A stretch of 56,529 bases of DNA from a virus, in the IMG/VR virus record IMGVR_UViG_3300032291_001333, positions 1 through 56,529 of that record; one strand, 5' to 3'. The notes beneath the pieces are model-generated. The model was given only the letters and a program-made list of their open reading frames with translations. It was not told where the DNA came from and searched no databases. The translations under genes were made by a program, and so were the position numbers. The stretch's first letter is position 1, and every line of letters begins with the position of its first letter. Below are positions 1 to 56,529 of this stretch, piece after piece.

Positions 1-123
1 ATTCATCATGGAAATCAAAGCAGTCAGGGAAGCGCCGAGCAAACCCATCACTGCGGCCATCTTTGATTCTTCCAACACGATAGAAGCGCCAACGCCGACG
101 CAGACGATCAGCGTGATGTAAGC
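1..123. repeat. Terminal direct repeat, left copy
   Basis: These bases are identical to 56407-56529. The simplest reading is an assembly overlap from a circular or circularly permuted genome, giving a unit of 56,406 bp. A true short terminal repeat of the packaged DNA cannot be excluded, but the repeat lies inside a coding sequence and has no packaging-site features that I can see. Confidence 0.95.
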
Positions 124-183
124 CAAACCCTGCTTGCCAATAGTCTTACCAGCGACTTCCTTAGCTGAATCGTTTTCGCTCAT
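1..183 (-). CDS. Holin-like two-helix membrane protein, N-terminal part (split by contig ends)
   Basis: This is the first 61 codons of a gene that continues at 56406 and ends at 56236 once the contig is circularised, giving 117 aa. It begins MSENDSAKEV, followed by a hydrophobic helix (about residues 20-37), a short turn (LEESK) and a second hydrophobic helix (about 42-60). Its ATG overlaps the TGA of the preceding coiled-coil membrane gene (ATGA). It lies in a run of three membrane-protein genes just before an M15 peptidase, so a role in lysis is inferred. No specific holin family is recognised. Confidence 0.7.
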   Translation of the reverse strand, partial: MSENDSAKEVAGKTIGKQGLAYITLIVCVGVGASIVLEESKMAAVMGLLGASLTALISMMN

Positions 184-464
184 TTCGGAATAGCCTTAAA
201 TAATGCCTGCAATTCATGGGAAACTGCATTGAGAACGAAGAGGATTACAGCACCAAGCGCAACGATTGTTCCGTGCTTGATGACGGCCCTTCGTAACTCA
301 GCGCGTTCTTTCTCTCGTTCTGCCAGAAGCTTTAGATAGGGAAGATATTCATTCGTAAAATTATCCCAAGTTTCTAATATGCAATTGATATCCCTTGTCA
401 TTTCTCTCTGCTTCTCTCTTGCGTTTTGGATATCATTTTCAAGCTTCTGAAGTCGGTCATCCAT
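180..464 (-). CDS. Small coiled-coil protein with C-terminal membrane helix
   Basis: A 94-aa protein with a charged, coiled-coil-like N-terminus (residues 1-60, rich in E, K and R) and one hydrophobic helix (about 64-82, ALGAVILFVLNAV). The layout fits a holin- or spanin-like accessory lysis protein. It has no lipobox and no signal peptide. Its stop overlaps the next membrane gene (ATGA), and the M15 endolysin lies two genes further on, which supports a lysis-cassette role. The function is inferred from topology and position only. Confidence 0.6.
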   Translation of the reverse strand: MDDRLQKLENDIQNAREKQREMTRDINCILETWDNFTNEYLPYLKLLAEREKERAELRRAVIKHGTIVALGAVILFVLNAVSHELQALFKAIPK

Positions 465-472
465 TTTATTTC

Positions 473-694
473 TTAAATTTTTGCGATAGCTTGATGAAAG
501 GGACTCAGGTCTTCAGTAGTCCAAAAATCTTTGGCAATCATGATTTTCAGATGATCGACGTTTCTCTTGCGACAGTCTACCCACTCGGCATCACTCATGT
601 ATTCCGGCTTGCCAGCATTGATAAGATTTACGCTATCAAGTGCTGCAGAGTAGTGCTTCGCAATTTGTTCAGCACTTGGTTGATCGACGGACAT
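473..694 (-). CDS. Small conserved phage protein of unknown function
   Basis: A 73-aa soluble protein starting MSVDQPSAEQ, with a compact aromatic C-terminal motif (IAKDFWTTEDLSPFHQA). I recall similar short proteins near the end of fibre regions in uncultured phages, but no function is known to me. It sits directly after the S74-type fibre gene (1 nt gap) and before the lysis genes. Confidence 0.6.
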   Translation of the reverse strand: MSVDQPSAEQIAKHYSAALDSVNLINAGKPEYMSDAEWVDCRKRNVDHLKIMIAKDFWTTEDLSPFHQAIAKI

Positions 695-695
695 A

Positions 696-2831
696 TTAAG
701 CTCCTTTCAAAGAGGCAAGTTCAGATTTAACAATGTCGAGTTCGCGCTTCAATTCTTGGATTGCTTTAACAAGAACCGGGATAAGAGTTCCGGCAGAAGC
801 CTCAAGTTTCTCAGGATTCTCTTCGGACACAAGATTCGGGACAGTAACACCAGCAGAAGACTGAGCTTCCTGCAGTTCTTGTGCGATAAATCCGAACTCT
901 GGAATACCTACTTTGCCGCCGTCACGCATATTCCAAACGAAGGAAACGGGACGCAGCTTCTCAACAAGATTCAATCCAGCAGGGATATCAACAATATCTT
1001 TTTTATCTCTGCGATCTGACAGTGCAGTTATCGTCGTTACTTGGCAACGCAAAGTTGCAATCGAACTATCGCCTAAAGTAATTGCATTATTTGTCGTAGC
1101 TGAAGCACCTTGAGCATTTGCCCCAATAAATGTGTTGTTAGTTCCGGTAGTGTTTGTTGATCCAGTTGAATAACCTAATGCTGTGTTATTAGCAGCGGTA
1201 TTATTATAAAGTGCTGTCGATCCAACTGCTGTGCTATACGAGTTAACGGTGTTTAACCTATTTGCAGAATCACCAAAAGCTACGTTATTTGCGCCAGTCG
1301 TGTTTGCATTAAGTGCTTGAGTGCCTACTGCGGCGTTATTGCTTCCGGTATTGTTTAAATTAAGTGCCGCATAACCTACTGCAGTGTTATTTGATGCAGT
1401 GTTTGCATAAAGCGCCAAATATCCTAATGCTGCATTATTCGTTCCAGAAATGTTAACGGCAATCGACTGATAACCTACTGCAGTGTTGGAGCTGCCATTC
1501 GTATTTGAATTAAGTGCCGCATAACCTACTGCCGTGTTATTTGATGCAGTGTTTGAAACAAGTGTTGAAGCGCCTACCGATGTGTTATTAGCGCCGGTAA
1601 TGTTACTGGCAAGCGCCTGATAACCAAATGCTGAATTATTATTGGCGGTCGTGTTGGAATCAAGTGCTTGATATCCTACTGCAGTGTTACTATTTCCGGA
1701 AGTATTTGCATAAAGTGCCGCAGAACCTACAGCAGTGTTATTCGATGCAGTGTTTGAAACAAGAGCAGAAGACCCAATCGCCGTATTACTATCGCCAACA
1801 ATATTTGCTAAGAGTGAACGACGTCCTACAGCAGTATTGCCAGAGCCAGTAGTGTTTGATGAAAGTGAAGATTCACCTATTGCAGTGTTTGTGTTTCCGG
1901 TAGATGAAAATCTCAAGGCATATTTACCAAATGCTGAATTAGCGTTGTCCGTGTTTGCGCTAAGTGCTTCTTGACCAAATGCTGTATTTGAATTGCCACC
2001 AACATTACCAAATCCAGCAGTGATATCTCCTATCTTAATATCAGAATTAACTTGAAGAAGGTTAGTTCCTGATGCTGTCGTAGTTCCGACAAGAACGATA
2101 CCAGAGGAGTTGATCCTCATCGCCTCTGCACCACCTTCAGCAAATCCGATGGTGTCAGCAGCAGGGAAGTAAATGCCCGTATTCGGATCGCCTGTGGTCG
2201 TAATGGATGGTAGCGGTGCGGTTCCAGCCGCAAAGGTTGCAGCGCCTGTTGCACTCAGCGTAGTAAACGCACCCGCAGCAGGGGTAGTGGCTCCAATTGA
2301 TGTTCCGTCTATCGTGCCTCCGTTAATATCGACTGTCGTTACGCTACCGAGATTGGCTATCGTTCCAGAGAAGGTCTGCCCGTTGCTCGTTACCGTTCCG
2401 CCAAGCGTAAGCGCAGGTAGCGTCCAAGTAGCCGCCGCAGTCCACGTTCCACCAGCAGCAATAGGGCCGTTGATCGTTCCTGATGCCTGAGTCGTTCCGT
2501 CTATCGTGCCTCCGTTGATGTCTGCAGTCGTAAGCACGGACGATACAATCGTCATCACGCCAGTTGCGTTAGCAATCGATGCGGATGCGGTCCCGTCCTT
2601 CGCCTTGATATTCGTGGCCTCAAGGTTCGTCGTATCGACTGTCGTGAAATTACCGGCTGCAGCGTCTGCGGAAGCAAGTAGCGTTACCGTCCCGCTAGAG
2701 TTCTCCGTGTAGAGCTTCATGTCCGCAATGTTCATCGCAAGCTCACCAGCCTGCAGATTTGCGTTACTCGGCACCGCAGCAGCTACGGTCGAGTGATAAA
2801 GGACAATCGGGGTCTTAGTTGACTGAGCCAT
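696..2831 (-). CDS. Tail fibre with YadA-head-like repeats and S74 intramolecular chaperone
   Basis: A 711-aa fibre. The N-terminus (residues 1-60, LQAGELAMNIADMKLYTEN) resembles phage structural N-termini. Residues about 210-250 carry the NTGIYFPAADTIGF motif common to phage fibres. Residues about 285-585 are a long array of NTAVGYxALxxNT repeats like the trimeric beta-roll of YadA heads. The last 110 residues (from LSDRRDKKDI through FGFIAQE to a C-terminal helix) are a Peptidase_S74 domain, which in this family folds the trimer and then cleaves itself off after a Ser. It is likely a host-binding fibre, matured by self-cleavage near residue 600. Confidence 0.88.
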   Translation of the reverse strand: MAQSTKTPIVLYHSTVAAAVPSNANLQAGELAMNIADMKLYTENSSGTVTLLASADAAAGNFTTVDTTNLEATNIKAKDGTASASIANATGVMTIVSSVLTTADINGGTIDGTTQASGTINGPIAAGGTWTAAATWTLPALTLGGTVTSNGQTFSGTIANLGSVTTVDINGGTIDGTSIGATTPAAGAFTTLSATGAATFAAGTAPLPSITTTGDPNTGIYFPAADTIGFAEGGAEAMRINSSGIVLVGTTTASGTNLLQVNSDIKIGDITAGFGNVGGNSNTAFGQEALSANTDNANSAFGKYALRFSSTGNTNTAIGESSLSSNTTGSGNTAVGRRSLLANIVGDSNTAIGSSALVSNTASNNTAVGSAALYANTSGNSNTAVGYQALDSNTTANNNSAFGYQALASNITGANNTSVGASTLVSNTASNNTAVGYAALNSNTNGSSNTAVGYQSIAVNISGTNNAALGYLALYANTASNNTAVGYAALNLNNTGSNNAAVGTQALNANTTGANNVAFGDSANRLNTVNSYSTAVGSTALYNNTAANNTALGYSTGSTNTTGTNNTFIGANAQGASATTNNAITLGDSSIATLRCQVTTITALSDRRDKKDIVDIPAGLNLVEKLRPVSFVWNMRDGGKVGIPEFGFIAQELQEAQSSAGVTVPNLVSEENPEKLEASAGTLIPVLVKAIQELKRELDIVKSELASLKGA
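1076..1976 (-). repeat. Array encoding YadA-head-like 14-16 aa repeats
   Basis: About twenty imperfect units of roughly 42-48 bp encode alternating SNTAVGYQAL and NTASNNTAVG type turns inside the S74 fibre gene. Base-level similarity between units is strong enough for recombination to change copy number, a common route for changing fibre length. Confidence 0.8.
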
Positions 2832-2844
2832 TTCGTTACCTCAT

Positions 2845-3912
2845 CTATGCGGCGACTTCTTCCTCGCCTATGTAAAAACGCAGGTTTCCAGCAAGGCGAG
2901 CATCATCTGGAGCTAGTCTACATGCCTCTTTACCCTGCTGAATAGCAGTATCTTTCAGCCCTAAATGCCAAGCGGAAATTGCCGCCAAGTCGTGAGTCTT
3001 CCATCCCCAAACCTCAGGATCGCAGGTGTAAACCAATTTCTTGTCTTTGATCTGCAAGGCGCTCATCGCAGCAGAATGGCAGTCGTGCCACATCTGTCTG
3101 CGGTAGCAATGCATAGAAAGGTCTACCCAAGGCTCCCTGACGCCGGAATCCTCTGCAATAGCCCGACGAAACCACTTCAAAGCCTCATCCCAAAGGCCAA
3201 GACCTTCGTTCGACTTTCCAAGCAGGCGCATGGCGTAGCAGCGTTCGTTGCCCCATGTAGCCTCAGGCATAGCCAGATACTTATTCAGGGCCTCTACAGC
3301 CTCGTCCCACTTGCTGTAGAACGTAAGCTCTCTGGCGTAATAGAAGGCATTCCGAGGGCAGCGCGGGTCCTCTGTAACGGCCAGCTTCAGCAGGTCCAAA
3401 TACTGCCCTCTCGACTTCGCAGGATCAGGATGATGGCTCACCAGCAGCATGTCGGTGTGCGCATAGACCTCCTGAACCCTAGCATCAGGACGAATATATT
3501 CATGGCATGGATGATGCCAGTGGTAGCCATGACGAGAGTGAACCTTATCAGAGTAAAACAATACTCCGTTGCCCCAATCAAACTTGTAACGAAGGCGCGT
3601 AGTGTTTTCCGTCCATACCCGCTCAATCTCTTCACGCCAGCCCGTCTCCAGAATCTCATCCAGATCAAGGCTGATGCAGACGTCAACGTCGCTTGGAATA
3701 AGCGCCATAGCAGCGTCACGCGCCTTGTCGAAGCGCCAAGGGCTGATGCATATCTCCGAGACGGATATACCCCTTGCGCGAGCCTTCGCAACCGTATCAT
3801 CGGTCGATCCGGTATCGGCAATCATGATCAGATCAGCATCCTTGGCTGAGTCGCAGAACCTATCGACAAACTGCGATTCATTCTTGCTGATAGCGTATAC
3901 GCAGATTTTCAT
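2845..3912 (-). CDS. Family 2-type glycosyltransferase with TPR-like C-terminus
   Basis: A 355-aa protein. Residues 1-180 are a GT-A glycosyltransferase: nucleotide-sugar motif ADTGSTDDT (33-41) and a DxD-type metal site in SLDLDEILE (82-90). Residues about 190-340 are helical repeats resembling TPRs (AFYYARELTFYSKWDEAVE; WFRRAIAEDSGVREPWVDL). It lies between two fibre genes, 7 nt after the 107-aa gene. It may therefore glycosylate the phage fibres or modify a host surface sugar; the substrate is unknown. There is no signal peptide, so it acts in the cytoplasm. Confidence 0.85.
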   Translation of the reverse strand: MKICVYAISKNESQFVDRFCDSAKDADLIMIADTGSTDDTVAKARARGISVSEICISPWRFDKARDAAMALIPSDVDVCISLDLDEILETGWREEIERVWTENTTRLRYKFDWGNGVLFYSDKVHSRHGYHWHHPCHEYIRPDARVQEVYAHTDMLLVSHHPDPAKSRGQYLDLLKLAVTEDPRCPRNAFYYARELTFYSKWDEAVEALNKYLAMPEATWGNERCYAMRLLGKSNEGLGLWDEALKWFRRAIAEDSGVREPWVDLSMHCYRRQMWHDCHSAAMSALQIKDKKLVYTCDPEVWGWKTHDLAAISAWHLGLKDTAIQQGKEACRLAPDDARLAGNLRFYIGEEEVAA

Positions 3913-3918
3913 CTTTAA

Positions 3919-4242
3919 TCAATTCCAAGGATTTGGAAGCGCAACAATTGCGGGAAATAACTTGTCTTTAATTTCTTCTGCAATTGCAGCCTCTACAAAA
4001 TCGCGGTCAAGGCCGTTAGCAAAACACCAAGAAAGAACCTGCTCTTGAGTAAGCTGTTCGTAAGGAGTGAAACTTTCACCGATAAGCGTCGGCAGTTCTG
4101 TTTGACCGATTTGTGTTGCATAAGCCTCACCAGAAGCGCCAACGCAGCGCCAGAAAACAGAAGAGACAAAATTATCGTTACCGTCGAGGTTCTTTATGGC
4201 AAACATTTGGTCAACAAACCAATCGTAAGAAACATCAGCCAT
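3919..4242 (-). CDS. Small conserved phage protein (fibre-region)
   Basis: A 107-aa acidic protein starting MADVSYDWFVDQMFAI. It includes ESFTPYEQLTQEQVLSWC and ends LPNPWN. Proteins of this shape are frequent next to phage fibre genes and I recall them as a DUF family, but I cannot name a function. It sits 9 nt after the collagen-like fibre. A fibre-attachment or assembly role is a positional guess. Confidence 0.6.
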   Translation of the reverse strand: MADVSYDWFVDQMFAIKNLDGNDNFVSSVFWRCVGASGEAYATQIGQTELPTLIGESFTPYEQLTQEQVLSWCFANGLDRDFVEAAIAEEIKDKLFPAIVALPNPWN

Positions 4243-4251
4243 GATTAAACC

Positions 4252-6267
4252 TTACGTAAGAGTCAGAGCAACAGATCGAATAATACCATCAGAGCCTTTT
4301 GCCTTGATGGTCAATGTTGTGTCGCTTGTTAATTGGAATACAACATCACCGTTATCAACTGGATCAACAGAAGCACCGGGTGTAAATCCAAATGATCCAT
4401 TTACGTCCAGCTTGTAATCAGGGAGAATTTCATTGATGCCAACATTACCAGTGGAAGTAATACGAATTCTTTCCGCACCGTTTGTGGAAGCCGCGATAAT
4501 GTCTGAACCCGGAAACCAAAAACCAGTATTTAAATCAGTCCTAGAAGCAATGGATGGCGCACCTACTGCACCAAGAGAAAATCCAGCAGCACCAAAAACT
4601 GTTAAAGGTGCGGTAATATTTGAATAACTTATAAGGGAACCAATACCGACGTTTTGATTATCGTTTCGTAAAACTATTGCATCGTTTGTTCCAAGTGCAG
4701 TTCCTCTAGCTATTTTCCACGCTTTGTTGTCGCTTCCATCGCAACCAATAGTCCAGTTCGCCGCCGTGGCTGTGTTGTTAGTAAATCTAACTGCCGCGTC
4801 AGCCGATGAAGATGTTCCATAAGTTGATATATCGAGCCTAGCTCCTCCAGTGGTTGCACCAATAGTTGGATTACTAATACTAGCTAAAGAAGGGGCAAGA
4901 GCAGTTCCGCCACTTACTGTCAGACTTCCAGAAGTAAGTGAACTTAAAGACAGCGAATTCATACCTGAAACAGTCAGGTTTGAACCATTTACATATGACC
5001 CGTTATCATCAGCGCCAATATTTAAAGTATTAACATTGCTACCATTATAAGTAAAATACCAAGATGCTCCTGCACTACTAAGTTGCCCTTCTATTTGACT
5101 GCTATAAGTAACTGCGTCAGAATTAAAAAAACTAGCAACATTTGAACCAACCAAACTTGCAGGCGCAACAACATCAAGAACATAATTAGGCGCTGGATCG
5201 TTAATACCGACAAAATTATTTACGCTGTCTACATACAAAGTTCCCGGAGTAATGCTTGCAGGGCCAGTAGGTCCGGTAGGCCCCGTAGGTCCTGTAGGGC
5301 CAGTAGGTCCATCAACGGTCGATGCTGCACCGGTAGGGCCGGTTGGACCTGTCGGTCCTGTAGGACCAGCGACGGTAGATGCTGCACCAGTAGGTCCAGT
5401 GGGACCCGTAGGGCCGGTCGGACCAGTGGGACCAGCGACGGTTGATGCCGCGCCAGTCGGGCCGGTCGGACCAGTGGGACCAGTTGGTCCTGTAGGGCCT
5501 TGAACGGTCGATGCTGCTCCGGTAGGGCCTGTAGGACCCGTAGGGCCTGTCGGGCCGAAGATATCGCGCCATGACCCAGCAACGTAACCCTCGACGGTCT
5601 GATCGTCATCATTGAAGCGGATCATCCCCGGCAGGCCAACAGGACGCTGCGCAGTCGTTCCTGAGGGCAGTGTTACCGAACCAGTCCCCGGCAGGATGGG
5701 ATCATCGGAAATAGATAGGACAGGGCTTCCGCCAACGCCATTGCCGTTTACAACGTCGATCTGATCTGCAGTCCCTTGGATCGCGACGCCGCCGATTGAG
5801 CCTCCGCCTTGAGCGACGAGAATTCCAACGCCTGAGTAATTGGCAAGTCCTTGCACGGTCCCGGACAAGCTCAGTGTCGGATCGCCTGCCTGACCACCTC
5901 CATTCGTAATTGATATCCCCGATCCAGTGACAGCGATCTGTCTCGGCGTGACAGTCGTGCCTCCGGTCTTAACAACAATTCCGTTTCCAGCGTTTTCCAG
6001 TGATTCAGAAGCGCCATTCAATTCGATGGTAATTGCAGCCTGCGCACCGCCATCAACAATTCCAATACCGTTCTGACCTGCAAGCGCCCTGCTGTTCGGT
6101 AGCGTAGGCTCTTGGTTGACCGTAATGAATGTCTGCGTCTGGTTCGGCGCAGTCGATATTGCCTGAGTCGTCGTGCGGACAGTGATGCCACTTTGAACGA
6201 TTGGGACTATCTCTGTGCCATCCAACGGCTGCGCTGCTGGCAGATCGGTGATTCTGGTATTTGCCAT
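4252..6267 (-). CDS. Tail fibre with collagen-like GPTGPTG domain
   Basis: A 671-aa fibre. The N-terminus ([19 protein letters not shown]) matches a common phage fibre start. Residues about 235-340 are a collagen-like domain of [11 protein letters not shown] repeats. The C-terminal half carries structural motifs [16 protein letters not shown] and [12 protein letters not shown], and ends in a short beta region ([10 protein letters not shown]). No S74 chaperone is present, so trimerisation may rely on the collagen-like triple helix. The ATG overlaps the stop of the zinc-ribbon gene (TAATG). A role in adsorption is inferred. Confidence 0.85.
5252..5570 (-). repeat. Collagen-like GPTGPTG coding repeat
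   Basis: Nine-base units encoding Gly-Pro-Thr are repeated in five blocks. The blocks are separated by conserved AASTVxGP spacers at regular spacing (about 60-72 bp). Codons vary between units, so the protein repeat is under selection rather than being a recent DNA duplication. Confidence 0.85.
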
Positions 6268-6596
6268 TACGGTGTTACCTCAAGGCCATCAAGATTGCCG
6301 TCATTTTCACCCTGCTCAGTCGAGATTACTAAGCCGCCGTAGTCACCCGTAGTCAGATCATTCGGGTCCGTTGCAACACTAATGTCAGGACGAGGAAAAC
6401 GAAGCGCAATCTTCTCGGTTTGACGCGCCGGAAGACGATACGGGTCCTTTTGATCGGCGCATCCTTGGTCACATACGCGAAGACCGGGGAAGTTCGGGTC
6501 ATTCGTCATCGATGCGTAGGGCCTCTTCATCTTGCAGCGATCACAGATTGCTATTGCAAGCGTTTCAAGCCCTCTGGTGTCGAGAAAGCGAGGCAT
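6267..6596 (-). CDS. Small zinc-ribbon-like phage protein
   Basis: A 109-aa protein. Cysteines in CDRC (about 18-21) and in CDQGC (about 42-46) could bind one zinc, followed by the motif [20 protein letters not shown]. Similar short proteins sit beside adaptor and fibre genes in other uncultured phages; the function is unknown to me. It overlaps the upstream HNH gene by one base (TAATG) and the downstream fibre gene by one base, so all three are probably translationally coupled. Confidence 0.7.
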
Positions 6597-7201
6597 TAAA
6601 CTGTTCTTCCTTGAGCGGCCAATGTAGCGCGACGAGAGGCAACTCGCTTTGCGATTTGCTCAGGAGTTTGTTTTCTTCCTTTTGAAGCTATTGATATTTT
6701 CTTTTTAGTTGCATCACTTGCTTTTTTACCTTTATTTACAGGAGTCAATCCAAACAACCAAGGAGTTTCTCTTTTCTTACCTTTCATTGGGCTTATGTAA
6801 CCATCAGGTTTTTTTGCCCTACCAAGAGCCAAACACCTCAATTGTTCTGAAGTAGCTTTTCTTCCGGTAAGAGCTTTTCTCATTTTTTCAATAGCCTCCG
6901 GAGATTTCTTTTTTCCTTTTGCTGCGGCAGACATTTTTGCTTTTGTCTCAGCAGATTTTGGCTTCCTCAGATACGGCTTCGGAATGCCTTTTTTGTTCGG
7001 AATTAACTCATCTTTCAGCCCATTGATCACTCGATTGTATGCCCAGCCGTCAGCGGGATTACCAAACATCTTATATCGGACTAAATGCGCGATTGCATGA
7101 TCAATAGGATGAAGCAACACAAGATTTTCAGGAGCATCAGTCCCTCCCATACATCTGGGAATAATGTGATGTTTATGAAATCCTGTAAGTAATTGATTCA
7201 T
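6596..7201 (-). CDS. HNH homing endonuclease with NUMOD3 repeats
   Basis: A 201-aa protein. The N-terminal HNH domain (residues 10-45) shows HKHHIIPRCMGGTDAPENLV and HPIDHAIAHL. The rest is lysine-rich DNA-contact motifs of the NUMOD3 type (SAETKAKMSAAAKGKKKSPEAI; SDATKKKISIASKGRKQTPEQI). This is a free-standing homing endonuclease: a selfish nicking/cutting enzyme. It lies between the adaptor and the zinc-ribbon gene, yet its ATG overlaps the adaptor TGA and its stop overlaps the next ATG, so it has integrated without breaking the operon. Its base composition is more AT-rich than the neighbours. Confidence 0.88.
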   Translation of the reverse strand: MNQLLTGFHKHHIIPRCMGGTDAPENLVLLHPIDHAIAHLVRYKMFGNPADGWAYNRVINGLKDELIPNKKGIPKPYLRKPKSAETKAKMSAAAKGKKKSPEAIEKMRKALTGRKATSEQLRCLALGRAKKPDGYISPMKGKKRETPWLFGLTPVNKGKKASDATKKKISIASKGRKQTPEQIAKRVASRRATLAAQGRTV

Positions 7202-8268
7202 CTGGTATATGGCGAAATATTCGGCGAAAAATAAATTGGCGAGCGATCTCGCTCCTCTTGCTCGGCTTCGTAGAGGAATTTTTCGGCCATTTTCTCCAAA
7301 TACGCAACCTTTTCCATCGGCACGGCAGGCAATTCAAGCGACATGCGGTGCGCAAGCATGAAAATCGTTGCCTCATACCATCTTTGAGGCACTTCAAGCT
7401 GATTTTGGAGCGCACCAACGTCCTGAATCTGCCGCGAACACCATACAGTCATCTGAACGAAGGGGTCTGACGGCACCGGCCACAGATAAAGCTTCGGTTG
7501 CGGGATCGTCCGGTCAAACCAGAACTGAAATGGCTGGTTTGCAGTGAAGTTTTTGTTCGGAAGGTTGGTGTAATCGTCTCGGTTCAGCCGCGCCATCGTG
7601 ATTTCAGTGCTGTTGTTGCCAACGTAGAACTCACGAACAATCAAAGTCGCACCGCCAGTCTCGCGCATGCGGTAGTAACGCACATTCTGGCCCGGTTCAA
7701 TGTCATACCAGAGCCATTCATTATTCACCCAAGTCACCTCACCGGGGTCGTAGAGCGTAGACCACGTAGAACCATTGGTCGAATACTCCAAAACCACGTT
7801 GAACGTCCCGCTCACACCCGGCAAGATGCCAATCGATCCGGCATAAATCTCATTGTATTCACCAAAATCGATAGCGATGTTGCCATTCGGAGATGTCTGC
7901 GTCGTCATCGTATCGACGTCGCTGTCGAACGCATTCGCAACAACGCCGGATGATGTCGTGTAACCACCGGTCGAGTTCGGAGTCGGTCGATTCATGCGCC
8001 GATACAGCGCATTCAGGCAATCAACATAACCAACAGGAAGATCGTAGATGTATTGGTTAGCCTTCAGGCCGAAGATTTTCTTCTCAATCGCCCAATACTG
8101 GATGCCTTTGTTGATGAGGCTTGAGAGAAGGAAGAACAGGCTTTCCCTTGCGGACACCTGCTGCTCTGAGGTTAGCTCTTCAGCAAGCTTTCCGCAGCGC
8201 CGCGCACCGTGATCAATCAGTTGTTGGACATCAATTACCGTTGCGCCAACAGTTCCAGACGTAGCCAT
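7198..8268 (-). CDS. Head-tail adaptor with inserted discoidin-like domain
   Basis: A 356-aa protein. The first 95 residues and last 130 residues fit SU10/P22-type phage adaptors (KIFGLKANQYIYDLPVGYVD; QPFQFWFDRTIPQPKLYLWP; ending in RMSLELPAVP and a helical tail). Between them, about residues 100-215, lies a beta-sandwich with F5/8 (discoidin)-like features: ANAFDSDVDTMTTQTSPNG, IAIDFGE, WSTLYDPGEV and VRYYRMRETGG. The core would attach to the portal; the insert may decorate the neck and bind sugars. It starts 12 nt after the DUF6321-like gene. A second, simpler adaptor is at 54721-55356. Confidence 0.8.
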   Translation of the reverse strand: MATSGTVGATVIDVQQLIDHGARRCGKLAEELTSEQQVSARESLFFLLSSLINKGIQYWAIEKKIFGLKANQYIYDLPVGYVDCLNALYRRMNRPTPNSTGGYTTSSGVVANAFDSDVDTMTTQTSPNGNIAIDFGEYNEIYAGSIGILPGVSGTFNVVLEYSTNGSTWSTLYDPGEVTWVNNEWLWYDIEPGQNVRYYRMRETGGATLIVREFYVGNNSTEITMARLNRDDYTNLPNKNFTANQPFQFWFDRTIPQPKLYLWPVPSDPFVQMTVWCSRQIQDVGALQNQLEVPQRWYEATIFMLAHRMSLELPAVPMEKVAYLEKMAEKFLYEAEQEERDRSPIYFSPNISPYTR

Positions 8269-8279
8269 TTAACATCCTT

Positions 8280-8801
8280 TCACCAGCCCGGACAATTCCA
8301 CCGCTTCATCGATGCCCTTGCCCTGCTGCCGCGATCACTTTTACGAGCAACTGGCTCCATTCTCGCGCAGAAGGAATCTCTGCGAGGACCGCCTTGCGGT
8401 TGTGGAGCCTTCAAGTTACTTCCAGTCTCACGATTATACTTCTCGCGGCCTTTAGCCGTAAGGCCAGCGCCACGTTCTACCGGCATCTTTTCGCCGCGAC
8501 CGACAGCCAAGCTCGGACCACCATCTTTCATCTTGGCTGTTTTTGCTGCCTGCCGAAAATCTTTAGCAGATGGCGCACCTTCGCTACCAACTTTGCGCAT
8601 CTTTTCGCCAGAACCGCTTGCAATTCTTTCGCGCTTTTTATGGATGTTTTCGTAAAGACCGCCACCCTTAAAATTCTTTTTCTCATCAGCTTTGGCAAAC
8701 TCTTTGCCGACCTTTTGAGAGATGCCTACCTTCTTGGCAAACTCAGGGTTGTGCGCGACCGCTTCCATCAATCGATGCTGGGAAAGTGATTTGCTTGGCA
8801 T
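8280..8801 (-). CDS. Basic protein with DUF6321-like C-terminus
   Basis: A 173-aa strongly basic protein. The N-terminal 40 residues (SLSQHRLMEAVAHNPEFAKK) form a small helical motif that I recall from other uncultured phages. The middle is flexible and rich in K, G and E. The C-terminal 60 residues (GLTAKGREKYNRETGSNLK, SFCARM, MKRWNCPGW) match what I remember as DUF6321. Its charge and its place among head genes suggest nucleic-acid binding or packaging with the DNA. The function is unproven. Confidence 0.7.
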   Translation of the reverse strand: MPSKSLSQHRLMEAVAHNPEFAKKVGISQKVGKEFAKADEKKNFKGGGLYENIHKKRERIASGSGEKMRKVGSEGAPSAKDFRQAAKTAKMKDGGPSLAVGRGEKMPVERGAGLTAKGREKYNRETGSNLKAPQPQGGPRRDSFCARMEPVARKSDRGSRARASMKRWNCPGW

Positions 8802-8803
8802 GG

Positions 8804-9583
8804 TTAGTCAGGGTTTTTAATGTAGATGCCTTCAAACTCAGCAGACACATTGGAAGTTCCTGCTGAAGCAATTGCCCTAATTTCAATGTCTGTCTTTTCA
8901 GCAAAAGCAAGCGGTGTGTGCAAATCAACCACGAAGTCTCCGTTGCCGGGGGTACGCGATGAACTTTGTATTCTAAACACACCACCCAATGGGCGTTGAA
9001 TCAATTGAAAGTTGGTTGATGCGTTTGCGGTTGAGTTTGCAGATGTAAAGAAAGTTCCCATTAAATACAAGGTATAACCTGCGGGTACAGTCCAAAATGC
9101 CATTTGCGTTTGGTTTGCACCAATAGCAATCATGCCGTATACAGTTGCTGGTACGCCCGAAGTAACAGTGCCAGTGCCAGCGTAGATAGTTCCTACGGCA
9201 GTTGCACCAGAACCAGCGGTGGTTACATACATACTAGAAATACGCAAGTAACTGTTGCCAGTATTGACTGCTGTTTGCCCATCTAATAGGACAGACTCGC
9301 TAATTTCGTTGTAATTTGCATCAAGACCAAAAATAGCAATTGTTCTTGCGCCAGTTCCAGCAGAAGTATCGTCTGCACTTGAGCTAGAGATTTTCATTAC
9401 AGTGGCAGAAGCGGGGTATGCATACGTTCCGCCTTGTGCCCAAACTGTTTCTACGGATGTGCCGACATCACCGTTGATGCCGAACTTAAATAAGGTTTTG
9501 TGACCATCAACTTGCCCACGGGCTACTTGCAGTTCAAATGGCTCATACGCACCTTGGCGTGTTGCAGAAGAATAAGTTCCCAT
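8804..9583 (-). CDS. Virion structural protein (beta-rich)
   Basis: A 259-aa beta-rich protein starting MGTYSSATRQGAYEPFELQV. It is rich in T, S, G and A, with motifs TLFKFGINGDVGTSVETVW and VDLHTPLAFAEKTDIEIRA. It looks like a head decoration or neck component. The ATG at 9583 follows GGAGA at good spacing; an upstream in-frame TTG would add four residues. It lies between the KKGG protein and the DUF6321-like protein. Confidence 0.72.
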   Translation of the reverse strand: MGTYSSATRQGAYEPFELQVARGQVDGHKTLFKFGINGDVGTSVETVWAQGGTYAYPASATVMKISSSSADDTSAGTGARTIAIFGLDANYNEISESVLLDGQTAVNTGNSYLRISSMYVTTAGSGATAVGTIYAGTGTVTSGVPATVYGMIAIGANQTQMAFWTVPAGYTLYLMGTFFTSANSTANASTNFQLIQRPLGGVFRIQSSSRTPGNGDFVVDLHTPLAFAEKTDIEIRAIASAGTSNVSAEFEGIYIKNPD

Positions 9584-9630
9584 GTGGGTCTCCAAAATTC
9601 AAATTAAAAGCAGGGGCCGAAGCCCCCACC

Positions 9631-10413
9631 TTACACACAACCGCCTTTTTTCCGCAGCCGGATGTTTTTCTGAAAGTTCTCTGCGCCCTTCTTCTCCATA
9701 CGGAGAGGACGGTCGTAAGCATCCTCCAGCTTCTTCATCTCTTCTGCAGTAGGGGTGGATACCATTGCCTCTTTCCGCTCGACAGCAGCAGAACGAGTCA
9801 CCGGCATGCCACCATCAGCCTTTTTTACTGCGCCACCCTTCTTGAAGGTGCCTGACAGCTTGCTGATACTCACAGGGGGAGTAGGCTTCTTCTTCCCCTG
9901 CGGCATCTCGACGGCGCGTCCATCATCCTGCACGGACCCACCGTCAGCAAACTTTTTTACAGCACCACCCTTCTTGAAGCCGCCCTGACCTTTAACGACG
10001 CCACCGGTCTTGTAACCACCTTGACCTTTGACTACGCCACCGGTCTTCAGGCCCTTGTGGGCCTTCGATGCAGGCTTGTCGGCATGAGCCTTCAGTTCGG
10101 CTTTGGTCGCTTCCTTGGCATGCATCGCCTTGGATTCAACCTCGCCGCCCTTCTTAGCCATCATCGGAGCAGCCATGCCCTTGCGGCCCATCATTGCGCG
10201 GCGACGCTCAGCCAACGAAGGCTTTGCGGGAGCAGCGGCAGCGGGAGCGGGAGCGGACATGCGCGAACGCATCGCAGGCATTGCGGACATATTACCCATC
10301 GGACCGCCAGCCATCTTCTTCACCGGCTTGCAGACCGAACCACCTTTTTTGAGCTTCAGAACAACCGAAGGTTCGGTCGTCTGCATTTTCACCATCGGCT
10401 TAAATTGGCCCAT
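9631..10413 (-). CDS. Highly basic KKGG-repeat protein
   Basis: A 260-aa protein dominated by lysine, glycine and alanine. The motif KKGGxV recurs (near residues 27, 105 and 200 and at the C-terminus, RKKGGCV), and there is a tandem TGGVVKGQGGYK/F repeat in the middle. Most of the sequence looks disordered and positively charged, suited to binding DNA or an acidic partner inside the capsid. It lies right after the LamG-like and capsid genes. The same motif appears in the 1277-aa, 513-aa and 1428-aa proteins of this phage. No function is established. Confidence 0.75.
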   Translation of the reverse strand: MGQFKPMVKMQTTEPSVVLKLKKGGSVCKPVKKMAGGPMGNMSAMPAMRSRMSAPAPAAAAPAKPSLAERRRAMMGRKGMAAPMMAKKGGEVESKAMHAKEATKAELKAHADKPASKAHKGLKTGGVVKGQGGYKTGGVVKGQGGFKKGGAVKKFADGGSVQDDGRAVEMPQGKKKPTPPVSISKLSGTFKKGGAVKKADGGMPVTRSAAVERKEAMVSTPTAEEMKKLEDAYDRPLRMEKKGAENFQKNIRLRKKGGCV

Positions 10414-10415
10414 GA

Positions 10416-11108
10416 TTAACGCTCCTTGGCAGCAAAGATGTAGTCAACGGTCATCGTTTTGGCGACAGCTTCACCATTCTGGATCGCAAACGAAACAGTC
10501 ATGTCTTCGTCGTCAGGCAGGTTAGTGGTGGCAGAAGCGCCGCCAATCACGCCGTTGACAAAGTATTGAATGCTCGACACGCCATCGTAGTAGAAGCCAA
10601 GGCGAATGAAGGTATCACTCACCAGCGTAGCTACAGCAGAGGTCGTGGTTGCAGTGCCGTTCTTCTCGACCAACAGGTTCACCGTAGCGACACCGTCAGC
10701 TTTGATAAAGAACACGCCATCAGAGACATCAAGCGGCGACGAGTCGGTAATCTGCAGGCCGACGACGACATCCGATTGCGTAGCATCACTGACCTTGAGG
10801 CGGGCTTCAAAGAACAGCTTCTTGCCAACTTCAAAGCGGAAAGACTCGCCCACCTTCTGCAGCGCAACCAGATCGTCGTCGGCAGCGGTGTTGGTCAGCA
10901 GGAGCAGACCACCATCGCCATCCGTCAGAGCCTGAGTCGCGCCAGCTTGCGACTCAGTCACGGTCCAATTGGCAGCAGTGTAGTAGTCGAAATCTTCGAA
11001 GTAAGTGTGGAAAAGAGTCGGCACCGGGGCGATGAAGTCGGCAAAGGGCGAACCCTCGCCTACGTTCGTAACGCCTGACGGGAACCGAGTATTAGTGATA
11101 TTAGGCAT
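10416..11108 (-). CDS. LamG-like (concanavalin-fold) head-associated protein
   Basis: A 230-aa protein beginning MPNITNTRFPSGVTNVGEGS. After a short anchor come beta-strands typical of a laminin-G/jelly-roll domain: YFEDFDYYTAANWTV, ALTDGDGGLLLLTN, FFEARLKVSDA and IRLGFYYDGVSSIQYFVNG. It probably decorates the capsid. ATG 11108 is chosen because AGGAG stands about 10 nt upstream; a TTG two codons earlier is less likely. It directly follows the major capsid gene. Confidence 0.75.
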   Translation of the reverse strand: MPNITNTRFPSGVTNVGEGSPFADFIAPVPTLFHTYFEDFDYYTAANWTVTESQAGATQALTDGDGGLLLLTNTAADDDLVALQKVGESFRFEVGKKLFFEARLKVSDATQSDVVVGLQITDSSPLDVSDGVFFIKADGVATVNLLVEKNGTATTTSAVATLVSDTFIRLGFYYDGVSSIQYFVNGVIGGASATTNLPDDEDMTVSFAIQNGEAVAKTMTVDYIFAAKER

Positions 11109-11160
11109 AACCAAAACTCCTCAGTGAACGGGAAGGGTGTTACCCCATCCCGTATTCCCG

Positions 11161-12075
11161 TTAGATACCCGGAGTGCCGTAAGCACAACGCGGATCGGTG
11201 AAGCCAACGTCATAACGCTCGGTAGCCTTGTAACGCATGGAGTCGGTTTCAAAATCACCTTCCATCGTTTTTTCAAGCTTCCGACGCATCATCAGCTTCA
11301 GACCTTCCGGCGCATCCGTCTGCACCCACCATGCGGTAGGCGAAGTCAGACGCGACAGAACAGCAGCGCCTTCGTCCAGCAGCCCAATCGATTTGATCGG
11401 GTTGATGTCGTTGTTGGCGTTACCGGCCCGCAGGACGCTCTTCAGCAGAACTTCCGCTTGGAATACGTTGCCCGGAGCAACAACCAGTTGCTTCGGCACC
11501 AGACGGATTTTCTTGCCGTTGTTGTCCACAGCCGAACGGATTTGGATCAGCATCTGCTCCAGCGACGTTTGCGACAGGTTAGCCGCAGTCGTCAGCAGGT
11601 TGCTGAACGTGCCGTTGACAATCGGATGGCTCGCGCTGTTCAGTTGAACGCCGTCGCCGCCCGGATAGGAGCTGTTGAACGCACGGTTCAGGATGTTCGC
11701 GCTCAGCGTCTCCTTGGTTTCAATCAGGGACTGCGCCAAGTGCTTGGCGTAGACCTGACCGATACGGATGTGATCGCCGTCCTCGACCAGAACTTTGGTC
11801 AGCGCGAATGCAAGGCCGTAGACCTTGTAAACGTAACGCTTCAGGAACAGCACACCACCTTGCTGGTAAGTGACCGGGGTGCCGTCCGGAAGCTCCGGAG
11901 CAGCGCCAAAGCCATACAGCACCGGCTCTTCGTGGTAGTTGCGGGGAATGCCGTTCTGCTCGCGGAAAACACGCGACCATTCATCGGCACGTTGATCGTA
12001 AACGCCGTCGAAACACTCGTTGAGGATTGGCTCAACAATCGAACGGAAATCTGTGCTGCGCATCGGGGCTGACAT
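11161..12075 (-). CDS. Major capsid protein
   Basis: A 304-aa protein in the expected place after portal, scaffold and decoration genes. Motifs such as YGLAFALTKVLVEDGD, LAQSLIETKETLSANILNRA and PKQLVVAPGNVFQAE are those of HK97-fold capsid proteins of the Mu gpT-like type. The length is typical of such capsids without a fused protease domain. No separate maturation protease gene is evident. It is preceded by AGGAGGG. Confidence 0.8.
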   Translation of the reverse strand: MSAPMRSTDFRSIVEPILNECFDGVYDQRADEWSRVFREQNGIPRNYHEEPVLYGFGAAPELPDGTPVTYQQGGVLFLKRYVYKVYGLAFALTKVLVEDGDHIRIGQVYAKHLAQSLIETKETLSANILNRAFNSSYPGGDGVQLNSASHPIVNGTFSNLLTTAANLSQTSLEQMLIQIRSAVDNNGKKIRLVPKQLVVAPGNVFQAEVLLKSVLRAGNANNDINPIKSIGLLDEGAAVLSRLTSPTAWWVQTDAPEGLKLMMRRKLEKTMEGDFETDSMRYKATERYDVGFTDPRCAYGTPGI

Positions 12076-12090
12076 TTTTTAGCCCTCCTT

Positions 12091-12663
12091 TTAGATCGCG
12101 TTAGCAACAGCAGTGTATTGATGCTCACTGATGGTTGCGCGGACGATGGTGTAAGAATCACCCCAAGCATTGTCGGGGTAGGGAGCGAGGTCAACAATGC
12201 GCATCTGTGCCGGGTTGCCAGCACCCGCTAGGGTCGTGGACAGAGTAGCTTGCGACAGGCCGGTCGTGGTCGAGCCAGCAGTCGTGTTCGACAGATCGGC
12301 CTCGGCACCGATGGCGGTTTGCGCCAGCGAGCCTGCAGCTTGAATCTCATACACGATGTTGGGATCGCTGTAGAAATACGCCACGCACGAACCGGTCTGG
12401 TATGCGGTGTTCGCAGGCCAGTAGTTCGAAACGCGACGACGACCGGTAGTGTCAGTCCACTCGACGCCAGCGAAGGCACCAAGGAACGAATCACCAGCAG
12501 CAGCAATTTGGATTTGACCACTGGTATCCATCTTGACGGGTTGACCCTTCAGGATGTCATTCGTATAGCCACTCAGAATCCCATCAGCAAGCGCCTGTGC
12601 GCGATCCAGACCGGAAGGGTGGAACGCAGGACGCATACCGAAGGGAGCATTAGTCGAAGACAT
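12091..12663 (-). CDS. Capsid decoration (cement) protein candidate
   Basis: A 190-aa protein starting MSSTNAPFGMRPAFHPSGLD, with a beta-rich body (LGAFAGVEWTDTTGRRRV; NTAYQTGSCVAYFYSDPNI). The layout and position just upstream of the capsid gene fit decoration or head-stabilising proteins of this phage type. A strong AAGGAG ribosome site precedes the ATG, consistent with high expression. Confidence 0.72.
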   Translation of the reverse strand: MSSTNAPFGMRPAFHPSGLDRAQALADGILSGYTNDILKGQPVKMDTSGQIQIAAAGDSFLGAFAGVEWTDTTGRRRVSNYWPANTAYQTGSCVAYFYSDPNIVYEIQAAGSLAQTAIGAEADLSNTTAGSTTTGLSQATLSTTLAGAGNPAQMRIVDLAPYPDNAWGDSYTIVRATISEHQYTAVANAI

Positions 12664-12680
12664 AATTTACTCCTTAATTG

Positions 12681-13220
12681 TTAGCCCTGAAAAATCGGGG
12701 CAGGTATCGGTTTGTCAATTTCGCCAAGTCCTTCGCCTTCTATCGCGCCCAGACGTTTGCCTGAACTGTCGCGGCCTTGAATCTGCTCTGCTTGAACGCG
12801 AATTTTGTTCGCCTCTTCAAGCGGCGCTTCGTGATGCACTTGCGCCATCACATCCTGATAAACATCCATCGGGAGTTTGTAGAGCAGCATTTCATTGCAT
12901 GCAACAAAACCCACATGCTCGCCAGCCTTTACGCGGAAATTGTCGAACCCGGCCACTTCTTCTGCCTTCACAGGCACATAGCCGAGTCGCATCCGCTTGT
13001 CGATGCTGTCATAGCTGTTGGTAGTCGATAACCAGCAAAGGTGCCAGCCCGGAATCTCCGGGATACTTGGCAGCGCACTTTGTGTCCACTCTTCCTTCCA
13101 CATCTTGCGACGTTCTTCAGCAGAGACGAACTGATCTTCTGGGGCCGCACGTTCAGCATCTTCCGACGCACGATTGGTTCGGCCACCAGCAGAAAGATTT
13201 TTCTTAATTCGGGAATCCAT
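12681..13220 (-). CDS. Conserved head-region protein of unknown function
   Basis: A 179-aa soluble protein. It has a basic N-terminus, then EERRKMWKEEWTQSALPSIP, IPGWHLCWLSTTNSYDSIDK and a C-terminal helical stretch. I recall proteins with the WHLCWLSTTNSYD motif between scaffold and capsid genes in uncultured phages. Its role is unknown; assembly assistance is a positional guess. It starts 3 nt after the scaffold gene. Confidence 0.65.
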   Translation of the reverse strand: MDSRIKKNLSAGGRTNRASEDAERAAPEDQFVSAEERRKMWKEEWTQSALPSIPEIPGWHLCWLSTTNSYDSIDKRMRLGYVPVKAEEVAGFDNFRVKAGEHVGFVACNEMLLYKLPMDVYQDVMAQVHHEAPLEEANKIRVQAEQIQGRDSSGKRLGAIEGEGLGEIDKPIPAPIFQG

Positions 13221-13223
13221 GTT

Positions 13224-14300
13224 TTAGCTCCTTTGAGTGTTGTTTTTTGCTTCGTTCATGTAGCGACGGATCATGCGTTCGCGTGATTGCGTGTCATCCC
13301 ACATTCCGGCGTCTTTAATCGCCTTCACATGCTCGGCAGAAAGAATGAATCGATTCTTCTTCCCGCTCGATGACGAACTTTCGCGTCCTGATCCCGTAAC
13401 AACACTCCTCGGTCTGCTTTGCCGCGCACCTTCTGTGCGCCGATGAGAATTCCCATCCTCGTCATTAGTATAGTGGTGCGGCAATCGTTTCTGCAAGCGT
13501 GAATCAAGCTCTTCCCAATACTCAGGAGTTTTGGGGTCCCAACCCTCTTTTGCCATGCGACGATCAACCGCCAAAGCGATTGCGGAATCCTCGTCACTCT
13601 CAGCCGGGTCATACCACGGATTGCGCTCCATCCACGACGCAGCAAGTCGTTGCAGCGTCTTGTCCGGACCGGCAGACGCCGCCCTCGGATTGGATGTAGC
13701 AGCTTGCTTCTTCAGATTGGTCAATGCCTCATGAGCGCGACGGGCCTCATACAGCAGGTCCTGCGCATCAGTCATGGAATCGCCGTCCTGATTCTTCGTC
13801 GCCTCGGCAATCTTCATCTTGGCGTAGTTGATGCGGACCTCTTGGTCCTCGATTGCCTTATTAATCCGCCCAAGCTCAGCGCCGTGGGTGCGCTGCTCTA
13901 CAGACTGAAGTCGCTGAGACAGTTCTTGGTTCTGCTTCAGCAACTGATTGAATTTTAAGTCTTTTTCTTTCTGCTGCTGACGCTGGAACTGCTTTTTCGC
14001 CCGACGCCGGTCGCGCTTCGCTTGGCGGATCGCTTCGGTGTCGTCTTCGTGGTCGTCGTCTTCCGCCGCGACTGACGATTCTGAATCGCCTGCTCCGGCA
14101 TCGTCACCAGACCCGTCACCGTCATTGGCAGAGGTGTCGCCAGCTTGACTATCGCCTGCTTTATCGCTTGCCAGATTTTCATCGTTGCTCTCCTGTAAGC
14201 CTTCAACACCATCAACTACGATGCTGCCGTCAGCCTCCTCGATAATGCTCAGAGAGGCGGCATTTTCTTCCTGTGCCGCAGCCTTGTCTGTTGCGTTCAT
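13224..14300 (-). CDS. Scaffolding protein candidate
   Basis: A 358-aa protein. The first 95 residues are very acidic and disordered. Residues about 96-210 form a basic, then glutamine-rich coiled coil (RRAKKQFQRQQQKEKDLKF; NQELSQRLQSVEQR). The C-terminus is helical and basic (HVKAIKDAGMWDDTQSRERM), a layout common in capsid-binding ends of scaffolds. The place between portal and capsid supports this. Confidence 0.75.
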   Translation of the reverse strand: MNATDKAAAQEENAASLSIIEEADGSIVVDGVEGLQESNDENLASDKAGDSQAGDTSANDGDGSGDDAGAGDSESSVAAEDDDHEDDTEAIRQAKRDRRRAKKQFQRQQQKEKDLKFNQLLKQNQELSQRLQSVEQRTHGAELGRINKAIEDQEVRINYAKMKIAEATKNQDGDSMTDAQDLLYEARRAHEALTNLKKQAATSNPRAASAGPDKTLQRLAASWMERNPWYDPAESDEDSAIALAVDRRMAKEGWDPKTPEYWEELDSRLQKRLPHHYTNDEDGNSHRRTEGARQSRPRSVVTGSGRESSSSSGKKNRFILSAEHVKAIKDAGMWDDTQSRERMIRRYMNEAKNNTQRS

Positions 14301-14309
14301 GTCGTCTCC

Positions 14310-14753
14310 TTAGATGAAAGCTTTGATTGCCATCGGATCGCCAGTGAGCTTTCCGATAATTTCATGATCATTCAGAACCATGAAAAGTGCTGGGTCTTCA
14401 AAGTCGTCATCGCCGGGGACGCGAACTTCCCAACGATCACCGCCCCACTTCGGGACGCGAATGAAGTCACCCACTTCACACCATGATCCCTCAGGCCATG
14501 ACTCCATCGTGTCGCGCTTCTTGAATGCCAGCGGACCGATGTCAATGACCTTTGCAACCATGTTGTTCCACTTCTCAGTCTCCTTCGTCTCTTCGACAAG
14601 GATGATTCCTGCAGATGTTGCTTTCTTCTTCGTGCGACGAAGCTGCACAAGAATTCTTGCGCCTAGCGGTTTAACTCCGGGATCAACGCTCGGAAATGCC
14701 CAAGCAATCTCTGCCGCGTTACCGGCTACCGGTTTACTGTTGTCGTTCATCAT
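14310..14753 (-). CDS. Phage GroES-like co-chaperonin
   Basis: A 147-aa protein with the Cpn10 fold signature: PLGARILVQLRRTKKKATSA (residues about 29-48, the first strand and mobile loop area), GIILVEETKETEKW, AKVIDIGPLAF, VGDFIRVPKWGGDRWEV and VLNDHEIIGKL. It is longer than bacterial GroES (about 97 aa) by N- and C-terminal extensions. It would cap host GroEL to fold the capsid or another virion protein, as T4 gp31 does. It lies between portal and scaffold, in keeping with that role. Two adjacent ATGs could start it. Confidence 0.88.
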   Translation of the reverse strand: MMNDNSKPVAGNAAEIAWAFPSVDPGVKPLGARILVQLRRTKKKATSAGIILVEETKETEKWNNMVAKVIDIGPLAFKKRDTMESWPEGSWCEVGDFIRVPKWGGDRWEVRVPGDDDFEDPALFMVLNDHEIIGKLTGDPMAIKAFI

Positions 14754-14922
14754 CTTCCTTCAATAAGTTATTCAGGATATTCAGAGCCTTTTCAAGCCCT
14801 TGATGTTCGTAGACCAGCTTCAGGTAAGCCTCGTAATTCGCTGCATTTCCAGCAACCAAGGATGCGGCTATTTCAGCCTGCCTTACTTTGACTTTGCCTA
14901 CGAAGTCTTCAACGTATCTCAT
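14734..14922 (-). CDS. Small helical protein between portal and GroES
   Basis: A 62-aa, mostly alpha-helical protein (MRYVEDFVGKVKVRQAEIAA; YEAYLKLVYEHQGLEKALN). It overlaps the GroES-like gene by 20 nt. Short proteins of this kind recur beside portal genes in related uncultured phages. The function is unknown. Confidence 0.65.
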   Translation of the reverse strand: MRYVEDFVGKVKVRQAEIAASLVAGNAANYEAYLKLVYEHQGLEKALNILNNLLKEDDERQQ

Positions 14923-14925
14923 AGA

Positions 14926-15063
14926 TTAGGCGTTCTTTTTGTCTACCCCCTTGCCGCTCGGCAGTTCAGGTTGCGGGATCGACTTACCATCAGTCGCACC
15001 TTGCGCCAGCCGCTTGTGTTGCGGAATGGCTGCGCTTTGCTGCTCTTTGTCACCGGTTGCCAT
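14926..15063 (-). CDS. Very small polar protein (45 aa)
   Basis: This reading frame starts MATGDKEQQSAAIPQHKRLA and ends KGVDKKNA. An excellent GGAGG ribosome site stands just upstream, and the gene fits exactly between the portal stop and the next ATG, leaving only a few bases each side. It is polar and probably disordered. The function is unknown. The strong ribosome site is the main support for it being real. Confidence 0.65.
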   Translation of the reverse strand: MATGDKEQQSAAIPQHKRLAQGATDGKSIPQPELPSGKGVDKKNA

Positions 15064-15072
15064 ATGGCCTCC

Positions 15073-17577
15073 TTATTGAGTCAAACCACGTTGCACTGCG
15101 TTTTGCAGGGCCACAACAGACTCTCCCTGCTCCTTTTTCAGTCTTGCCGCCTCAAGCGTCAATCCCAAAGTTTCCATGCGTTCTTTCGTGAGATTGTTTT
15201 CAGTGTTCATTGCCACATCAATCTCTTGGCCTCTCGACTTCAGCGCATTATCGCTCTGATCTTTCTGAGCGCGAAGGCCCAATTCAGCTTGATCACGCTT
15301 AGCCCTGCGCTCAGTCTCGGCCATCGAAGCCTTCAGGACGGCATGCGCATCCGGCGTCAGTTGCGGCTCCGGCTTCAGTTGCTGAACGATCTGCATCAGT
15401 TGCTGCAAGATCGGCATGAACGCCTGCATGTCTTCATTGGCGTCGATGTTCACATGATCCGCAGCAATCGCCATCGCCTTATCAATCTCCGGCACAAGCT
15501 TGCTGTCGGCGTATTTCTTATCACTGATCCCAGCAGGGACCGTGACGTAACTGCTCATCTTCTGCGTATACCAGAGCATCATGTGCTGCTTCACATGCTC
15601 GATGACCTTCGGCACAAAGGCAGGGGCGATGATCGGATTGGAGCCAAACATCGGATTCTGCGCGAAGGACAGGTGAGCGGCGATGTGCGCAAGATGATCC
15701 TGACGCGGGTAGGCTACAGCGATCCTGCCCATAGCCATCGCAGAGTTCTCATCAGCAGCATGCATCTCAATCGGCTTGCTGTATTCCGGCATCAGTTCCT
15801 GAATGTTCGGGATTTTCATCTGACGCAAGGCTCTTGCAATAGCCGCCCGCTTGCTCATGACGTCCGGATTCTTCTCAGCCAGCGCAAGCACAGCCTGCGT
15901 CTGGGCCATCCGTTGCGTCTCGCTGAAGATGTGCGGATCAGATACCGGCAGGATGTCCGTGTTGCGCTTGAAGTCATCCTTGCTGATCGGCAGATCAATC
16001 ACAACGTCGCCGCGCTTCTGCTCATCCAGATACCAGCGGTTGATACGCTGCAGGATCATCAGCAGGCGACGCTGCGAGTTATGCATGCGGGCATGGATGC
16101 TGGAGAATACAGCCGCACCCTGCTCGATCAGCGCCTGCGTCGTGCCTACCGGCGCATTGCTGTTGATGTCGGCAATCTTCTCTTCAGCCGTGGTCACAAC
16201 ACCCTTTGCCGCACTCGACAGCCAGCCAAGCAGTTGGAACAGCACAGGGCTTGGTGCATTGAACGGGAACGGCATCGCAATCTTACGGATGTCGTCTACC
16301 CCCGGAGCGCCCTCAATCTCCGCGACCTGAGTGACCTCGACCTGCTGGGACTGTCCGGAGATTTTGGCTCCCTTGAGCTTGAGCATAGTGGCCGCATTGT
16401 TAATGTGCGCACTATCAAGCAAAGCACGAAGAGCGCCAGTAAGAGCAGCAGACATACCACCAATAAGGTGGGGCAGGCCAATCGCATACGCACCTCGCCA
16501 CGGAATGAATTTATACTCTACGATCCAGTCCATCTTCTGCATCGTCGTATCTTCTTCTTCCCAATTGCGATACAGGCCAAGAGTGCTGTTGTCGGCCTCA
16601 TCAAGCATCAGGATATATGGAGCAGACTCACCCTTCGTCTTCGGGTCATCCTCAAGCTCCAGCCATGTGTAGATGTGATACACACGACGCGGCACATCGT
16701 CTGCGTCTTGGAACTTCTTGCCTTCAATCTTCTCGTTCGCCTTGGCTGCTGCAGTCTGCTCCGGCTCCATCGTTGACTTGATGTAGCTGGAATCGATATA
16801 CAGGCCACGCGCTACACGGTTCTTGAACTCCCACTCCGAGATGTCCTGCTGCTCGGTCACGCGCTGGGCGGTGTAGAAGTTCGCCGCCGTGTAGGGCAGA
16901 AGGATGTTGTCAATCGGAATGAACTCAGCGACCGGACGCTTCTTCTGGTCGTCCCAATAAAGCTTCAGGAACTGACTACCACCCAGCGGCAACTGCGTCA
17001 GCAACTGCTCCTGCTCGTCACGGAACTCCTCGATCTGGTCGGTCAACTGCCAGTTCATGTAGTCGCGCTTGCGGCTGGCAATCTCTTCCTTCTCGTCGTT
17101 AGTCTCACCGACGATGTTGATCCTTGTCGGACCCTCAGGCGGGAACATCTCCTTCGAAGCGCGGGCAGCGAAGTCGATGCAAGCCTCGGCCATGATCGGA
17201 TGCACAACCTTCGAAGCGCCGGAGAATGAAGCGCCACCGGGGGCATCATTGCCCATACCAGTCCTACGCAAGCCTTCCTCGTATTTCTTGTCGCGCTCTT
17301 CCCTTGCGTCGCGGTCCTTGTCGATCAGGTCGAAGTAGCGGATGGCGATCTTGTCCAGATCGAATGCGTCAACCTTCTCGGCCAGATTGGCATAGAAGTC
17401 GTCGCCGTCATCCTCGGCCTCATCCTCACCTACCGTGACGACTACAGAGCCATCAGCAAGCTCCTCAAGCTCTTGCTCGCCATCCTCGACCTCGACCTCG
17501 ACGTCGATGTCATCAGGCAGATCGCTTATCCCTTCAATGAACCGGTTAAATTCAGGATCAATGGGCATCTCAGCCAT
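15073..17577 (-). CDS. Portal protein (P22/SU10-like)
   Basis: An 834-aa portal. The first 70 residues are acidic. The core has motifs GASKVVHPIMAEACIDFAAR, GSQFLKLYWDDQ, MDWIVEYKFIPWRGAYAIGL and TTAEEKIADINSNAPVGTTQ, and ends with a long helical, glutamine-rich tail (about 690-834) like the barrel of large portals. It would form the dodecameric DNA channel and dock terminase and adaptor. It overlaps the 513-aa gene by 8 nt. Confidence 0.88.
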   Translation of the reverse strand: MAEMPIDPEFNRFIEGISDLPDDIDVEVEVEDGEQELEELADGSVVVTVGEDEAEDDGDDFYANLAEKVDAFDLDKIAIRYFDLIDKDRDAREERDKKYEEGLRRTGMGNDAPGGASFSGASKVVHPIMAEACIDFAARASKEMFPPEGPTRINIVGETNDEKEEIASRKRDYMNWQLTDQIEEFRDEQEQLLTQLPLGGSQFLKLYWDDQKKRPVAEFIPIDNILLPYTAANFYTAQRVTEQQDISEWEFKNRVARGLYIDSSYIKSTMEPEQTAAAKANEKIEGKKFQDADDVPRRVYHIYTWLELEDDPKTKGESAPYILMLDEADNSTLGLYRNWEEEDTTMQKMDWIVEYKFIPWRGAYAIGLPHLIGGMSAALTGALRALLDSAHINNAATMLKLKGAKISGQSQQVEVTQVAEIEGAPGVDDIRKIAMPFPFNAPSPVLFQLLGWLSSAAKGVVTTAEEKIADINSNAPVGTTQALIEQGAAVFSSIHARMHNSQRRLLMILQRINRWYLDEQKRGDVVIDLPISKDDFKRNTDILPVSDPHIFSETQRMAQTQAVLALAEKNPDVMSKRAAIARALRQMKIPNIQELMPEYSKPIEMHAADENSAMAMGRIAVAYPRQDHLAHIAAHLSFAQNPMFGSNPIIAPAFVPKVIEHVKQHMMLWYTQKMSSYVTVPAGISDKKYADSKLVPEIDKAMAIAADHVNIDANEDMQAFMPILQQLMQIVQQLKPEPQLTPDAHAVLKASMAETERRAKRDQAELGLRAQKDQSDNALKSRGQEIDVAMNTENNLTKERMETLGLTLEAARLKKEQGESVVALQNAVQRGLTQ

Positions 17578-19111
17578 ATTTGCGCTTCCTCTGTTTATTC
17601 AGTGTGGCGAGTCGCATGGCGTCCATGCTGACCGGCTTGCGGACAACGCCGCCCTTCCTGTATTGCTCTGGCTCCTCTTCGGTCGCCATCATACCCGCAC
17701 CTACCGCACCAGCGACAGGAGCAAGTTGATACAGCGGCTGGCCCTGCGTCGTGATGCTCTCCCGCATCTCCGGCGTGATGTCGAACGAGTGATACGGGAC
17801 GTTGCTCATCTGGTCGGCTGCGGCCTGAGCCTCTTCCATCGTCGGATACTTGGCCACAGTCCCACCGCCCGGACGGATAACGGCAAATCCTTCACCGCGA
17901 TTTTCCCTCACAACCTCAAAATCACGCAGCTTCAGCGGATGCTGACCAACCTCGATGCCGTATTGATTCTTGATGTATGACGGCAGCATCTTGTCATAAA
18001 AGCCCTGCATCCCCTCAAGCAAGTCTTCTTTTCCGTATCGCATCGTTTGCTCAGAACCCGGCGTGATGATCACTCGGTCGTAACCGCCCTTAACCGCGTC
18101 ATCCATCAGACGCTTCATCACAAGCTCATGCCAGTTCTTTTTGAAAGGCGCGTCAGGGACGCCGCCATGCGTTTTTGGCATAGACTCTTGATTTGTAAGC
18201 CGGTTATATTCTTCCGCTTCTTCTGGAGACAACTTGCCTTCGGCCTTTAACTTCGCATCCAGATCATTTAATCGATTCAGGTTAATGTAACCTTCTTTTC
18301 TTCCGCGCTGGTGCCAGTCGGATTGAATCTCATCAATCAACATGATCTTCTCGCCGTTCTGGCCAGTCATATCTTGAACGCGGGCATGAGCTAGAAGATT
18401 CTTGCCTTCACCGCCGAAATGTTTTGAAGAAAACGTCTTGCTCTTGTCGGCGTCTTTTGAAGCAGTGCTTGCGCTATCAATTCCATAATTGATCAGCGCC
18501 TGCTCTGGCGTAGAAACAGGAGCGCCGCTTCTTTGAGATACCCAATTCCCATCTGGACCAATCACCTTGTATTTGGCTTGATGTGTGAATCTGTCATACT
18601 CGAAATCACCTACCGTGTAGCCCTCCTGTTGAAGCTCAGCAAGCGTCTTCGGCCTCACCGGCTTAGCTTTAGGCTCCGGCAAATGGAACAGCACCTCACG
18701 GTAGTTCTCGCCGCCCGGAGTCCTGTAATCACCCCATTCTTCCGCACCATAAAATACACCCGGCTCTCCCGGCTCTCTCTGTAATTCGTCCACTTCAAAA
18801 TATGTATTGCCCTTCACCTGCGGCGGCGGGTTCTCATCGGCAAGCTTCTGAAGGTCGGCACCTGATACTTTGCCCTTCCCCTTCAATGCGACATCAAGCC
18901 CTCGATCCTTCACCTCTGCAGGCTTCACGCCCTTCGTCTTCAGGATCATCGCCAGATACTGATCACCAGTTCCCTTCGGCTGCTTCTCCGTGATCTCTGT
19001 GATTGCCTTATCGACGGCTGAATAGAACGGGCGCTGCATGGCACTCTCCGCAGCCTTTGGTGCCATCTTCTTGATTGCAGAAAGGCCGGGGCGGACCAAT
19101 AAGCTGCTCAT
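17570..19111 (-). CDS. Polyvalent-protein-associated domain protein with KGG tail
   Basis: A 513-aa protein. Residues 45-95 carry KTKGVKPAEVKDRGLDVALK, and residues 258-275 carry MLIDEIQSDWHQRGRK. Residues 321-350 carry PFKKNWHELVMKRLMDDAVK and GYDRVIITPG. I recall these motifs from domains found in large polyvalent proteins of phages and conjugative elements, proteins thought to be injected with DNA. Residues about 465-480 are hydrophobic and Ala/Gly-rich. The C-terminus is QYRKGGVVRKPVSMDAMRLA, matching motifs in the 1277-aa neighbour. Its ATG overlaps that gene's stop (ATGA). The biochemical activity is unknown; the W-H and D-E-x-x-x-D-W-H residues could be catalytic. Confidence 0.75.
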   Translation of the reverse strand: MSSLLVRPGLSAIKKMAPKAAESAMQRPFYSAVDKAITEITEKQPKGTGDQYLAMILKTKGVKPAEVKDRGLDVALKGKGKVSGADLQKLADENPPPQVKGNTYFEVDELQREPGEPGVFYGAEEWGDYRTPGGENYREVLFHLPEPKAKPVRPKTLAELQQEGYTVGDFEYDRFTHQAKYKVIGPDGNWVSQRSGAPVSTPEQALINYGIDSASTASKDADKSKTFSSKHFGGEGKNLLAHARVQDMTGQNGEKIMLIDEIQSDWHQRGRKEGYINLNRLNDLDAKLKAEGKLSPEEAEEYNRLTNQESMPKTHGGVPDAPFKKNWHELVMKRLMDDAVKGGYDRVIITPGSEQTMRYGKEDLLEGMQGFYDKMLPSYIKNQYGIEVGQHPLKLRDFEVVRENRGEGFAVIRPGGGTVAKYPTMEEAQAAADQMSNVPYHSFDITPEMRESITTQGQPLYQLAPVAGAVGAGMMATEEEPEQYRKGGVVRKPVSMDAMRLATLNKQRKRKYG

Positions 19112-22100
19112 AGCTTGCGCTCCTCGACAACCAAGTCATCTGCGGTGATCTGACCGCCTTCTGCCATGAGCTTGACCTGACCGCCTTTTTTGTATCCGGC
19201 ATCCTCAAGTCGCTGCAAAGTCTCCCTATCAATTTCTTGGGTAACTTTGTTTCTATCCCAATCCATCACTCCGGGCTTTCTGCCCTTTGCTTTCTCAATG
19301 CGACTTACAAAGTCATGCATCAAAAGTTCTCTAGGAGTCATCTCGTAATGAACTCCAACATCCGCACCATGAATCATTTCCGGAAATGCCCGATGCAAGT
19401 CAGGGCGGAATGAAGTATCGCCTGATATTTGGAATGCTCTTGGACCAACCGATCCAGTTGGTGCGTCAGCAAGCATAGGCTCAGTTGATTTAGAGATTAT
19501 TTTGTCGTAATCAATAATCCGTCCCTTCTTACCGCCGACACCTTCGCCACCCAAAACTTCAGCGATAGCGGCCCTTCTTGTAAATGTATTGCCCTCATTA
19601 AATAGATTCGATGTCGATACATCAAAGCCTTCATCAAACAAAGGCAGTCCAGCATCATCCATGTAAAACTTTTGGTTTGTCAGTCGCTCATTGTATGCAT
19701 CACGCAACTCAGGAGTCAGCCTGCCCTCTTTTACAGCCCTATTGAATGCCTTGCGTATGTCGTCGTAAACAACTTGATTGGATCGGTGCATTTGCGCAGA
19801 ACCAATCTGAGGAGTGAATATCACGCCCGGAAACTCTTTCTGCAAATTGATCATCTTCGAAGCTGCCGCCTTACCTTTATTTGCCCACACGACATTTTCA
19901 TAAGCTGGGTCAACGGTAGATAACCAAGGGAAAAGCGGGCCACCCTTCTTTGATCCGGGGCCGGGTATTGCAACCATCCTGTCGGCGGGCGCAGTCAAGG
20001 CAATCCTTTCGCCAAGGAACTGCTCAAAAGCTTTGGATGCCTTTTTAGGCTCAGGAAGTATCTTGGGTATTGTGCTTCTTACATCCGCCTTATCAGCAGG
20101 CTTTGCAACAGACTTGATGCCCTCCCTAATAAGACCGCTTCTACCGCCACCTGCCATGCCACCTACAGCAAGCCTCATCGCGTCGATGGAGACTTGCCCA
20201 CCTTTCTTGTAATTCTTCATGGCGCGGACCAAATCTTCATGAGTTGTTTTTGATCCGCCAGCCTTATCCCATACAGCATGGTGCATCAAATGTTGATAAA
20301 AAGGCTTCAGGGATTCATCTATATCAGCGTTCATCGCCTCTTGCCTTGCAATCAAACGATCAACAGATTCATTCGCGGCAACAGGCTTTCCACCAACAAC
20401 TGGTCTAGTAAATTTTGCAAAATCAGGATGTGAGCTATATTTCCCCGTATGCAGCAAAACCTGCCTTGCATCAAGAGTCGGAAGATCGCCCCTTCCCAAC
20501 ATTGATCCGATAAAACCGCTTTTTGCAGGACCAATACCTTTTATATCCAGCATTAAATCTCTGTATTCAGGTATTGATGATGTTGCAAACTTATTCGCAA
20601 TATCAGAATTTTCTGCTGCGTAATTTATACCCCATCTTAATCTTTCGGTAAGCGCATTCGACATTCCAAACGGACTAAATTGCTCTTTTAATTGCTTTAG
20701 CGCATTTTCGTCAATAATGCCTTGTTCCGCTTTATCCAAAAAACGCTGCCCAGTTTTTGATCCAAGCCATTCAGCAAAGGCACCTTCAGGACGAACATAA
20801 TCTTGTTTAGGCAACTTCAAGCCAGCCTTGGTTGCCGTGCTATACGAACGACCCTCTCTGCCTATGCTTGATTGAGTAATTCCATACGCCTTTAAAAAAT
20901 CCCTAACACTCAAATCTCCAGCATTTGCTTTTTTAAGTTGATCGGCCATTAAACCGCCGAATTCTCCCTGAATATATTCAGGAATTTCTGATATGCCTAA
21001 TTCTTCTTGAACATCACCTAATGGACGCCATTTCCAGTTATTTATCTTTGATGATTTAGGGTCAATGTAATTATCAATATTTTTTGCGCCGCCTTTTGAC
21101 TGCGGAACAACAGGCAGCGCCATTCCTGTGCGCATCATGTATTGCTCGGCAAGCTCTCCAGCCTTCGGGGCTATTGCTTTAGCACCCTTCATCGCGCCCT
21201 TCGCTCCAGTCCCAACTCCGAAGCCTCCGAACAATGTCCCAATCTCTGCGGCACGTTGACCGACTTCATCATCAGCAGCGAACGGAATACGCTTCAGCAT
21301 CTCCTCGCTTGTCGGCAGCACATTCTCTTCGCTCACGCCCGGTATCAACATCCTGCCAATCGACTCGATGTCGCCGGGAAGCCCTGTGGTGCCAGCCGCC
21401 CAACCCCTAGCCAACTGAAGAGGGGAGATTGATACAGGCTTCTCCACCCTCTGCAAACGCTTGCTTCTGCGCAGCATGGCTTCGTTCGAAGTCGCCGCAC
21501 CGCCTTCAGCCTTACGGACTGCGCCGCCGTTCTTAAAAGGGAAGTCTTTGTCGCTTCCGTATTTTGGCTTCTTCGCCAGCACCAGCGGTCCGATCTGAAT
21601 GACTTCATCAGCGCCCAAAATCGGTGCCATCGTCTCGCGGTCGTAGAAGTATCCGTGACGCTCCGGATCGTAGCCAACCTGACGCCAGTCCTTATGCCTC
21701 AGATACTCCTGCGCACGCTTCACCGTTGACTCCTCGTCAAGCGGGTTCCATTCACCACGGATCACCGCGAACGGGGCCTTCGCCGTGTCGCCGGTCGCAA
21801 CCTTCAGTGCTTTATCGGCTGAAGGGATCATCTCAGCATTCTTCACCGCAGAAGTCGATCCATAAACGGTCGGCGCATTCTTACGATGGATGGAGTTCAC
21901 CCACACGCCATGCTGGCTGTATGAAGGAATATCCAAACGAAGATCGGCTCGCTCTCCGGCACCGATTTCGGCGGACTTCCCGAATTGCCCCTTCTTGTTC
22001 GAAGTCAATGCAGCAATAGCCTCTTCAGCGGTCGCAGGCTTCGGAACAAAGTCATATGGCGTTACGGGCTTCACACGGTTCACAAGCTCCGCATACTGCT

Positions 22101-22941
22101 CTCGCGTTAGCTTGCCCTCCCTCAACAGATTCGCAGCCTCGGTCAATGCGGGGATGCGCTTCGTTACATCCTTGAAATTCATATCAATGCGGCTGACCTC
22201 AGGCTTCTTGGCCTTCGCAGCCAACTCAGCGGCCATGTCGGCAACAGACTTGGCTATTCCGACCTTACCCATCCTCACTGCGCCGCCCTTCTGGTAGACG
22301 TCAGGCAACTCAATAGCCGGTCGAATGATCGCGCCCTCAGGGGTTAAATCATTCTCAGGCGTCACCATCCGGCCATGCTTCTCAAGCTCTTCCCTCATGG
22401 CGTCAATGTATTCATCACGATACCTGCGCGGGAAGTCTTCCCTCAGACCTGATCTCGGAAGGAACTGCACAAGACCAGCCTGCTCACCAGCAGCATCAAG
22501 CGCCCTGTTTCTATGCCGACCTTCATGTCCGGTGATAACAAGGCTTGATTTGCCTTTCTTTCCCTGCAGCTTGTTGACGTCAAGGAATGGGACGTCGCTA
22601 AATTTTTGCTTTGCCAGATATTGAAGATATTGCTCTTCAGTGCCGCCCTCCGGGAATCCTTCGGGCTTGCCAAAGAAAAACCTCTTCGCCTCTTTAGGCT
22701 GATAATCCAGAGGCTTTGCGTAACGCTCAAAGTCGCCGGGGCGCATCGTCATGATCCCCTTGGCGTTATCCCCACGGAACAATTGATCCAGCGCATCCTT
22801 CTGATACAGCCGCTCAAGGTTAGGCACCTCATCGGCTGCGCGTTCAAGGCGCTTCGCCTCATATGATCCGCGAGACTGCTTGATCTCCTTGATCATGTCA
22901 GCGATGGACTTGCTGAGAATCTTCCCCTTACTCATGCTCAC
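19108..22941 (-). CDS. Multi-module polyvalent-type protein with KGG-motif boundaries
   Basis: A 1277-aa protein between terminase and portal. Module 1 (about 1-215) has a ParB-like GHEGRHRNRALDAAG motif (138-152). Module 2 (about 223-465) has LRLDIPSYSQHGVWVNSIH and ADEVIQIGPLVLAKKPKYG, both familiar from polyvalent proteins. Module 3 (about 480-905) starts with a glycine-rich hydrophobic stretch and contains an HhH-GPD-like motif (799-825, LDIKGIGPAKSGFIGSML, then PTLDARQ). Module 4 (about 950-1250) has FTPQIGSAQMHRSNQVVYD. Each module ends in a [YF]xKGGxV-type motif (216, 469, 911, 1250). A GTG start overlaps the terminase stop (GTGA); ATG 22935 is an alternative. It is likely loaded into the capsid and acts on host or phage DNA after injection. 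Confidence 0.78.
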   Translation of the reverse strand: MSMSKGKILSKSIADMIKEIKQSRGSYEAKRLERAADEVPNLERLYQKDALDQLFRGDNAKGIMTMRPGDFERYAKPLDYQPKEAKRFFFGKPEGFPEGGTEEQYLQYLAKQKFSDVPFLDVNKLQGKKGKSSLVITGHEGRHRNRALDAAGEQAGLVQFLPRSGLREDFPRRYRDEYIDAMREELEKHGRMVTPENDLTPEGAIIRPAIELPDVYQKGGAVRMGKVGIAKSVADMAAELAAKAKKPEVSRIDMNFKDVTKRIPALTEAANLLREGKLTREQYAELVNRVKPVTPYDFVPKPATAEEAIAALTSNKKGQFGKSAEIGAGERADLRLDIPSYSQHGVWVNSIHRKNAPTVYGSTSAVKNAEMIPSADKALKVATGDTAKAPFAVIRGEWNPLDEESTVKRAQEYLRHKDWRQVGYDPERHGYFYDRETMAPILGADEVIQIGPLVLAKKPKYGSDKDFPFKNGGAVRKAEGGAATSNEAMLRRSKRLQRVEKPVSISPLQLARGWAAGTTGLPGDIESIGRMLIPGVSEENVLPTSEEMLKRIPFAADDEVGQRAAEIGTLFGGFGVGTGAKGAMKGAKAIAPKAGELAEQYMMRTGMALPVVPQSKGGAKNIDNYIDPKSSKINNWKWRPLGDVQEELGISEIPEYIQGEFGGLMADQLKKANAGDLSVRDFLKAYGITQSSIGREGRSYSTATKAGLKLPKQDYVRPEGAFAEWLGSKTGQRFLDKAEQGIIDENALKQLKEQFSPFGMSNALTERLRWGINYAAENSDIANKFATSSIPEYRDLMLDIKGIGPAKSGFIGSMLGRGDLPTLDARQVLLHTGKYSSHPDFAKFTRPVVGGKPVAANESVDRLIARQEAMNADIDESLKPFYQHLMHHAVWDKAGGSKTTHEDLVRAMKNYKKGGQVSIDAMRLAVGGMAGGGRSGLIREGIKSVAKPADKADVRSTIPKILPEPKKASKAFEQFLGERIALTAPADRMVAIPGPGSKKGGPLFPWLSTVDPAYENVVWANKGKAAASKMINLQKEFPGVIFTPQIGSAQMHRSNQVVYDDIRKAFNRAVKEGRLTPELRDAYNERLTNQKFYMDDAGLPLFDEGFDVSTSNLFNEGNTFTRRAAIAEVLGGEGVGGKKGRIIDYDKIISKSTEPMLADAPTGSVGPRAFQISGDTSFRPDLHRAFPEMIHGADVGVHYEMTPRELLMHDFVSRIEKAKGRKPGVMDWDRNKVTQEIDRETLQRLEDAGYKKGGQVKLMAEGGQITADDLVVEERKL

Positions 22942-24362
22942 ACCGCATATGGATTCTGCCTTGTGTCGTGACCAATCTCTTTGAGGTAGTCGGCGTATTC
23001 TTCTGAGTCATCTTCCCTTGGCGGTGGGTCAATCTCCAAGAATCCCTGATCCTTGAGATATCGCAATGCCTGTGTTGCGCTGTCAACGTAGTCGTCATGC
23101 GTCGAGTCCGGAAATGAACATATCTGGCTCAGGAAACCTTCACACCAGTCTCGCACATATCCCTTCCTCTGGCTACTTTCAGGAAGCCATACGCGCCCAG
23201 CGACGAAGATCGACGCCGTGATCTGCAGCCTCTGCATCTTGTCTGCGCGTCCGGGGTTCCAGCCCATCACCGGCAAATGCGCCTTCCTCAGTTCCTGTAT
23301 CAAGGAAAGCCCTGCCGCCTTCTCTTCGATCAGGATCATGTCGGGTCGCTTAGCATCCTTCCCTTCACCATATACGCAACGGAACTCATCGATGGCCTTC
23401 TGCTTCAGGCCGGGGAACTCCAGATGCTCAGCCCAGCAGTCGATCAGCAGGACGCTCCACGGTCCGTCCTGAGGCTTGAATACGCCCCATGTCGTGTTCG
23501 CTGTGGGATCGTTGTGCTGCTTCTCGGTGTAGGCGCAGTCGTAGGACTGGATAATGTATTCGAAGCGAGGGAAGGGCTTCCCATGAGGCCAGAGCTTGAA
23601 CATATCGCGGTTGACCACCTTCCCTTCTTCAAGGTCGATAATCTCCGCATAAATCTCCTGCCGCCCTAGCTTCGTCCCCTCATACTGCAGAATCTGACGC
23701 TTGAAGTTATCCGCCAGATTGTCGAGGTTCGCGTAGGTCGAGGCCGTGGTCATCACCACATCGTCGCCCTCGCGCTCGGTCAACTCGATGATCACATCCT
23801 TCGGTTGGGGCGTCGTCGTGATCAGGATGCGCGTCTTCGTCCCCAATCGGACGCTGAACTGAATCTGGTCCCATGCCTCGCGCAGATACTCCCATGCAGC
23901 CAACTCGTCGCACCAGCCACCGTGGAACTGTGGACCGCGAAACCGTGAAGGCTCGGACGCCGGTATCCCTTTGATCAGGCTACCGTTGAACAGCATTAGC
24001 TCATGCAGCGCCTTGTTGTAGTCCTTTATCAGTTCCTGAGGGATCACGGACAGCAGTCCTGAGTCGCCCTCAAAGCAGGTGGACCGGACGTCCGAGGATG
24101 TCGGCGCACTGACCAGCCAACGGGTGCCGGGGTTACACCATGCCCACCAGCCAAGCTGCTCTGCCGCCGTCCTTGTCTTACCTGCTCCTCGGCCCGCCAA
24201 CATCATCCAGATCGACCACCATTCGCCTTCCGGCACGATCTGGTGTTGGTGGGCCTTCGCCAGCCAGCCAAGTCTCCAGCTTGATGCTATGCGATCCGTG
24301 ACGGACATCTCACGGAATGCTGCCTGCGTCTCAGGCTTGGCTAGGACCTTGGCTACGTCCAT
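22938..24362 (-). CDS. terL: Terminase large subunit
   Basis: A 474-aa packaging motor. Walker A is GRGAGKT (57-63), and the Walker B/catalytic acid region is GGWCDELAAWE (E153). The coupling motif is ITTTPQP (181-187). The RNase H-like nuclease has Asp in QSYDCAYTEK (about D275), ILIEEKAAG (about 343-351) and DDYVDSATQALR near the C-terminus. It cuts and pumps DNA through the portal. Its start overlaps the small-subunit stop (TGATG). Confidence 0.93.
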   Translation of the reverse strand: MDVAKVLAKPETQAAFREMSVTDRIASSWRLGWLAKAHQHQIVPEGEWWSIWMMLAGRGAGKTRTAAEQLGWWAWCNPGTRWLVSAPTSSDVRSTCFEGDSGLLSVIPQELIKDYNKALHELMLFNGSLIKGIPASEPSRFRGPQFHGGWCDELAAWEYLREAWDQIQFSVRLGTKTRILITTTPQPKDVIIELTEREGDDVVMTTASTYANLDNLADNFKRQILQYEGTKLGRQEIYAEIIDLEEGKVVNRDMFKLWPHGKPFPRFEYIIQSYDCAYTEKQHNDPTANTTWGVFKPQDGPWSVLLIDCWAEHLEFPGLKQKAIDEFRCVYGEGKDAKRPDMILIEEKAAGLSLIQELRKAHLPVMGWNPGRADKMQRLQITASIFVAGRVWLPESSQRKGYVRDWCEGFLSQICSFPDSTHDDYVDSATQALRYLKDQGFLEIDPPPREDDSEEYADYLKEIGHDTRQNPYAV

Positions 24363-24946
24363 CAGGACTTCTTGCGTCTTGCCGCCTCAAGCGCCTCGAT
24401 CACGCCGTCGAACATCTCCTTGGCCTTCAGTTCAGTCTCTAGCCGGAGCGGGTTCTCCTTGTCGCCTGACAGCTTCAGGGCATCCCCATACTTCTTCGGA
24501 TTGAACTTCGCCAGCAGCTTCAGGCGCGTCTCTACCTGCAGTTTGCGGTGGCCCAGCATGTCCACCTTCTTGATGGTCACACGCTTCACGCCATCTTCAT
24601 CTTCAGTCTCAGTTACCTCCTCCCCATACATCGGAGTGTCGGCAATCCTGAAGCAGTCTTCAGCTATTGCGTCCCAGCCTAAGTCTCTGGAGTTCGCGAT
24701 GGCTGCGGTAAGGTCCTCATCCTGATACATCCAATCGTAGACAGTCCTCCATGCTGGCATGCCCGGTTGTCTACAGATTTCACGTAGTGGAATGCCCTCG
24801 GATAGCTGCTCACAGATTGATTCTGCCTTTATGGGATCGTAGGTAGAGGGTCTACCTGTAGGCTTTACCGGCGCGGTGCCTTGGTCTTTCTTTGCGCGGG
24901 AGGGTTTCTTTGGCCGCTCCCGCTTTTCAGCGTCTTGCTTTGCCAT
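24362..24946 (-). CDS. terS: Terminase small subunit
   Basis: A 194-aa protein. After a basic disordered N-terminus, residues 30-75 form an HTH (GRPSTYDPIKAESICEQLSE, IPLREICRQPGMPAWRTVYD) typical of TerS DNA-recognition domains. A helical oligomerisation region follows, and then a basic C-terminus (ALEAARRKKS) that would contact TerL. It opens the late operon and lies just downstream of an extended -10 promoter. Confidence 0.87.
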   Translation of the reverse strand: MAKQDAEKRERPKKPSRAKKDQGTAPVKPTGRPSTYDPIKAESICEQLSEGIPLREICRQPGMPAWRTVYDWMYQDEDLTAAIANSRDLGWDAIAEDCFRIADTPMYGEEVTETEDEDGVKRVTIKKVDMLGHRKLQVETRLKLLAKFNPKKYGDALKLSGDKENPLRLETELKAKEMFDGVIEALEAARRKKS

Positions 24947-24970
24947 GATTGCTTCCTTGATCGAATGATT

Positions 24971-24987
24971 GGGTGATTATACCACCC
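24971..24987 (-). promoter_or_regulatory. Candidate late promoter with -10 inside an inverted repeat
   Basis: On the minus strand an extended -10, TGGTATAAT, lies 30 bp before the terminase start. It is exactly enclosed by the inverted repeat GGGTG-GTATAAT-CACCC. No good -35 is visible. A regulator binding the repeat would cover the -10. It sits between the last early gene and terS, the expected place for a late promoter. Confidence 0.5.
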
Positions 24988-25302
24988 TCACATTTTAGCC
25001 ACACATTCGACTATGGCGCGGTTGAGGTCGGGCGATGTCGCGCTGTAAATCGTATTCATTATCCGAATAGATGCCCCACAATGATCATGCCTACCTTGGT
25101 CTATGCAGATATTAAATCGCTTCACCAGCGCCATTGCTTGCGCGTCATCGTGGAGGGGGTCGTAAACTGTGTGGCCGCTCCTATCGTTAATCGCAAGGAT
25201 TGAACAATGGCTTACCTTGTAGGCAACTGATTTCGTCGCCAATCCATCTGGCTTCATGCCCATCTTTTCAGCGCATCGTTTAGTCATCTCCAAATCAGTC
25301 AT
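24988..25302 (-). CDS. Phage ABA-sandwich-type protein
   Basis: A 104-aa protein starting MTDLEMTKRCAEKMGMKPDG, with the signature YDPLHDDAQAMALVKRFNIC and the end SPDLNRAIVECVAKM. This matches the small alpha-beta-alpha sandwich family common in phage early regions. The function is unknown. ATG 25302 overlaps the upstream TGA (ATGA). Confidence 0.8.
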   Translation of the reverse strand: MTDLEMTKRCAEKMGMKPDGLATKSVAYKVSHCSILAINDRSGHTVYDPLHDDAQAMALVKRFNICIDQGRHDHCGASIRIMNTIYSATSPDLNRAIVECVAKM

Positions 25303-25724
25303 GGCTTCTCTCCGGTTTCTTGCGCACATACCTTATCGTCAAAAGCCCCCGGAATAGCAACCCTTGTGCGGATCACTAGGGCGGTATCTCCGGTGCGCTT
25401 TTCATTGGCCTGAACCATCTCGATCCGGTTAGAAAGCCTCCAATAGAGTATCGGGCGGTCTTTGCCGGTGTCCTTGCGAGCTTGGTCAAGAGTCATTGCG
25501 ATCAACTGACATGCCCCAGCGATCCGACCTTTGCGCTCCTGCTCTGGGAAGTGTGTAAGGTCCAAGCCAATCAACGGGACGCGCTCTATGATGGAATGAT
25601 AAGCCAGCATTCTTCCTTCGTGCGGCGCGTTCGGGGCCTGTGCGCCTTGGATGCATTCGAAGTTATATGTCACCCACTCGATCAGGCTTTTGACATCATC
25701 GATTGCTTTAATTTCACGACCCAT
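25299..25724 (-). CDS. Conserved early protein, unknown function
   Basis: A 141-aa soluble protein with a helical N-terminal half (VKSLIEWVTYNFECIQGAQA) and a central stretch IAGACQLIAMTLDQARKD. The C-terminus has RPILYWRLSNRIEMVQAN. I do not recognise a family. It overlaps the preceding gene by 11 nt and the next by 4 nt, so it belongs to the early operon. Confidence 0.6.
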   Translation of the reverse strand: MGREIKAIDDVKSLIEWVTYNFECIQGAQAPNAPHEGRMLAYHSIIERVPLIGLDLTHFPEQERKGRIAGACQLIAMTLDQARKDTGKDRPILYWRLSNRIEMVQANEKRTGDTALVIRTRVAIPGAFDDKVCAQETGEKP

Positions 25725-25941
25725 TTTTCTTCCCCTTTTCGTTCATCCATTCAAGCATCTTGTGGCTGTCCGGATCATGCAGCGAACGCATCCAAAGCAT
25801 GTGCCGTATTTTACCATTAAGTCGTTGATCCACATCGTTAAAGAAGGAAATAAATTCCTTGCCTGTTGTCAGAGTTCCGCCTATCCAACCAAGCATTCCG
25901 CAGATCAATCCTGCAGCCAGAATGAACCATTCGATATCCAT
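25714..25941 (-). CDS. Small membrane protein
   Basis: A 75-aa protein. Residues 4-25 are a hydrophobic helix (EWFILAAGLICGMLGWIGG), followed by a charged cytoplasmic-type tail ending GKKNGS. It is a single-span inner-membrane protein with unknown role; exclusion or host takeover would be typical guesses for an early membrane gene. Confidence 0.6.
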   Translation of the reverse strand: MDIEWFILAAGLICGMLGWIGGTLTTGKEFISFFNDVDQRLNGKIRHMLWMRSLHDPDSHKMLEWMNEKGKKNGS

Positions 25942-26120
25942 CAGAGTTCTCCTCCAGCGTTAAGCATGCCACGGACATCAGCAGCCTCTACACGCTTCAC
26001 CTTGTTTCGCTTCAGAAACTCGCAATACTCAAACGACCAGCGAATTTCCCCAGACATCACCTGACGGTATACGCCCTCAGGGAAAAGCAGCGGCGAGTTT
26101 ACGAATACGGTTTCCATCAT
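25941..26120 (-). CDS. Small early protein, unknown function
   Basis: A 59-aa protein starting MMETVFVNSPLLFPEGVYRQ, with a basic region KFLKRN-like (EYCEFLKRNKVKRVEAADV). ATG 26120 overlaps the upstream TGA (ATGA), which fixes the start better than the longer in-frame option. No family is recognised. Confidence 0.55.
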   Translation of the reverse strand: MMETVFVNSPLLFPEGVYRQVMSGEIRWSFEYCEFLKRNKVKRVEAADVRGMLNAGGEL

Positions 26121-26440
26121 TCCCCCTTGGCTTTCTTGATTGCGGCTTTGGCTGTCTTCCAATACTTGTCAATAGCAGAACCTTTGGCGTAATCGACAAT
26201 TCCATTCTTCAAATCTCTGTCATTTACCTCCACCAGCGCCTCAAGCGCCCCTAACAGTTCCGGTGCAGCGGCAATCAAGCGGGCGTTTGCTTCCATCGGC
26301 TTAAAATAACCGCTATCTGTGAATAACATGGTCTGTCCGTTAGCCGCCTCGACAGACATTATTTCCGTGTCATCAGCGTCGCCGGTATATTTGCTTGATC
26401 GAACTATCCGCCACGGTCCCGGTGTGTGTTTATCTTCCAT
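26117..26440 (-). CDS. HTPGPW-type phage protein
   Basis: A 107-aa protein with the very common phage signature HTPGPWRIV at the N-terminus and MEANARLIAAAPELLGALEA in the middle. Such proteins are widespread in phage early operons and have no known function. ATG 26440 overlaps the preceding stop (TGATG); a GTG one codon earlier is possible. Confidence 0.75.
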   Translation of the reverse strand: MEDKHTPGPWRIVRSSKYTGDADDTEIMSVEAANGQTMLFTDSGYFKPMEANARLIAAAPELLGALEALVEVNDRDLKNGIVDYAKGSAIDKYWKTAKAAIKKAKGE

Positions 26441-26601
26441 CACAGTTGCTCCACAGCAATGTCAGATACCCTGCCAATCCTTTCGTCTGACCTCAATCGA
26501 TTCATATATGAGTCCAGAGCATCCTCAGATACGCGAAACTTGCCAACAGTGTTGCCGTGAATTTCGTGGTCAAAAGAAAACGTGATTTCATATGTATTCA
26601 T
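26440..26601 (-). CDS. Small early protein (53 aa)
   Basis: This protein reads MNTYEITFSFDHEIHGNTVG, continuing to IGRVSDIAVEQL. TTGGAGA precedes the ATG at proper spacing, so the start at 26601 is preferred to a longer frame. It probably forms a small alpha/beta fold. The function is unknown. Confidence 0.6.
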   Translation of the reverse strand: MNTYEITFSFDHEIHGNTVGKFRVSEDALDSYMNRLRSDERIGRVSDIAVEQL

Positions 26602-26653
26602 GATCATCTCCAAGTTGATTTCCAGAGGAAGGGGCCGAAGCCCCATGTCGTTT

Positions 26654-26962
26654 TTAGAAGTTGTAGTCGTAAAACTTGACCGGCTCGTCGCTCAGAGCAA
26701 ACCTGCGACCATGCGCATCCTTCCAACCTTTCTTGCCAAGACGGATGCGGATCACGCGGTTCTCTGGATTACTGGTGATAAACCACTTCTGATCACTCTG
26801 GTTGCTGCAGTGGGCGCTGAAACCTCCGGGAATAAACTCCAGCTTCACGCTGTCGTCCCGCTTGGCATCCATCTCTCTAATCTCGATGGTCTTCTCGCTA
26901 ATCACGCGAACCACTTCGTAAGGGTCAACGTCGCTCCAGCCAATATGATTTGCGTAGTTCAT
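26654..26962 (-). CDS. Conserved phage protein with SDVDPYEVV motif
   Basis: A 102-aa protein with strongly patterned sequence: MNYANHIGWSDVDPYEVVRV, KTIEIREMDAKRD, FIPGGFSAHCSNQSDQKWFI, RIRLGKKGWKDAHGRRFALS and the end KFYDYNF. I recall near-identical proteins in many phages; the function is unknown. A purine-rich ribosome site (GGAGAAGAGAG) precedes it. Confidence 0.72.
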   Translation of the reverse strand: MNYANHIGWSDVDPYEVVRVISEKTIEIREMDAKRDDSVKLEFIPGGFSAHCSNQSDQKWFITSNPENRVIRIRLGKKGWKDAHGRRFALSDEPVKFYDYNF

Positions 26963-27003
26963 CTCTCTTCTCCTATTGGGGGCCGTAGCCCCCGTCTGAT
27001 TTA

Positions 27004-27216
27004 TTAGTAAGGGATTTCGTCTTCGGAAGGGACGCCGGGGAGATAAGCGCCGTCATCTTCATCAAAATCTTCATCCTCAGGATGACGGACTTCTGGACCT
27101 TCGTAAAACGGATTACGTTCCCAAGTATCAAAGGGGCTGAGAATCCAAGCGCAATCACGGTTATCACGGCCATGCTCTTGCGCGTATTCTTGAACGGCTT
27201 CTTGAAGGTAGCTCAT
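27004..27216 (-). CDS. Small acidic protein
   Basis: A 70-aa protein whose C-terminal half is very acidic (HPEDEDFDEDDGAYLPG, ending SEDEIPY). Acidic tails of this kind can mimic DNA or bind host proteins. It is the first gene after promoter 27261-27288. The function is unknown. Confidence 0.65.
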   Translation of the reverse strand: MSYLQEAVQEYAQEHGRDNRDCAWILSPFDTWERNPFYEGPEVRHPEDEDFDEDDGAYLPGVPSEDEIPY

Positions 27217-27260
27217 CTCTCTTCTCCTCTATTCATCTCACTGCACATGCAGTGATTGAG

Positions 27261-27313
27261 ATAATACGCCTTTCCGTATGCATGTCAACATTATTTTCTT
27301 GACCTAGGTCAAG
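27261..27313 (-). promoter_or_regulatory. Early promoter with TTGACCTAGGTCAA operator
   Basis: On the minus strand -35 is TTGACA (27283-27288), the spacer is 16 bp, and -10 is TATTAT (27261-27266), preceded by GGAAAGGCG. Ten bases upstream of the -35 is a perfect 16-bp palindrome, CTTGACCTAGGTCAAG (27298-27313). The same arrangement recurs at 32778-32829. It would drive the genes from 27216 leftward. Confidence 0.8.
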
Positions 27314-27323
27314 TTTCTGAAAA

Positions 27324-28103
27324 TTAGGCAACTTCCAGCATCTTCGGGCGCTGGATCGTGGTTTGGCATACCCCGTCCCGCATGTCGTGGGCCTTGACCG
27401 TAGCCTTCAGCATGACAGCCTCGCCCTGCTGGCCGATGTCGGACAGGCCCTTGTAGACCAGCACGTTACCGGCCTCGTCCCGCAGCAGGGTGATGTAGTT
27501 GACGCCGTAGCCGTAGTCCGGGAGGACGATGATCCGCTCGACCTTCACCATCGTTGTGATCTTGTCGCCTACATTGCCCACAAAGGCGCTGGTTGCATTC
27601 GCCGCCCGCTTGGCTATCTCGCCCTCAACCAGCCCGATCTGACGCGCTGTAGGGGCCATAAGGCGGCGCAGGAAGTCTTTGCAGAATGCGACCCAGAACT
27701 CGCCGTCCAGACTTTCCAGCTTGCGCAGGAACTCGGCGTTCTCTGCGCGGAAGGCAACCAGCTTGGCGGCGCGTTCAACTTCTGCTTTCTCAAAGGCGAT
27801 CCGGCTGGCCTCGGCCTTGCGGGCGGCGCGAGTCTCGGCAGCCTTGTTGATCTGCGCCAGCTTCTCAGCCGTGTAGAGCTTTGCCTCGACATGGCGACGG
27901 ACGCCAGTGTTGCCGCAGGTCCAGCATTCAAAGCCGGTGTGGCTGTAGGGTCTACCGTTGTTTGTCCCCATAATCCACAGGCGCTGTCCGTTGATCACAT
28001 GGCAACGGTCGCAAGTGATTGCCTTGGTGTAGGTCAGACGACCTTTCTCGTCCGTGTTGACGGTGCCGGTGAACTCTTGGCCTTCGCGGGTGAACAGTTT
28101 CAT
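27324..28103 (-). CDS. Early protein with treble-clef-like zinc site
   Basis: A 259-aa protein. The first 75 residues hold two cysteine pairs (ITCDRC and ECWTCGNTG) that likely bind zinc. A long basic helix rich in A, K, E and R follows (about 85-150). The C-terminal 90 residues look like an OB or beta-barrel fold (VGDKITTMVKVERIIVLPDY; EAVMLKATVKAHD). It is a nucleic-acid-binding candidate. ATG 28103 follows AGGAAAAGAG. Confidence 0.7.
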   Translation of the reverse strand: MKLFTREGQEFTGTVNTDEKGRLTYTKAITCDRCHVINGQRLWIMGTNNGRPYSHTGFECWTCGNTGVRRHVEAKLYTAEKLAQINKAAETRAARKAEASRIAFEKAEVERAAKLVAFRAENAEFLRKLESLDGEFWVAFCKDFLRRLMAPTARQIGLVEGEIAKRAANATSAFVGNVGDKITTMVKVERIIVLPDYGYGVNYITLLRDEAGNVLVYKGLSDIGQQGEAVMLKATVKAHDMRDGVCQTTIQRPKMLEVA

Positions 28104-28137
28104 CTCTTTTCCTCTCACATCGGTTGAATGTGAGCCA

Positions 28138-28165
28138 ATTATACGCCTTGCCGTATGTCTGTCAA
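28138..28165 (-). promoter_or_regulatory. Early promoter (no palindrome)
   Basis: On the minus strand -35 is TTGACA (28160-28165), the spacer is 16 bp, and -10 is TATAAT (28138-28143), with GGCAAGGCG next to the -10. It has the same core as the promoters at 27.26 and 32.78 kb but no TTGACCTAGGTCAA upstream. It drives the zinc-site protein. Confidence 0.8.
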
Positions 28166-28191
28166 CACCCTATTTTTTGAAAGTGCCTTCA

Positions 28192-28242
28192 TTGATTTAT
28201 AAGGCTTTTTTGGCATTTAATTACGCAATTTTGCGTAATTAA
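28192..28242. repeat. 50-bp palindromic element, copy 1
   Basis: This copy contains a 12-bp-arm palindrome, TTAATTACGCAA-TT-TTGCGTAATTAA (28217-28242), next to TTGATTTATAAGG and a T-run. It matches the reverse complement of 38392-38441 at 47 of 50 positions by eye. It lies in the gap between two early genes and behind promoter 28138-28165. It is a likely binding site for a dimeric phage protein. Confidence 0.75.
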
Positions 28243-28273
28243 TTTCAAATTCATACGGAAAGGCGCACAGGTT

Positions 28274-28741
28274 TTAAATTGGCGGAGAAAGCTGGTTTAA
28301 CTCCGTGAACACAGGAATCATAACTGCCTCTTTTTTAGGCAGTATCTTGACCTTTTGGAAGTTTTTTAAAACCTTGGGCCGGTTAGCCATTAACTTCACA
28401 TACTGCAGATGATTCCATCGAAATACTCTGCGCTGCGACTCGTCAATCGTGACGTTGAAGTAGCCTGTGTCGCCTTGACCTTCCATCGCATCGAGCAGCT
28501 TGGACCTAAAGTGATCCGGATGCATGTCGAGCAGCGCCATGTATAGATCGAAGGTCTTGTTGTCTCCGAACAGGAACTCAATCGCATCAAGAGCAACCTC
28601 TGATTGATTCTTGCCACCGAACTCTTCCAGCTTCATCTTTGACTCACGATCTACCGGGGGGAGGCATGCGTCGCGGATAGCCTGAAGGATCACTGATGCA
28701 AATAGTCGTGTGCAGGCGCGATTCTGTGCGTTCTCATCCAT
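28274..28741 (-). CDS. Conserved early protein, unknown function
   Basis: A 155-aa helical protein (MDENAQNRACTRLFASVILQ; EVALDAIEFLFGDNKTFDLY). It ends basic then hydrophobic (KKEAVMIPVFTELNQLSPPI). I do not recognise a family. Position and length resemble the phage early proteins found near regulators. Confidence 0.6.
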   Translation of the reverse strand: MDENAQNRACTRLFASVILQAIRDACLPPVDRESKMKLEEFGGKNQSEVALDAIEFLFGDNKTFDLYMALLDMHPDHFRSKLLDAMEGQGDTGYFNVTIDESQRRVFRWNHLQYVKLMANRPKVLKNFQKVKILPKKEAVMIPVFTELNQLSPPI

Positions 28742-28743
28742 GA

Positions 28744-28950
28744 TTATCTCCAGATGTATTCTTTAGGTGGTGCGACCTCAGTCTTGTGGCCGCATACGTC
28801 GCACTTGTTGTGTGACCACTTCATGTCTATCCAGCTAAAAATCTTTCCGCCAAGCTTACCGGCGCATGACACGCAGACAAACTCGTTCTCCATCGGAGGC
28901 TTTACTTCTCGCGCTTCTTTTTCGTAGTAAGACTTCATGAATAATTTCAT
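28744..28950 (-). CDS. Small zinc-ribbon protein
   Basis: A 68-aa protein with two CxxC pairs (CVSCAGKLGG and CDVCGHKTE) making a rubredoxin-like zinc ribbon. A strong AAAGGAG ribosome site precedes the ATG at 28950. Its role is unknown; such ribbons often bind DNA, RNA or host polymerase. Confidence 0.65.
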   Translation of the reverse strand: MKLFMKSYYEKEAREVKPPMENEFVCVSCAGKLGGKIFSWIDMKWSHNKCDVCGHKTEVAPPKEYIWR

Positions 28951-28989
28951 AACTTCAACTCCTTTTATCGGCCAAGGGACATATTCATT

Positions 28990-29217
28990 TCAACCATTGT
29001 TTTTCTCCTTCAGTTTTTCTTGAACAATTCGCACATCTCTAGCACAACAGCCAAGGGACATTCCATCCAGTAATTCATCAATCTCTTCATCCGTCAGAAA
29101 GACCCACTTCTTCTTCTCAACCAGCGTGTCCACTATCGTCTGCTGATTGTCCAGCATACCCCGCATCTGCTCGGTGTTGGTGGCGAAGGTCTTCAGAAGG
29201 AATTCAAGTCTGGTCAT
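28990..29217 (-). CDS. Small helical early protein
   Basis: A 75-aa protein (MTRLEFLLKTFATNTEQMRG; LTDEEIDELLDGMSLGCCAR). It is mostly helical and acidic in the middle. It overlaps the preceding gene by 4 nt. No family is recognised. Confidence 0.6.
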   Translation of the reverse strand: MTRLEFLLKTFATNTEQMRGMLDNQQTIVDTLVEKKKWVFLTDEEIDELLDGMSLGCCARDVRIVQEKLKEKNNG

Positions 29218-29438
29218 GATTGATCCTTTATTGGCTCAAAATTTTCAGAGAAATAATCGGCGGCAACCAGCCACTTGTCATCATGGTTAAACGGATTTCT
29301 TGCAATCTTGTCGCCCAGCTTTGGTGAGCCAGCCTCCGCATCGACAACGCTTATTGATACCCTCGTCATATCAAAGCCTTCGTGCCAATCCGCAAGTTCA
29401 GCTATTTTCTTGCGACGATATTGTTTGTATTCACTCAC
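29214..29438 (-). CDS. Small phage protein of the YKQYRR type (GTG start)
   Basis: A 74-aa protein, MSEYKQYRRKKIAELADWHE, with GSPKLGDKIARNPFNHDDKW and WLVAADYFSENFEPI. I recall this as a widespread small phage protein of unknown function. GTG 29438 is chosen because GGAGCAATC stands directly upstream and the longer frame would overrun the previous gene. Confidence 0.75.
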   Translation of the reverse strand: MSEYKQYRRKKIAELADWHEGFDMTRVSISVVDAEAGSPKLGDKIARNPFNHDDKWLVAADYFSENFEPIKDQS

Positions 29439-29611
29439 GATTGCTCCACGACTTTCTCGGATGGTTGCATTTTCTCCGTAGCACAGTAAAAGCCATGACA
29501 GAATGCAGCCTCGTAAATATCCCTTAACGTCATTTGATCTAAATCCCAAACTTGCCGCCAGCATTCGTATGCGGATTCAATTTCTACTTTTATGTCAATT
29601 TCGTCATCCAT
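29435..29611 (-). CDS. Small acidic protein (58 aa)
   Basis: This frame reads MDDEIDIKVEIESAYECWRQ, continuing to EKMQPSEKVVEQS. It fits exactly between the upstream and downstream genes, overlapping both by a few bases (its TGA overlaps the next GTG). That arrangement is what supports it. It also carries the sequence GFYCATEK near the end. The function is unknown. Confidence 0.65.
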   Translation of the reverse strand: MDDEIDIKVEIESAYECWRQVWDLDQMTLRDIYEAAFCHGFYCATEKMQPSEKVVEQS

Positions 29612-29924
29612 TAGATTGCTCCTTATTCAGCGCGGCGAGGGCTTCAAATACTCGCGTCGTTGCCTGTTCAGTGTGATACCGGCCCTTGCAGTCGCGCATG
29701 TTCTCCGCCGCCACCACCAGATTGATTATTTCTTTGGCGTGGTTGCGGAAAAAAGCGATTAGCTCGGCGTTTTGCTTATCGTTTTCCTGCGAAGTCGTAA
29801 CAATGAACTCAAATGCGCTATTGGGGCCAATAACAGCCCATTGCGGGTCTTGCCATTCAGTAGCACCCCACGGCCCATCCGTCGCCTTCGCTTCTAACTC
29901 TTTAAGAGTGTCTGTGAATTTCAT
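29604..29924 (-). CDS. DGPWG-type phage protein
   Basis: A 106-aa protein with ATDGPWGATEWQDPQWAVIG near the start and QNAELIAFFRNHAKEIINLV in the middle. It is related in pattern to the HTPGPW family encoded at 26117-26440 and ends in a helical tail. The function is unknown. Confidence 0.7.
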   Translation of the reverse strand: MKFTDTLKELEAKATDGPWGATEWQDPQWAVIGPNSAFEFIVTTSQENDKQNAELIAFFRNHAKEIINLVVAAENMRDCKGRYHTEQATTRVFEALAALNKEQSNG

Positions 29925-30143
29925 TTACCCTCCGCTGCGCGGATATGTTTGTAAGAAAACAAGCAGTTCCAGCACCCCCTCCCGCCTTCCTTCTTCACGC
30001 GCTTGGGTGAGGGCGGATTCGGGGTAGAGGGGTAGGTTATAGCTAATCTTTGCCGCGCTAGGCATACCTTCTTGTGTTTTGTTCATCGCCACTCGTCCGT
30101 CATCAGTCATCCACGCCACCGGCTTAATCTTCTCGTCAGTCAT
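29925..30143 (-). CDS. Small phage protein with KPVAWMTDDGRVA motif
   Basis: A 72-aa protein. The N-terminal KPVAWMTDDGRVA and the YPESALTQAREEG motif are common in short phage proteins of enterobacterial and proteobacterial phages. The function is unknown. It overlaps the upstream gene by ATGA. Confidence 0.65.
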   Translation of the reverse strand: MTDEKIKPVAWMTDDGRVAMNKTQEGMPSAAKISYNLPLYPESALTQAREEGRREGVLELLVFLQTYPRSGG

Positions 30144-30478
30144 TTCAGTTCCTTTATCGCGGAGTCGATTGCGGAATCTAGTTTTTCAAGGCTTGCAATT
30201 TCCATTTCCGTTCCTCTGTTAGCTGGAACATATATCCTTGCTCTTGTGCCAAACTCACGCAGCCACCGATACCGTTCCGCATCCTTACTCGCCTCCGCCA
30301 GCAGCCGCGTCTTTTCTGCGAGTTCGCGTTCAAGCTGACGCGCAAAGTCAATATTTACAGTGCGTGTCTGTGCTATTCCAGTCTTGTAGGTTGGCTCTGC
30401 ATCAGTCCTCGGTGTATCGCTCATTTCTTTCCTCGCTTCCATGCGTCGCATAATTCCATCAAGAAACGGATCGCTCAT
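30140..30478 (-). CDS. Conserved early protein with coiled coil
   Basis: A 112-aa protein. MSDTPRTDAEP (residues 19-29) is a common phage motif and an alternative start. It is followed by FARQLERELAEKTRLLAEAS (coiled coil) and DAERYRWLREFG. The start at 30478 overlaps the upstream TGA. The function is unknown. Confidence 0.7.
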   Translation of the reverse strand: MSDPFLDGIMRRMEARKEMSDTPRTDAEPTYKTGIAQTRTVNIDFARQLERELAEKTRLLAEASKDAERYRWLREFGTRARIYVPANRGTEMEIASLEKLDSAIDSAIKELK

Positions 30479-30987
30479 TTCTTCACCCCCGCTTGCTCGA
30501 TAAGTTTGGCGAACAACACACTAAACAGAGCAATGCCGTCAGCGCAAGTTTTTACAGTGGATATGTTTAAAATGCCCGCTGCGATTTTCCGCATTTCCTC
30601 GCTCGGCTCCTCGCCAAGTTTCAGCATCGCGGCTATGGTGGCTTCTGCTGCTTCGGCGCGTGATTGCCAATGCTGGCTAGTGTTTTCCCAAGCAACACCG
30701 TTTGCCTTTTCCTCTTTCAGCAGGTCGCGCAGGGTGTCGATGTGTTTTGCAAAAACAGCCAGCACAGGAACTCCAAACGGCTTCCATCCTGTTTTCAATG
30801 CTTCTCGGTAGCCGACCAACTCAATAGGTTCATCCGGCACCTGCACATCATCAATACGCTTGAGGCGCTCAAGGCTGGCGAGGATGGCGCGGAATTCCTT
30901 GCTTTCCAGATGAATGCGCGTAACAGCTACGCTATTTCCAGACGTTGATTTCTTTATCAGCAGTTCAATCTGCTCGTCAATCGTCAT
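30475..30987 (-). CDS. Early protein, unknown function
   Basis: A 170-aa helical protein with WENTSQHWQSRAEAAEATIA (coiled-coil-like) and LKLGEEPSEEMRKIAAGILN. It overlaps both neighbours by ATGA. No family is recognised beyond general similarity to phage Ead/Ea22-like proteins, which I cannot confirm. Confidence 0.6.
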   Translation of the reverse strand: MTIDEQIELLIKKSTSGNSVAVTRIHLESKEFRAILASLERLKRIDDVQVPDEPIELVGYREALKTGWKPFGVPVLAVFAKHIDTLRDLLKEEKANGVAWENTSQHWQSRAEAAEATIAAMLKLGEEPSEEMRKIAAGILNISTVKTCADGIALFSVLFAKLIEQAGVKK

Positions 30988-31277
30988 TTAATCACCTCCG
31001 CAGATTTAAGTTTTTTGGTTTCACCGTCGAAAGTTACTCGTAGATCATGCGGGTCTTCGCAAGGACCAATTGTTTTCTTGCACTTAATTAGCTCTCCGTC
31101 ATCGACGTAATACAGATGCACCACATCCGGCTTCGGCGTGGGCTTGATGCGGTATTTGCAAGCAGCGTAAAAGGTCGGATGACGACTTGGTTTCCACTGG
31201 TCAACGCAAAGATCATAAATCTCAATCTCCGCACCCTCCGCCCATGCGTGGATCAGGTCTGCGTGTTTGTGTCTCAT
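30984..31277 (-). CDS. Small phage protein with AWAEGAEIE motif
   Basis: A 97-aa protein starting MRHKHADLIHAWAEGAEIEI, with YAACKYRIKPTPKPDVVHLY. This pattern is frequent in phage early operons and has no known role. It has a TGA-ATG overlap with the next gene. Confidence 0.7.
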   Translation of the reverse strand: MRHKHADLIHAWAEGAEIEIYDLCVDQWKPSRHPTFYAACKYRIKPTPKPDVVHLYYVDDGELIKCKKTIGPCEDPHDLRVTFDGETKKLKSAEVIK

Positions 31278-31453
31278 TTTCGCTTCCTCATCACCGCAGG
31301 AAACGGTTGATCCAAGACTTCCCGACGATACCGTGCGAACGTCACAGCAATGTCCGTATGCGCAGCGTCAGTCGGCAGAAACTTGTTGCCAGCATCAAGA
31401 ATGTAGATGCCTCGATTCCGTAGATACTGAACAGCATTCTCCAATTTCTTCAT
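31274..31453 (-). CDS. Small early protein (59 aa)
   Basis: This protein reads MKKLENAVQYLRNRGIYILD, continuing to PFPAVMRKRK. ATG 31453 overlaps the upstream TGA (ATGA) and is preferred to an in-frame start four codons earlier. The function is unknown. Confidence 0.6.
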   Translation of the reverse strand: MKKLENAVQYLRNRGIYILDAGNKFLPTDAAHTDIAVTFARYRREVLDQPFPAVMRKRK

Positions 31454-31629
31454 GTCCTCTCCCATTTTCCGTTGTCAGCACTGCCGATTACTTGCGACTG
31501 ATCGAAAATTAAATACAATGCATCCTCATCGCAAGCGTGATACTCGCCATCGTGGAAAACAACGTAGTAGAGACTACGCCGCTCCCCACTGTCCTTGATT
31601 GCCTGTCTAATCGCCTGATTCAGTTTCAT
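31450..31629 (-). CDS. Small early protein (59 aa)
   Basis: This protein reads MKLNQAIRQAIKDSGERRSL, then YYVVFHDGEYHACDEDALYL. The start at 31629 is chosen because longer frames overrun the preceding gene. It has a compact alpha/beta look. The function is unknown. Confidence 0.55.
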   Translation of the reverse strand: MKLNQAIRQAIKDSGERRSLYYVVFHDGEYHACDEDALYLIFDQSQVIGSADNGKWERT

Positions 31630-31798
31630 CGTTAATCTCGTTGAATGCTGATTGGTCTTCCATAAAAAACCAGAGTTCGGAAACGCTGCCGTGCCGATCC
31701 ACAATCTCCATGCGAACATACGGACCTGCAGCGCCGTCTTCGTTTTTGTTCTTTACAACACGGTTGATTTTGACGCCGTGGAATGTCATGTCAAACAT
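31607..31798 (-). CDS. Small early protein (63 aa)
   Basis: This protein reads MFDMTFHGVKINRVVKNKNE, continuing to FFMEDQSAFNEINDETESGD. It is beta-rich then acidic. TGGAGAAG precedes the ATG, supporting the start. The function is unknown. Confidence 0.6.
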   Translation of the reverse strand: MFDMTFHGVKINRVVKNKNEDGAAGPYVRMEIVDRHGSVSELWFFMEDQSAFNEINDETESGD

Positions 31799-31837
31799 AA
31801 TTCTTCTCCATTAAATCGGGGCCGAAGCCCCTGTTGA

Positions 31838-32104
31838 TTACTTGCTGGTGACGCGCACCGTGATGACGGCAGCGACCTTAGTGTTTTTGCTGATGACTTC
31901 AGCCGGAATGTTGCACTCAGCAGCAACAGCTTTCCAGTCAACCGTGTTGCGATTGGCGAGGATCACGTTAGCGCGAAACAGTTCGCCGTCATGCTTGCCA
32001 TCACCAAGGTCGATTACCTGCGCCTTCAGAGCTTTGATTTCAGCATCCAGTGCATCCTGTTGAGCCAGCAACACACCAAGGCGATCAATTTGTTCGGTCT
32101 TCAT
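31838..32104 (-). CDS. Conserved small phage protein with coiled coil
   Basis: An 88-aa protein. Residues 1-35 form a coiled coil (LGVLLAQQDALDAEIKALKA), then GDGKHDGELFRANVIL and NRNTVDWKAVAAECNIP. I recall this pattern in many phages; the function is unknown. A strong AAAAGGAG site precedes it. It is the first gene after promoter 32148-32175. Confidence 0.72.
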   Translation of the reverse strand: MKTEQIDRLGVLLAQQDALDAEIKALKAQVIDLGDGKHDGELFRANVILANRNTVDWKAVAAECNIPAEVISKNTKVAAVITVRVTSK

Positions 32105-32147
32105 TTGTCTTCTCCTTTTATCTCGTAGCGTTCTTGCTACAGTTCAA

Positions 32148-32175
32148 ATAATACGCTTTTCAGAACAAAAAACAA
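32148..32175 (-). promoter_or_regulatory. Early promoter, weaker -35
   Basis: On the minus strand -35 is TTGTTT (32170-32175), the spacer is 16 bp, and -10 is TATTAT (32148-32153), with TGAAAAGCG next to the -10 as in the other early promoters. A small hairpin, GTAGC-N6-GCTAC, lies in the 5' leader (32125-32140). Confidence 0.65.
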
Positions 32176-32183
32176 CTGGTTTT

Positions 32184-32399
32184 TTATACAGTAGTAACTT
32201 TTTTTTCTACTTTGAATGCTGTTATTTTGCTCACCTCGGCCAAGACACGCACAACACCGTCATCGCTCTGTGCCGTGTGCTTCGATCCACGGCTTCCGGT
32301 GCATCGTGCAAAGGCAATAGCGTTCAGAGCCTCTTCCTTCGATACAGCCTCTGTCACCAGCCATTTGCTGCCATCGACTTCAATGATTTCGCTTTTCAT
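32184..32399 (-). CDS. Small early protein (71 aa)
   Basis: This protein reads MKSEIIEVDGSKWLVTEAVS, continuing to ITAFKVEKKVTTV. AGGAGC precedes the ATG. It looks like a small alpha/beta domain. The function is unknown. Confidence 0.6.
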   Translation of the reverse strand: MKSEIIEVDGSKWLVTEAVSKEEALNAIAFARCTGSRGSKHTAQSDDGVVRVLAEVSKITAFKVEKKVTTV

Positions 32400-32401
32400 T
32401 A

Positions 32402-32443
32402 TTAGCTCCTAAACTGTTTAGATTGCTGCTGGATGCGGTTCAT
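32402..32443 (-). CDS. Tiny possible leader peptide (13 aa)
   Basis: This short frame, MNRIQQQSKQFRS, has its own AGGAGC site, and its TAA overlaps the ribosome site of the next gene (AGGAGCTAATAATG). Translation of it could couple or gate the 71-aa gene. It is too short to be sure it is expressed. Confidence 0.3.
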   Translation of the reverse strand: MNRIQQQSKQFRS

Positions 32444-32452
32444 GGTTGGCTC

Positions 32453-32734
32453 CTAAGCGGCAGCTTTTTCGTATTTACGAATAAACGTGCGGAGCTTTTT
32501 AACCTCTCGCCGCGCCCATGCCGCGTTGCATCCGTCATGCTCCATTTCACCAATCAGAGCATCGTTGTTCATGTGTCCGCCTTCGTAGAAGCAGGACAAA
32601 ACGTATTTGGCTTCGTGAACAATCTCGGCATCGGTGTAATCCTCAATTGCCTTGTGATCGTCCTCGCTGATGTTGTTAAGCGTAGAAGCAAGCTCATCAA
32701 TTGCCATCGCTGCTTTAATGATTGCTCTGCTCAT
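32453..32734 (-). CDS. Small helical early protein
   Basis: A 93-aa protein, MSRAIIKAAMAIDELASTLN, continuing to RREVKKLRTFIRKYEKAAA. The ATG at 32734 follows AAGGAGAG at ideal spacing, so it is preferred over a longer frame. It is the first gene behind the promoter at 32.78 kb. The function is unknown. Confidence 0.65.
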   Translation of the reverse strand: MSRAIIKAAMAIDELASTLNNISEDDHKAIEDYTDAEIVHEAKYVLSCFYEGGHMNNDALIGEMEHDGCNAAWARREVKKLRTFIRKYEKAAA

Positions 32735-32777
32735 CTCACTCTCCTTTTCACTCACCGCCCCATGCGGTATGGGAGTG

Positions 32778-32829
32778 ATAATACGCCTTTCCGAACACCT
32801 GTCAACACTATTTTCTTGACCTAGGTCAA
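32778..32829 (-). promoter_or_regulatory. Early promoter with TTGACCTAGGTCAA operator
   Basis: On the minus strand -35 is TTGACA (32800-32805), the spacer is 16 bp, and -10 is TATTAT (32778-32783), with GGAAAGGCG before it. The palindrome TTGACCTAGGTCAA (32816-32829) lies 10 bp upstream of the -35, exactly as at 27.3 kb. Confidence 0.82.
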
Positions 32830-32836
32830 TTTTTTC

Positions 32837-32863
32837 AAAAAAAACCCCCGAATTAACGGGGGG
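32837..32863 (-). terminator. Intrinsic terminator
   Basis: On the minus strand the stem CCCCCCG-TTAATT-CGGGGG is followed directly by eight T residues. It ends the transcript that comes from the HNH/glycosyltransferase genes and separates it from the promoter at 32778-32829. Confidence 0.88.
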
Positions 32864-32905
32864 AAAGAGGGAGAAGACCGGCAGGGGTATACCGGCAGTC
32901 TTAGT

Positions 32906-33223
32906 TTAGAGCTTCTTGGTATCCACAACAAGTAACTCCCGCTCAATCAGTTCTCGCATAGTGCTTCGATGAGCCATGTCCCAGACGATCCGCTTCTCCT
33001 CGCGGGTCATGCTCTTGCCGTAGTCGATCTGGTAGTGGCAGGCGCAGCATAGAGCGGCCAGCATTGAATCGGAAGTCTTGTGCCCTATGCCCCTGCCATC
33101 CGATAGCTGGTTGCTGTGGGAAGCCTGCGTAGAGCCTTCCAGACCGCAGTTCTGGCAGGGAAGGCTTGCCACCGCTCGGCGCAGTTTCTCGTTGCGATAG
33201 GGCTTTTCTTTAGGGATTAGCAT
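32906..33223 (-). CDS. HNH-like nuclease with Cys zinc site
   Basis: A 105-aa protein. LPCQNCGLEGSTQASHSNQL and LAALCCACHYQIDYGKSMTR give a Cys-pair zinc site with a central His, like the small HNH-type DUF1364-family or Ref-like nucleases. The start at 33223 (MLIPKEKPYRNEKLRRAVAS) is chosen by family-like length; it overlaps the glycosyltransferase by 14 nt. It is the last gene before the terminator. Confidence 0.75.
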   Translation of the reverse strand: MLIPKEKPYRNEKLRRAVASLPCQNCGLEGSTQASHSNQLSDGRGIGHKTSDSMLAALCCACHYQIDYGKSMTREEKRIVWDMAHRSTMRELIERELLVVDTKKL

Positions 33224-34079
33224 GATTGCTATAAACCATTCCGTAATTGTTAATGCCAGCAGGCACATGCGCCTCAGGTTTTCTGATCAATTCATTTTTG
33301 AAAACCTTGTAATTCACATGATGATGCCAACGATTAAATCGCCAAACCACGCGAGCTACATCAGGATGCAAATCAGCAAGCATTTTGCTTTTTGGCATTG
33401 TTCCTTCTGCAGAATAAAAGTCTTTAGTGTTACCACCAGACATTCTTTGCGTAGTAACTTTGCCGCACAAAAACGCATTGAATTGAACAGTTACCAATCC
33501 ATCCTTTAATACACGCAAAGAAAGATCAGTATCCTCGTTATATCTGCCTCGCCATCTGTAAGGAATATCATTTCTAATCAATAAACATGAATATATGCGG
33601 GTGTTTAGAATGAATGCTGGCAATGCATCGGTTGATTTTGCAAACGAATAATAATTTGGACCTGCTATTGCTACGTTTTCATACCGCTCAACAAAATCTT
33701 CCATTGCACGAAGCGTAGCGCCAGTTCGAACTTCGTCTTTGGTGTTTTTGTATAATCGGTGAAACGCATCGAGGTTGTCGTCCATTACCCAATGCCATTT
33801 AGCGCCAGATGCGACTGCGTGATCCCAGCAGAAATTCCTTGCTGCGCCGGGACCCACACTTTTTGTTCTGCCAAGATCATCGCAAGTATCGTATTGATTC
33901 AAGTATTCTTCAGGCAAAACCATGATCTTATTCCGGCGAATTACTGAGGCATATTGCTCAAGCTCATGGCCCTCAACAACAATGAAGAAAGGAACTCCCA
34001 TCGCATCAAGCGCCTTTGCGGTAAGCCTGCTCTCCCACCGACCTTTTGAGACTATGTAAACAGGATGTTTAGGATTCAT
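33210..34079 (-). CDS. TET-associated-type glycosyltransferase (TAGT)
   Basis: A 289-aa GT-A enzyme. MNPKHPVYIVSKGRWESRLT is the typical N-terminus, VPFFIVVEGHELEQYA follows, and WHWVMDDN (about residues 95-102) supplies the metal-binding acidic site. RGRYNEDTDLSLRVLKDG is the catalytic-region motif. The family glycosylates hydroxymethylated bases in phage DNA when a TET/JBP oxygenase is present. I see no such oxygenase here, nor a dC-hydroxymethylase. ATG 34079 overlaps the preceding gene by 11 nt. Confidence 0.82.
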   Translation of the reverse strand: MNPKHPVYIVSKGRWESRLTAKALDAMGVPFFIVVEGHELEQYASVIRRNKIMVLPEEYLNQYDTCDDLGRTKSVGPGAARNFCWDHAVASGAKWHWVMDDNLDAFHRLYKNTKDEVRTGATLRAMEDFVERYENVAIAGPNYYSFAKSTDALPAFILNTRIYSCLLIRNDIPYRWRGRYNEDTDLSLRVLKDGLVTVQFNAFLCGKVTTQRMSGGNTKDFYSAEGTMPKSKMLADLHPDVARVVWRFNRWHHHVNYKVFKNELIRKPEAHVPAGINNYGMVYSNHANP

Positions 34080-34293
34080 AATCAACCCACAATCCACGTT
34101 GACGCTTTTCTAACTCTGGAAACCAAATAGCTTTTGTTTTTGGCGTTAATTTTTGACCAATCAATGTTGCAAACTTTTCCAAGTCCTCTTGATTTCTGAA
34201 CCGTATATTTATTGCTGCAAACGGTTTTTTTTCATCTTGGACAAATTCAGGCATTCCTACCCACTCACCGCGCCAATCAAAATTGTTTTCCAT
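34069..34293 (-). CDS. Small conserved phage protein (MPEFVQ type)
   Basis: A 74-aa protein, MENNFDWRGEWVGMPEFVQD, with FRNQEDLEKFATLIGQKLTP and AIWFPELEKRQRG. I recall this family as a frequent neighbour of phage ParB or glycosyltransferase genes; the function is unknown. It overlaps the TAGT gene, so the two are likely made together. Confidence 0.7.
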   Translation of the reverse strand: MENNFDWRGEWVGMPEFVQDEKKPFAAINIRFRNQEDLEKFATLIGQKLTPKTKAIWFPELEKRQRGLWVDYES

Positions 34294-34298
34294 GATTT

Positions 34299-34631
34299 TT
34301 ATTTAAGCATCTTATCGACGTTGCGGTTCGTCGCCTCTTGGCTGCGCCAGATTTCGATACGAGCCTGCGCGGCAATCATGTCCCATCGAAGCTTCTCTTC
34401 AATCTCGACAGCCTCTCGGATGCCTTTGAGCAGGTCCTGATACTCAGGGTGCGCGTATGCCCAATGCTCGCGCTCGGCTATGGTCTTTTCCGGAGACTCA
34501 CGGAACAGGATCGCCTTCTTCGACTTGCGAAACTCTTCCAGATAAATTCGTTCTGCTCGCGCCTTTGCATACTTCGGTGCGTTCTTCAGGATGTAATTCA
34601 CTGCGTCATTCGGATCAATATCAAAACTCAT
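34299..34631 (-). CDS. Conserved early helical protein
   Basis: A 110-aa protein starting MSFDIDPNDAVNYILKNAPK, then ARAERIYLEEFRKSKKAILF, AYAHPEYQDLLKGIREAVEI and ARIEIWRSQEATNR. The pattern is common in phage early and recombination regions; the function is unknown. ATG 34631 overlaps the nuclease TGA. Confidence 0.72.
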   Translation of the reverse strand: MSFDIDPNDAVNYILKNAPKYAKARAERIYLEEFRKSKKAILFRESPEKTIAEREHWAYAHPEYQDLLKGIREAVEIEEKLRWDMIAAQARIEIWRSQEATNRNVDKMLK

Positions 34632-34942
34632 TTCATCACCTCTCTCAGTAGTTGTATTGCATTTCCACTCTTGACCATCTTCCCGGTAAACCGGAACACC
34701 GTCCAACCTATCGCTGCAGCTTCATTGTATTTCTCACAATCCGCCTCAAATCCGCTTCCTCTCGTATGCCTCCCTCCGCTCCATGTCCCACCTTCAATCT
34801 CGACCGCAATCGACTGATCCAGCCATGCAAAGTCAAATCGCCACTTTCTCACCGGATGGAAGCGATGCTCAGTCACGTAGCCTCCGATCCCAACCATCTT
34901 CAACTGAGACTCAAACAGGACTTCTAGCTGACTACGCTCCAC
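34628..34942 (-). CDS. Vsr/PD-(D/E)XK-like nuclease
   Basis: A 104-aa enzyme. RKWRFDFAWLDQSIAVEIEG gives the D-(x)n-ExE acidic pattern, followed by GTWSGGRHTRGSGFEADCEK and WTVFRFTGKMVKSGNAIQL. The layout fits very-short-patch-repair-like or DUF559-like endonucleases. GTG 34942 is chosen because an ATG at 35104 would overlap the DUF7696-like gene by 180 nt; AAGGGG lies upstream. The length matches the minimal nuclease core. Confidence 0.7.
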   Translation of the reverse strand: MERSQLEVLFESQLKMVGIGGYVTEHRFHPVRKWRFDFAWLDQSIAVEIEGGTWSGGRHTRGSGFEADCEKYNEAAAIGWTVFRFTGKMVKSGNAIQLLREVMK

Positions 34943-35136
34943 ATGCCGCGCTGCCCCTTGTTTCCCGCCGTCCACTGCTGGCGGATGTCTCGCTCCAGAT
35001 TCTGCCTTCGCGGCTGGTGTAGCTTTACTAGATAGCCTTGCAGCCACACCTTCCCATCCGGTCCGCGTCGAATTCTTTCTGCGATTAGGTGTCTTACTTC
35101 GCATCGGTGTCTGTATTCTTCTGATTGATTATCCAT
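34924..35136 (-). CDS. DUF7696-like small protein
   Basis: A 70-aa basic protein, MDNQSEEYRHRCEVRHLIAE, continuing to ERDIRQQWTAGNKGQRGMW. The RHRCEVR and ERDxRQQWxxGNKGxRG motifs are familiar from phage early genes. It overlaps the nuclease by 19 nt. The function is unknown. Confidence 0.68.
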   Translation of the reverse strand: MDNQSEEYRHRCEVRHLIAERIRRGPDGKVWLQGYLVKLHQPRRQNLERDIRQQWTAGNKGQRGMWSVVS

Positions 35137-35148
35137 CTCGTCACCTTA

Positions 35149-35355
35149 TCAGGTATTCGCTGTTGCGTATACCACTATTTGCTTTGCGTAGTTTATTTCG
35201 CACATTGCGCAGACTCGACGGCCATCGTGGTTGTCGTGCAAAACTTTCTTGCCAACTTTAAAACCGCCAGTGCTAAACATCTTGCAGGCAGTGTCATTGC
35301 CTATCCAGATGTGCGCCGCAGTATTCTTACGCTTCTGATTAAATAGATATTTCAT
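35149..35355 (-). CDS. Small Cys-containing phage protein
   Basis: A 68-aa protein with AAHIWIGNDTACKMFSTGGF and DNHDGRRVCAMCEINYAK. The spaced Cys and His residues could hold zinc. Similar short proteins are common in phages. It is the first gene downstream of the non-coding region 35356-35979. Confidence 0.68.
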   Translation of the reverse strand: MKYLFNQKRKNTAAHIWIGNDTACKMFSTGGFKVGKKVLHDNHDGRRVCAMCEINYAKQIVVYATANT

Positions 35356-35481
35356 GAGGGTTTCCTATACCAACCGAGGGAGTAAGGGAGCAGAGGAGCC
35401 AAAACATCCCCAACCCATAATTAAATGAGTTAGGGAGTCTTGGCGTCACCAACGTCGGTCGTTCGGTCGCTGTTGTCGCCA

Positions 35482-35553
35482 GAAGAGAGAGCATCATCTC
35501 TTCATAAATCGGGGATTTTGACGTTGATGCGTCAAGTCTGTCTGCCCCCGATT
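35482..35553. other. Chain of hairpins
   Basis: A 7-bp perfect stem, GAAGAGA-N8-TCTCTTC (35482-35503), is followed by an outer stem, AATCGGGG/CCCCGATT (35507-35514 with 35546-35553), enclosing an inner stem, TTGACG/CGTCAA (35518-35535). All arms are perfect. It could be RNA structure on either strand or origin structure. Confidence 0.6.
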
Positions 35554-35744
35554 GACTGTCAGTTTTATCCTGTGATGTTATCTAGGGAACCTTCAGCCAA
35601 CTTCCGCAGATTGCCGTTCAGCAGCCTTCTTGTCGGCACGACCAATACGAGTAAGAACGTAACGGGGATGCGATCCGGACAGTTTGCACTGGAGCCATCT
35701 TCTCTACCTCCCCTACACCGATAAAACCTCGTATCGGCCCGTTC

Positions 35745-35898
35745 AAAAGAAAAAATCATACGGCTTGGGTTTCAGGTCGCGGTGATGATGGGCGCAAGCA
35801 ATACGAGCAGTCGCTCATCAAGACCGAAACCCAATGCGTATGATTTCGTCGTATTGCTTTACGCTCCACCGCTGAAGCGACCCGTCTTTTTCACAGGC
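35745..35898 (-). ncRNA. Candidate structured non-coding RNA or attenuator
   Basis: From the promoter at 35905-35933, transcription would start near 35898. The RNA holds two crossing pairings. In one, 35796-35806 pairs with 35849-35859 (11 bp, perfect: AAGCAATACGA/TCGTATTGCTT). In the other, 35753-35773 pairs with 35826-35846 (21 bp with 2 mismatches), extended by 35775-35778/35822-35825 and 35783-35788/35815-35820. The long stem runs straight into ATTTTTTCTTTT, so it ends like an intrinsic terminator at about 35745. The two pairings cross and may be alternatives. No known RNA family is recognised. Confidence 0.6.
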
Positions 35899-35904
35899 AG
35901 GTGA

Positions 35905-35933
35905 ATCTTAAATCGTGCATCACCCAATGTCAA
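35905..35933 (-). promoter_or_regulatory. Strong leftward promoter
   Basis: On the minus strand -35 is a perfect TTGACA (35928-35933), the spacer is 17 bp, and -10 is TAAGAT (35905-35910). It reads toward the structured RNA and, beyond the T-run, toward the early operon at 35355. It lacks the GGAAAGGCG element of the other early promoters. Confidence 0.75.
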
Positions 35934-35973
35934 GCAGTATCGGGCAATAACTACCAACCACTTATGACCAAAA

Positions 35974-35988
35974 ACGAAATCATTTCGT
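35974..35988 (-). terminator. Small hairpin at the primase-gene end
   Basis: ACGAAAT-N-ATTTCGT is a perfect inverted repeat overlapping the stop of the Toprim gene. It is followed on the minus strand by TTTTT. It is AT-rich with a tiny loop, so it is at best a weak terminator; it might instead be a protein site. Confidence 0.4.
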
Positions 35989-36828
35989 ATTTGACATCAA
36001 CTCTCGCAGCAACTTGACCGCCGCCCAAAGCCCTTCCCGCTGGTAATAGTCGTTGAAATCGTCGCCCTCGACCGGAGACATCAACCAAGGCAGTCCCGTC
36101 GATCTGGCGGCGTTCTGGCCCGTCCTTGAGGCATCATTGTCGGCCACCACAACCCGATCACCACCGATCCGCTCGGCCACGTAGACCAGATTGGATGCCG
36201 AAAAGCATACCCACACCTCGCAGGACTTGTGCATGGCGTCGGCAGCAGCCTTGATGGACAGCGCCGTCGCGTAGCCTTCGCAGAGGATTTTGACTGCCGG
36301 ATACCGCTTCTTCCCCATGATAAACACCGCGCCCTTCGTTTCGCCTCCGGCCAGAAACTTCTTCTCCCCATGACCGTTGATCCGCTGGATGCTGGTCAGC
36401 TTGTTGGTCTTGAAATTCCTCATCGGGACGATCAACTCGTTCTCCAATACCATCGCAATCGCGTCAGGAAAGCCTTTGCGCTCAAGATAGGGGTGATTTG
36501 AGGGCTTGGCCCTACCGACCGCGCTCTGAGCGATTATGGAGGCCCTGTGACGCCTTCCGGCCTCTTCCCTGTCGGCCTTCTCCCGCTCCATCCGCAGCTT
36601 CAGGGGATCGACAATTTCAATCCGCTCTCCCTTCGGAGGCCATGTCGCGTAGCCTTCCATCGTCGCCCAATTCCGGACGACTCCCTTGCTGCCGTCGAAC
36701 AGGTAGGCCCCGTTGCGCTTGCGAGGCTTGTCCGTGGTCGGCACCCGGTGCCACCTTCCATCTGAAATCAGGTGATTGATGCTCAGCCCGTAGGCTGATG
36801 CATGTTGTAAAAAGTCCATGTCAGCCAT
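35980..36828 (-). CDS. Toprim primase-like protein
   Basis: A 282-aa protein. The N-terminal 120 residues match the beta-rich start of phage primase-like Toprim proteins (ISDGRWHRVPTTDKPRKRNG; GAYLFDGSKGVVRNW). Toprim motifs follow: ILCEGYATALS (E184) and VVVADNDASRTG (D230, D232), then EGDDFNDYYQREG. The enzyme would make primers or unwind with the neighbouring helicase. It lacks an obvious zinc finger. It overlaps the helicase gene by 8 nt. Confidence 0.85.
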   Translation of the reverse strand: MADMDFLQHASAYGLSINHLISDGRWHRVPTTDKPRKRNGAYLFDGSKGVVRNWATMEGYATWPPKGERIEIVDPLKLRMEREKADREEAGRRHRASIIAQSAVGRAKPSNHPYLERKGFPDAIAMVLENELIVPMRNFKTNKLTSIQRINGHGEKKFLAGGETKGAVFIMGKKRYPAVKILCEGYATALSIKAAADAMHKSCEVWVCFSASNLVYVAERIGGDRVVVADNDASRTGQNAARSTGLPWLMSPVEGDDFNDYYQREGLWAAVKLLRELMSNTK

Positions 36829-38359
36829 CCGCCAGTTTAGTGAATTTCTGCTTAGCTACCCGGTGCCGGTAAGCAATCAACATGCGTCGGACATTATTCC
36901 GGACGACCTCACGCGGCACAACATTCGTGTCGATGTGATACGCGGACCTAGGCCAAGTCCCGTAGACGTTCCGATACTGAGCCAAGGCAAACTTCTCAGC
37001 GCCGAAACGGTCAGCCCCTTTGATGTCTGCAGCGATGTGGCAAATTTCCTTCCAGACCAGCTTCTTGTCCTTCTGCCAGTCGTTCTTTGCCTTCATCCAC
37101 ATGTCGAGTTCGGACAGTTGACCGGCCCGCTCCTCGACCGTGCTGCGACGGACAGGACGCTCAGCGCCGCATGCAGGGCAAATCTTCTGCGTATGAATAA
37201 ACCCGCAGGAGTGACACTTGCTGTCCTTCTTCTCTTCGGGAGTCTTTTCCTTGCGCAGCTTTGCATCCAAGGCACCTGAGTCAAGTTCGGCAATACCGTT
37301 CTCAAATACAGTCTGCGTGTCATCCATAAACCGCAGCATGTTGCCCGCGTGATCCAGCCACAGAGCGAATTCCTTGCCGGGGTGCGAACGCATCACACGG
37401 CCTAGCTGCTGGATGTGACCCGACAGAGACTTGCGATACGGACGCGCACCGATGCCAATCTTGATGTCCGTGACGTCAAAGCCCTTCGCCAGAGCCTCGC
37501 AGGAAATCAGCCCGACAATCTCGGAATCAGCCTTGCGAAACTCTTCGATCAGTTCACGGCGGCGATCATTATTCCCATCCTTGTAGCTAATCTGCTGGAA
37601 GTTAAAGCCTCGCGCCTGAAACTGACGGCAAAGCTCCTCACCGTGAGCGACGGTCGCAGAGAATGCAATGGTCTTCGCCGGTCCACCGAAATACTGCGAC
37701 GACTTCTGCATCCACTCTTCTACAACGTCACCGACGATCTGGATGCCGCGCTTCTCCATCTCAGCGTCCTTCCACTCGCCGTCGAACTTCACTTCAGCGC
37801 CGGTCATGTCAATCTCTTTTGCCGCATAGGCTTTCAACGGCACCAGCCAGCCCTGCTCGATCAGGCGATTGGTCGTCGTGCTGTTGACGACATTGGTGAA
37901 TATTTTGTCCATGCCCTTCGTGAATGGAGTCGCCGTCAGCCCGATGACGCGGATGTCAGTTCCCTCGACAAAATTCAGGACGCTCTGATACAGCGTGTGA
38001 CACTCGTCCCAAAGCACAAGCTTCGGCATGTCCTCGATCTTGCGCCGCGCCAGAGTCTGCGCAGATACAACCTGAATATGCTCCCACGGACGCGCCCGCC
38101 AGTGGTCGGCCTGCATGACGCCGTGCTGAATGCCGTAGCGGTCCAGCGTAGTCGAAGTCTGGTCAACCAGTGCCACTCGGTCGCACACAAAGAATGCGCG
38201 TGAAGATTTTTTCTGAGCTTCACCAAGCAAGTGAGACGCCGTTACCGTCTTACCGCTGCCTGTCGGAGCCACCAAAATCTGTGACTGATGACCCCCACGA
38301 AACCCTTCCCTCAAATCCTCTACGCTCTTCTCTTGATAGTCCCTCAAATCAATAATCAC
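36821..38359 (-). CDS. DEAD/DEAH-family SF2 helicase with zinc ribbon
   Basis: A 512-aa protein. Walker A is APTGSGKT (31-38), motif II is WDECH (117-121), motif III is LTATPF (141-146), and motif VI is QQLGRVMRS (about 325). Residues about 385-402 form a zinc ribbon (CHSCGFIHTQKICPACG). It resembles phage UvsW/RadD-like helicases that act in replication, recombination and restart. The GTG start at 38359 has GGAG upstream. It follows the ParB-like gene and the palindromic element 38392-38441. Confidence 0.88.
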   Translation of the reverse strand: MIIDLRDYQEKSVEDLREGFRGGHQSQILVAPTGSGKTVTASHLLGEAQKKSSRAFFVCDRVALVDQTSTTLDRYGIQHGVMQADHWRARPWEHIQVVSAQTLARRKIEDMPKLVLWDECHTLYQSVLNFVEGTDIRVIGLTATPFTKGMDKIFTNVVNSTTTNRLIEQGWLVPLKAYAAKEIDMTGAEVKFDGEWKDAEMEKRGIQIVGDVVEEWMQKSSQYFGGPAKTIAFSATVAHGEELCRQFQARGFNFQQISYKDGNNDRRRELIEEFRKADSEIVGLISCEALAKGFDVTDIKIGIGARPYRKSLSGHIQQLGRVMRSHPGKEFALWLDHAGNMLRFMDDTQTVFENGIAELDSGALDAKLRKEKTPEEKKDSKCHSCGFIHTQKICPACGAERPVRRSTVEERAGQLSELDMWMKAKNDWQKDKKLVWKEICHIAADIKGADRFGAEKFALAQYRNVYGTWPRSAYHIDTNVVPREVVRNNVRRMLIAYRHRVAKQKFTKLADG

Positions 38360-38391
38360 TCATTTTCTCCACGATTAAAAATCTAATCAGA

Positions 38392-38441
38392 TAATTACGC
38401 AAAATTGCGTAATTAAATATCAAAAAAACCTTATAAATCAA
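38392..38441. repeat. 50-bp palindromic element, copy 2
   Basis: An 11-bp-arm palindrome, TAATTACGCAA-AA-TTGCGTAATTA (38392-38415), is followed by an A-run and CCTTATAAATCAA. It is an inverted copy of 28192-28241 (47 of 50 positions by eye). It fills the gap between the ParB-like gene stop and the helicase start, so it can act as operator for the helicase or as a ParB-type site. A possible promoter, TTGCGT-17 bp-TTTAAT, overlaps it on the minus strand. Confidence 0.75.
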
Positions 38442-38446
38442 CGATG

Positions 38447-39262
38447 CTACTTCTCAGATTTCTTCATTTTGTTGGAAAGATAATTTAACTGTCTGGTCTG
38501 CTCGGCGCACTTGTTTTGCCACTCGTCCCGCGATTGCGTCAGGGACATGATCTGATCGTGCAGCTTCTTAAATTCGGCAACCTGCACACCGTTTCTGACA
38601 GCCTCGCAGGCAGAAAGCTCAACCGACAGGGCATGGTAGTTCTGCGAAAGCTCCTCGTATTCCTTCTGCAGCTTGGTGTATTGCGACAGGGGGACAGTCT
38701 CCTCGCGCTTTACTGGTGCCTTGGGTTCAGGCTTATTCACGGCCTCGCGCTGCTTATCCGGAGACTGCTTGGCAAGCTTAGCGGCCTTTGATACCGGCAT
38801 CTCGCCCTTCATGACTGCATTTTGAATCTCAGGGACTGCAGTGGTTGCGGCCTTCGCGTCAGTCATCGTCCTCGCGGATACACCGGCAATTGCAGCAGCC
38901 TTCATGACTGACATCTTCAGGGCGGAAGCAACGCTTACTGATGGGCGTCCTGATGCTTCAACCCAATCCGCCATCTTCGCAATAGCAAAGGCTACCTGAC
39001 TCTGTGATCCATGACGGCGGTGCAGGTTCATTGACAGCACAAAGCCTGCAGGATCGCCGCCGTCATACTCGATCATCGGAGGCTTTTTGACGTTCAGTTC
39101 TGCGCAGGCGCGATAGCGGTGCCAGCCGTCAAGAATCTTGCCTTCATACAGGACAATCGGATTGCGGACGCCATTCGCGTCGATGTCATCAATCAGAGCC
39201 TTGAAAGACTCTTCGTCCATCGCGGACCATGACGCACTCAGAGGATGCTGTTGATATTTCAT
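38447..39262 (-). CDS. ParB-like protein with coiled-coil tail
   Basis: A 271-aa protein. Residues 1-95 form a ParB N-terminal domain (GVRNPIVLYEGKILDGWHRY, with G-W-H-R-Y-R-A at 46-52; MNLHRRHGSQSQVAFAIAKM). Residues about 105-135 form an HTH (VASALKMSVMKAAAIAGVSA). Residues 195-268 form a coiled coil. Phage ParB-like proteins can bind specific DNA, act as CTP switches or nick DNA. It sits directly beside a palindrome (38392-38415) that is a natural site for it. No ParA is present. ATG 39262 overlaps the HTH-gene stop (ATGA). Confidence 0.83.
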   Translation of the reverse strand: MKYQQHPLSASWSAMDEESFKALIDDIDANGVRNPIVLYEGKILDGWHRYRACAELNVKKPPMIEYDGGDPAGFVLSMNLHRRHGSQSQVAFAIAKMADWVEASGRPSVSVASALKMSVMKAAAIAGVSARTMTDAKAATTAVPEIQNAVMKGEMPVSKAAKLAKQSPDKQREAVNKPEPKAPVKREETVPLSQYTKLQKEYEELSQNYHALSVELSACEAVRNGVQVAEFKKLHDQIMSLTQSRDEWQNKCAEQTRQLNYLSNKMKKSEK

Positions 39263-39498
39263 TTTTCGTCTCTCAGTTCGGGCCAAATCTGCGCCCATGT
39301 TTTCGGGAATAGTTCTTTGCGGCCAATCTTGCCGCTAGTTGTTACTTCCATCGGGTAGGCCAGCAGCACCAGCTTTCCATCAGGAATCCGCTTCATCTTC
39401 CGCCAGTCGCTGACGGTAGACCACGCACAGTCGGCCAAGGTGGCAGTGTTTGCCGTCCCGCCCAAAGTGTCGATGATTTTGCTAGGGGTGATGCGCAC
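39259..39498 (-). CDS. Cro/carph-isopro-type HTH regulator
   Basis: A 79-aa protein, MRITPSKIIDTLGGTANTAT, with ADCAWSTVSDWRKMKRIPDG as the recognition helix region, ending KTWAQIWPELRDEK. It fits the small HTH family often annotated as carph-isopro. Its GTG start has GGAG upstream. It is the first gene of the leftward transcript, so it likely controls the overlapping promoters just upstream. Confidence 0.82.
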   Translation of the reverse strand: MRITPSKIIDTLGGTANTATLADCAWSTVSDWRKMKRIPDGKLVLLAYPMEVTTSGKIGRKELFPKTWAQIWPELRDEK

Positions 39499-39524
39499 TT
39501 TTTGACTCCGGTTGTTTTAAGGTG

Positions 39525-39553
39525 TTGACATCATATCCGTGTTGGCGTATATT
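39525..39553 (+). promoter_or_regulatory. Rightward promoter of the recombination operon
   Basis: On the plus strand -35 is TTGACA (39525-39530), the spacer is 17 bp, and -10 is TATATT (39548-39553), preceded by TTGGCG. The transcript would start near 39560, 31 bp before the ATG at 39591. Confidence 0.78.
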
Positions 39554-39558
39554 CGCAA
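39530..39558 (-). promoter_or_regulatory. Leftward promoter facing and overlapping the rightward one
   Basis: On the minus strand -35 is TTGCGA (39553-39558), the spacer is 17 bp, and -10 is TATGAT (39530-39535). Its -10 overlaps the rightward -35 and vice versa, so polymerase can use only one at a time. The transcript would start near 39523, 25 bp before the GTG of the HTH gene. Confidence 0.6.
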
Positions 39559-39590
39559 CTGCCAATAACGGCGAGAGGAAAGGAGTAGCA

Positions 39591-39812
39591 ATGACTACGA
39601 TGTTGAACAAAGCAGTGAAGCGCAAGTCGGTCGGATCACACAGGGGCAGACGGTTTATCGTGACCCTTGAGCCGGGTGATGTGATTGGCTTTCGGGCCGA
39701 GAGGACCCGCAAGACGTTTTACACCACCCTCGCGGCCTGTTACGACATGGCGGTTCGCCAGCATGTCTTGGCAGAGAAGGCGGCAAAGAAGAAAAAGAAG
39801 GGCGGTGCATGA
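39591..39812 (+). CDS. Small basic protein, first rightward gene
   Basis: A 73-aa basic protein, MTTMLNKAVKRKSVGSHRGR, with DVIGFRAERTRKTFYTTLAA and a polylysine end (AAKKKKKGGA). AGGAAAGGAG precedes ATG 39591, which overrides an upstream in-frame start. It is likely nucleic-acid binding and its stop overlaps the next start. The KKKKKGGA end echoes the KKGG motif of the virion proteins. Confidence 0.78.
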   Translation: MTTMLNKAVKRKSVGSHRGRRFIVTLEPGDVIGFRAERTRKTFYTTLAACYDMAVRQHVLAEKAAKKKKKGGA

Positions 39813-39973
39813 TGGACGCTTGGCATCATCAACTGATGCTTGAACGTGAGCAGCAACTGCAGGAGGCGCTACTTCGCGCCGAGACGAGCCAAGCCTCGCA
39901 AGAGGATTGGGAAATTATCTACTTTGAATGTGGACTGAAAAGGAAAACTGAAAATGAGCTTAACCGTAGCTAA
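39809..39973 (+). CDS. Small helical protein (54 aa)
   Basis: This frame reads MMDAWHHQLMLEREQQLQEA, with SQEDWEIIYFECGLKRK. It overlaps the previous stop (ATGATGG) and the SSB-like gene start. The helical DAWHHQLMLEREQQL start is familiar from small phage proteins near SSB genes. The function is unknown. Confidence 0.65.
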   Translation: MMDAWHHQLMLEREQQLQEALLRAETSQASQEDWEIIYFECGLKRKTENELNRS

Positions 39974-40598
39974 CACTGGCGGGGATTTCAAACCCGCGCC
40001 CGCAGGTAGCCATCTCGCACGATGCTACCGGATCATCGACCTCGGCACCCAGAAAGTCGTCTGGAAGGGGACCGAGAAGGCGATGAAAAAGATCATCATC
40101 GGCTGGGAGCTTCATGGCGATGATGCCGAAGGTAATCCGCTCCTGACTGAAGACGGTCGCCCGCTGGTTGTCTCGCGCAAGTTCACGCCGTCGCTGGCCG
40201 ACAAGGCTGCTCTCCGTGCGTTCTTGGTTGCATGGCGCGGCAAGCAGTTCACCAACGATGAACTGATGGGCTTCAGCCTGAAGAACATCATTGGCGCATG
40301 GTGCATGATCAACATCAGCCATGAGGATCGTGATGGCAAGACCTACGCCAACATCACCGGAGTCTCCGGCGTCCCTTCGGCCATCAAGAAAGCCGGTCTG
40401 CCTGAGGGTGTAAACCCTGAGGTCATGTTCGACATCGATGAGCCGAACATGGAGGTCTTTGAGTCGTTCACCGACTACATCAAAGATCAGATCATGTCTT
40501 CGCCGGAATGGCAGATGAAGAACGGCGAGCATAAGCCTCAGGGCAGCAAAAAGTCCTCTGGCAATAGCTTTGAAGACGATGACGATATTCCTTTCTAA
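39954..40598 (+). CDS. SSB-like single-stranded DNA-binding protein
   Basis: A 214-aa protein. The core is beta-rich (HLARCYRIIDLGTQKVVWKG; SLKNIIGAWCMINISHEDRD) as expected of a phage OB-fold. The C-terminal tail FEDDDDIPF is the acidic tip seen on bacterial SSB, which recruits SSB-interacting host proteins. It would protect ssDNA for the adjacent exonuclease and the helicase/primase. It overlaps the 54-aa gene by 20 nt. Confidence 0.85.
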   Translation: MSLTVANTGGDFKPAPAGSHLARCYRIIDLGTQKVVWKGTEKAMKKIIIGWELHGDDAEGNPLLTEDGRPLVVSRKFTPSLADKAALRAFLVAWRGKQFTNDELMGFSLKNIIGAWCMINISHEDRDGKTYANITGVSGVPSAIKKAGLPEGVNPEVMFDIDEPNMEVFESFTDYIKDQIMSSPEWQMKNGEHKPQGSKKSSGNSFEDDDDIPF

Positions 40599-40601
40599 TC
40601 A

Positions 40602-40730
40602 ATGACTTGCTTCAACTGCCGATGGAGCAAATGGCATCAGAGGGGGCTGGTTTGCAGCCGGTTCCCTCGTTTTGCCGTGAAGCTCTGTCCTTATTTTGAA
40701 TACGAACCGGGAACAGACAAAGGGGACTAA
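40602..40730 (+). CDS. Very small zinc-binding protein (42 aa)
   Basis: This protein reads MTCFNCRWSKWHQRGLVCSR, continuing to YEPGTDKGD. Four cysteines (3, 6, 18 and 29) with a nearby His make a likely zinc knuckle. It fits exactly between the SSB stop (3 nt) and the next ATG (2 nt), in the operon phase. The function is unknown. Confidence 0.65.
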   Translation: MTCFNCRWSKWHQRGLVCSRFPRFAVKLCPYFEYEPGTDKGD

Positions 40731-40732
40731 AA

Positions 40733-41080
40733 ATGAAACCTGCTACGAGAAAAGCATTGGAAGGAAGCATCAAAAAATGGGAAAAGATTGCTGAAGGAAC
40801 TAAATCAGACAAAGCAACTGACAATTGCTCTTTATGCAAAAGATTTATTTCCAGCAGATTTGATTACTGCCAAAGAGATAACGGAGAAAAATGCCCTGTT
40901 TACGAGGCAACGGGAAAAAAATATTGCATAAATACTCCGTATCAGGACTGGTCAATGTCGGTAAAGAAGCGAGATAAAACCTTTTGCACATACGGAGCCA
41001 AGGCAACTGACGATGAGACGGTGATGTGCGCCGTTCTTGAGGTTGAGTTTCTCAAATCACTTCGACCGGCAAAAGATTAA
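40733..41080 (+). CDS. Cys-rich protein
   Basis: A 115-aa protein with CSLCKRFISSRFDYCQRDNG, KCPVYEATGKKYCINTPYQD and a late Cys pair. At least seven cysteines suggest one or two zinc sites. Similar proteins sit beside phage nucleases. The function is unknown. Confidence 0.72.
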   Translation: MKPATRKALEGSIKKWEKIAEGTKSDKATDNCSLCKRFISSRFDYCQRDNGEKCPVYEATGKKYCINTPYQDWSMSVKKRDKTFCTYGAKATDDETVMCAVLEVEFLKSLRPAKD

Positions 41081-41081
41081 C

Positions 41082-41855
41082 ATGACGCTAATGACATCAA
41101 AGCCTGTGCATGCTGCAGAATCTCAGCATTGGTATACCAAGGACGGATATCCAGCCTACGAAGTGATGTCCCAGAAAGGCACCATGCGGCCTACAACGCT
41201 TCGGGACGCCCGCAAGATGGGTCTGGTGCCATCCGTGACCACGATCATCAGGCAGGCCGCTTCTCCGGGCCTTGACGCATGGAAACAGCAGCAGGTTCTC
41301 CACGCCGCCCTGACCCTGCCGTTGATCCAAGGCGAGTCCGAGGAGGATTACCTCGACCGGATTATGAAGGACAGCAAGGAAACCGCCAAGAAAGCCTCAG
41401 AACGCGGCACAGCACTCCACGCTGCAGTCGAAGGGCATTACGCCGGGGCGCTGGTTTCTGGCGAGTATTTCGGCCATATTGAAGGTGTGAGGATTTCTAT
41501 GGATTCCCACTTCGGCCATCACCAATGGATACCGGAGAAGTCGTTCGCTACCAAGCTTGGATTCGGTGGCAAGCTGGACCTGTGCGGACCCGGAGGCGTG
41601 ATCGATATCAAGTCGAAGGAGTTCGGTCCGGACAACCTCCCCAAAGGCTATGACGAGCATTTGATGCAGCTTGCGGCCTATCGCATGGGCATCGACCTAC
41701 CTTCGGCACGGTGCGCAAACGTCTTCGTCAGCGTCACGAAGCCGGGACTGGTGCATATTGTAGAATGGTCGGAAGAAGACCTGCAGCGAGGCTGGAAGAT
41801 GTTCTGCGGACTGCTTGATTTTTGGTATGCCAAAACCGGACTTCAAAGGGGATAA
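41082..41855 (+). CDS. PD-(D/E)XK exonuclease
   Basis: A 257-aa enzyme. VPSVTTIIRQAASPGLDAWK (50-68) and ERGTALHAAVEGHYAG (107-122) match RecB/Cas4-like phage exonucleases. The catalytic core is GGKLDLCGP (D166), VIDIKSK (D175, K177) and MQLAAYR (195-201). It would process DNA ends for recombination or late concatemer formation, next to the SSB-like gene. ATG 41082 is preferred to a TTG at 41037; it comes one base after the previous TAA. Confidence 0.86.
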   Translation: MTLMTSKPVHAAESQHWYTKDGYPAYEVMSQKGTMRPTTLRDARKMGLVPSVTTIIRQAASPGLDAWKQQQVLHAALTLPLIQGESEEDYLDRIMKDSKETAKKASERGTALHAAVEGHYAGALVSGEYFGHIEGVRISMDSHFGHHQWIPEKSFATKLGFGGKLDLCGPGGVIDIKSKEFGPDNLPKGYDEHLMQLAAYRMGIDLPSARCANVFVSVTKPGLVHIVEWSEEDLQRGWKMFCGLLDFWYAKTGLQRG

Positions 41856-41856
41856 A

Positions 41857-42039
41857 ATGGTCGGACTGATCAAAATGAATGGCGTGTATGCAATCACGTT
41901 TCAGGAGTCTGACAAGGAAAAGATGATCAAGCTCTTTAATCGCGCCCTAAACACTTGGCATCCCACGCCGCCGCAAGACCTGATCGATACTCATGAGGAC
42001 CTGAAAAATGATGATTTACCGTCAGCAACTGCAGGCTAA
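41857..42039 (+). CDS. Small protein (60 aa)
   Basis: This protein reads MVGLIKMNGVYAITFQESDK, continuing to NDDLPSATAG. AAAGGGGAT before ATG 41857 supports this start. It is a compact alpha/beta shape. The function is unknown. Confidence 0.6.
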   Translation: MVGLIKMNGVYAITFQESDKEKMIKLFNRALNTWHPTPPQDLIDTHEDLKNDDLPSATAG

Positions 42040-42163
42040 ATTCCAGAAAGTCTCAAAACACTTCAAGCTATCCAAGGAAGAGCATGCCGCCGCTTGGAAG
42101 TGGGCTGTCGCTGATCCGGTCAACGCATATCGCTGCTATTCCGCGATTGTCAGGACTCTATGA
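42008..42163 (+). CDS. Small helical protein (51 aa)
   Basis: This frame reads MMIYRQQLQAKFQKVSKHFK, with EEHAAAWKWAVADPVNAYRC. It overlaps the previous gene by 32 nt and the next start by 4 nt (ATGA), which is in keeping with this operon's style. It lacks a known family. Confidence 0.5.
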   Translation: MMIYRQQLQAKFQKVSKHFKLSKEEHAAAWKWAVADPVNAYRCYSAIVRTL

Positions 42164-42321
42164 CCGGCAAGTTATGCCAAAGCTGTCAACGCCGGGAAGC
42201 CGTGAAGCTTGTCCCGATGACTAGGATCAAGCGCAATTTATGGAAGTGCCAAGTCTGCATCGACAGGCAGAACGCTCCCGGCGAAGGTGTGGGAAATTTT
42301 AAAAGGAAAAGTCATGATTGA
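42160..42321 (+). CDS. Very small zinc-ribbon protein (53 aa)
   Basis: This protein reads MTGKLCQSCQRREAVKLVPM, with LWKCQVCIDRQN. Two CxxC pairs 24 residues apart give a zinc ribbon. It starts on an ATGA overlap. It may bind nucleic acid or host polymerase; the function is unknown. Confidence 0.6.
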   Translation: MTGKLCQSCQRREAVKLVPMTRIKRNLWKCQVCIDRQNAPGEGVGNFKRKSHD

Positions 42322-42541
42322 ATGGGCTGAAGTAAACGAGAAGGGCGACCTTGTGATCGACTGGAATGAAGTCTTCGATAACTCACAAGACTACGACCAC
42401 GGACTGAAGACCTACGGGACCTCCCTTGGGAAGCTCATTGCCTTAGTCCAGAAAGATGCGTTCGAAAAGGGATTCTTGGCGGGCATCGACGCAAAGCATC
42501 CGGACCACAGACTACTTGCCTACACCGGAGGAAACTCATGA
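42314..42541 (+). CDS. Small acidic protein (75 aa)
   Basis: This protein reads MIEWAEVNEKGDLVIDWNEV, with DHGLKTYGTSLGKLIALVQK. ATG 42314 is chosen after AAAAGG; a frame nine codons longer exists. The function is unknown. Confidence 0.55.
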   Translation: MIEWAEVNEKGDLVIDWNEVFDNSQDYDHGLKTYGTSLGKLIALVQKDAFEKGFLAGIDAKHPDHRLLAYTGGNS

Positions 42542-42735
42542 CAAAGAATGAATTTGAAGACCTCGTAAAGCAGGTTTACTTCTACTGCGAAAACAGGGAC
42601 CCGAACGGTCTATACCCAGACAGAGACATCGACCTGCGCGAGTTTGCGTCGAAGCTGATTGCGGTCTATGAGGCGAAGATCAAGGCCGAAAGCCAAGTCC
42701 CTGTCTGCTCGTTGCTGTCAAAATCAAATAAATAA
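42538..42735 (+). CDS. Small protein, last rightward gene
   Basis: A 65-aa protein, MTKNEFEDLVKQVYFYCENR, with DRDIDLREFASKLIAVYEAK. It has an ATGA overlap with the preceding gene. It ends 1 bp from the stop of the convergent late operon, with no terminator between them. The function is unknown. Confidence 0.6.
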   Translation: MTKNEFEDLVKQVYFYCENRDPNGLYPDRDIDLREFASKLIAVYEAKIKAESQVPVCSLLSKSNK

Positions 42736-42736
42736 A

Positions 42737-43906
42737 TTATTGAATTTGGCGTAGGCCACCAGCAATTTGAGTTTGTTGTGGAACACTTAAATTCATTGCA
42801 CTAATGGCTGGACCAGCATATCTTGCGGCCATAATTTCCTGCTTAGAAGGTTGCACAGGCAAAGCTTCAAATCTTTTCCTTGCGGAGACGTTTTCCATTC
42901 TCTCCTTGGGAATACCTTTAATCGCCTCATATAAAAATTGAGCAGGAATTGATGCAGCCGCAGCACCACCGCCAATAAGTCTTGGCAATGCTTTTGGTAT
43001 CAATGTCGCAAGCGACCCTAGTCCACCAACACCTTGAATTGCAGCGGTTGGAATATCTCCCTCTTTTGCTGCGCGAGCGGCTTCAGCAACTTGAAGGCCA
43101 CCAAGTCCACCCATGATCGCGCCAGTGATTGGACCACCACCAAATAAACTAGACAGCCTACTAATTGCCTCAGACTTCTTGCCCTTAGAAATTAAATCTT
43201 CAATTTCTTGAATTTTTTTTGAAAAATTAATTTCAGTTGTTTGTGTGGTCGCAGCTTTTGAAGATGAAAGTTCATCCGCAACTTTTGACGGAATCATTAT
43301 TTGTCCGGGCTTGGCATCCGTTAATTTGTAATCACCATAACCAAGATTGCCAATTATTTTTATATTTTTTATATCTTTTTCAATTAAGCCCTTACCGCCA
43401 GTTGGAGATTCTTTTGTTTTATCTGTTGCAATATCAAGAACTGCTTCAGGAAGTTGATGTTTTTGACCGGCCTCAGCCTTCATCCAATTTTTTACGCCAG
43501 AATCACCTTCAATTTTAGGGCCGGAAGCTCTTTGATATAAATCAAAAATATCTTGAACGCTAGATTCTTTTATACCACCTCCCAATTTAATTTGGGCAAG
43601 AAGTGAAGCCTCTTGAATTTTTCCTGCTGCGCGAAGATTATTTATTTCATTGATAACAGAAGAAATTGACTCTTTCTTGGGAAGACGTTTTTCTCCAATT
43701 CCTGCAGCCAAACCAGCGCCAGCACCTAAAATTGGATAAGTAACTTTATCAAAAACAGACCGCATTGATCCCGTCTTTCCACTAGATTGCGGAAGATTAA
43801 ATTCATCCGAAAGGAATGGATTATCTTTTGACAAATCCTCTTCCTTGCTTTCATTTTCAGCAAAAAATGGATTATTTACAGATAAGTCTTCTTGAATGTC
43901 GCTCAT
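42737..43906 (-). CDS. Internal virion/ejection-type protein
   Basis: A 389-aa protein and the last late gene. The N-terminus has a short internal repeat (EDLSVNNPFF, EDLSKDNPFL). The middle is helical with a mixed basic stretch. Residues about 270-340 are glycine- and alanine-rich and hydrophobic (GAIMGGLGGLQVAEAARAAK; LIGGGAAAASIPAQFLY). Such segments are typical of proteins that form or cross the host envelope during DNA ejection. It is AT-rich compared with the capsid genes. The function is inferred from layout. Confidence 0.65.
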   Translation of the reverse strand: MSDIQEDLSVNNPFFAENESKEEDLSKDNPFLSDEFNLPQSSGKTGSMRSVFDKVTYPILGAGAGLAAGIGEKRLPKKESISSVINEINNLRAAGKIQEASLLAQIKLGGGIKESSVQDIFDLYQRASGPKIEGDSGVKNWMKAEAGQKHQLPEAVLDIATDKTKESPTGGKGLIEKDIKNIKIIGNLGYGDYKLTDAKPGQIMIPSKVADELSSSKAATTQTTEINFSKKIQEIEDLISKGKKSEAISRLSSLFGGGPITGAIMGGLGGLQVAEAARAAKEGDIPTAAIQGVGGLGSLATLIPKALPRLIGGGAAAASIPAQFLYEAIKGIPKERMENVSARKRFEALPVQPSKQEIMAARYAGPAISAMNLSVPQQTQIAGGLRQIQ

Positions 43907-45588
43907 TTTTTCATGGCTCCCAATGATTTTTGGGCGGCAGATTCAACGGCAAACTCAAACTGTTTTTGCAATTTTTTTGCACTATCAGACATCGCAAAAT
44001 CTTTATAAAGTAATTTTGGATTTTTTTGATGTTCTTCGTAGAACGCAGAAGCAATCATTTTATCGTATTCATTCTGAAGTCTAAGTTTTCTAGCGGTATA
44101 AGCCAAAAATTCAGGAGAATTTTTTTCGTTACCTCTTACCGCTTGAACCATTTGATCTTCATAATTAGATACAGACCCCTTTAATTTTGAGGCCTGCTCA
44201 AGAGACATTTCCATTAACATTGATCTGACATTTTGAATAACTAATTGCTGTTCTTTAGGCAGATTTTTTTCAACAACCTCTTCTATTGGAAGTCTTGCCC
44301 TCCAATTACCAAGATGAAATCCTTCATTAAGATAATTTGCAATAGTTTTTCCAACAAATTCTTGACGCATAAGACCTATTGCCTCAGGATTTTTAGTTAC
44401 ATAATCTTCTAGTCTCTTTGCAATAGATATATTTTTATCTGCATCTTTAATAACATTCGGAATGTTGCTAACAATTTTATTGTTTTCTCTTTCATTAGTC
44501 GCCGCTGTTTCAACATCAGTTCTAGCTTTTGTTTCTGCGGAGGCCCTTTCTGCAGCAATTTGAGTTGTAGTCTTGGCTGTAAAAGGTTTTTCTTGAACAG
44601 CCTGTTGAGTAGATTTCTGTTCAGACAATTGGCGAATATAAGCCTGCCTCATTTCTTCACGTATCTTAGGGTCTGGATGCTGATCAATTTGAGCAAAAAT
44701 ATTTCGCGGATCGCCTTTTAAATTTGCAGAAGGTAGATTTGCAGGAGTTGAAGGCGCGGATGATGCGGCAGAAGGAGCGCCTTGACCACGGAGGCTTGCT
44801 ATTCTTGCATTACCTTCTTCCGGACTAATTCGTTCATCAGCAACCAATTCACGAATGGTTTTTTCTGCAGCAACTATATCTGTCTCCCTGCCGTAGATGT
44901 TCGAACGTGCGGCAAACGCTCTTGCACCGGCTTGCTGCTCAGGAGGAAGCATTGAAATGTAAGCGTTTAAAGCCTTAGTAGCTTCAGCACTCTTTGACTC
45001 GTCAAGCTGGAATTTAAGCAAATTAGTTATTGCTGACTTCGGATCAAGGACAGATGCTATGTCAAGCATTTGAAGAGCCTGCGGGGACAGATTCATACCG
45101 CCTTGACCACCCGAACTGCCTTGCCCTCTTAACTGGCTGATCGCACCCCTGAGCATGTTATCTTTGCTTTGCTCAAGCTCTTTTAAATTAAGATCAAGCT
45201 TCATCTTTGCAAGATCAGTCTCAATTCCGCGACGCTCTTTCTGGACAGCACTTACCCCACCCAACGCATTGCTCAGAGACTCACCAAAACTGCCGCCGCG
45301 AGTAGGTGCGCCAAAGCCCTGCGCCAAGGCCATGAAGAGGTCCTGAGGGCCGGAGATACGCGCCTCAAGACTTTCAATAAGCCGTCTGCTAATTGCATTA
45401 ACTTCGCGCCTTTGCTCATCGTATTCAATTCTTGCCTTAGTCAGAGGGTCCATAGCCTCCTTCGTGACCATCTGCTCCGGAGATGGTTGTCCCAGAGGAG
45501 GAGGCGGCGACCCTTGAGGATCATATCCAATATCATAAATTGGATTTGAAACTAACGCATCAAGACCACCTTGATTTTTATCGGCCAT
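43903..45588 (-). CDS. Internal virion/ejection-type protein
   Basis: A 561-aa helical, glutamine- and alanine-rich protein. The N-terminus is LVSNPIYDIGYDPQG, which shares eight residues with the end of the preceding protein. Long coiled-coil regions follow (ATTQIAAERASAETKARTD; YVTKNPEAIGLMRQEFVG). It overlaps the downstream gene by ATGA. It is likely carried in the capsid. No enzymatic motif is visible. Confidence 0.65.
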   Translation of the reverse strand: MADKNQGGLDALVSNPIYDIGYDPQGSPPPPLGQPSPEQMVTKEAMDPLTKARIEYDEQRREVNAISRRLIESLEARISGPQDLFMALAQGFGAPTRGGSFGESLSNALGGVSAVQKERRGIETDLAKMKLDLNLKELEQSKDNMLRGAISQLRGQGSSGGQGGMNLSPQALQMLDIASVLDPKSAITNLLKFQLDESKSAEATKALNAYISMLPPEQQAGARAFAARSNIYGRETDIVAAEKTIRELVADERISPEEGNARIASLRGQGAPSAASSAPSTPANLPSANLKGDPRNIFAQIDQHPDPKIREEMRQAYIRQLSEQKSTQQAVQEKPFTAKTTTQIAAERASAETKARTDVETAATNERENNKIVSNIPNVIKDADKNISIAKRLEDYVTKNPEAIGLMRQEFVGKTIANYLNEGFHLGNWRARLPIEEVVEKNLPKEQQLVIQNVRSMLMEMSLEQASKLKGSVSNYEDQMVQAVRGNEKNSPEFLAYTARKLRLQNEYDKMIASAFYEEHQKNPKLLYKDFAMSDSAKKLQKQFEFAVESAAQKSLGAMKK

Positions 45589-45596
45589 AATTTTTC

Positions 45597-46679
45597 TCAG
45601 TAATCATAGATTTCATTTACAAGATCAGAGAGATCATCACCAATATCATAAATTGGATTGGAGACGTCATCAATAATTGGACTGGAGCCACCACCGGTAG
45701 TGTCTCCACCAGTAGTCCCGCTGGGAGGGGCTGGTAATGGCGGGACATTAGGGGCGGGACGTAATGGTGGAAAATCAGGGTTTCTTCCTCTAATAATATC
45801 AAGGAGTCCCTGATATAAGTTGCCACCAGCAGAAGGACCGGTTCCATCCCTACCCGTAGGACTTGCAAGAAGGCCAGCGGTAGAAAGAACTTGAAGCAAC
45901 TGAGAAAGACCGGACTGCTGATACGCCCCCGGCATCGGACCCTTGAACGTCTGAGTTTGAGATGTCGGCACCTGAATTCCTCTCATCACGTTCGAAGCCT
46001 TCGTCAGTGCGCTCATCGGGTAATCAAGCTGCGCCTGCTCCTGCGCCTGCTGTTGAGCGCCAAGCTTAGACATCACATCAAGGCCACCCACACCTTGCTC
46101 ATAAGCGCGGCCACTGAGTTCGCCAAGCGTCTTTGATGCATTGAGATTAAGCTCAGCCTGCGCCTTCGCTGCAGCCGTTGCAGCGTCAAAGCCTTGCGCC
46201 AGATACTTAGCCTGAAGGCCACTGGTATCGAGCGCGGATTCACGCGCCACGTTGCCGTAGACCTGCATGCCTCGCTTCGATCCGAACTGACCCGATCCTA
46301 CCGCACCGGCAGTCGCTGCAGGAGCCAGCCTATTCTGGAAGTTCTGAAGGCCAGTTCGACCAATCTCACTGATGACCCGCTGCGTGTAGGGGTTCATGTA
46401 TTGATCGATGTTCTGCATGAACGGCTGAGTCGCCACGTTCGTAGCGGTCTGCGTCGCCTGAGCCAATGCAGGTTGACCCGCCTGAATGGCTGTAGGCGCA
46501 TTGGCAAAATTCTGAGTCTGCAGGGGGCTAAAGCCAGCAACACCACCGGTATCGACGGCATTCATCGCACCACTGGCAAGCAGACTTTGATAGTTGTTAT
46601 ACCATTCCGGAGCAGTCGTCGCAGTGGTCTGCGTCGTCTGAACATCCGGCATCGGATCGCCTTGAGTGAAACTAGCCAT
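45597..46679 (-). CDS. Internal virion/ejection-type protein
   Basis: A 360-aa protein. Residues 30-230 are alanine- and glutamine-rich helices (NFANAPTAIQAGQPALAQAT; LAPAATAGAVGSGQFGSKRG). The C-terminal 90 residues are proline-rich (RPAPNVPPLPAPPSGTTGG), ending SNPIYDIGDDLSDLVNEIYD. Proteins with this GQFGSKRGM pattern occur in phage ejection-protein sets. It overlaps the 1428-aa gene by 8 nt. Confidence 0.68.
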   Translation of the reverse strand: MASFTQGDPMPDVQTTQTTATTAPEWYNNYQSLLASGAMNAVDTGGVAGFSPLQTQNFANAPTAIQAGQPALAQATQTATNVATQPFMQNIDQYMNPYTQRVISEIGRTGLQNFQNRLAPAATAGAVGSGQFGSKRGMQVYGNVARESALDTSGLQAKYLAQGFDAATAAAKAQAELNLNASKTLGELSGRAYEQGVGGLDVMSKLGAQQQAQEQAQLDYPMSALTKASNVMRGIQVPTSQTQTFKGPMPGAYQQSGLSQLLQVLSTAGLLASPTGRDGTGPSAGGNLYQGLLDIIRGRNPDFPPLRPAPNVPPLPAPPSGTTGGDTTGGGSSPIIDDVSNPIYDIGDDLSDLVNEIYDY

Positions 46680-49600
46680 TTTTACTTCCTTTCGGCTTTT
46701 GCGCCATTTTCAGGTATTCCAAAGGGCTTTTGGCCTTCGGGGGTATTTTATCAGTAGGCGCTGATCTTTTATGCGCCCGAATATTTTCACGAAACTTGTC
46801 CAAAATCTCTGCGCCAGCCTTGGAAGAGCCATCCCCAAGGGCGGCAACCGTATCCGCGTCGATCACGTATTCGCCGTCTGCAAGCATCGTAGGAATGTCG
46901 TCCGACTGACCCGTCCCCGGACCATTCACCGCAAAGCCTCTCTTCATGTGGCGAGCGTAGTATCGATCCTCAGGGCCGGGAATGAACTCTACAGGATTGT
47001 GTTCGGCATGAACCTCGCCGCCGACCTTGTAGCCGCGCTTACCGAGGACCGAAGCAAGCTCACCAATAATCTGAGAGTAGTCTTTTTCCTGAGACGGCTG
47101 AGCCTGACCTGAATTAACAAAACTCGGCTGGAGATAAGACTTTAAAGGACTGTCATATTTCTGATTAGGCTCGGCTAAAATTTTTCCAAGCTTTTCCATC
47201 GTGTTTTGGTAATTTATGCCTTCAAGTTGCCTCTGAGTTTCAGCCTGTCCAGTCGCAACATTTTGCGAAAGTCCTGAAACAGTTCCGCCCAAATTAGAAA
47301 CACTTCCAAGTAAACCGGAAACGGTCCCACCCAAACCTGAAACACTTCCAAGTAAACCGGAAACGGTCCCGCCCAAATTACTTATTTGATTGCCGACCTC
47401 TTCAAACTGAGTTCCGGTATCAAGACCAAGCTCAGTCAGTTGACGGTTAATGTCTTCATTGGACTGAGTGACATCTTCACTCAAGTCATCGATTGCCATT
47501 CTCGTCGCTGTATCTCTGTCAAGCCCTGACTGCATGTAGGCATTGATGTTTGTTTGAAGAGCATTAATTTGAGTATTAACATCTTCAAACTGAGTGCCGG
47601 TATCAAGACCAAGTTCTGACAGTTGACGGTTGATGTCTTCATTAGACTGAGTGAAATCATTGCTAAGATCATCAATCGCCAATTGCAATGCGGTATCTCT
47701 ATCGATACCAGACTGCATATAGGCATTCACGTTTGTTTCAAGAGAATTGATGCCGGTTTGAAACTGCTCAGTCAAACCTGTCTGGACGTCACTAATAGCC
47801 TGCTCAAGAGTTTTACCTTGGCTCAATAGAGCCAATGCCTGATCTTTTTGAGTGTCGCTTAATTGGTCAAATTGAGACTGAAAGCTTTCCTGAACTCCAG
47901 TCAATTGATTGGTAAGCCCCGTTCTAACGTCACCAATTTGCTCAGTCAAACCTGTTCGAACGTCACTAATAGCTTGATTAGTATTTAGTCCAAGTTCCGT
48001 CAGTTGACGATTAATGTCTTCATTTGACTTAGTGACATCTTCACTCAAGTCATCGATTGCTAATTGAGTAGCAGTGTCTCTATCAATTCCTGACTGAATA
48101 TAAGAATTAATTTTTGTATCTAGTTCATTAATTCCTGTTTGAAACTGCTCAGTCAAGCCAGTCTGAACGTCACTAATAGCTTGCTCAAGCGTTTTACCTT
48201 GGCTCAATAAAGCCAATGCCTGATCTTTTTGTGCGTCACTTAATTGGTCAAATTGAGTCTGAAAGCTTTCCTGAACTCCAGTCAATTGATTGGTAAGCCC
48301 CGTTCTAACGTCACCAATTTGCTCAGTCAAACCTGTTCGAACGTCACCAATCTGATCAGTCAAACCTGTTCGAACGTCACTAATTGCTTGATTAGTATTT
48401 AGTCCAAGTTCCGTCAGTTGACGATTGATATCTTCATTAGACTGAGTGAAATCATTGCTAAGATCATCAATTGCTAATTGAGTCGCAGTATCTCTGTCAA
48501 TACCTGATTGAATATAAGAATTAATTTTTGTATCTAAATCATTAATTCCTGTTTGAAGTTGACCGGTCAGTTCTGTCTTAACACTGTCAATAGCACTTTC
48601 AAGTGACTGACCCTGACTAACTAACGCAAGAGCTTGATCTTTTTGAGCGTCGTTCAATTGATCAAACTGAGCTTGGAAATTACTTTCAAGACCTGTGATT
48701 TTATCAGTCAAGCCTGTTCTAACGTCACCAATCTGCTCAGTCAAACCTGCTTGAACGCTACTTATGGCACTCTCAAGTGACTGCCCTTGGCTCAATAGAG
48801 CCAACGCCTGATCTTTTTGTGCGTCGCTTAATTGATCAAATTGCGTCTGAAAGCTTTGCTGAACTCCAGTCAATTCATTAGAAAATTGGGAACCAAGATT
48901 TTCAAGTCCAGTTTGGAATTGATTCGTAAGTCCTGTTTGAACGCCAGTAAGTTGATCGGTAAGTCCTGTTTGAACATTGGCAATAGCTTGCTCCAAAGAT
49001 TCACCTTGAGCAATTCGATCACTTATTTCTTGCTGCTGTAAAGCAGTCAAGTTGGATATCTGGTCGTTTAACATTGACTGATCCGGAGTGTTGTTGACTG
49101 CATCTAGCGGAGGCAAAAAATTTTGCGTTTGCCCCCCAACTGGCGGTTCTGTCGGAGGATTAACAATATTGTTTATTGCTTCATCGACAAAAAGAGACTC
49201 AGGAGATTGAGTATTTTCTTGAACCTCAGGAGTAATAACAGGGGCTTCTGTAGAAGTAGGCGGTGGCGATTCATCCGGAACCATGAATGCCATAGTTCCA
49301 TCAGGAAGTGTTGTTGCCTCAATACCACCTTGGTTAGCCTCATCGTAGGTGGCAAGACGCATTCCCTTTGGTGCCTGAATTGTTTCAGAGCCTTCCATTC
49401 CCTGATAAAAAGGAGAGCCTGCAACATCAATTCTGGTCCCGCCTACATTAGATGTGTCGGCATATTGAAGCGGCGACAAGTCGTTACCAGCTACAACGGG
49501 AGGAGCTATGGTAGTCGGTGCTGCTCCACCGTAATATCCGCCAGCCTGAGCTTCAACGTCCCTTGAGTTCGGATCAGATAAAAGATTAGTTGCCAAAGAC

Positions 49601-50958
49601 ACGCCGTTTTTTAGCAGCGAATTTGCCAACGCAGTTTCAACATCACCACCCTGAATTGCTGTCGATATCACAGGTGTGGCAATGCTTGTTATTGATTTAA
49701 CAATGTCAGGAGAAATTCCTGAGTCAGAAAGACCGCCAGATACAGCGCCACCGACGCCAGAATTCACAAGGCTACCGATGATCGCCTGCTCGACATCGCC
49801 ACCGGAAGCGCCGACCCTAACTGCCGTTGCAGCAGCTTTTGTTATGGCATCTGCAACAGATTTTGGAACTTCAAGCGCCTGCGCAACCTCTGATGAAATC
49901 CCAGAAAGCCCTCCAGTTAATCCTGCGCCGACGCCACCAGTCAGCGCACCCTTCAAAAAGTCGCCACCGCCAATCTCTGCGGTCGTGCCGCCGATCAAAG
50001 CGCCAGCCAACGCATTACCAGCAAGGCCACCACCGAATGCGCCAGCCATAGGGCCAAGCGCCATGCCGCCGATGATCATCGGAATCAGGGAGCCAAGGTT
50101 AAATCCGCTGCTATAGCCTTGCTGCTCAAATGTTTGCCAAGTCGGGACACCTGCTTGATGCGCAGTTCCAAACGCATCAATGTCAGCCATCTTCGCCTGA
50201 GGCGTCTGGTATGTTGTTCCTCGCGCTTGAATTACGTCCGGACTATTCAGGAATTGATGCTTTACAGCCTCAGTGATTAAAGCGGTATTTGCGCCCGGTC
50301 CGTAGCCGAATGTATTGCCGTTAGGACCTACGTTCTTGACGTAAAAATCAAGAGCTACTTCATCGGGATTCTTCGCTGGACGCTTACCCTCTGCAGCAAG
50401 CTTGTCATACTCATTCCAAAGCTCGTTACGAGTATTCGCAGCAATGTAGTTTGCTTGGTATTGAGTGGGATCAAGGTGCGACCAATCAGTAACGCGACCT
50501 TGCGCATACTGAGTTCCACCCCACAGCGCATTCAGGTTAAAGTGCTGACGATTGGAAAGACCCTCGTAAACATTATCGATGTTCCAAGGCACATAACCAG
50601 ACGAATAAGTATTTTTTGCGTCTTGATAAGAACTAAATCCATAATCTTGATCATTACCAATATTAAGACCAATAGATTTTTTTGTTATCGGATTTCCAGA
50701 TGTATCACGCAGAATAGTAAATTCACTATCATCTTCACTACCGCTGTTGTATCCCAATACGCCATTTTGTTCAGACAAGAACGGCATCAATCCATTAGGA
50801 GCAAAATACCTTAAATAGCCGCCACCTCCATCGCTATCAGTGCCATATTGAATGCCGCCGCCACCCTGAACACCAACATTCGCCCATCCAATAGATTCAG
50901 GAGTAATTAGATTTAATGCCTTACCAGAGTAAGAAACACGCTGATCATTAAGAGCCAT
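46672..50958 (-). CDS. Large coiled-coil virion protein with hendecad repeats and KGG motif
   Basis: A 1428-aa protein. Residues 1-270 are a globular, aromatic-rich start. About 285-345 is a glycine-rich hydrophobic stretch (IPMIIGGMALGPMAGAFGGG). About 620-1240 is a long array of coiled-coil repeats: 11-residue GDVRTGLTEQI units, SQFDQLSDxQKDQALALLSQG and SGIDRDTATQLAIDDLS. Near 1310 is GYKVGGEVHAEHNPVEF, and the C-terminus holds DDIPTMLADGEYVIDADTVA, common in phage internal proteins. It is likely an ejection or tail-length-like component. The hydrophobic part could insert in the host membrane. Confidence 0.7.
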   Translation of the reverse strand: MALNDQRVSYSGKALNLITPESIGWANVGVQGGGGIQYGTDSDGGGGYLRYFAPNGLMPFLSEQNGVLGYNSGSEDDSEFTILRDTSGNPITKKSIGLNIGNDQDYGFSSYQDAKNTYSSGYVPWNIDNVYEGLSNRQHFNLNALWGGTQYAQGRVTDWSHLDPTQYQANYIAANTRNELWNEYDKLAAEGKRPAKNPDEVALDFYVKNVGPNGNTFGYGPGANTALITEAVKHQFLNSPDVIQARGTTYQTPQAKMADIDAFGTAHQAGVPTWQTFEQQGYSSGFNLGSLIPMIIGGMALGPMAGAFGGGLAGNALAGALIGGTTAEIGGGDFLKGALTGGVGAGLTGGLSGISSEVAQALEVPKSVADAITKAAATAVRVGASGGDVEQAIIGSLVNSGVGGAVSGGLSDSGISPDIVKSITSIATPVISTAIQGGDVETALANSLLKNGVSLATNLLSDPNSRDVEAQAGGYYGGAAPTTIAPPVVAGNDLSPLQYADTSNVGGTRIDVAGSPFYQGMEGSETIQAPKGMRLATYDEANQGGIEATTLPDGTMAFMVPDESPPPTSTEAPVITPEVQENTQSPESLFVDEAINNIVNPPTEPPVGGQTQNFLPPLDAVNNTPDQSMLNDQISNLTALQQQEISDRIAQGESLEQAIANVQTGLTDQLTGVQTGLTNQFQTGLENLGSQFSNELTGVQQSFQTQFDQLSDAQKDQALALLSQGQSLESAISSVQAGLTEQIGDVRTGLTDKITGLESNFQAQFDQLNDAQKDQALALVSQGQSLESAIDSVKTELTGQLQTGINDLDTKINSYIQSGIDRDTATQLAIDDLSNDFTQSNEDINRQLTELGLNTNQAISDVRTGLTDQIGDVRTGLTEQIGDVRTGLTNQLTGVQESFQTQFDQLSDAQKDQALALLSQGKTLEQAISDVQTGLTEQFQTGINELDTKINSYIQSGIDRDTATQLAIDDLSEDVTKSNEDINRQLTELGLNTNQAISDVRTGLTEQIGDVRTGLTNQLTGVQESFQSQFDQLSDTQKDQALALLSQGKTLEQAISDVQTGLTEQFQTGINSLETNVNAYMQSGIDRDTALQLAIDDLSNDFTQSNEDINRQLSELGLDTGTQFEDVNTQINALQTNINAYMQSGLDRDTATRMAIDDLSEDVTQSNEDINRQLTELGLDTGTQFEEVGNQISNLGGTVSGLLGSVSGLGGTVSGLLGSVSNLGGTVSGLSQNVATGQAETQRQLEGINYQNTMEKLGKILAEPNQKYDSPLKSYLQPSFVNSGQAQPSQEKDYSQIIGELASVLGKRGYKVGGEVHAEHNPVEFIPGPEDRYYARHMKRGFAVNGPGTGQSDDIPTMLADGEYVIDADTVAALGDGSSKAGAEILDKFRENIRAHKRSAPTDKIPPKAKSPLEYLKMAQKPKGSKNG
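47400..48800 (-). repeat. Coding repeats with 381-bp period
   Basis: Blocks near 47740-47990 and 48121-48350 are nearly identical at an offset of 381 bp (127 codons). The second block carries one extra 33-bp unit encoding an 11-residue GDVRTGLT repeat. Other partial copies lie at 47400, 47590 and 48700. This indicates recent duplication within a coiled-coil gene. Confidence 0.8.
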
Positions 50959-50959
50959 A

Positions 50960-51211
50960 TTAATTCCTCGGACTTATCGCGCCAATCATGGCGGTCGCCC
51001 AGCCCTGCCAATCCTCATACAAAGCAGGGTTCGGCATAGCGTCATTTTGAAATACGTCAATCGCCATAAGACCTGACGCCCAATCCTTCCACTGATCTTC
51101 AGGGACTCCAATCTGCAGTTGCTGGCCCGCATAAGCTTCAACCATAAGACTAGACCAATTATCCCAAGTCTGGTATCTCGGATCGTAGATAAGTGGAAGC
51201 TGGTCGTCCAT
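50960..51211 (-). CDS. Small acidic tail-region protein
   Basis: An 83-aa protein, [20 protein letters not shown], with GVPEDQWKDWASGLMAIDVF and WQGWATAMIGAISPR. It is tryptophan-rich. It lies between the nozzle and the 1428-aa protein, overlapping the nozzle stop by one base. The function is unknown. Confidence 0.6.
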   Translation of the reverse strand: MDDQLPLIYDPRYQTWDNWSSLMVEAYAGQQLQIGVPEDQWKDWASGLMAIDVFQNDAMPNPALYEDWQGWATAMIGAISPRN

Positions 51212-53469
51212 CAGTAACCCCTTACGTCGCCAACGTCTGCGCTCAAAAGCAAGTTACCAAGCTGATAATTGCCGCCCTGCTCATTGCTTACGAAAATCAA
51301 GCGAAGCTGCCGACGCTGCTCCTTCATGTCAATCTTGTCCGTGGTCGAGTCAAATACATACGGATCGGAAACCTTGTCCTCGGACTGAGCGTAAGGGCGT
51401 CCTGTAACATATAGAGACATCTCCCCTTCCATGATGAAGTCAGGCTCAATTCTCTCAAGTCTTAGCCAGTTGTTCTGACCTACCGGGGAAGGCTGCGTAG
51501 GACCTCCCGTAACAAGGCCAAGGTCATTTGTTTCAAATGAGCTATAGATTGCGCTTTCAACCTGCCCCTGAATCTTGTTTACGCCAATCTCATGCTGCCA
51601 GAGGCTGATCTTGTTCGGCTGAGTTTCAAAACTGGCAGACACCGTAGCACTCGCCGTGCAGGCAGCAGACAGCAAAATATTGTAGAAACCGGCATACAAG
51701 CTGTTGATCGTGACAGGAGCCGCTACCGTCTGACTGGTATCAAGCGTATACGTTCCAACGCCACCAGTTCCAGTGCCATAGGCGGTGATCGTCGTGTTTG
51801 CTGTTATGCCAGTCCCAGAGATGTCTTGATTGACTTTTATCGTCCCTGACGTCACCGCAGATACGGTCAAAGTTGTTCCGGCAATCGTTCCGGTAAACAC
51901 AGCAGAGCAAGGCTGAATATCAGCAATTTCAGTGTCGTCAGGGACGCCGGTAGCAATAACCAACTGCTGAGTCTGAAGCTGCGAACTGATCGATGTGACA
52001 ACGACGTTGCTGGTATTCAGCGTCGTTATGTTCTGAGTCAAAACAACATCCTGCTCAGTTAAATCCTCTCCAGCCATAATAGGGAAGGCAAATACCTGAG
52101 AGAAGTATCCAGCAGTCCTGCGCGATCCAAGCGCCTCGCCAGCGTCATACCATGTCTGCTCACGAATGTTGTAGATGATCGCGTCATTGCATTCTTCCGA
52201 ATCACCCCTCGGATAGAACCACCATATTTCACCGAAGCGCGGGACCTTTGTAGCCCACACCTTCTCACGCTGCGAGTAGTTAAGGTTGTCGAAGAACCAG
52301 TTCTGGTTCATCGTGTTCGGCACCTCTTTGATCGTGCCGTTGTATAGCAAGAACCTATCAACGCCAATCCAGTAATAGATGCCGTCATACTCAATGATGC
52401 ACTGGCTAGACAGGACAGAAGTCCCGCCGATGATGTCGTAACGCCAAAAAATTGTATCTTCACCAATAGTGGTCGGTGCGTAGCTCACACGGATCAAAGA
52501 GTCCAAAGACCAGAAAAGACCAGAAGGAGAGTTTGATCCGCCGCGAACAGGAAGACCCTTTACAATCTTTTGGCTTGATATGTTTACTTCATTCGCGTCA
52601 GGACTGTTCCAATCGAATACATTGCCTGCTGAACAATTCTTGATAAGGCCATTATCTCCAAACGCAAAAACATATGGATGAAGTGACACAAAACCACCAG
52701 AGACTGAAATGTAATCATTTGTCGGAGAAGTGCCTTGTGAGTCGCGCAGAGGATAGACAATATCGCCAGCAGGATCACCGGCAAGAATTACTGTGGCAGT
52801 TGTCCCGTCGATCTGGACAAGGTTCTGACCCGGATGCGCAAGAAGCAAGTTATTGTTTCCACCGGTAGAGTCAAAGAATCCGTCAAATTGCCACAGGTTC
52901 TTATCGCTTTGGATGAAATTAGAATTTACAGTTGCAACCGTAACGCTGAATCCAGAGCCAGTCCCGCCGATACTTGCAGCAGCAGCAGAGAGGATATCGC
53001 CAACGATATACCCGTTGCCTTGGGTCGTTATGGTGACTGCGGTCACTACAGCGCCTGCAACAGTTATCGTAGCTAACGCACTGAACCCACTGCCACCAGT
53101 CAACGTGACACTGGTATAGGTGCCGTTCGTATAAGACGATCCGCCAACAAGGCCGGATGTCGTAAGAATTGGACCACCAAACCGATATTCAGTGATGCCG
53201 GAGCCAATGCCGTTGTTGTCGCAAAGAAACCTTTGAAGACCGTTGTTATACCCGTTGAAAATTCTGTTGTATCCATCCTCGGACTCAACGAAAATTCCTC
53301 TGGAGTATCCGTCGAATTGATTGCTCATCTCGCGGTATCCGCCGATCTTCCTCGGACGCCCGCGCTGAAACCTCACCCACTCGCCATCGTTGTAAAACTG
53401 CTTGTCGAGTATGGTCCCGTCCCGTTGAATGCCGGGCTTGGTATCAATCGATAATACTTTTTCGGTCAC
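51211..53469 (-). CDS. Tail nozzle / DNA stabilisation protein (P22 gp10-like)
   Basis: A 752-aa beta-propeller-type protein. The N-terminus is [20 protein letters not shown] and [15 protein letters not shown]. Blade-like repeats follow ([53 protein letters not shown]). The C-terminal part is inserted beta-sandwich material. It would close the tail tip under the adaptor. It overlaps the upstream fibre-like gene by 4 nt. Confidence 0.82.
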
Positions 53470-54719
53470 GTAAACGTGCCTCCAGATACGCCACTGGTGA
53501 AGTTGCCTACTCCAGTAACATCAATCCCGGCAGCTTCAACCGTCAAAACATTAACGCCAAGAACGCTGACATTGAATTTACCAGCGCCACTACGATATAC
53601 GCCAGTCGAAGCTTCGCTACCAAAGTTCAATGCTGGAGCGCCTACAGTTCCATTGGAAAGGCTTATTGATGTATTACCCGCCTGAAAGGTATTGGCATTT
53701 ACAAGATTTACGGAATCACAGATTAGTGTAGCCTGCTGAGCGGCAGGAATAATTGCGTTTGCACCGCCAGCAACTCCAGTGCTAAGAGTAACCGTAAAGT
53801 TACTTGCGCTTCCTGATGTGGCATTTTGGACGTAATAAACTTGAATTGTCGGAGGAACAATGATCGTCACGTTACCCGTAAGATCACCGACGCTCACATA
53901 TTTCTGAATGACGTTAGAAGCCTCAGAGCTAGTAAGCGTGTATGTCCCTGTGCTTACGGTTTTGACTAACTGCGAGAAGTTAAACTGAGTATTCTTTCCA
54001 AGGCCAACGGTAAAAAACTCAGAGCCAGAGCAGGCAATAAAACAAGAGTCAGAAGGCTGAAGGCCAATTGAGTTTGAGTCATTGATTGTATCTGAGCCAC
54101 CGCAAGCAATAGTCAGAAGACCTGTCCCTGAGTTCCTGACCTGAACAAACCAATTGTTACCAAGCGTAGCTGCAAGAGTAAGAGTTAAAGTTCCTGCGCC
54201 ACCAATCCATGAAAGAAGCGAAGCTCTGTCGGTATCTATCGCTGTTCTGGCATTTGAAAACGAAGTAACCGGGGAAGACTGATTCAGCGTAAGACCCGAA
54301 GCAAGTAGACCATAACCTGCAAGAGTCGCCGCATCAGCACTGGAAGTCCCGGTCCCAAAAGAAATAATTCCCCAAGTTCCTTCTTCATCCGGATTGTCGG
54401 TGACGTAGATGTATTTCGCTTCACCAGCAGCGATTGAGATGATCGTCCCTACTCCAGCGTAGTCCTTTACCACAAACGTATTTGCGCCTACGTTGCGGAT
54501 CAGCGCGTCGTTACCAACGGACGTCTGATTTGCTGGAGGCATCCAAAGCTCAAGGCCAGCAGTGCTTGCCGTGACCTCCATGATCCGCGCAGAGTAGTCG
54601 TCAGTCGCGTTCCCGTTGATCGGCCACTGAAGCTGAGTGTCTGCCGTAATCGTAAACGCACGATACGAAACGTCAGTCGGCTGGATTGTATTTCCGGTGA
54701 AGGGGGAGTTATAGCTCAT
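53466..54719 (-). CDS. Fibre-like beta-helical structural protein
   Basis: A 417-aa protein starting [20 protein letters not shown]. It is rich in T, S, G and N with repetitive beta motifs ([40 protein letters not shown]). It looks like a spike or head/tail-fibre protein. ATG 54719 is one base after the adaptor TAA; an upstream in-frame start would overlap the adaptor by 35 nt and adds unlike residues. Confidence 0.72.
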
Positions 54720-54720
54720 G

Positions 54721-55356
54721 TTATGTATCCAATACGTTTGCCTGACGATCAGCAATACGCTGAACGTCTTCGGTCTTCAGTGAGGCAACAATCGCGCTAT
54801 ATTGCGCCTGCCACATGGGAAGCCTTGCATCGTTCTTCAGGAAGGGCATCGCCTGCAGCAGTGAGCCGTATAGCAGCGCCTGAGGAGCGTAGATCGTGAA
54901 CCAGTTGGTTTGATTCGAAGAGTCGAGCGGCTGGACGCGCTCGTAATAAACCACTTCGAAGGGATAATCGCCTGCAGGAGTCGGAGCCACCAGCCAGTGC
55001 GTGTAGTCGTAATCGCAGTAGAACTTCGGCGTCCCCGTTGCTGTAGGGTCCGGAGCGTATTCCCGCAGATATTCATACTTGCGCAGGAAGACAGGATATC
55101 GTTGACCGGCCACGGTCACGTTCATCGATACCGTCTTGCGCCATCTGGCGGGCTTGTCGATGACCGGCTGGTTTAACGTCAACGTGCTGGTCTGGACTGT
55201 AAGATTACCGAGAAACTTGATGTCGGCGGCGATGGTCTGCTCGGCCAGCATGATGAAGCTGGGAATCTTCTCGATGGTCGCGGTGTCGGTCCGTTCAAGG
55301 TAGGACTGGATGTCAGCAACCAAGCTATCGTAAGTCATTACTGCGGCGACTGTCAT
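54721..55356 (-). CDS. SU10-type head-tail adaptor
   Basis: A 211-aa adaptor. MTYDSLVADIQSYLERTDTA (7-26) and SFIMLAEQTIAADIKFLG are typical first helices. RWRKTVSMNVTV, KYEYLREYAPDPTATGTPKF and YCDYDYTHWLVAPTPAGDYP are beta-domain motifs. The final helix is LYGSLLQAMPFLKNDARLPM. It would bind portal and nozzle. A larger relative with an inserted discoidin domain is at 7198-8268. Confidence 0.83.
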   Translation of the reverse strand: MTVAAVMTYDSLVADIQSYLERTDTATIEKIPSFIMLAEQTIAADIKFLGNLTVQTSTLTLNQPVIDKPARWRKTVSMNVTVAGQRYPVFLRKYEYLREYAPDPTATGTPKFYCDYDYTHWLVAPTPAGDYPFEVVYYERVQPLDSSNQTNWFTIYAPQALLYGSLLQAMPFLKNDARLPMWQAQYSAIVASLKTEDVQRIADRQANVLDT

Positions 55357-55400
55357 AACACAAATCCTCTTGATTTCACTGCATTTTCGCTATGTTAGCA

Positions 55401-55841
55401 TTATGCGAATGGACGCGCCCCATTTCGGTCAATGATCAATTTCGATCCTCTTGGCTTGAATTCCGGCGTATTCGGCACCGAGATGTGGGTCCATGAGTCG
55501 AACTCAAGGATGATCTGGTCGAAAGGCACTTCCGCCGCAATACAGGCTTCCACCACCTCGCGGGGCTTCATCCCCGGCACACGGATATCAGCAGCACAAC
55601 CAAGCCTGTGCTGACTGCTGTCCTTCGATCCTACGGCGTCATTGACTTTTTTAGACCGGAATCCGGAATTGATCATGACCGGCTTACCGCCTACCGCCGT
55701 TTTAACCTGCTGCAGAAGGGCCGCAAGACGCCTCAGGTTCGCTATCTCCTGCTCGTTAGGGGTGTTGTCCCATCCGTTACGATCCGCAGCCTCTGAGCGC
55801 GTCAGTTCCTCAAGGGAGAAGTTTGCGGTCAGTTGGGTCAT
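55401..55841 (-). CDS. M15 D,D-carboxypeptidase-type endolysin
   Basis: A 146-aa peptidase. Residues 5-45 are the typical start (NFSLEELTRSEAADR). The zinc site is SSQHRLGCAADI (H about 79, D about 86) with the second His in DSWTHISVP (about 119); VMINSGFRSKKVNDAVG is the preceding motif. It cuts the peptide crosslinks of peptidoglycan. There is no signal peptide, so a holin is needed, and membrane genes lie next to it. The ATG overlaps the upstream TGA. Confidence 0.92.
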   Translation of the reverse strand: MTQLTANFSLEELTRSEAADRNGWDNTPNEQEIANLRRLAALLQQVKTAVGGKPVMINSGFRSKKVNDAVGSKDSSQHRLGCAADIRVPGMKPREVVEACIAAEVPFDQIILEFDSWTHISVPNTPEFKPRGSKLIIDRNGARPFA

Positions 55842-56239
55842 TCTTTGGCCTTCTTCATGCCCATGATCTTCTCAAGTGTGCGCCCGCCAAAGTAGAAACT
55901 CATAATGAGCATACCCCACTGCCCAAGAAGCTCGACATAGTTGTTGTTCACCTCAATATCCCACGCAGACATTAAGCCGAATACAGTATAAGTAATCAGG
56001 ATAAAAACCAGAGTCATGGGCCGAATATTCTTCGACAGCCAGCTATCGCTGCCCATGTCAGCCTTCAGACGCTCGGTAAGCTCATGCTGCTCGGTTACAT
56101 CTGCGTTCAGTTGAGCAAGCTCGCCGTTTTGCTGCATTTCCAGCAATTTCAACTTTGCCTGTTCAGCAGCCTGTGCATCAGGAAAGAACTTGTCGATAAG
56201 TTTGGCACCGACAGAAAGAAGTGCGGGGATTGGAATCAT
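55838..56239 (-). CDS. Holin of the GTA three-helix type
   Basis: A 133-aa protein. The N-terminus is MIPIPALLSVGAKLIDKFFP, then a helical linker (EQAKLKLLEMQQNGELAQLN) and WLSKNIRPMTLVFILITYTV. A second helix runs QWGMLIMSFYFGGRTLEKI. This matches the three-helix GTA-type holin pattern. It would open the inner membrane for the M15 endolysin, whose ATG overlaps its stop. Confidence 0.8.
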   Translation of the reverse strand: MIPIPALLSVGAKLIDKFFPDAQAAEQAKLKLLEMQQNGELAQLNADVTEQHELTERLKADMGSDSWLSKNIRPMTLVFILITYTVFGLMSAWDIEVNNNYVELLGQWGMLIMSFYFGGRTLEKIMGMKKAKE

Positions 56240-56529
56240 TGCTCATCCTTTTTCATGGTTACGGTGTCGTGACCCTTGGATACGGTGACACGGCCTTCCT
56301 CGACGTCCACCTTCATTGGAGGCTCTTTCTGATCAAGGCGGTCGATCAAACCTTTGATGACTTCAAACTCCGGCTTCTCCTGCTTCGGGGTAGCGCCAGC
56401 GATGCCATTCATCATGGAAATCAAAGCAGTCAGGGAAGCGCCGAGCAAACCCATCACTGCGGCCATCTTTGATTCTTCCAACACGATAGAAGCGCCAACG
56501 CCGACGCAGACGATCAGCGTGATGTAAGC
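56236..56529 (-). CDS. Holin-like two-helix membrane protein, C-terminal part (split by contig ends)
   Basis: The last 97 codons within this window belong to the gene that begins at 183 on the circular map; the bases from 56407 are also present at 1-123. The second hydrophobic helix is ALISMMNGIAGA, and a charged C-terminal tail (VDVEEGRVTVSKGHDTVTMK) follows. The stop overlaps the next ATG (ATGA). With the N-terminal part at 1-183 the protein is 117 aa. Confidence 0.75.
   Translation of the reverse strand, partial: AYITLIVCVGVGASIVLEESKMAAVMGLLGASLTALISMMNGIAGATPKQEKPEFEVIKGLIDRLDQKEPPMKVDVEEGRVTVSKGHDTVTMKKDEQ
56407..56529. repeat. Terminal direct repeat, right copy
   Basis: Identical to 1-123; see the left copy. 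It should be counted once when the genome is circularised. Confidence 0.95.

What the first reader, a model, noticed from the sequence alone, without database searches (positions are those of the whole stretch)
35745..35933. Compact locus with promoter, crossing stems and T-run: a new RNA or attenuator
Seen: a perfect TTGACA-17-TAAGAT promoter, then a predicted RNA with an 11-bp perfect pairing crossing a 21-bp stem (order A-B-A'-B'). The second stem ends directly in ATTTTTTCTTTT. The short gap between A and B makes it hard for both to form fully. They may therefore be alternative folds: an early anti-terminator-like hairpin against a terminator hairpin that controls read-through into the early operon. 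Or it is a stable RNA of about 150 nt.
Basis: partly seen in the sequence, partly recalled or inferred. Interest (0 to 1): 0.8.

Follow-up and report, generated by a model that had tools for sequence, protein, structure and literature searches.

The report
Modular pseudoknotted RNA family in phages
The spot is a real, previously uncatalogued RNA gene of environmental phages: a compact knotted RNA of about 150 bases with its own promoter, conserved by paired mutations in at least 42 viral variants and joined, mix-and-match, to several unrelated structured RNA segments downstream.

Summary
In detail: on the minus strand a TTGACA-17-TAAGAT promoter is followed by crossing pairings of 11 bp and 21 bp (19/21) and a T-run. 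The window matches no Rfam 15 family. Pattern scans of IMG/VR found 42 distinct homologues in uncultivated viruses; none was recognised in bacterial, plasmid or isolate-phage collections. Covariation is strong: 94% of 1,620 pair cells form standard pairs (38-53% when slid), 24 of 39 pairs change on both sides, and each RNA's A pairs with its own A' (z -15.7). Both crossing stems are conserved and share no nucleotide, so they most likely form one pseudoknot, not alternative attenuator folds. Two further loop pairings exist (K well supported, F suggestive). The promoter sits at a fixed distance, and strand-specific G-U tolerance points to RNA. The T-run is probably not always the end: in nearly every relative another conserved structured RNA starts within a few bases. 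In nine it is Rfam RF02932; in the window it is an unlisted ~330-nt module ending near 35400. These 3' modules reshuffle against the 5' module (24 changes on its tree). Best reading: constant 5' domain of a modular early phage ncRNA, about 495 nt here. Transcript ends and function are untested.

The parts
35905..35933 (-). sigma-70-type promoter TTGACA-17-TAAGAT; -10 ends 7 nt before hairpin h1
   Evidence: across the 42 homologues the mean best promoter score is 9.1/12 against 7.3 shuffled, and the -10 hexamer ends 7 nt before h1 in most of them
35745..35897 (-). conserved 5' RNA module (~150 nt), the finding itself
   Evidence: covariance model R1: 120.4 bits, E 2.4e-23 (the window is one of the model's own training sequences); 42 distinct sequences aligned; pair counts
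35881..35897 (-). hairpin h1 (CCTG/CGGG); loop GAAAAAG
   Evidence: 3 of 4 pairs with double changes, 92% paired; coordinates
35862..35879 (-). hairpin H2 (CGCTT/GAGCG)
   Evidence: 4 of 5 pairs with double changes
35867..35870 (-). K: H2 loop bases pairing with K' 35784-35787 (pseudoknot 1)
   Evidence: all 4 pairs have double changes, 95% paired
35784..35787 (-). K' partner of K
35849..35859 (-). A (AAGCAATACGA), pairs with A' 35796-35806
   Evidence: cognate against non-cognate z -15.7, 0/5000
35796..35806 (-). A' (TCGTATTGCTT), in the loop of hairpin E (pseudoknot 2)
35790..35816 (-). hairpin E (GAG/CCC columns in the window, GAGC/GCTC in most relatives), holds A' in its loop
   Evidence: 3 of 3 pairs with double changes in the family, 86% paired
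35823..35846 (-). B 5' strand (lower, upper and extension)
   Evidence: lower B 8 of 9 pairs with double changes; z -12.3
35753..35773 (-). B' 3' strand, plus extension 35781-35783
35745..35756 (-). T-run ATTTTTTCTTTT; possible partner F' of the h1 loop (F 35889-35892) and/or partial terminator
   Evidence: F:F' permutation z -4.8, 0/5000, but only one-sided changes in the alignment: suggestive
35400..35740 (-). 3' RNA module (type 6), same module in L028, L034, L120; GNRA-type hairpin; ends in terminator-like hairpin 35436-35407
   Evidence: 25 pairs with double changes among 4 sequences; terminator-like site
35980..36828 (-). Toprim primase-like gene immediately upstream (context)
   Evidence: PF13362, E 3.2e-10
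36821..38359 (-). DEAD/ResIII helicase gene (context)
   Evidence: PF04851, E 4.6e-20

Best explanation
Shown by sequence comparison: a phage RNA gene whose first ~150 nt fold into a conserved domain with crossing pairings (A with the loop of hairpin E, the H2 loop with K', long stem B), preceded by a conserved sigma-70-type promoter for leftward transcription. Also shown: a second conserved structured RNA module follows directly, and 5' and 3' modules are exchanged between phages at the T-run. Inferred: transcription passes the T-run at least part of the time, so the window makes an early ncRNA of about 495 nt (35897 to about 35400). The domain then acts as a constant, stable 5' handle (RNase resistance, protein binding or RNA assembly), while the interchangeable 3' module carries the phage-specific activity. 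The T-run is a structural joint, perhaps pairing with the h1 loop, and perhaps also a leaky terminator giving short and long forms.
For: 42 distinct homologues in viral contigs. Covariation with pseudoknots: 94% paired, 24/39 pairs with double changes, 0/500 shuffles, slid controls 38-53%. Cognate pairing tests. G-U 76 against A-C 21 cells, pointing to RNA on this strand. Promoter at fixed distance. RF02932 lies directly downstream in L013, L032, L041, L043, L044, L045, L047, L054, L061. Other 3' modules covary too: type 6, 25 pairs; type 2, 16; type 3, 15. Module labels need 24 changes on the 5'-module tree, e.g. the window/L006/L002 clade (96%) carries three different 3' modules. Scans seeded on the 3' modules alone rediscovered divergent 5' modules L120, L125-L128. 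In L051 and L047 the U-run is interrupted while complementarity to the h1 loop is kept.
Against: No transcript data exist. The stem plus U-run has the form of an intrinsic terminator in every member. In L033 the 5' module is followed at once by a protein-coding frame instead of an RNA module, so the module can stand alone. F:F' pairing lacks double changes in the alignment and may be partly due to relatedness. The handle-plus-effector role is inferred only.
Confidence: 0.6

Rival explanations
1. A stand-alone ~150-nt phage RNA that ends at the T-run (true intrinsic terminator); the downstream RNA modules are separate RNAs made by read-through from the early operon.
For: Stem B plus T-run has terminator form in all members. 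L033 has a protein frame directly after the T-run. In Acidovorax phage AP1 an RF02932 RNA sits after the primase with no 5' module and little room for a promoter.
Against: A structured RNA module begins within a few bases of the T-run in nearly all members, with no promoter between. The U-run is interrupted in some members (L047, L051). The terminator hairpin would have an unusually long, knotted loop.
Confidence: 0.23
2. A transcription attenuator: folding of the leader decides whether polymerase stops at the T-run or reads into the 3' RNA module and the early genes.
For: The conserved unit is promoter + leader + stem + U-run, and it is placed before different downstream RNAs. It lies within the early operon, co-directional, next to primase and helicase genes.
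Against: A/A' and B/B' share no bases, so there is no classical terminator/anti-terminator competition. All pairings are conserved together. No ligand, leader peptide or constant downstream gene was found.
Confidence: 0.13
3. The structure acts in DNA (replication origin, primase loading site or recombination site) and the RNA is incidental.
For: Position beside primase and helicase genes in the window and several relatives.
Against: G-U pairs outnumber A-C mismatches 76 to 21 on this strand, the promoter is conserved at a fixed distance, and elsewhere the neighbouring genes differ.
Confidence: 0.04

Closest known systems
Betaproteobacteria-1 RNA (Rfam RF02932)
   Same: Lies directly 3' of this module in at least nine homologous loci, same strand; also follows the primase gene in Acidovorax phage AP1.
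   Different: The window has no RF02932 match. The 5' module is outside that model. RF02932 also occurs without it in phages and bacteria.
GOLLD and ROOL large ornate phage RNAs
   Same: Phage-encoded non-coding RNAs with several pseudoknots and unknown function; GOLLD also has one constant and one variable half (PMC12286853).
   Different: No Rfam match to either. Here the constant part is at the 5' end and 3' modules are exchanged. No tRNA island is seen. Oligomer formation is untested.
Intrinsic-terminator attenuators
   Same: G+C-rich stem next to a U-run in a leader with its own promoter.
   Different: No overlapping alternative pairings; the stems coexist by covariation; the downstream element is usually another RNA.
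HK022 put RNA (antitermination leader)
   Same: Structured RNA in a phage early transcript (PMC9378689).
   Different: Different length and fold as far as known (own knowledge); put RNA does not end in a stem plus U-run. Not tested by model.

Membership tests
Any Rfam 15 family | covariance-model score above the gathering threshold | tested here: not met
   window: no match; permissive scan gives only eukaryotic chance hits below gathering score; in homologous loci only RF02932 (downstream) and tRNA match
Betaproteobacteria-1 RNA (RF02932) | match to the 120-nt model | tested here: not met
   no match in the window; met only by the downstream module of other members
GOLLD / ROOL | match to their Rfam models | tested here: not met
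GOLLD / ROOL | RNA-only homo-oligomers | not testable with these tools
   needs native gel, mass photometry or cryo-EM
Transcription attenuator | terminator-like stem followed by U-run | tested here: met
   B' followed by ATTTTTTCTTTT; conserved in all 42
Transcription attenuator | an anti-terminator pairing that competes for bases of the terminator stem | tested here: not met
   A/A' and B/B' occupy different nucleotides; the one further candidate looked at, GGUCG/CGACC, shows no covariation
Transcription attenuator | read-through fraction changes with leader fold | not testable with these tools
   needs in vitro transcription or Term-seq
Conserved pseudoknotted RNA | compensatory changes in both crossing helices | tested here: met
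HK022-type put RNA | cis antitermination by nascent RNA bound to RNA polymerase | not testable with these tools
   resemblance of position only

The most novel reading that the evidence does not exclude
Environmental phages carry a combinatorial RNA gene family: one constant, promoter-bearing, multiply pseudoknotted 5' cassette is swapped by recombination at its U-run onto at least six unrelated structured 3' RNA modules, giving large early ncRNAs. The fast-changing A/A' pair may set specificity, for example for intermolecular assembly of these RNAs.
Probability: 0.5. Interest if true: 0.85.

Novelty: new variant of a known kind. Interest (0 to 1): 0.72.

Why it matters
It adds a well-supported structured RNA family to phages, with homologues only in uncultivated viruses so far. 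It shows that Rfam's Betaproteobacteria-1 RNA often sits as one domain next to a longer, modular RNA. Domain shuffling of non-coding RNAs by phages is rarely documented (own knowledge) and gives a direct route to function: swap modules and see which activity follows. The alignment and covariance model make the family searchable and the fold testable.

Tried and rejected
Chance hits removed: L004 (inside an SSB gene), L005, L012, L014, L015, L019, L026, L030, L062 and all 44 genome contigs pattern hits L063-L106, one of which (L104) looks like RNase P RNA; none of those listed here matches model R1. L003, a 49%-identical primase relative, lacks the RNA. tRNA/tmRNA: none. GGUCG/CGACC pairing: not supported by covariation. 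399 Burkholderiales genomes with model R1: none, but no positive control exists there. Related isolate phages Shpa, AP1, DMCA and two Manatee Spring phages: no R1 match. An 'anti-X' partner for the direct repeats of RF02932-type RNAs: not found. Apparent antisense matches of R1 are echoes of the palindromic stem.

Full report
Observation. The window is a 56.5-kb IMG/VR virus record. On the minus strand, 83 bp after the stop of a Toprim primase-like gene that follows a helicase gene, the RNA begins; its promoter TTGACA-17-TAAGAT lies in that gap. No convincing open reading frame explains the stretch. No Rfam family matches.

Homologues. A 95%-identical primase relative, L002, carries the same ~190 bp at 86% identity. 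There A changed from AAGCAATACGA/TCGTATTGCTT to AAGTATAGA/TCTATACTT, and the base of B from AAATCATACG/CGTATGATTT to ACCCTTATACG/CGTATAAGGGT, while the rest is nearly constant. Core patterns in viral contigs and two scans seeded on the downstream modules gave 42 distinct sequences, counting the window. The covariance model R1 recovers all of them at 87-141 bits, one per virus in the whole records tested; the sequences it was built from match by construction. The GTDB pattern scan returned only chance matches. Isolate phages and plasmids gave none, and 399 Burkholderiales genomes gave none. So the family is known here only from uncultivated viruses.

Structure. On the 42-sequence alignment the pseudoknotted structure has 94.0% of cells paired, against 38-53% when partners are slid. 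It has 24 of 39 pairs with double changes and 170 such cells, and no shuffle of 500 reaches any of the five measures. Helices: h1; H2, whose loop K pairs with K'; lower and upper B with a 3-bp extension; and E, whose loop holds A'. Because A varies in length, A:A' was tested by cognate against non-cognate duplex energy in 28 divergent members: -13.3 against -5.4 kcal/mol, z -15.7, 0 of 5,000 permutations. The same test gives z -12.3 for lower B, -5.3 for the region spanning K, and -4.8 for the h1 loop with the U-run. The last is suggestive only: the aligned columns show one-sided changes, although L035 and L051 have GCAAAAG/CUUUUGC where most members have GAAAAAG with a plain U-run. G-U cells outnumber A-C cells 76 to 21, which points to this strand and to RNA rather than DNA. 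The promoter is conserved: mean score 9.1 of 12 against 7.3 shuffled, with the -10 element ending 7 nt before h1 in most members. The RNA therefore starts at about 35897.

Alternative folds or pseudoknot? A/A' and B/B' share no bases and are conserved together. If the composite 5' helix and B lie side by side, a short A-B linker at one end and a very short linker before B' at the other would be natural, with the long loop before A' spanning the length. This is geometric inference, not a model. Intermolecular A:A' pairing is not excluded.

What follows the T-run. Alignments show conserved non-coding sequence for hundreds of bases. In nine loci it is RF02932, same strand, starting a few bases after the T-run. 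In the window it is another module shared with L028, L034 and L120, with 25 double-change pairs, ending at a terminator-like hairpin 35436-35407. Two other module types also covary. Clustering of the first 200 nt after the T-run gives seven recurring module groups plus six singletons. On the tree of the 5' module the labels need 24 changes (least possible 7; shuffled mean 27.1). The window, L006 and L002 form a 96%-supported clade with three different modules, and L031 and L044 have almost the same 5' module but different 3' modules. RF02932 also exists without the 5' module, in bacteria, in phages and in the cultured Acidovorax phage AP1 directly after its primase. L033 has the 5' module followed at once by a protein frame. 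Hence the modules are separable and appear to recombine at the U-run.

Interpretation. Best reading: constant 5' domain of a modular early phage ncRNA, about 495 nt in the window. The U-run is a joint and perhaps a leaky terminator. What is shown: homology, structure, promoter, modularity. What is inferred: read-through, the handle/effector division, and any function. Rivals are a stand-alone 150-nt RNA and an attenuator. Nearest known things are RF02932 (often its 3' partner) and, in style, GOLLD and ROOL, phage RNAs of unknown function that form RNA-only cages (PMC12286853). The family itself is not in Rfam. The paper searches found no description, but the library lacks most subscription papers, including (own knowledge) the one that introduced many such motifs, which was not held.

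Noticed in passing
window 35969-35993; L002 6380-6405: A ~25-nt near-perfect palindrome (CAAATACGAAATGATTTCGTTTTTG) right after the primase gene, present in L002 in the opposite orientation at the edge of an inserted gene; possible operator or recombination site.
   Followed up: partly
L002 6420-6908; L022 gene ending ~27 bp before the RNA promoter region: A 162-aa protein family with no Pfam match sits directly upstream of the RNA in two otherwise different phages.
   Followed up: partly
L013, L041, L044, L047, L053, L054, L125, L129, L130 and AP1 (L143), 3' of the RF02932 match: A 7-14-nt direct repeat flanks the last hairpin of RF02932-type RNAs; its sequence differs between phages but the two copies change together (cognate score 6.2 against 2.0). 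No complementary partner found.
   Followed up: partly
L143 11856-11979 (Acidovorax phage AP1): RF02932 RNA directly after the primase gene of a cultured phage, 93 bits; a tractable system for these RNAs.
   Followed up: partly
window 33210-34097: TET-associated glycosyltransferase (PF20691, E 7e-47), suggesting hypermodified DNA bases in this phage.
   Followed up: no
L033, minus strand, right after the T-run: A 124-aa frame begins at the T-run in place of the 3' RNA module; its start looks GIY-YIG-like by eye, but the first 71 residues gave no Pfam match.
   Followed up: partly
G256 (loci L107, L113, L114): One Burkholderiales-order genome has three RF02932 matches on different contigs (two over the cut-off), without the 5' module.
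   Followed up: no
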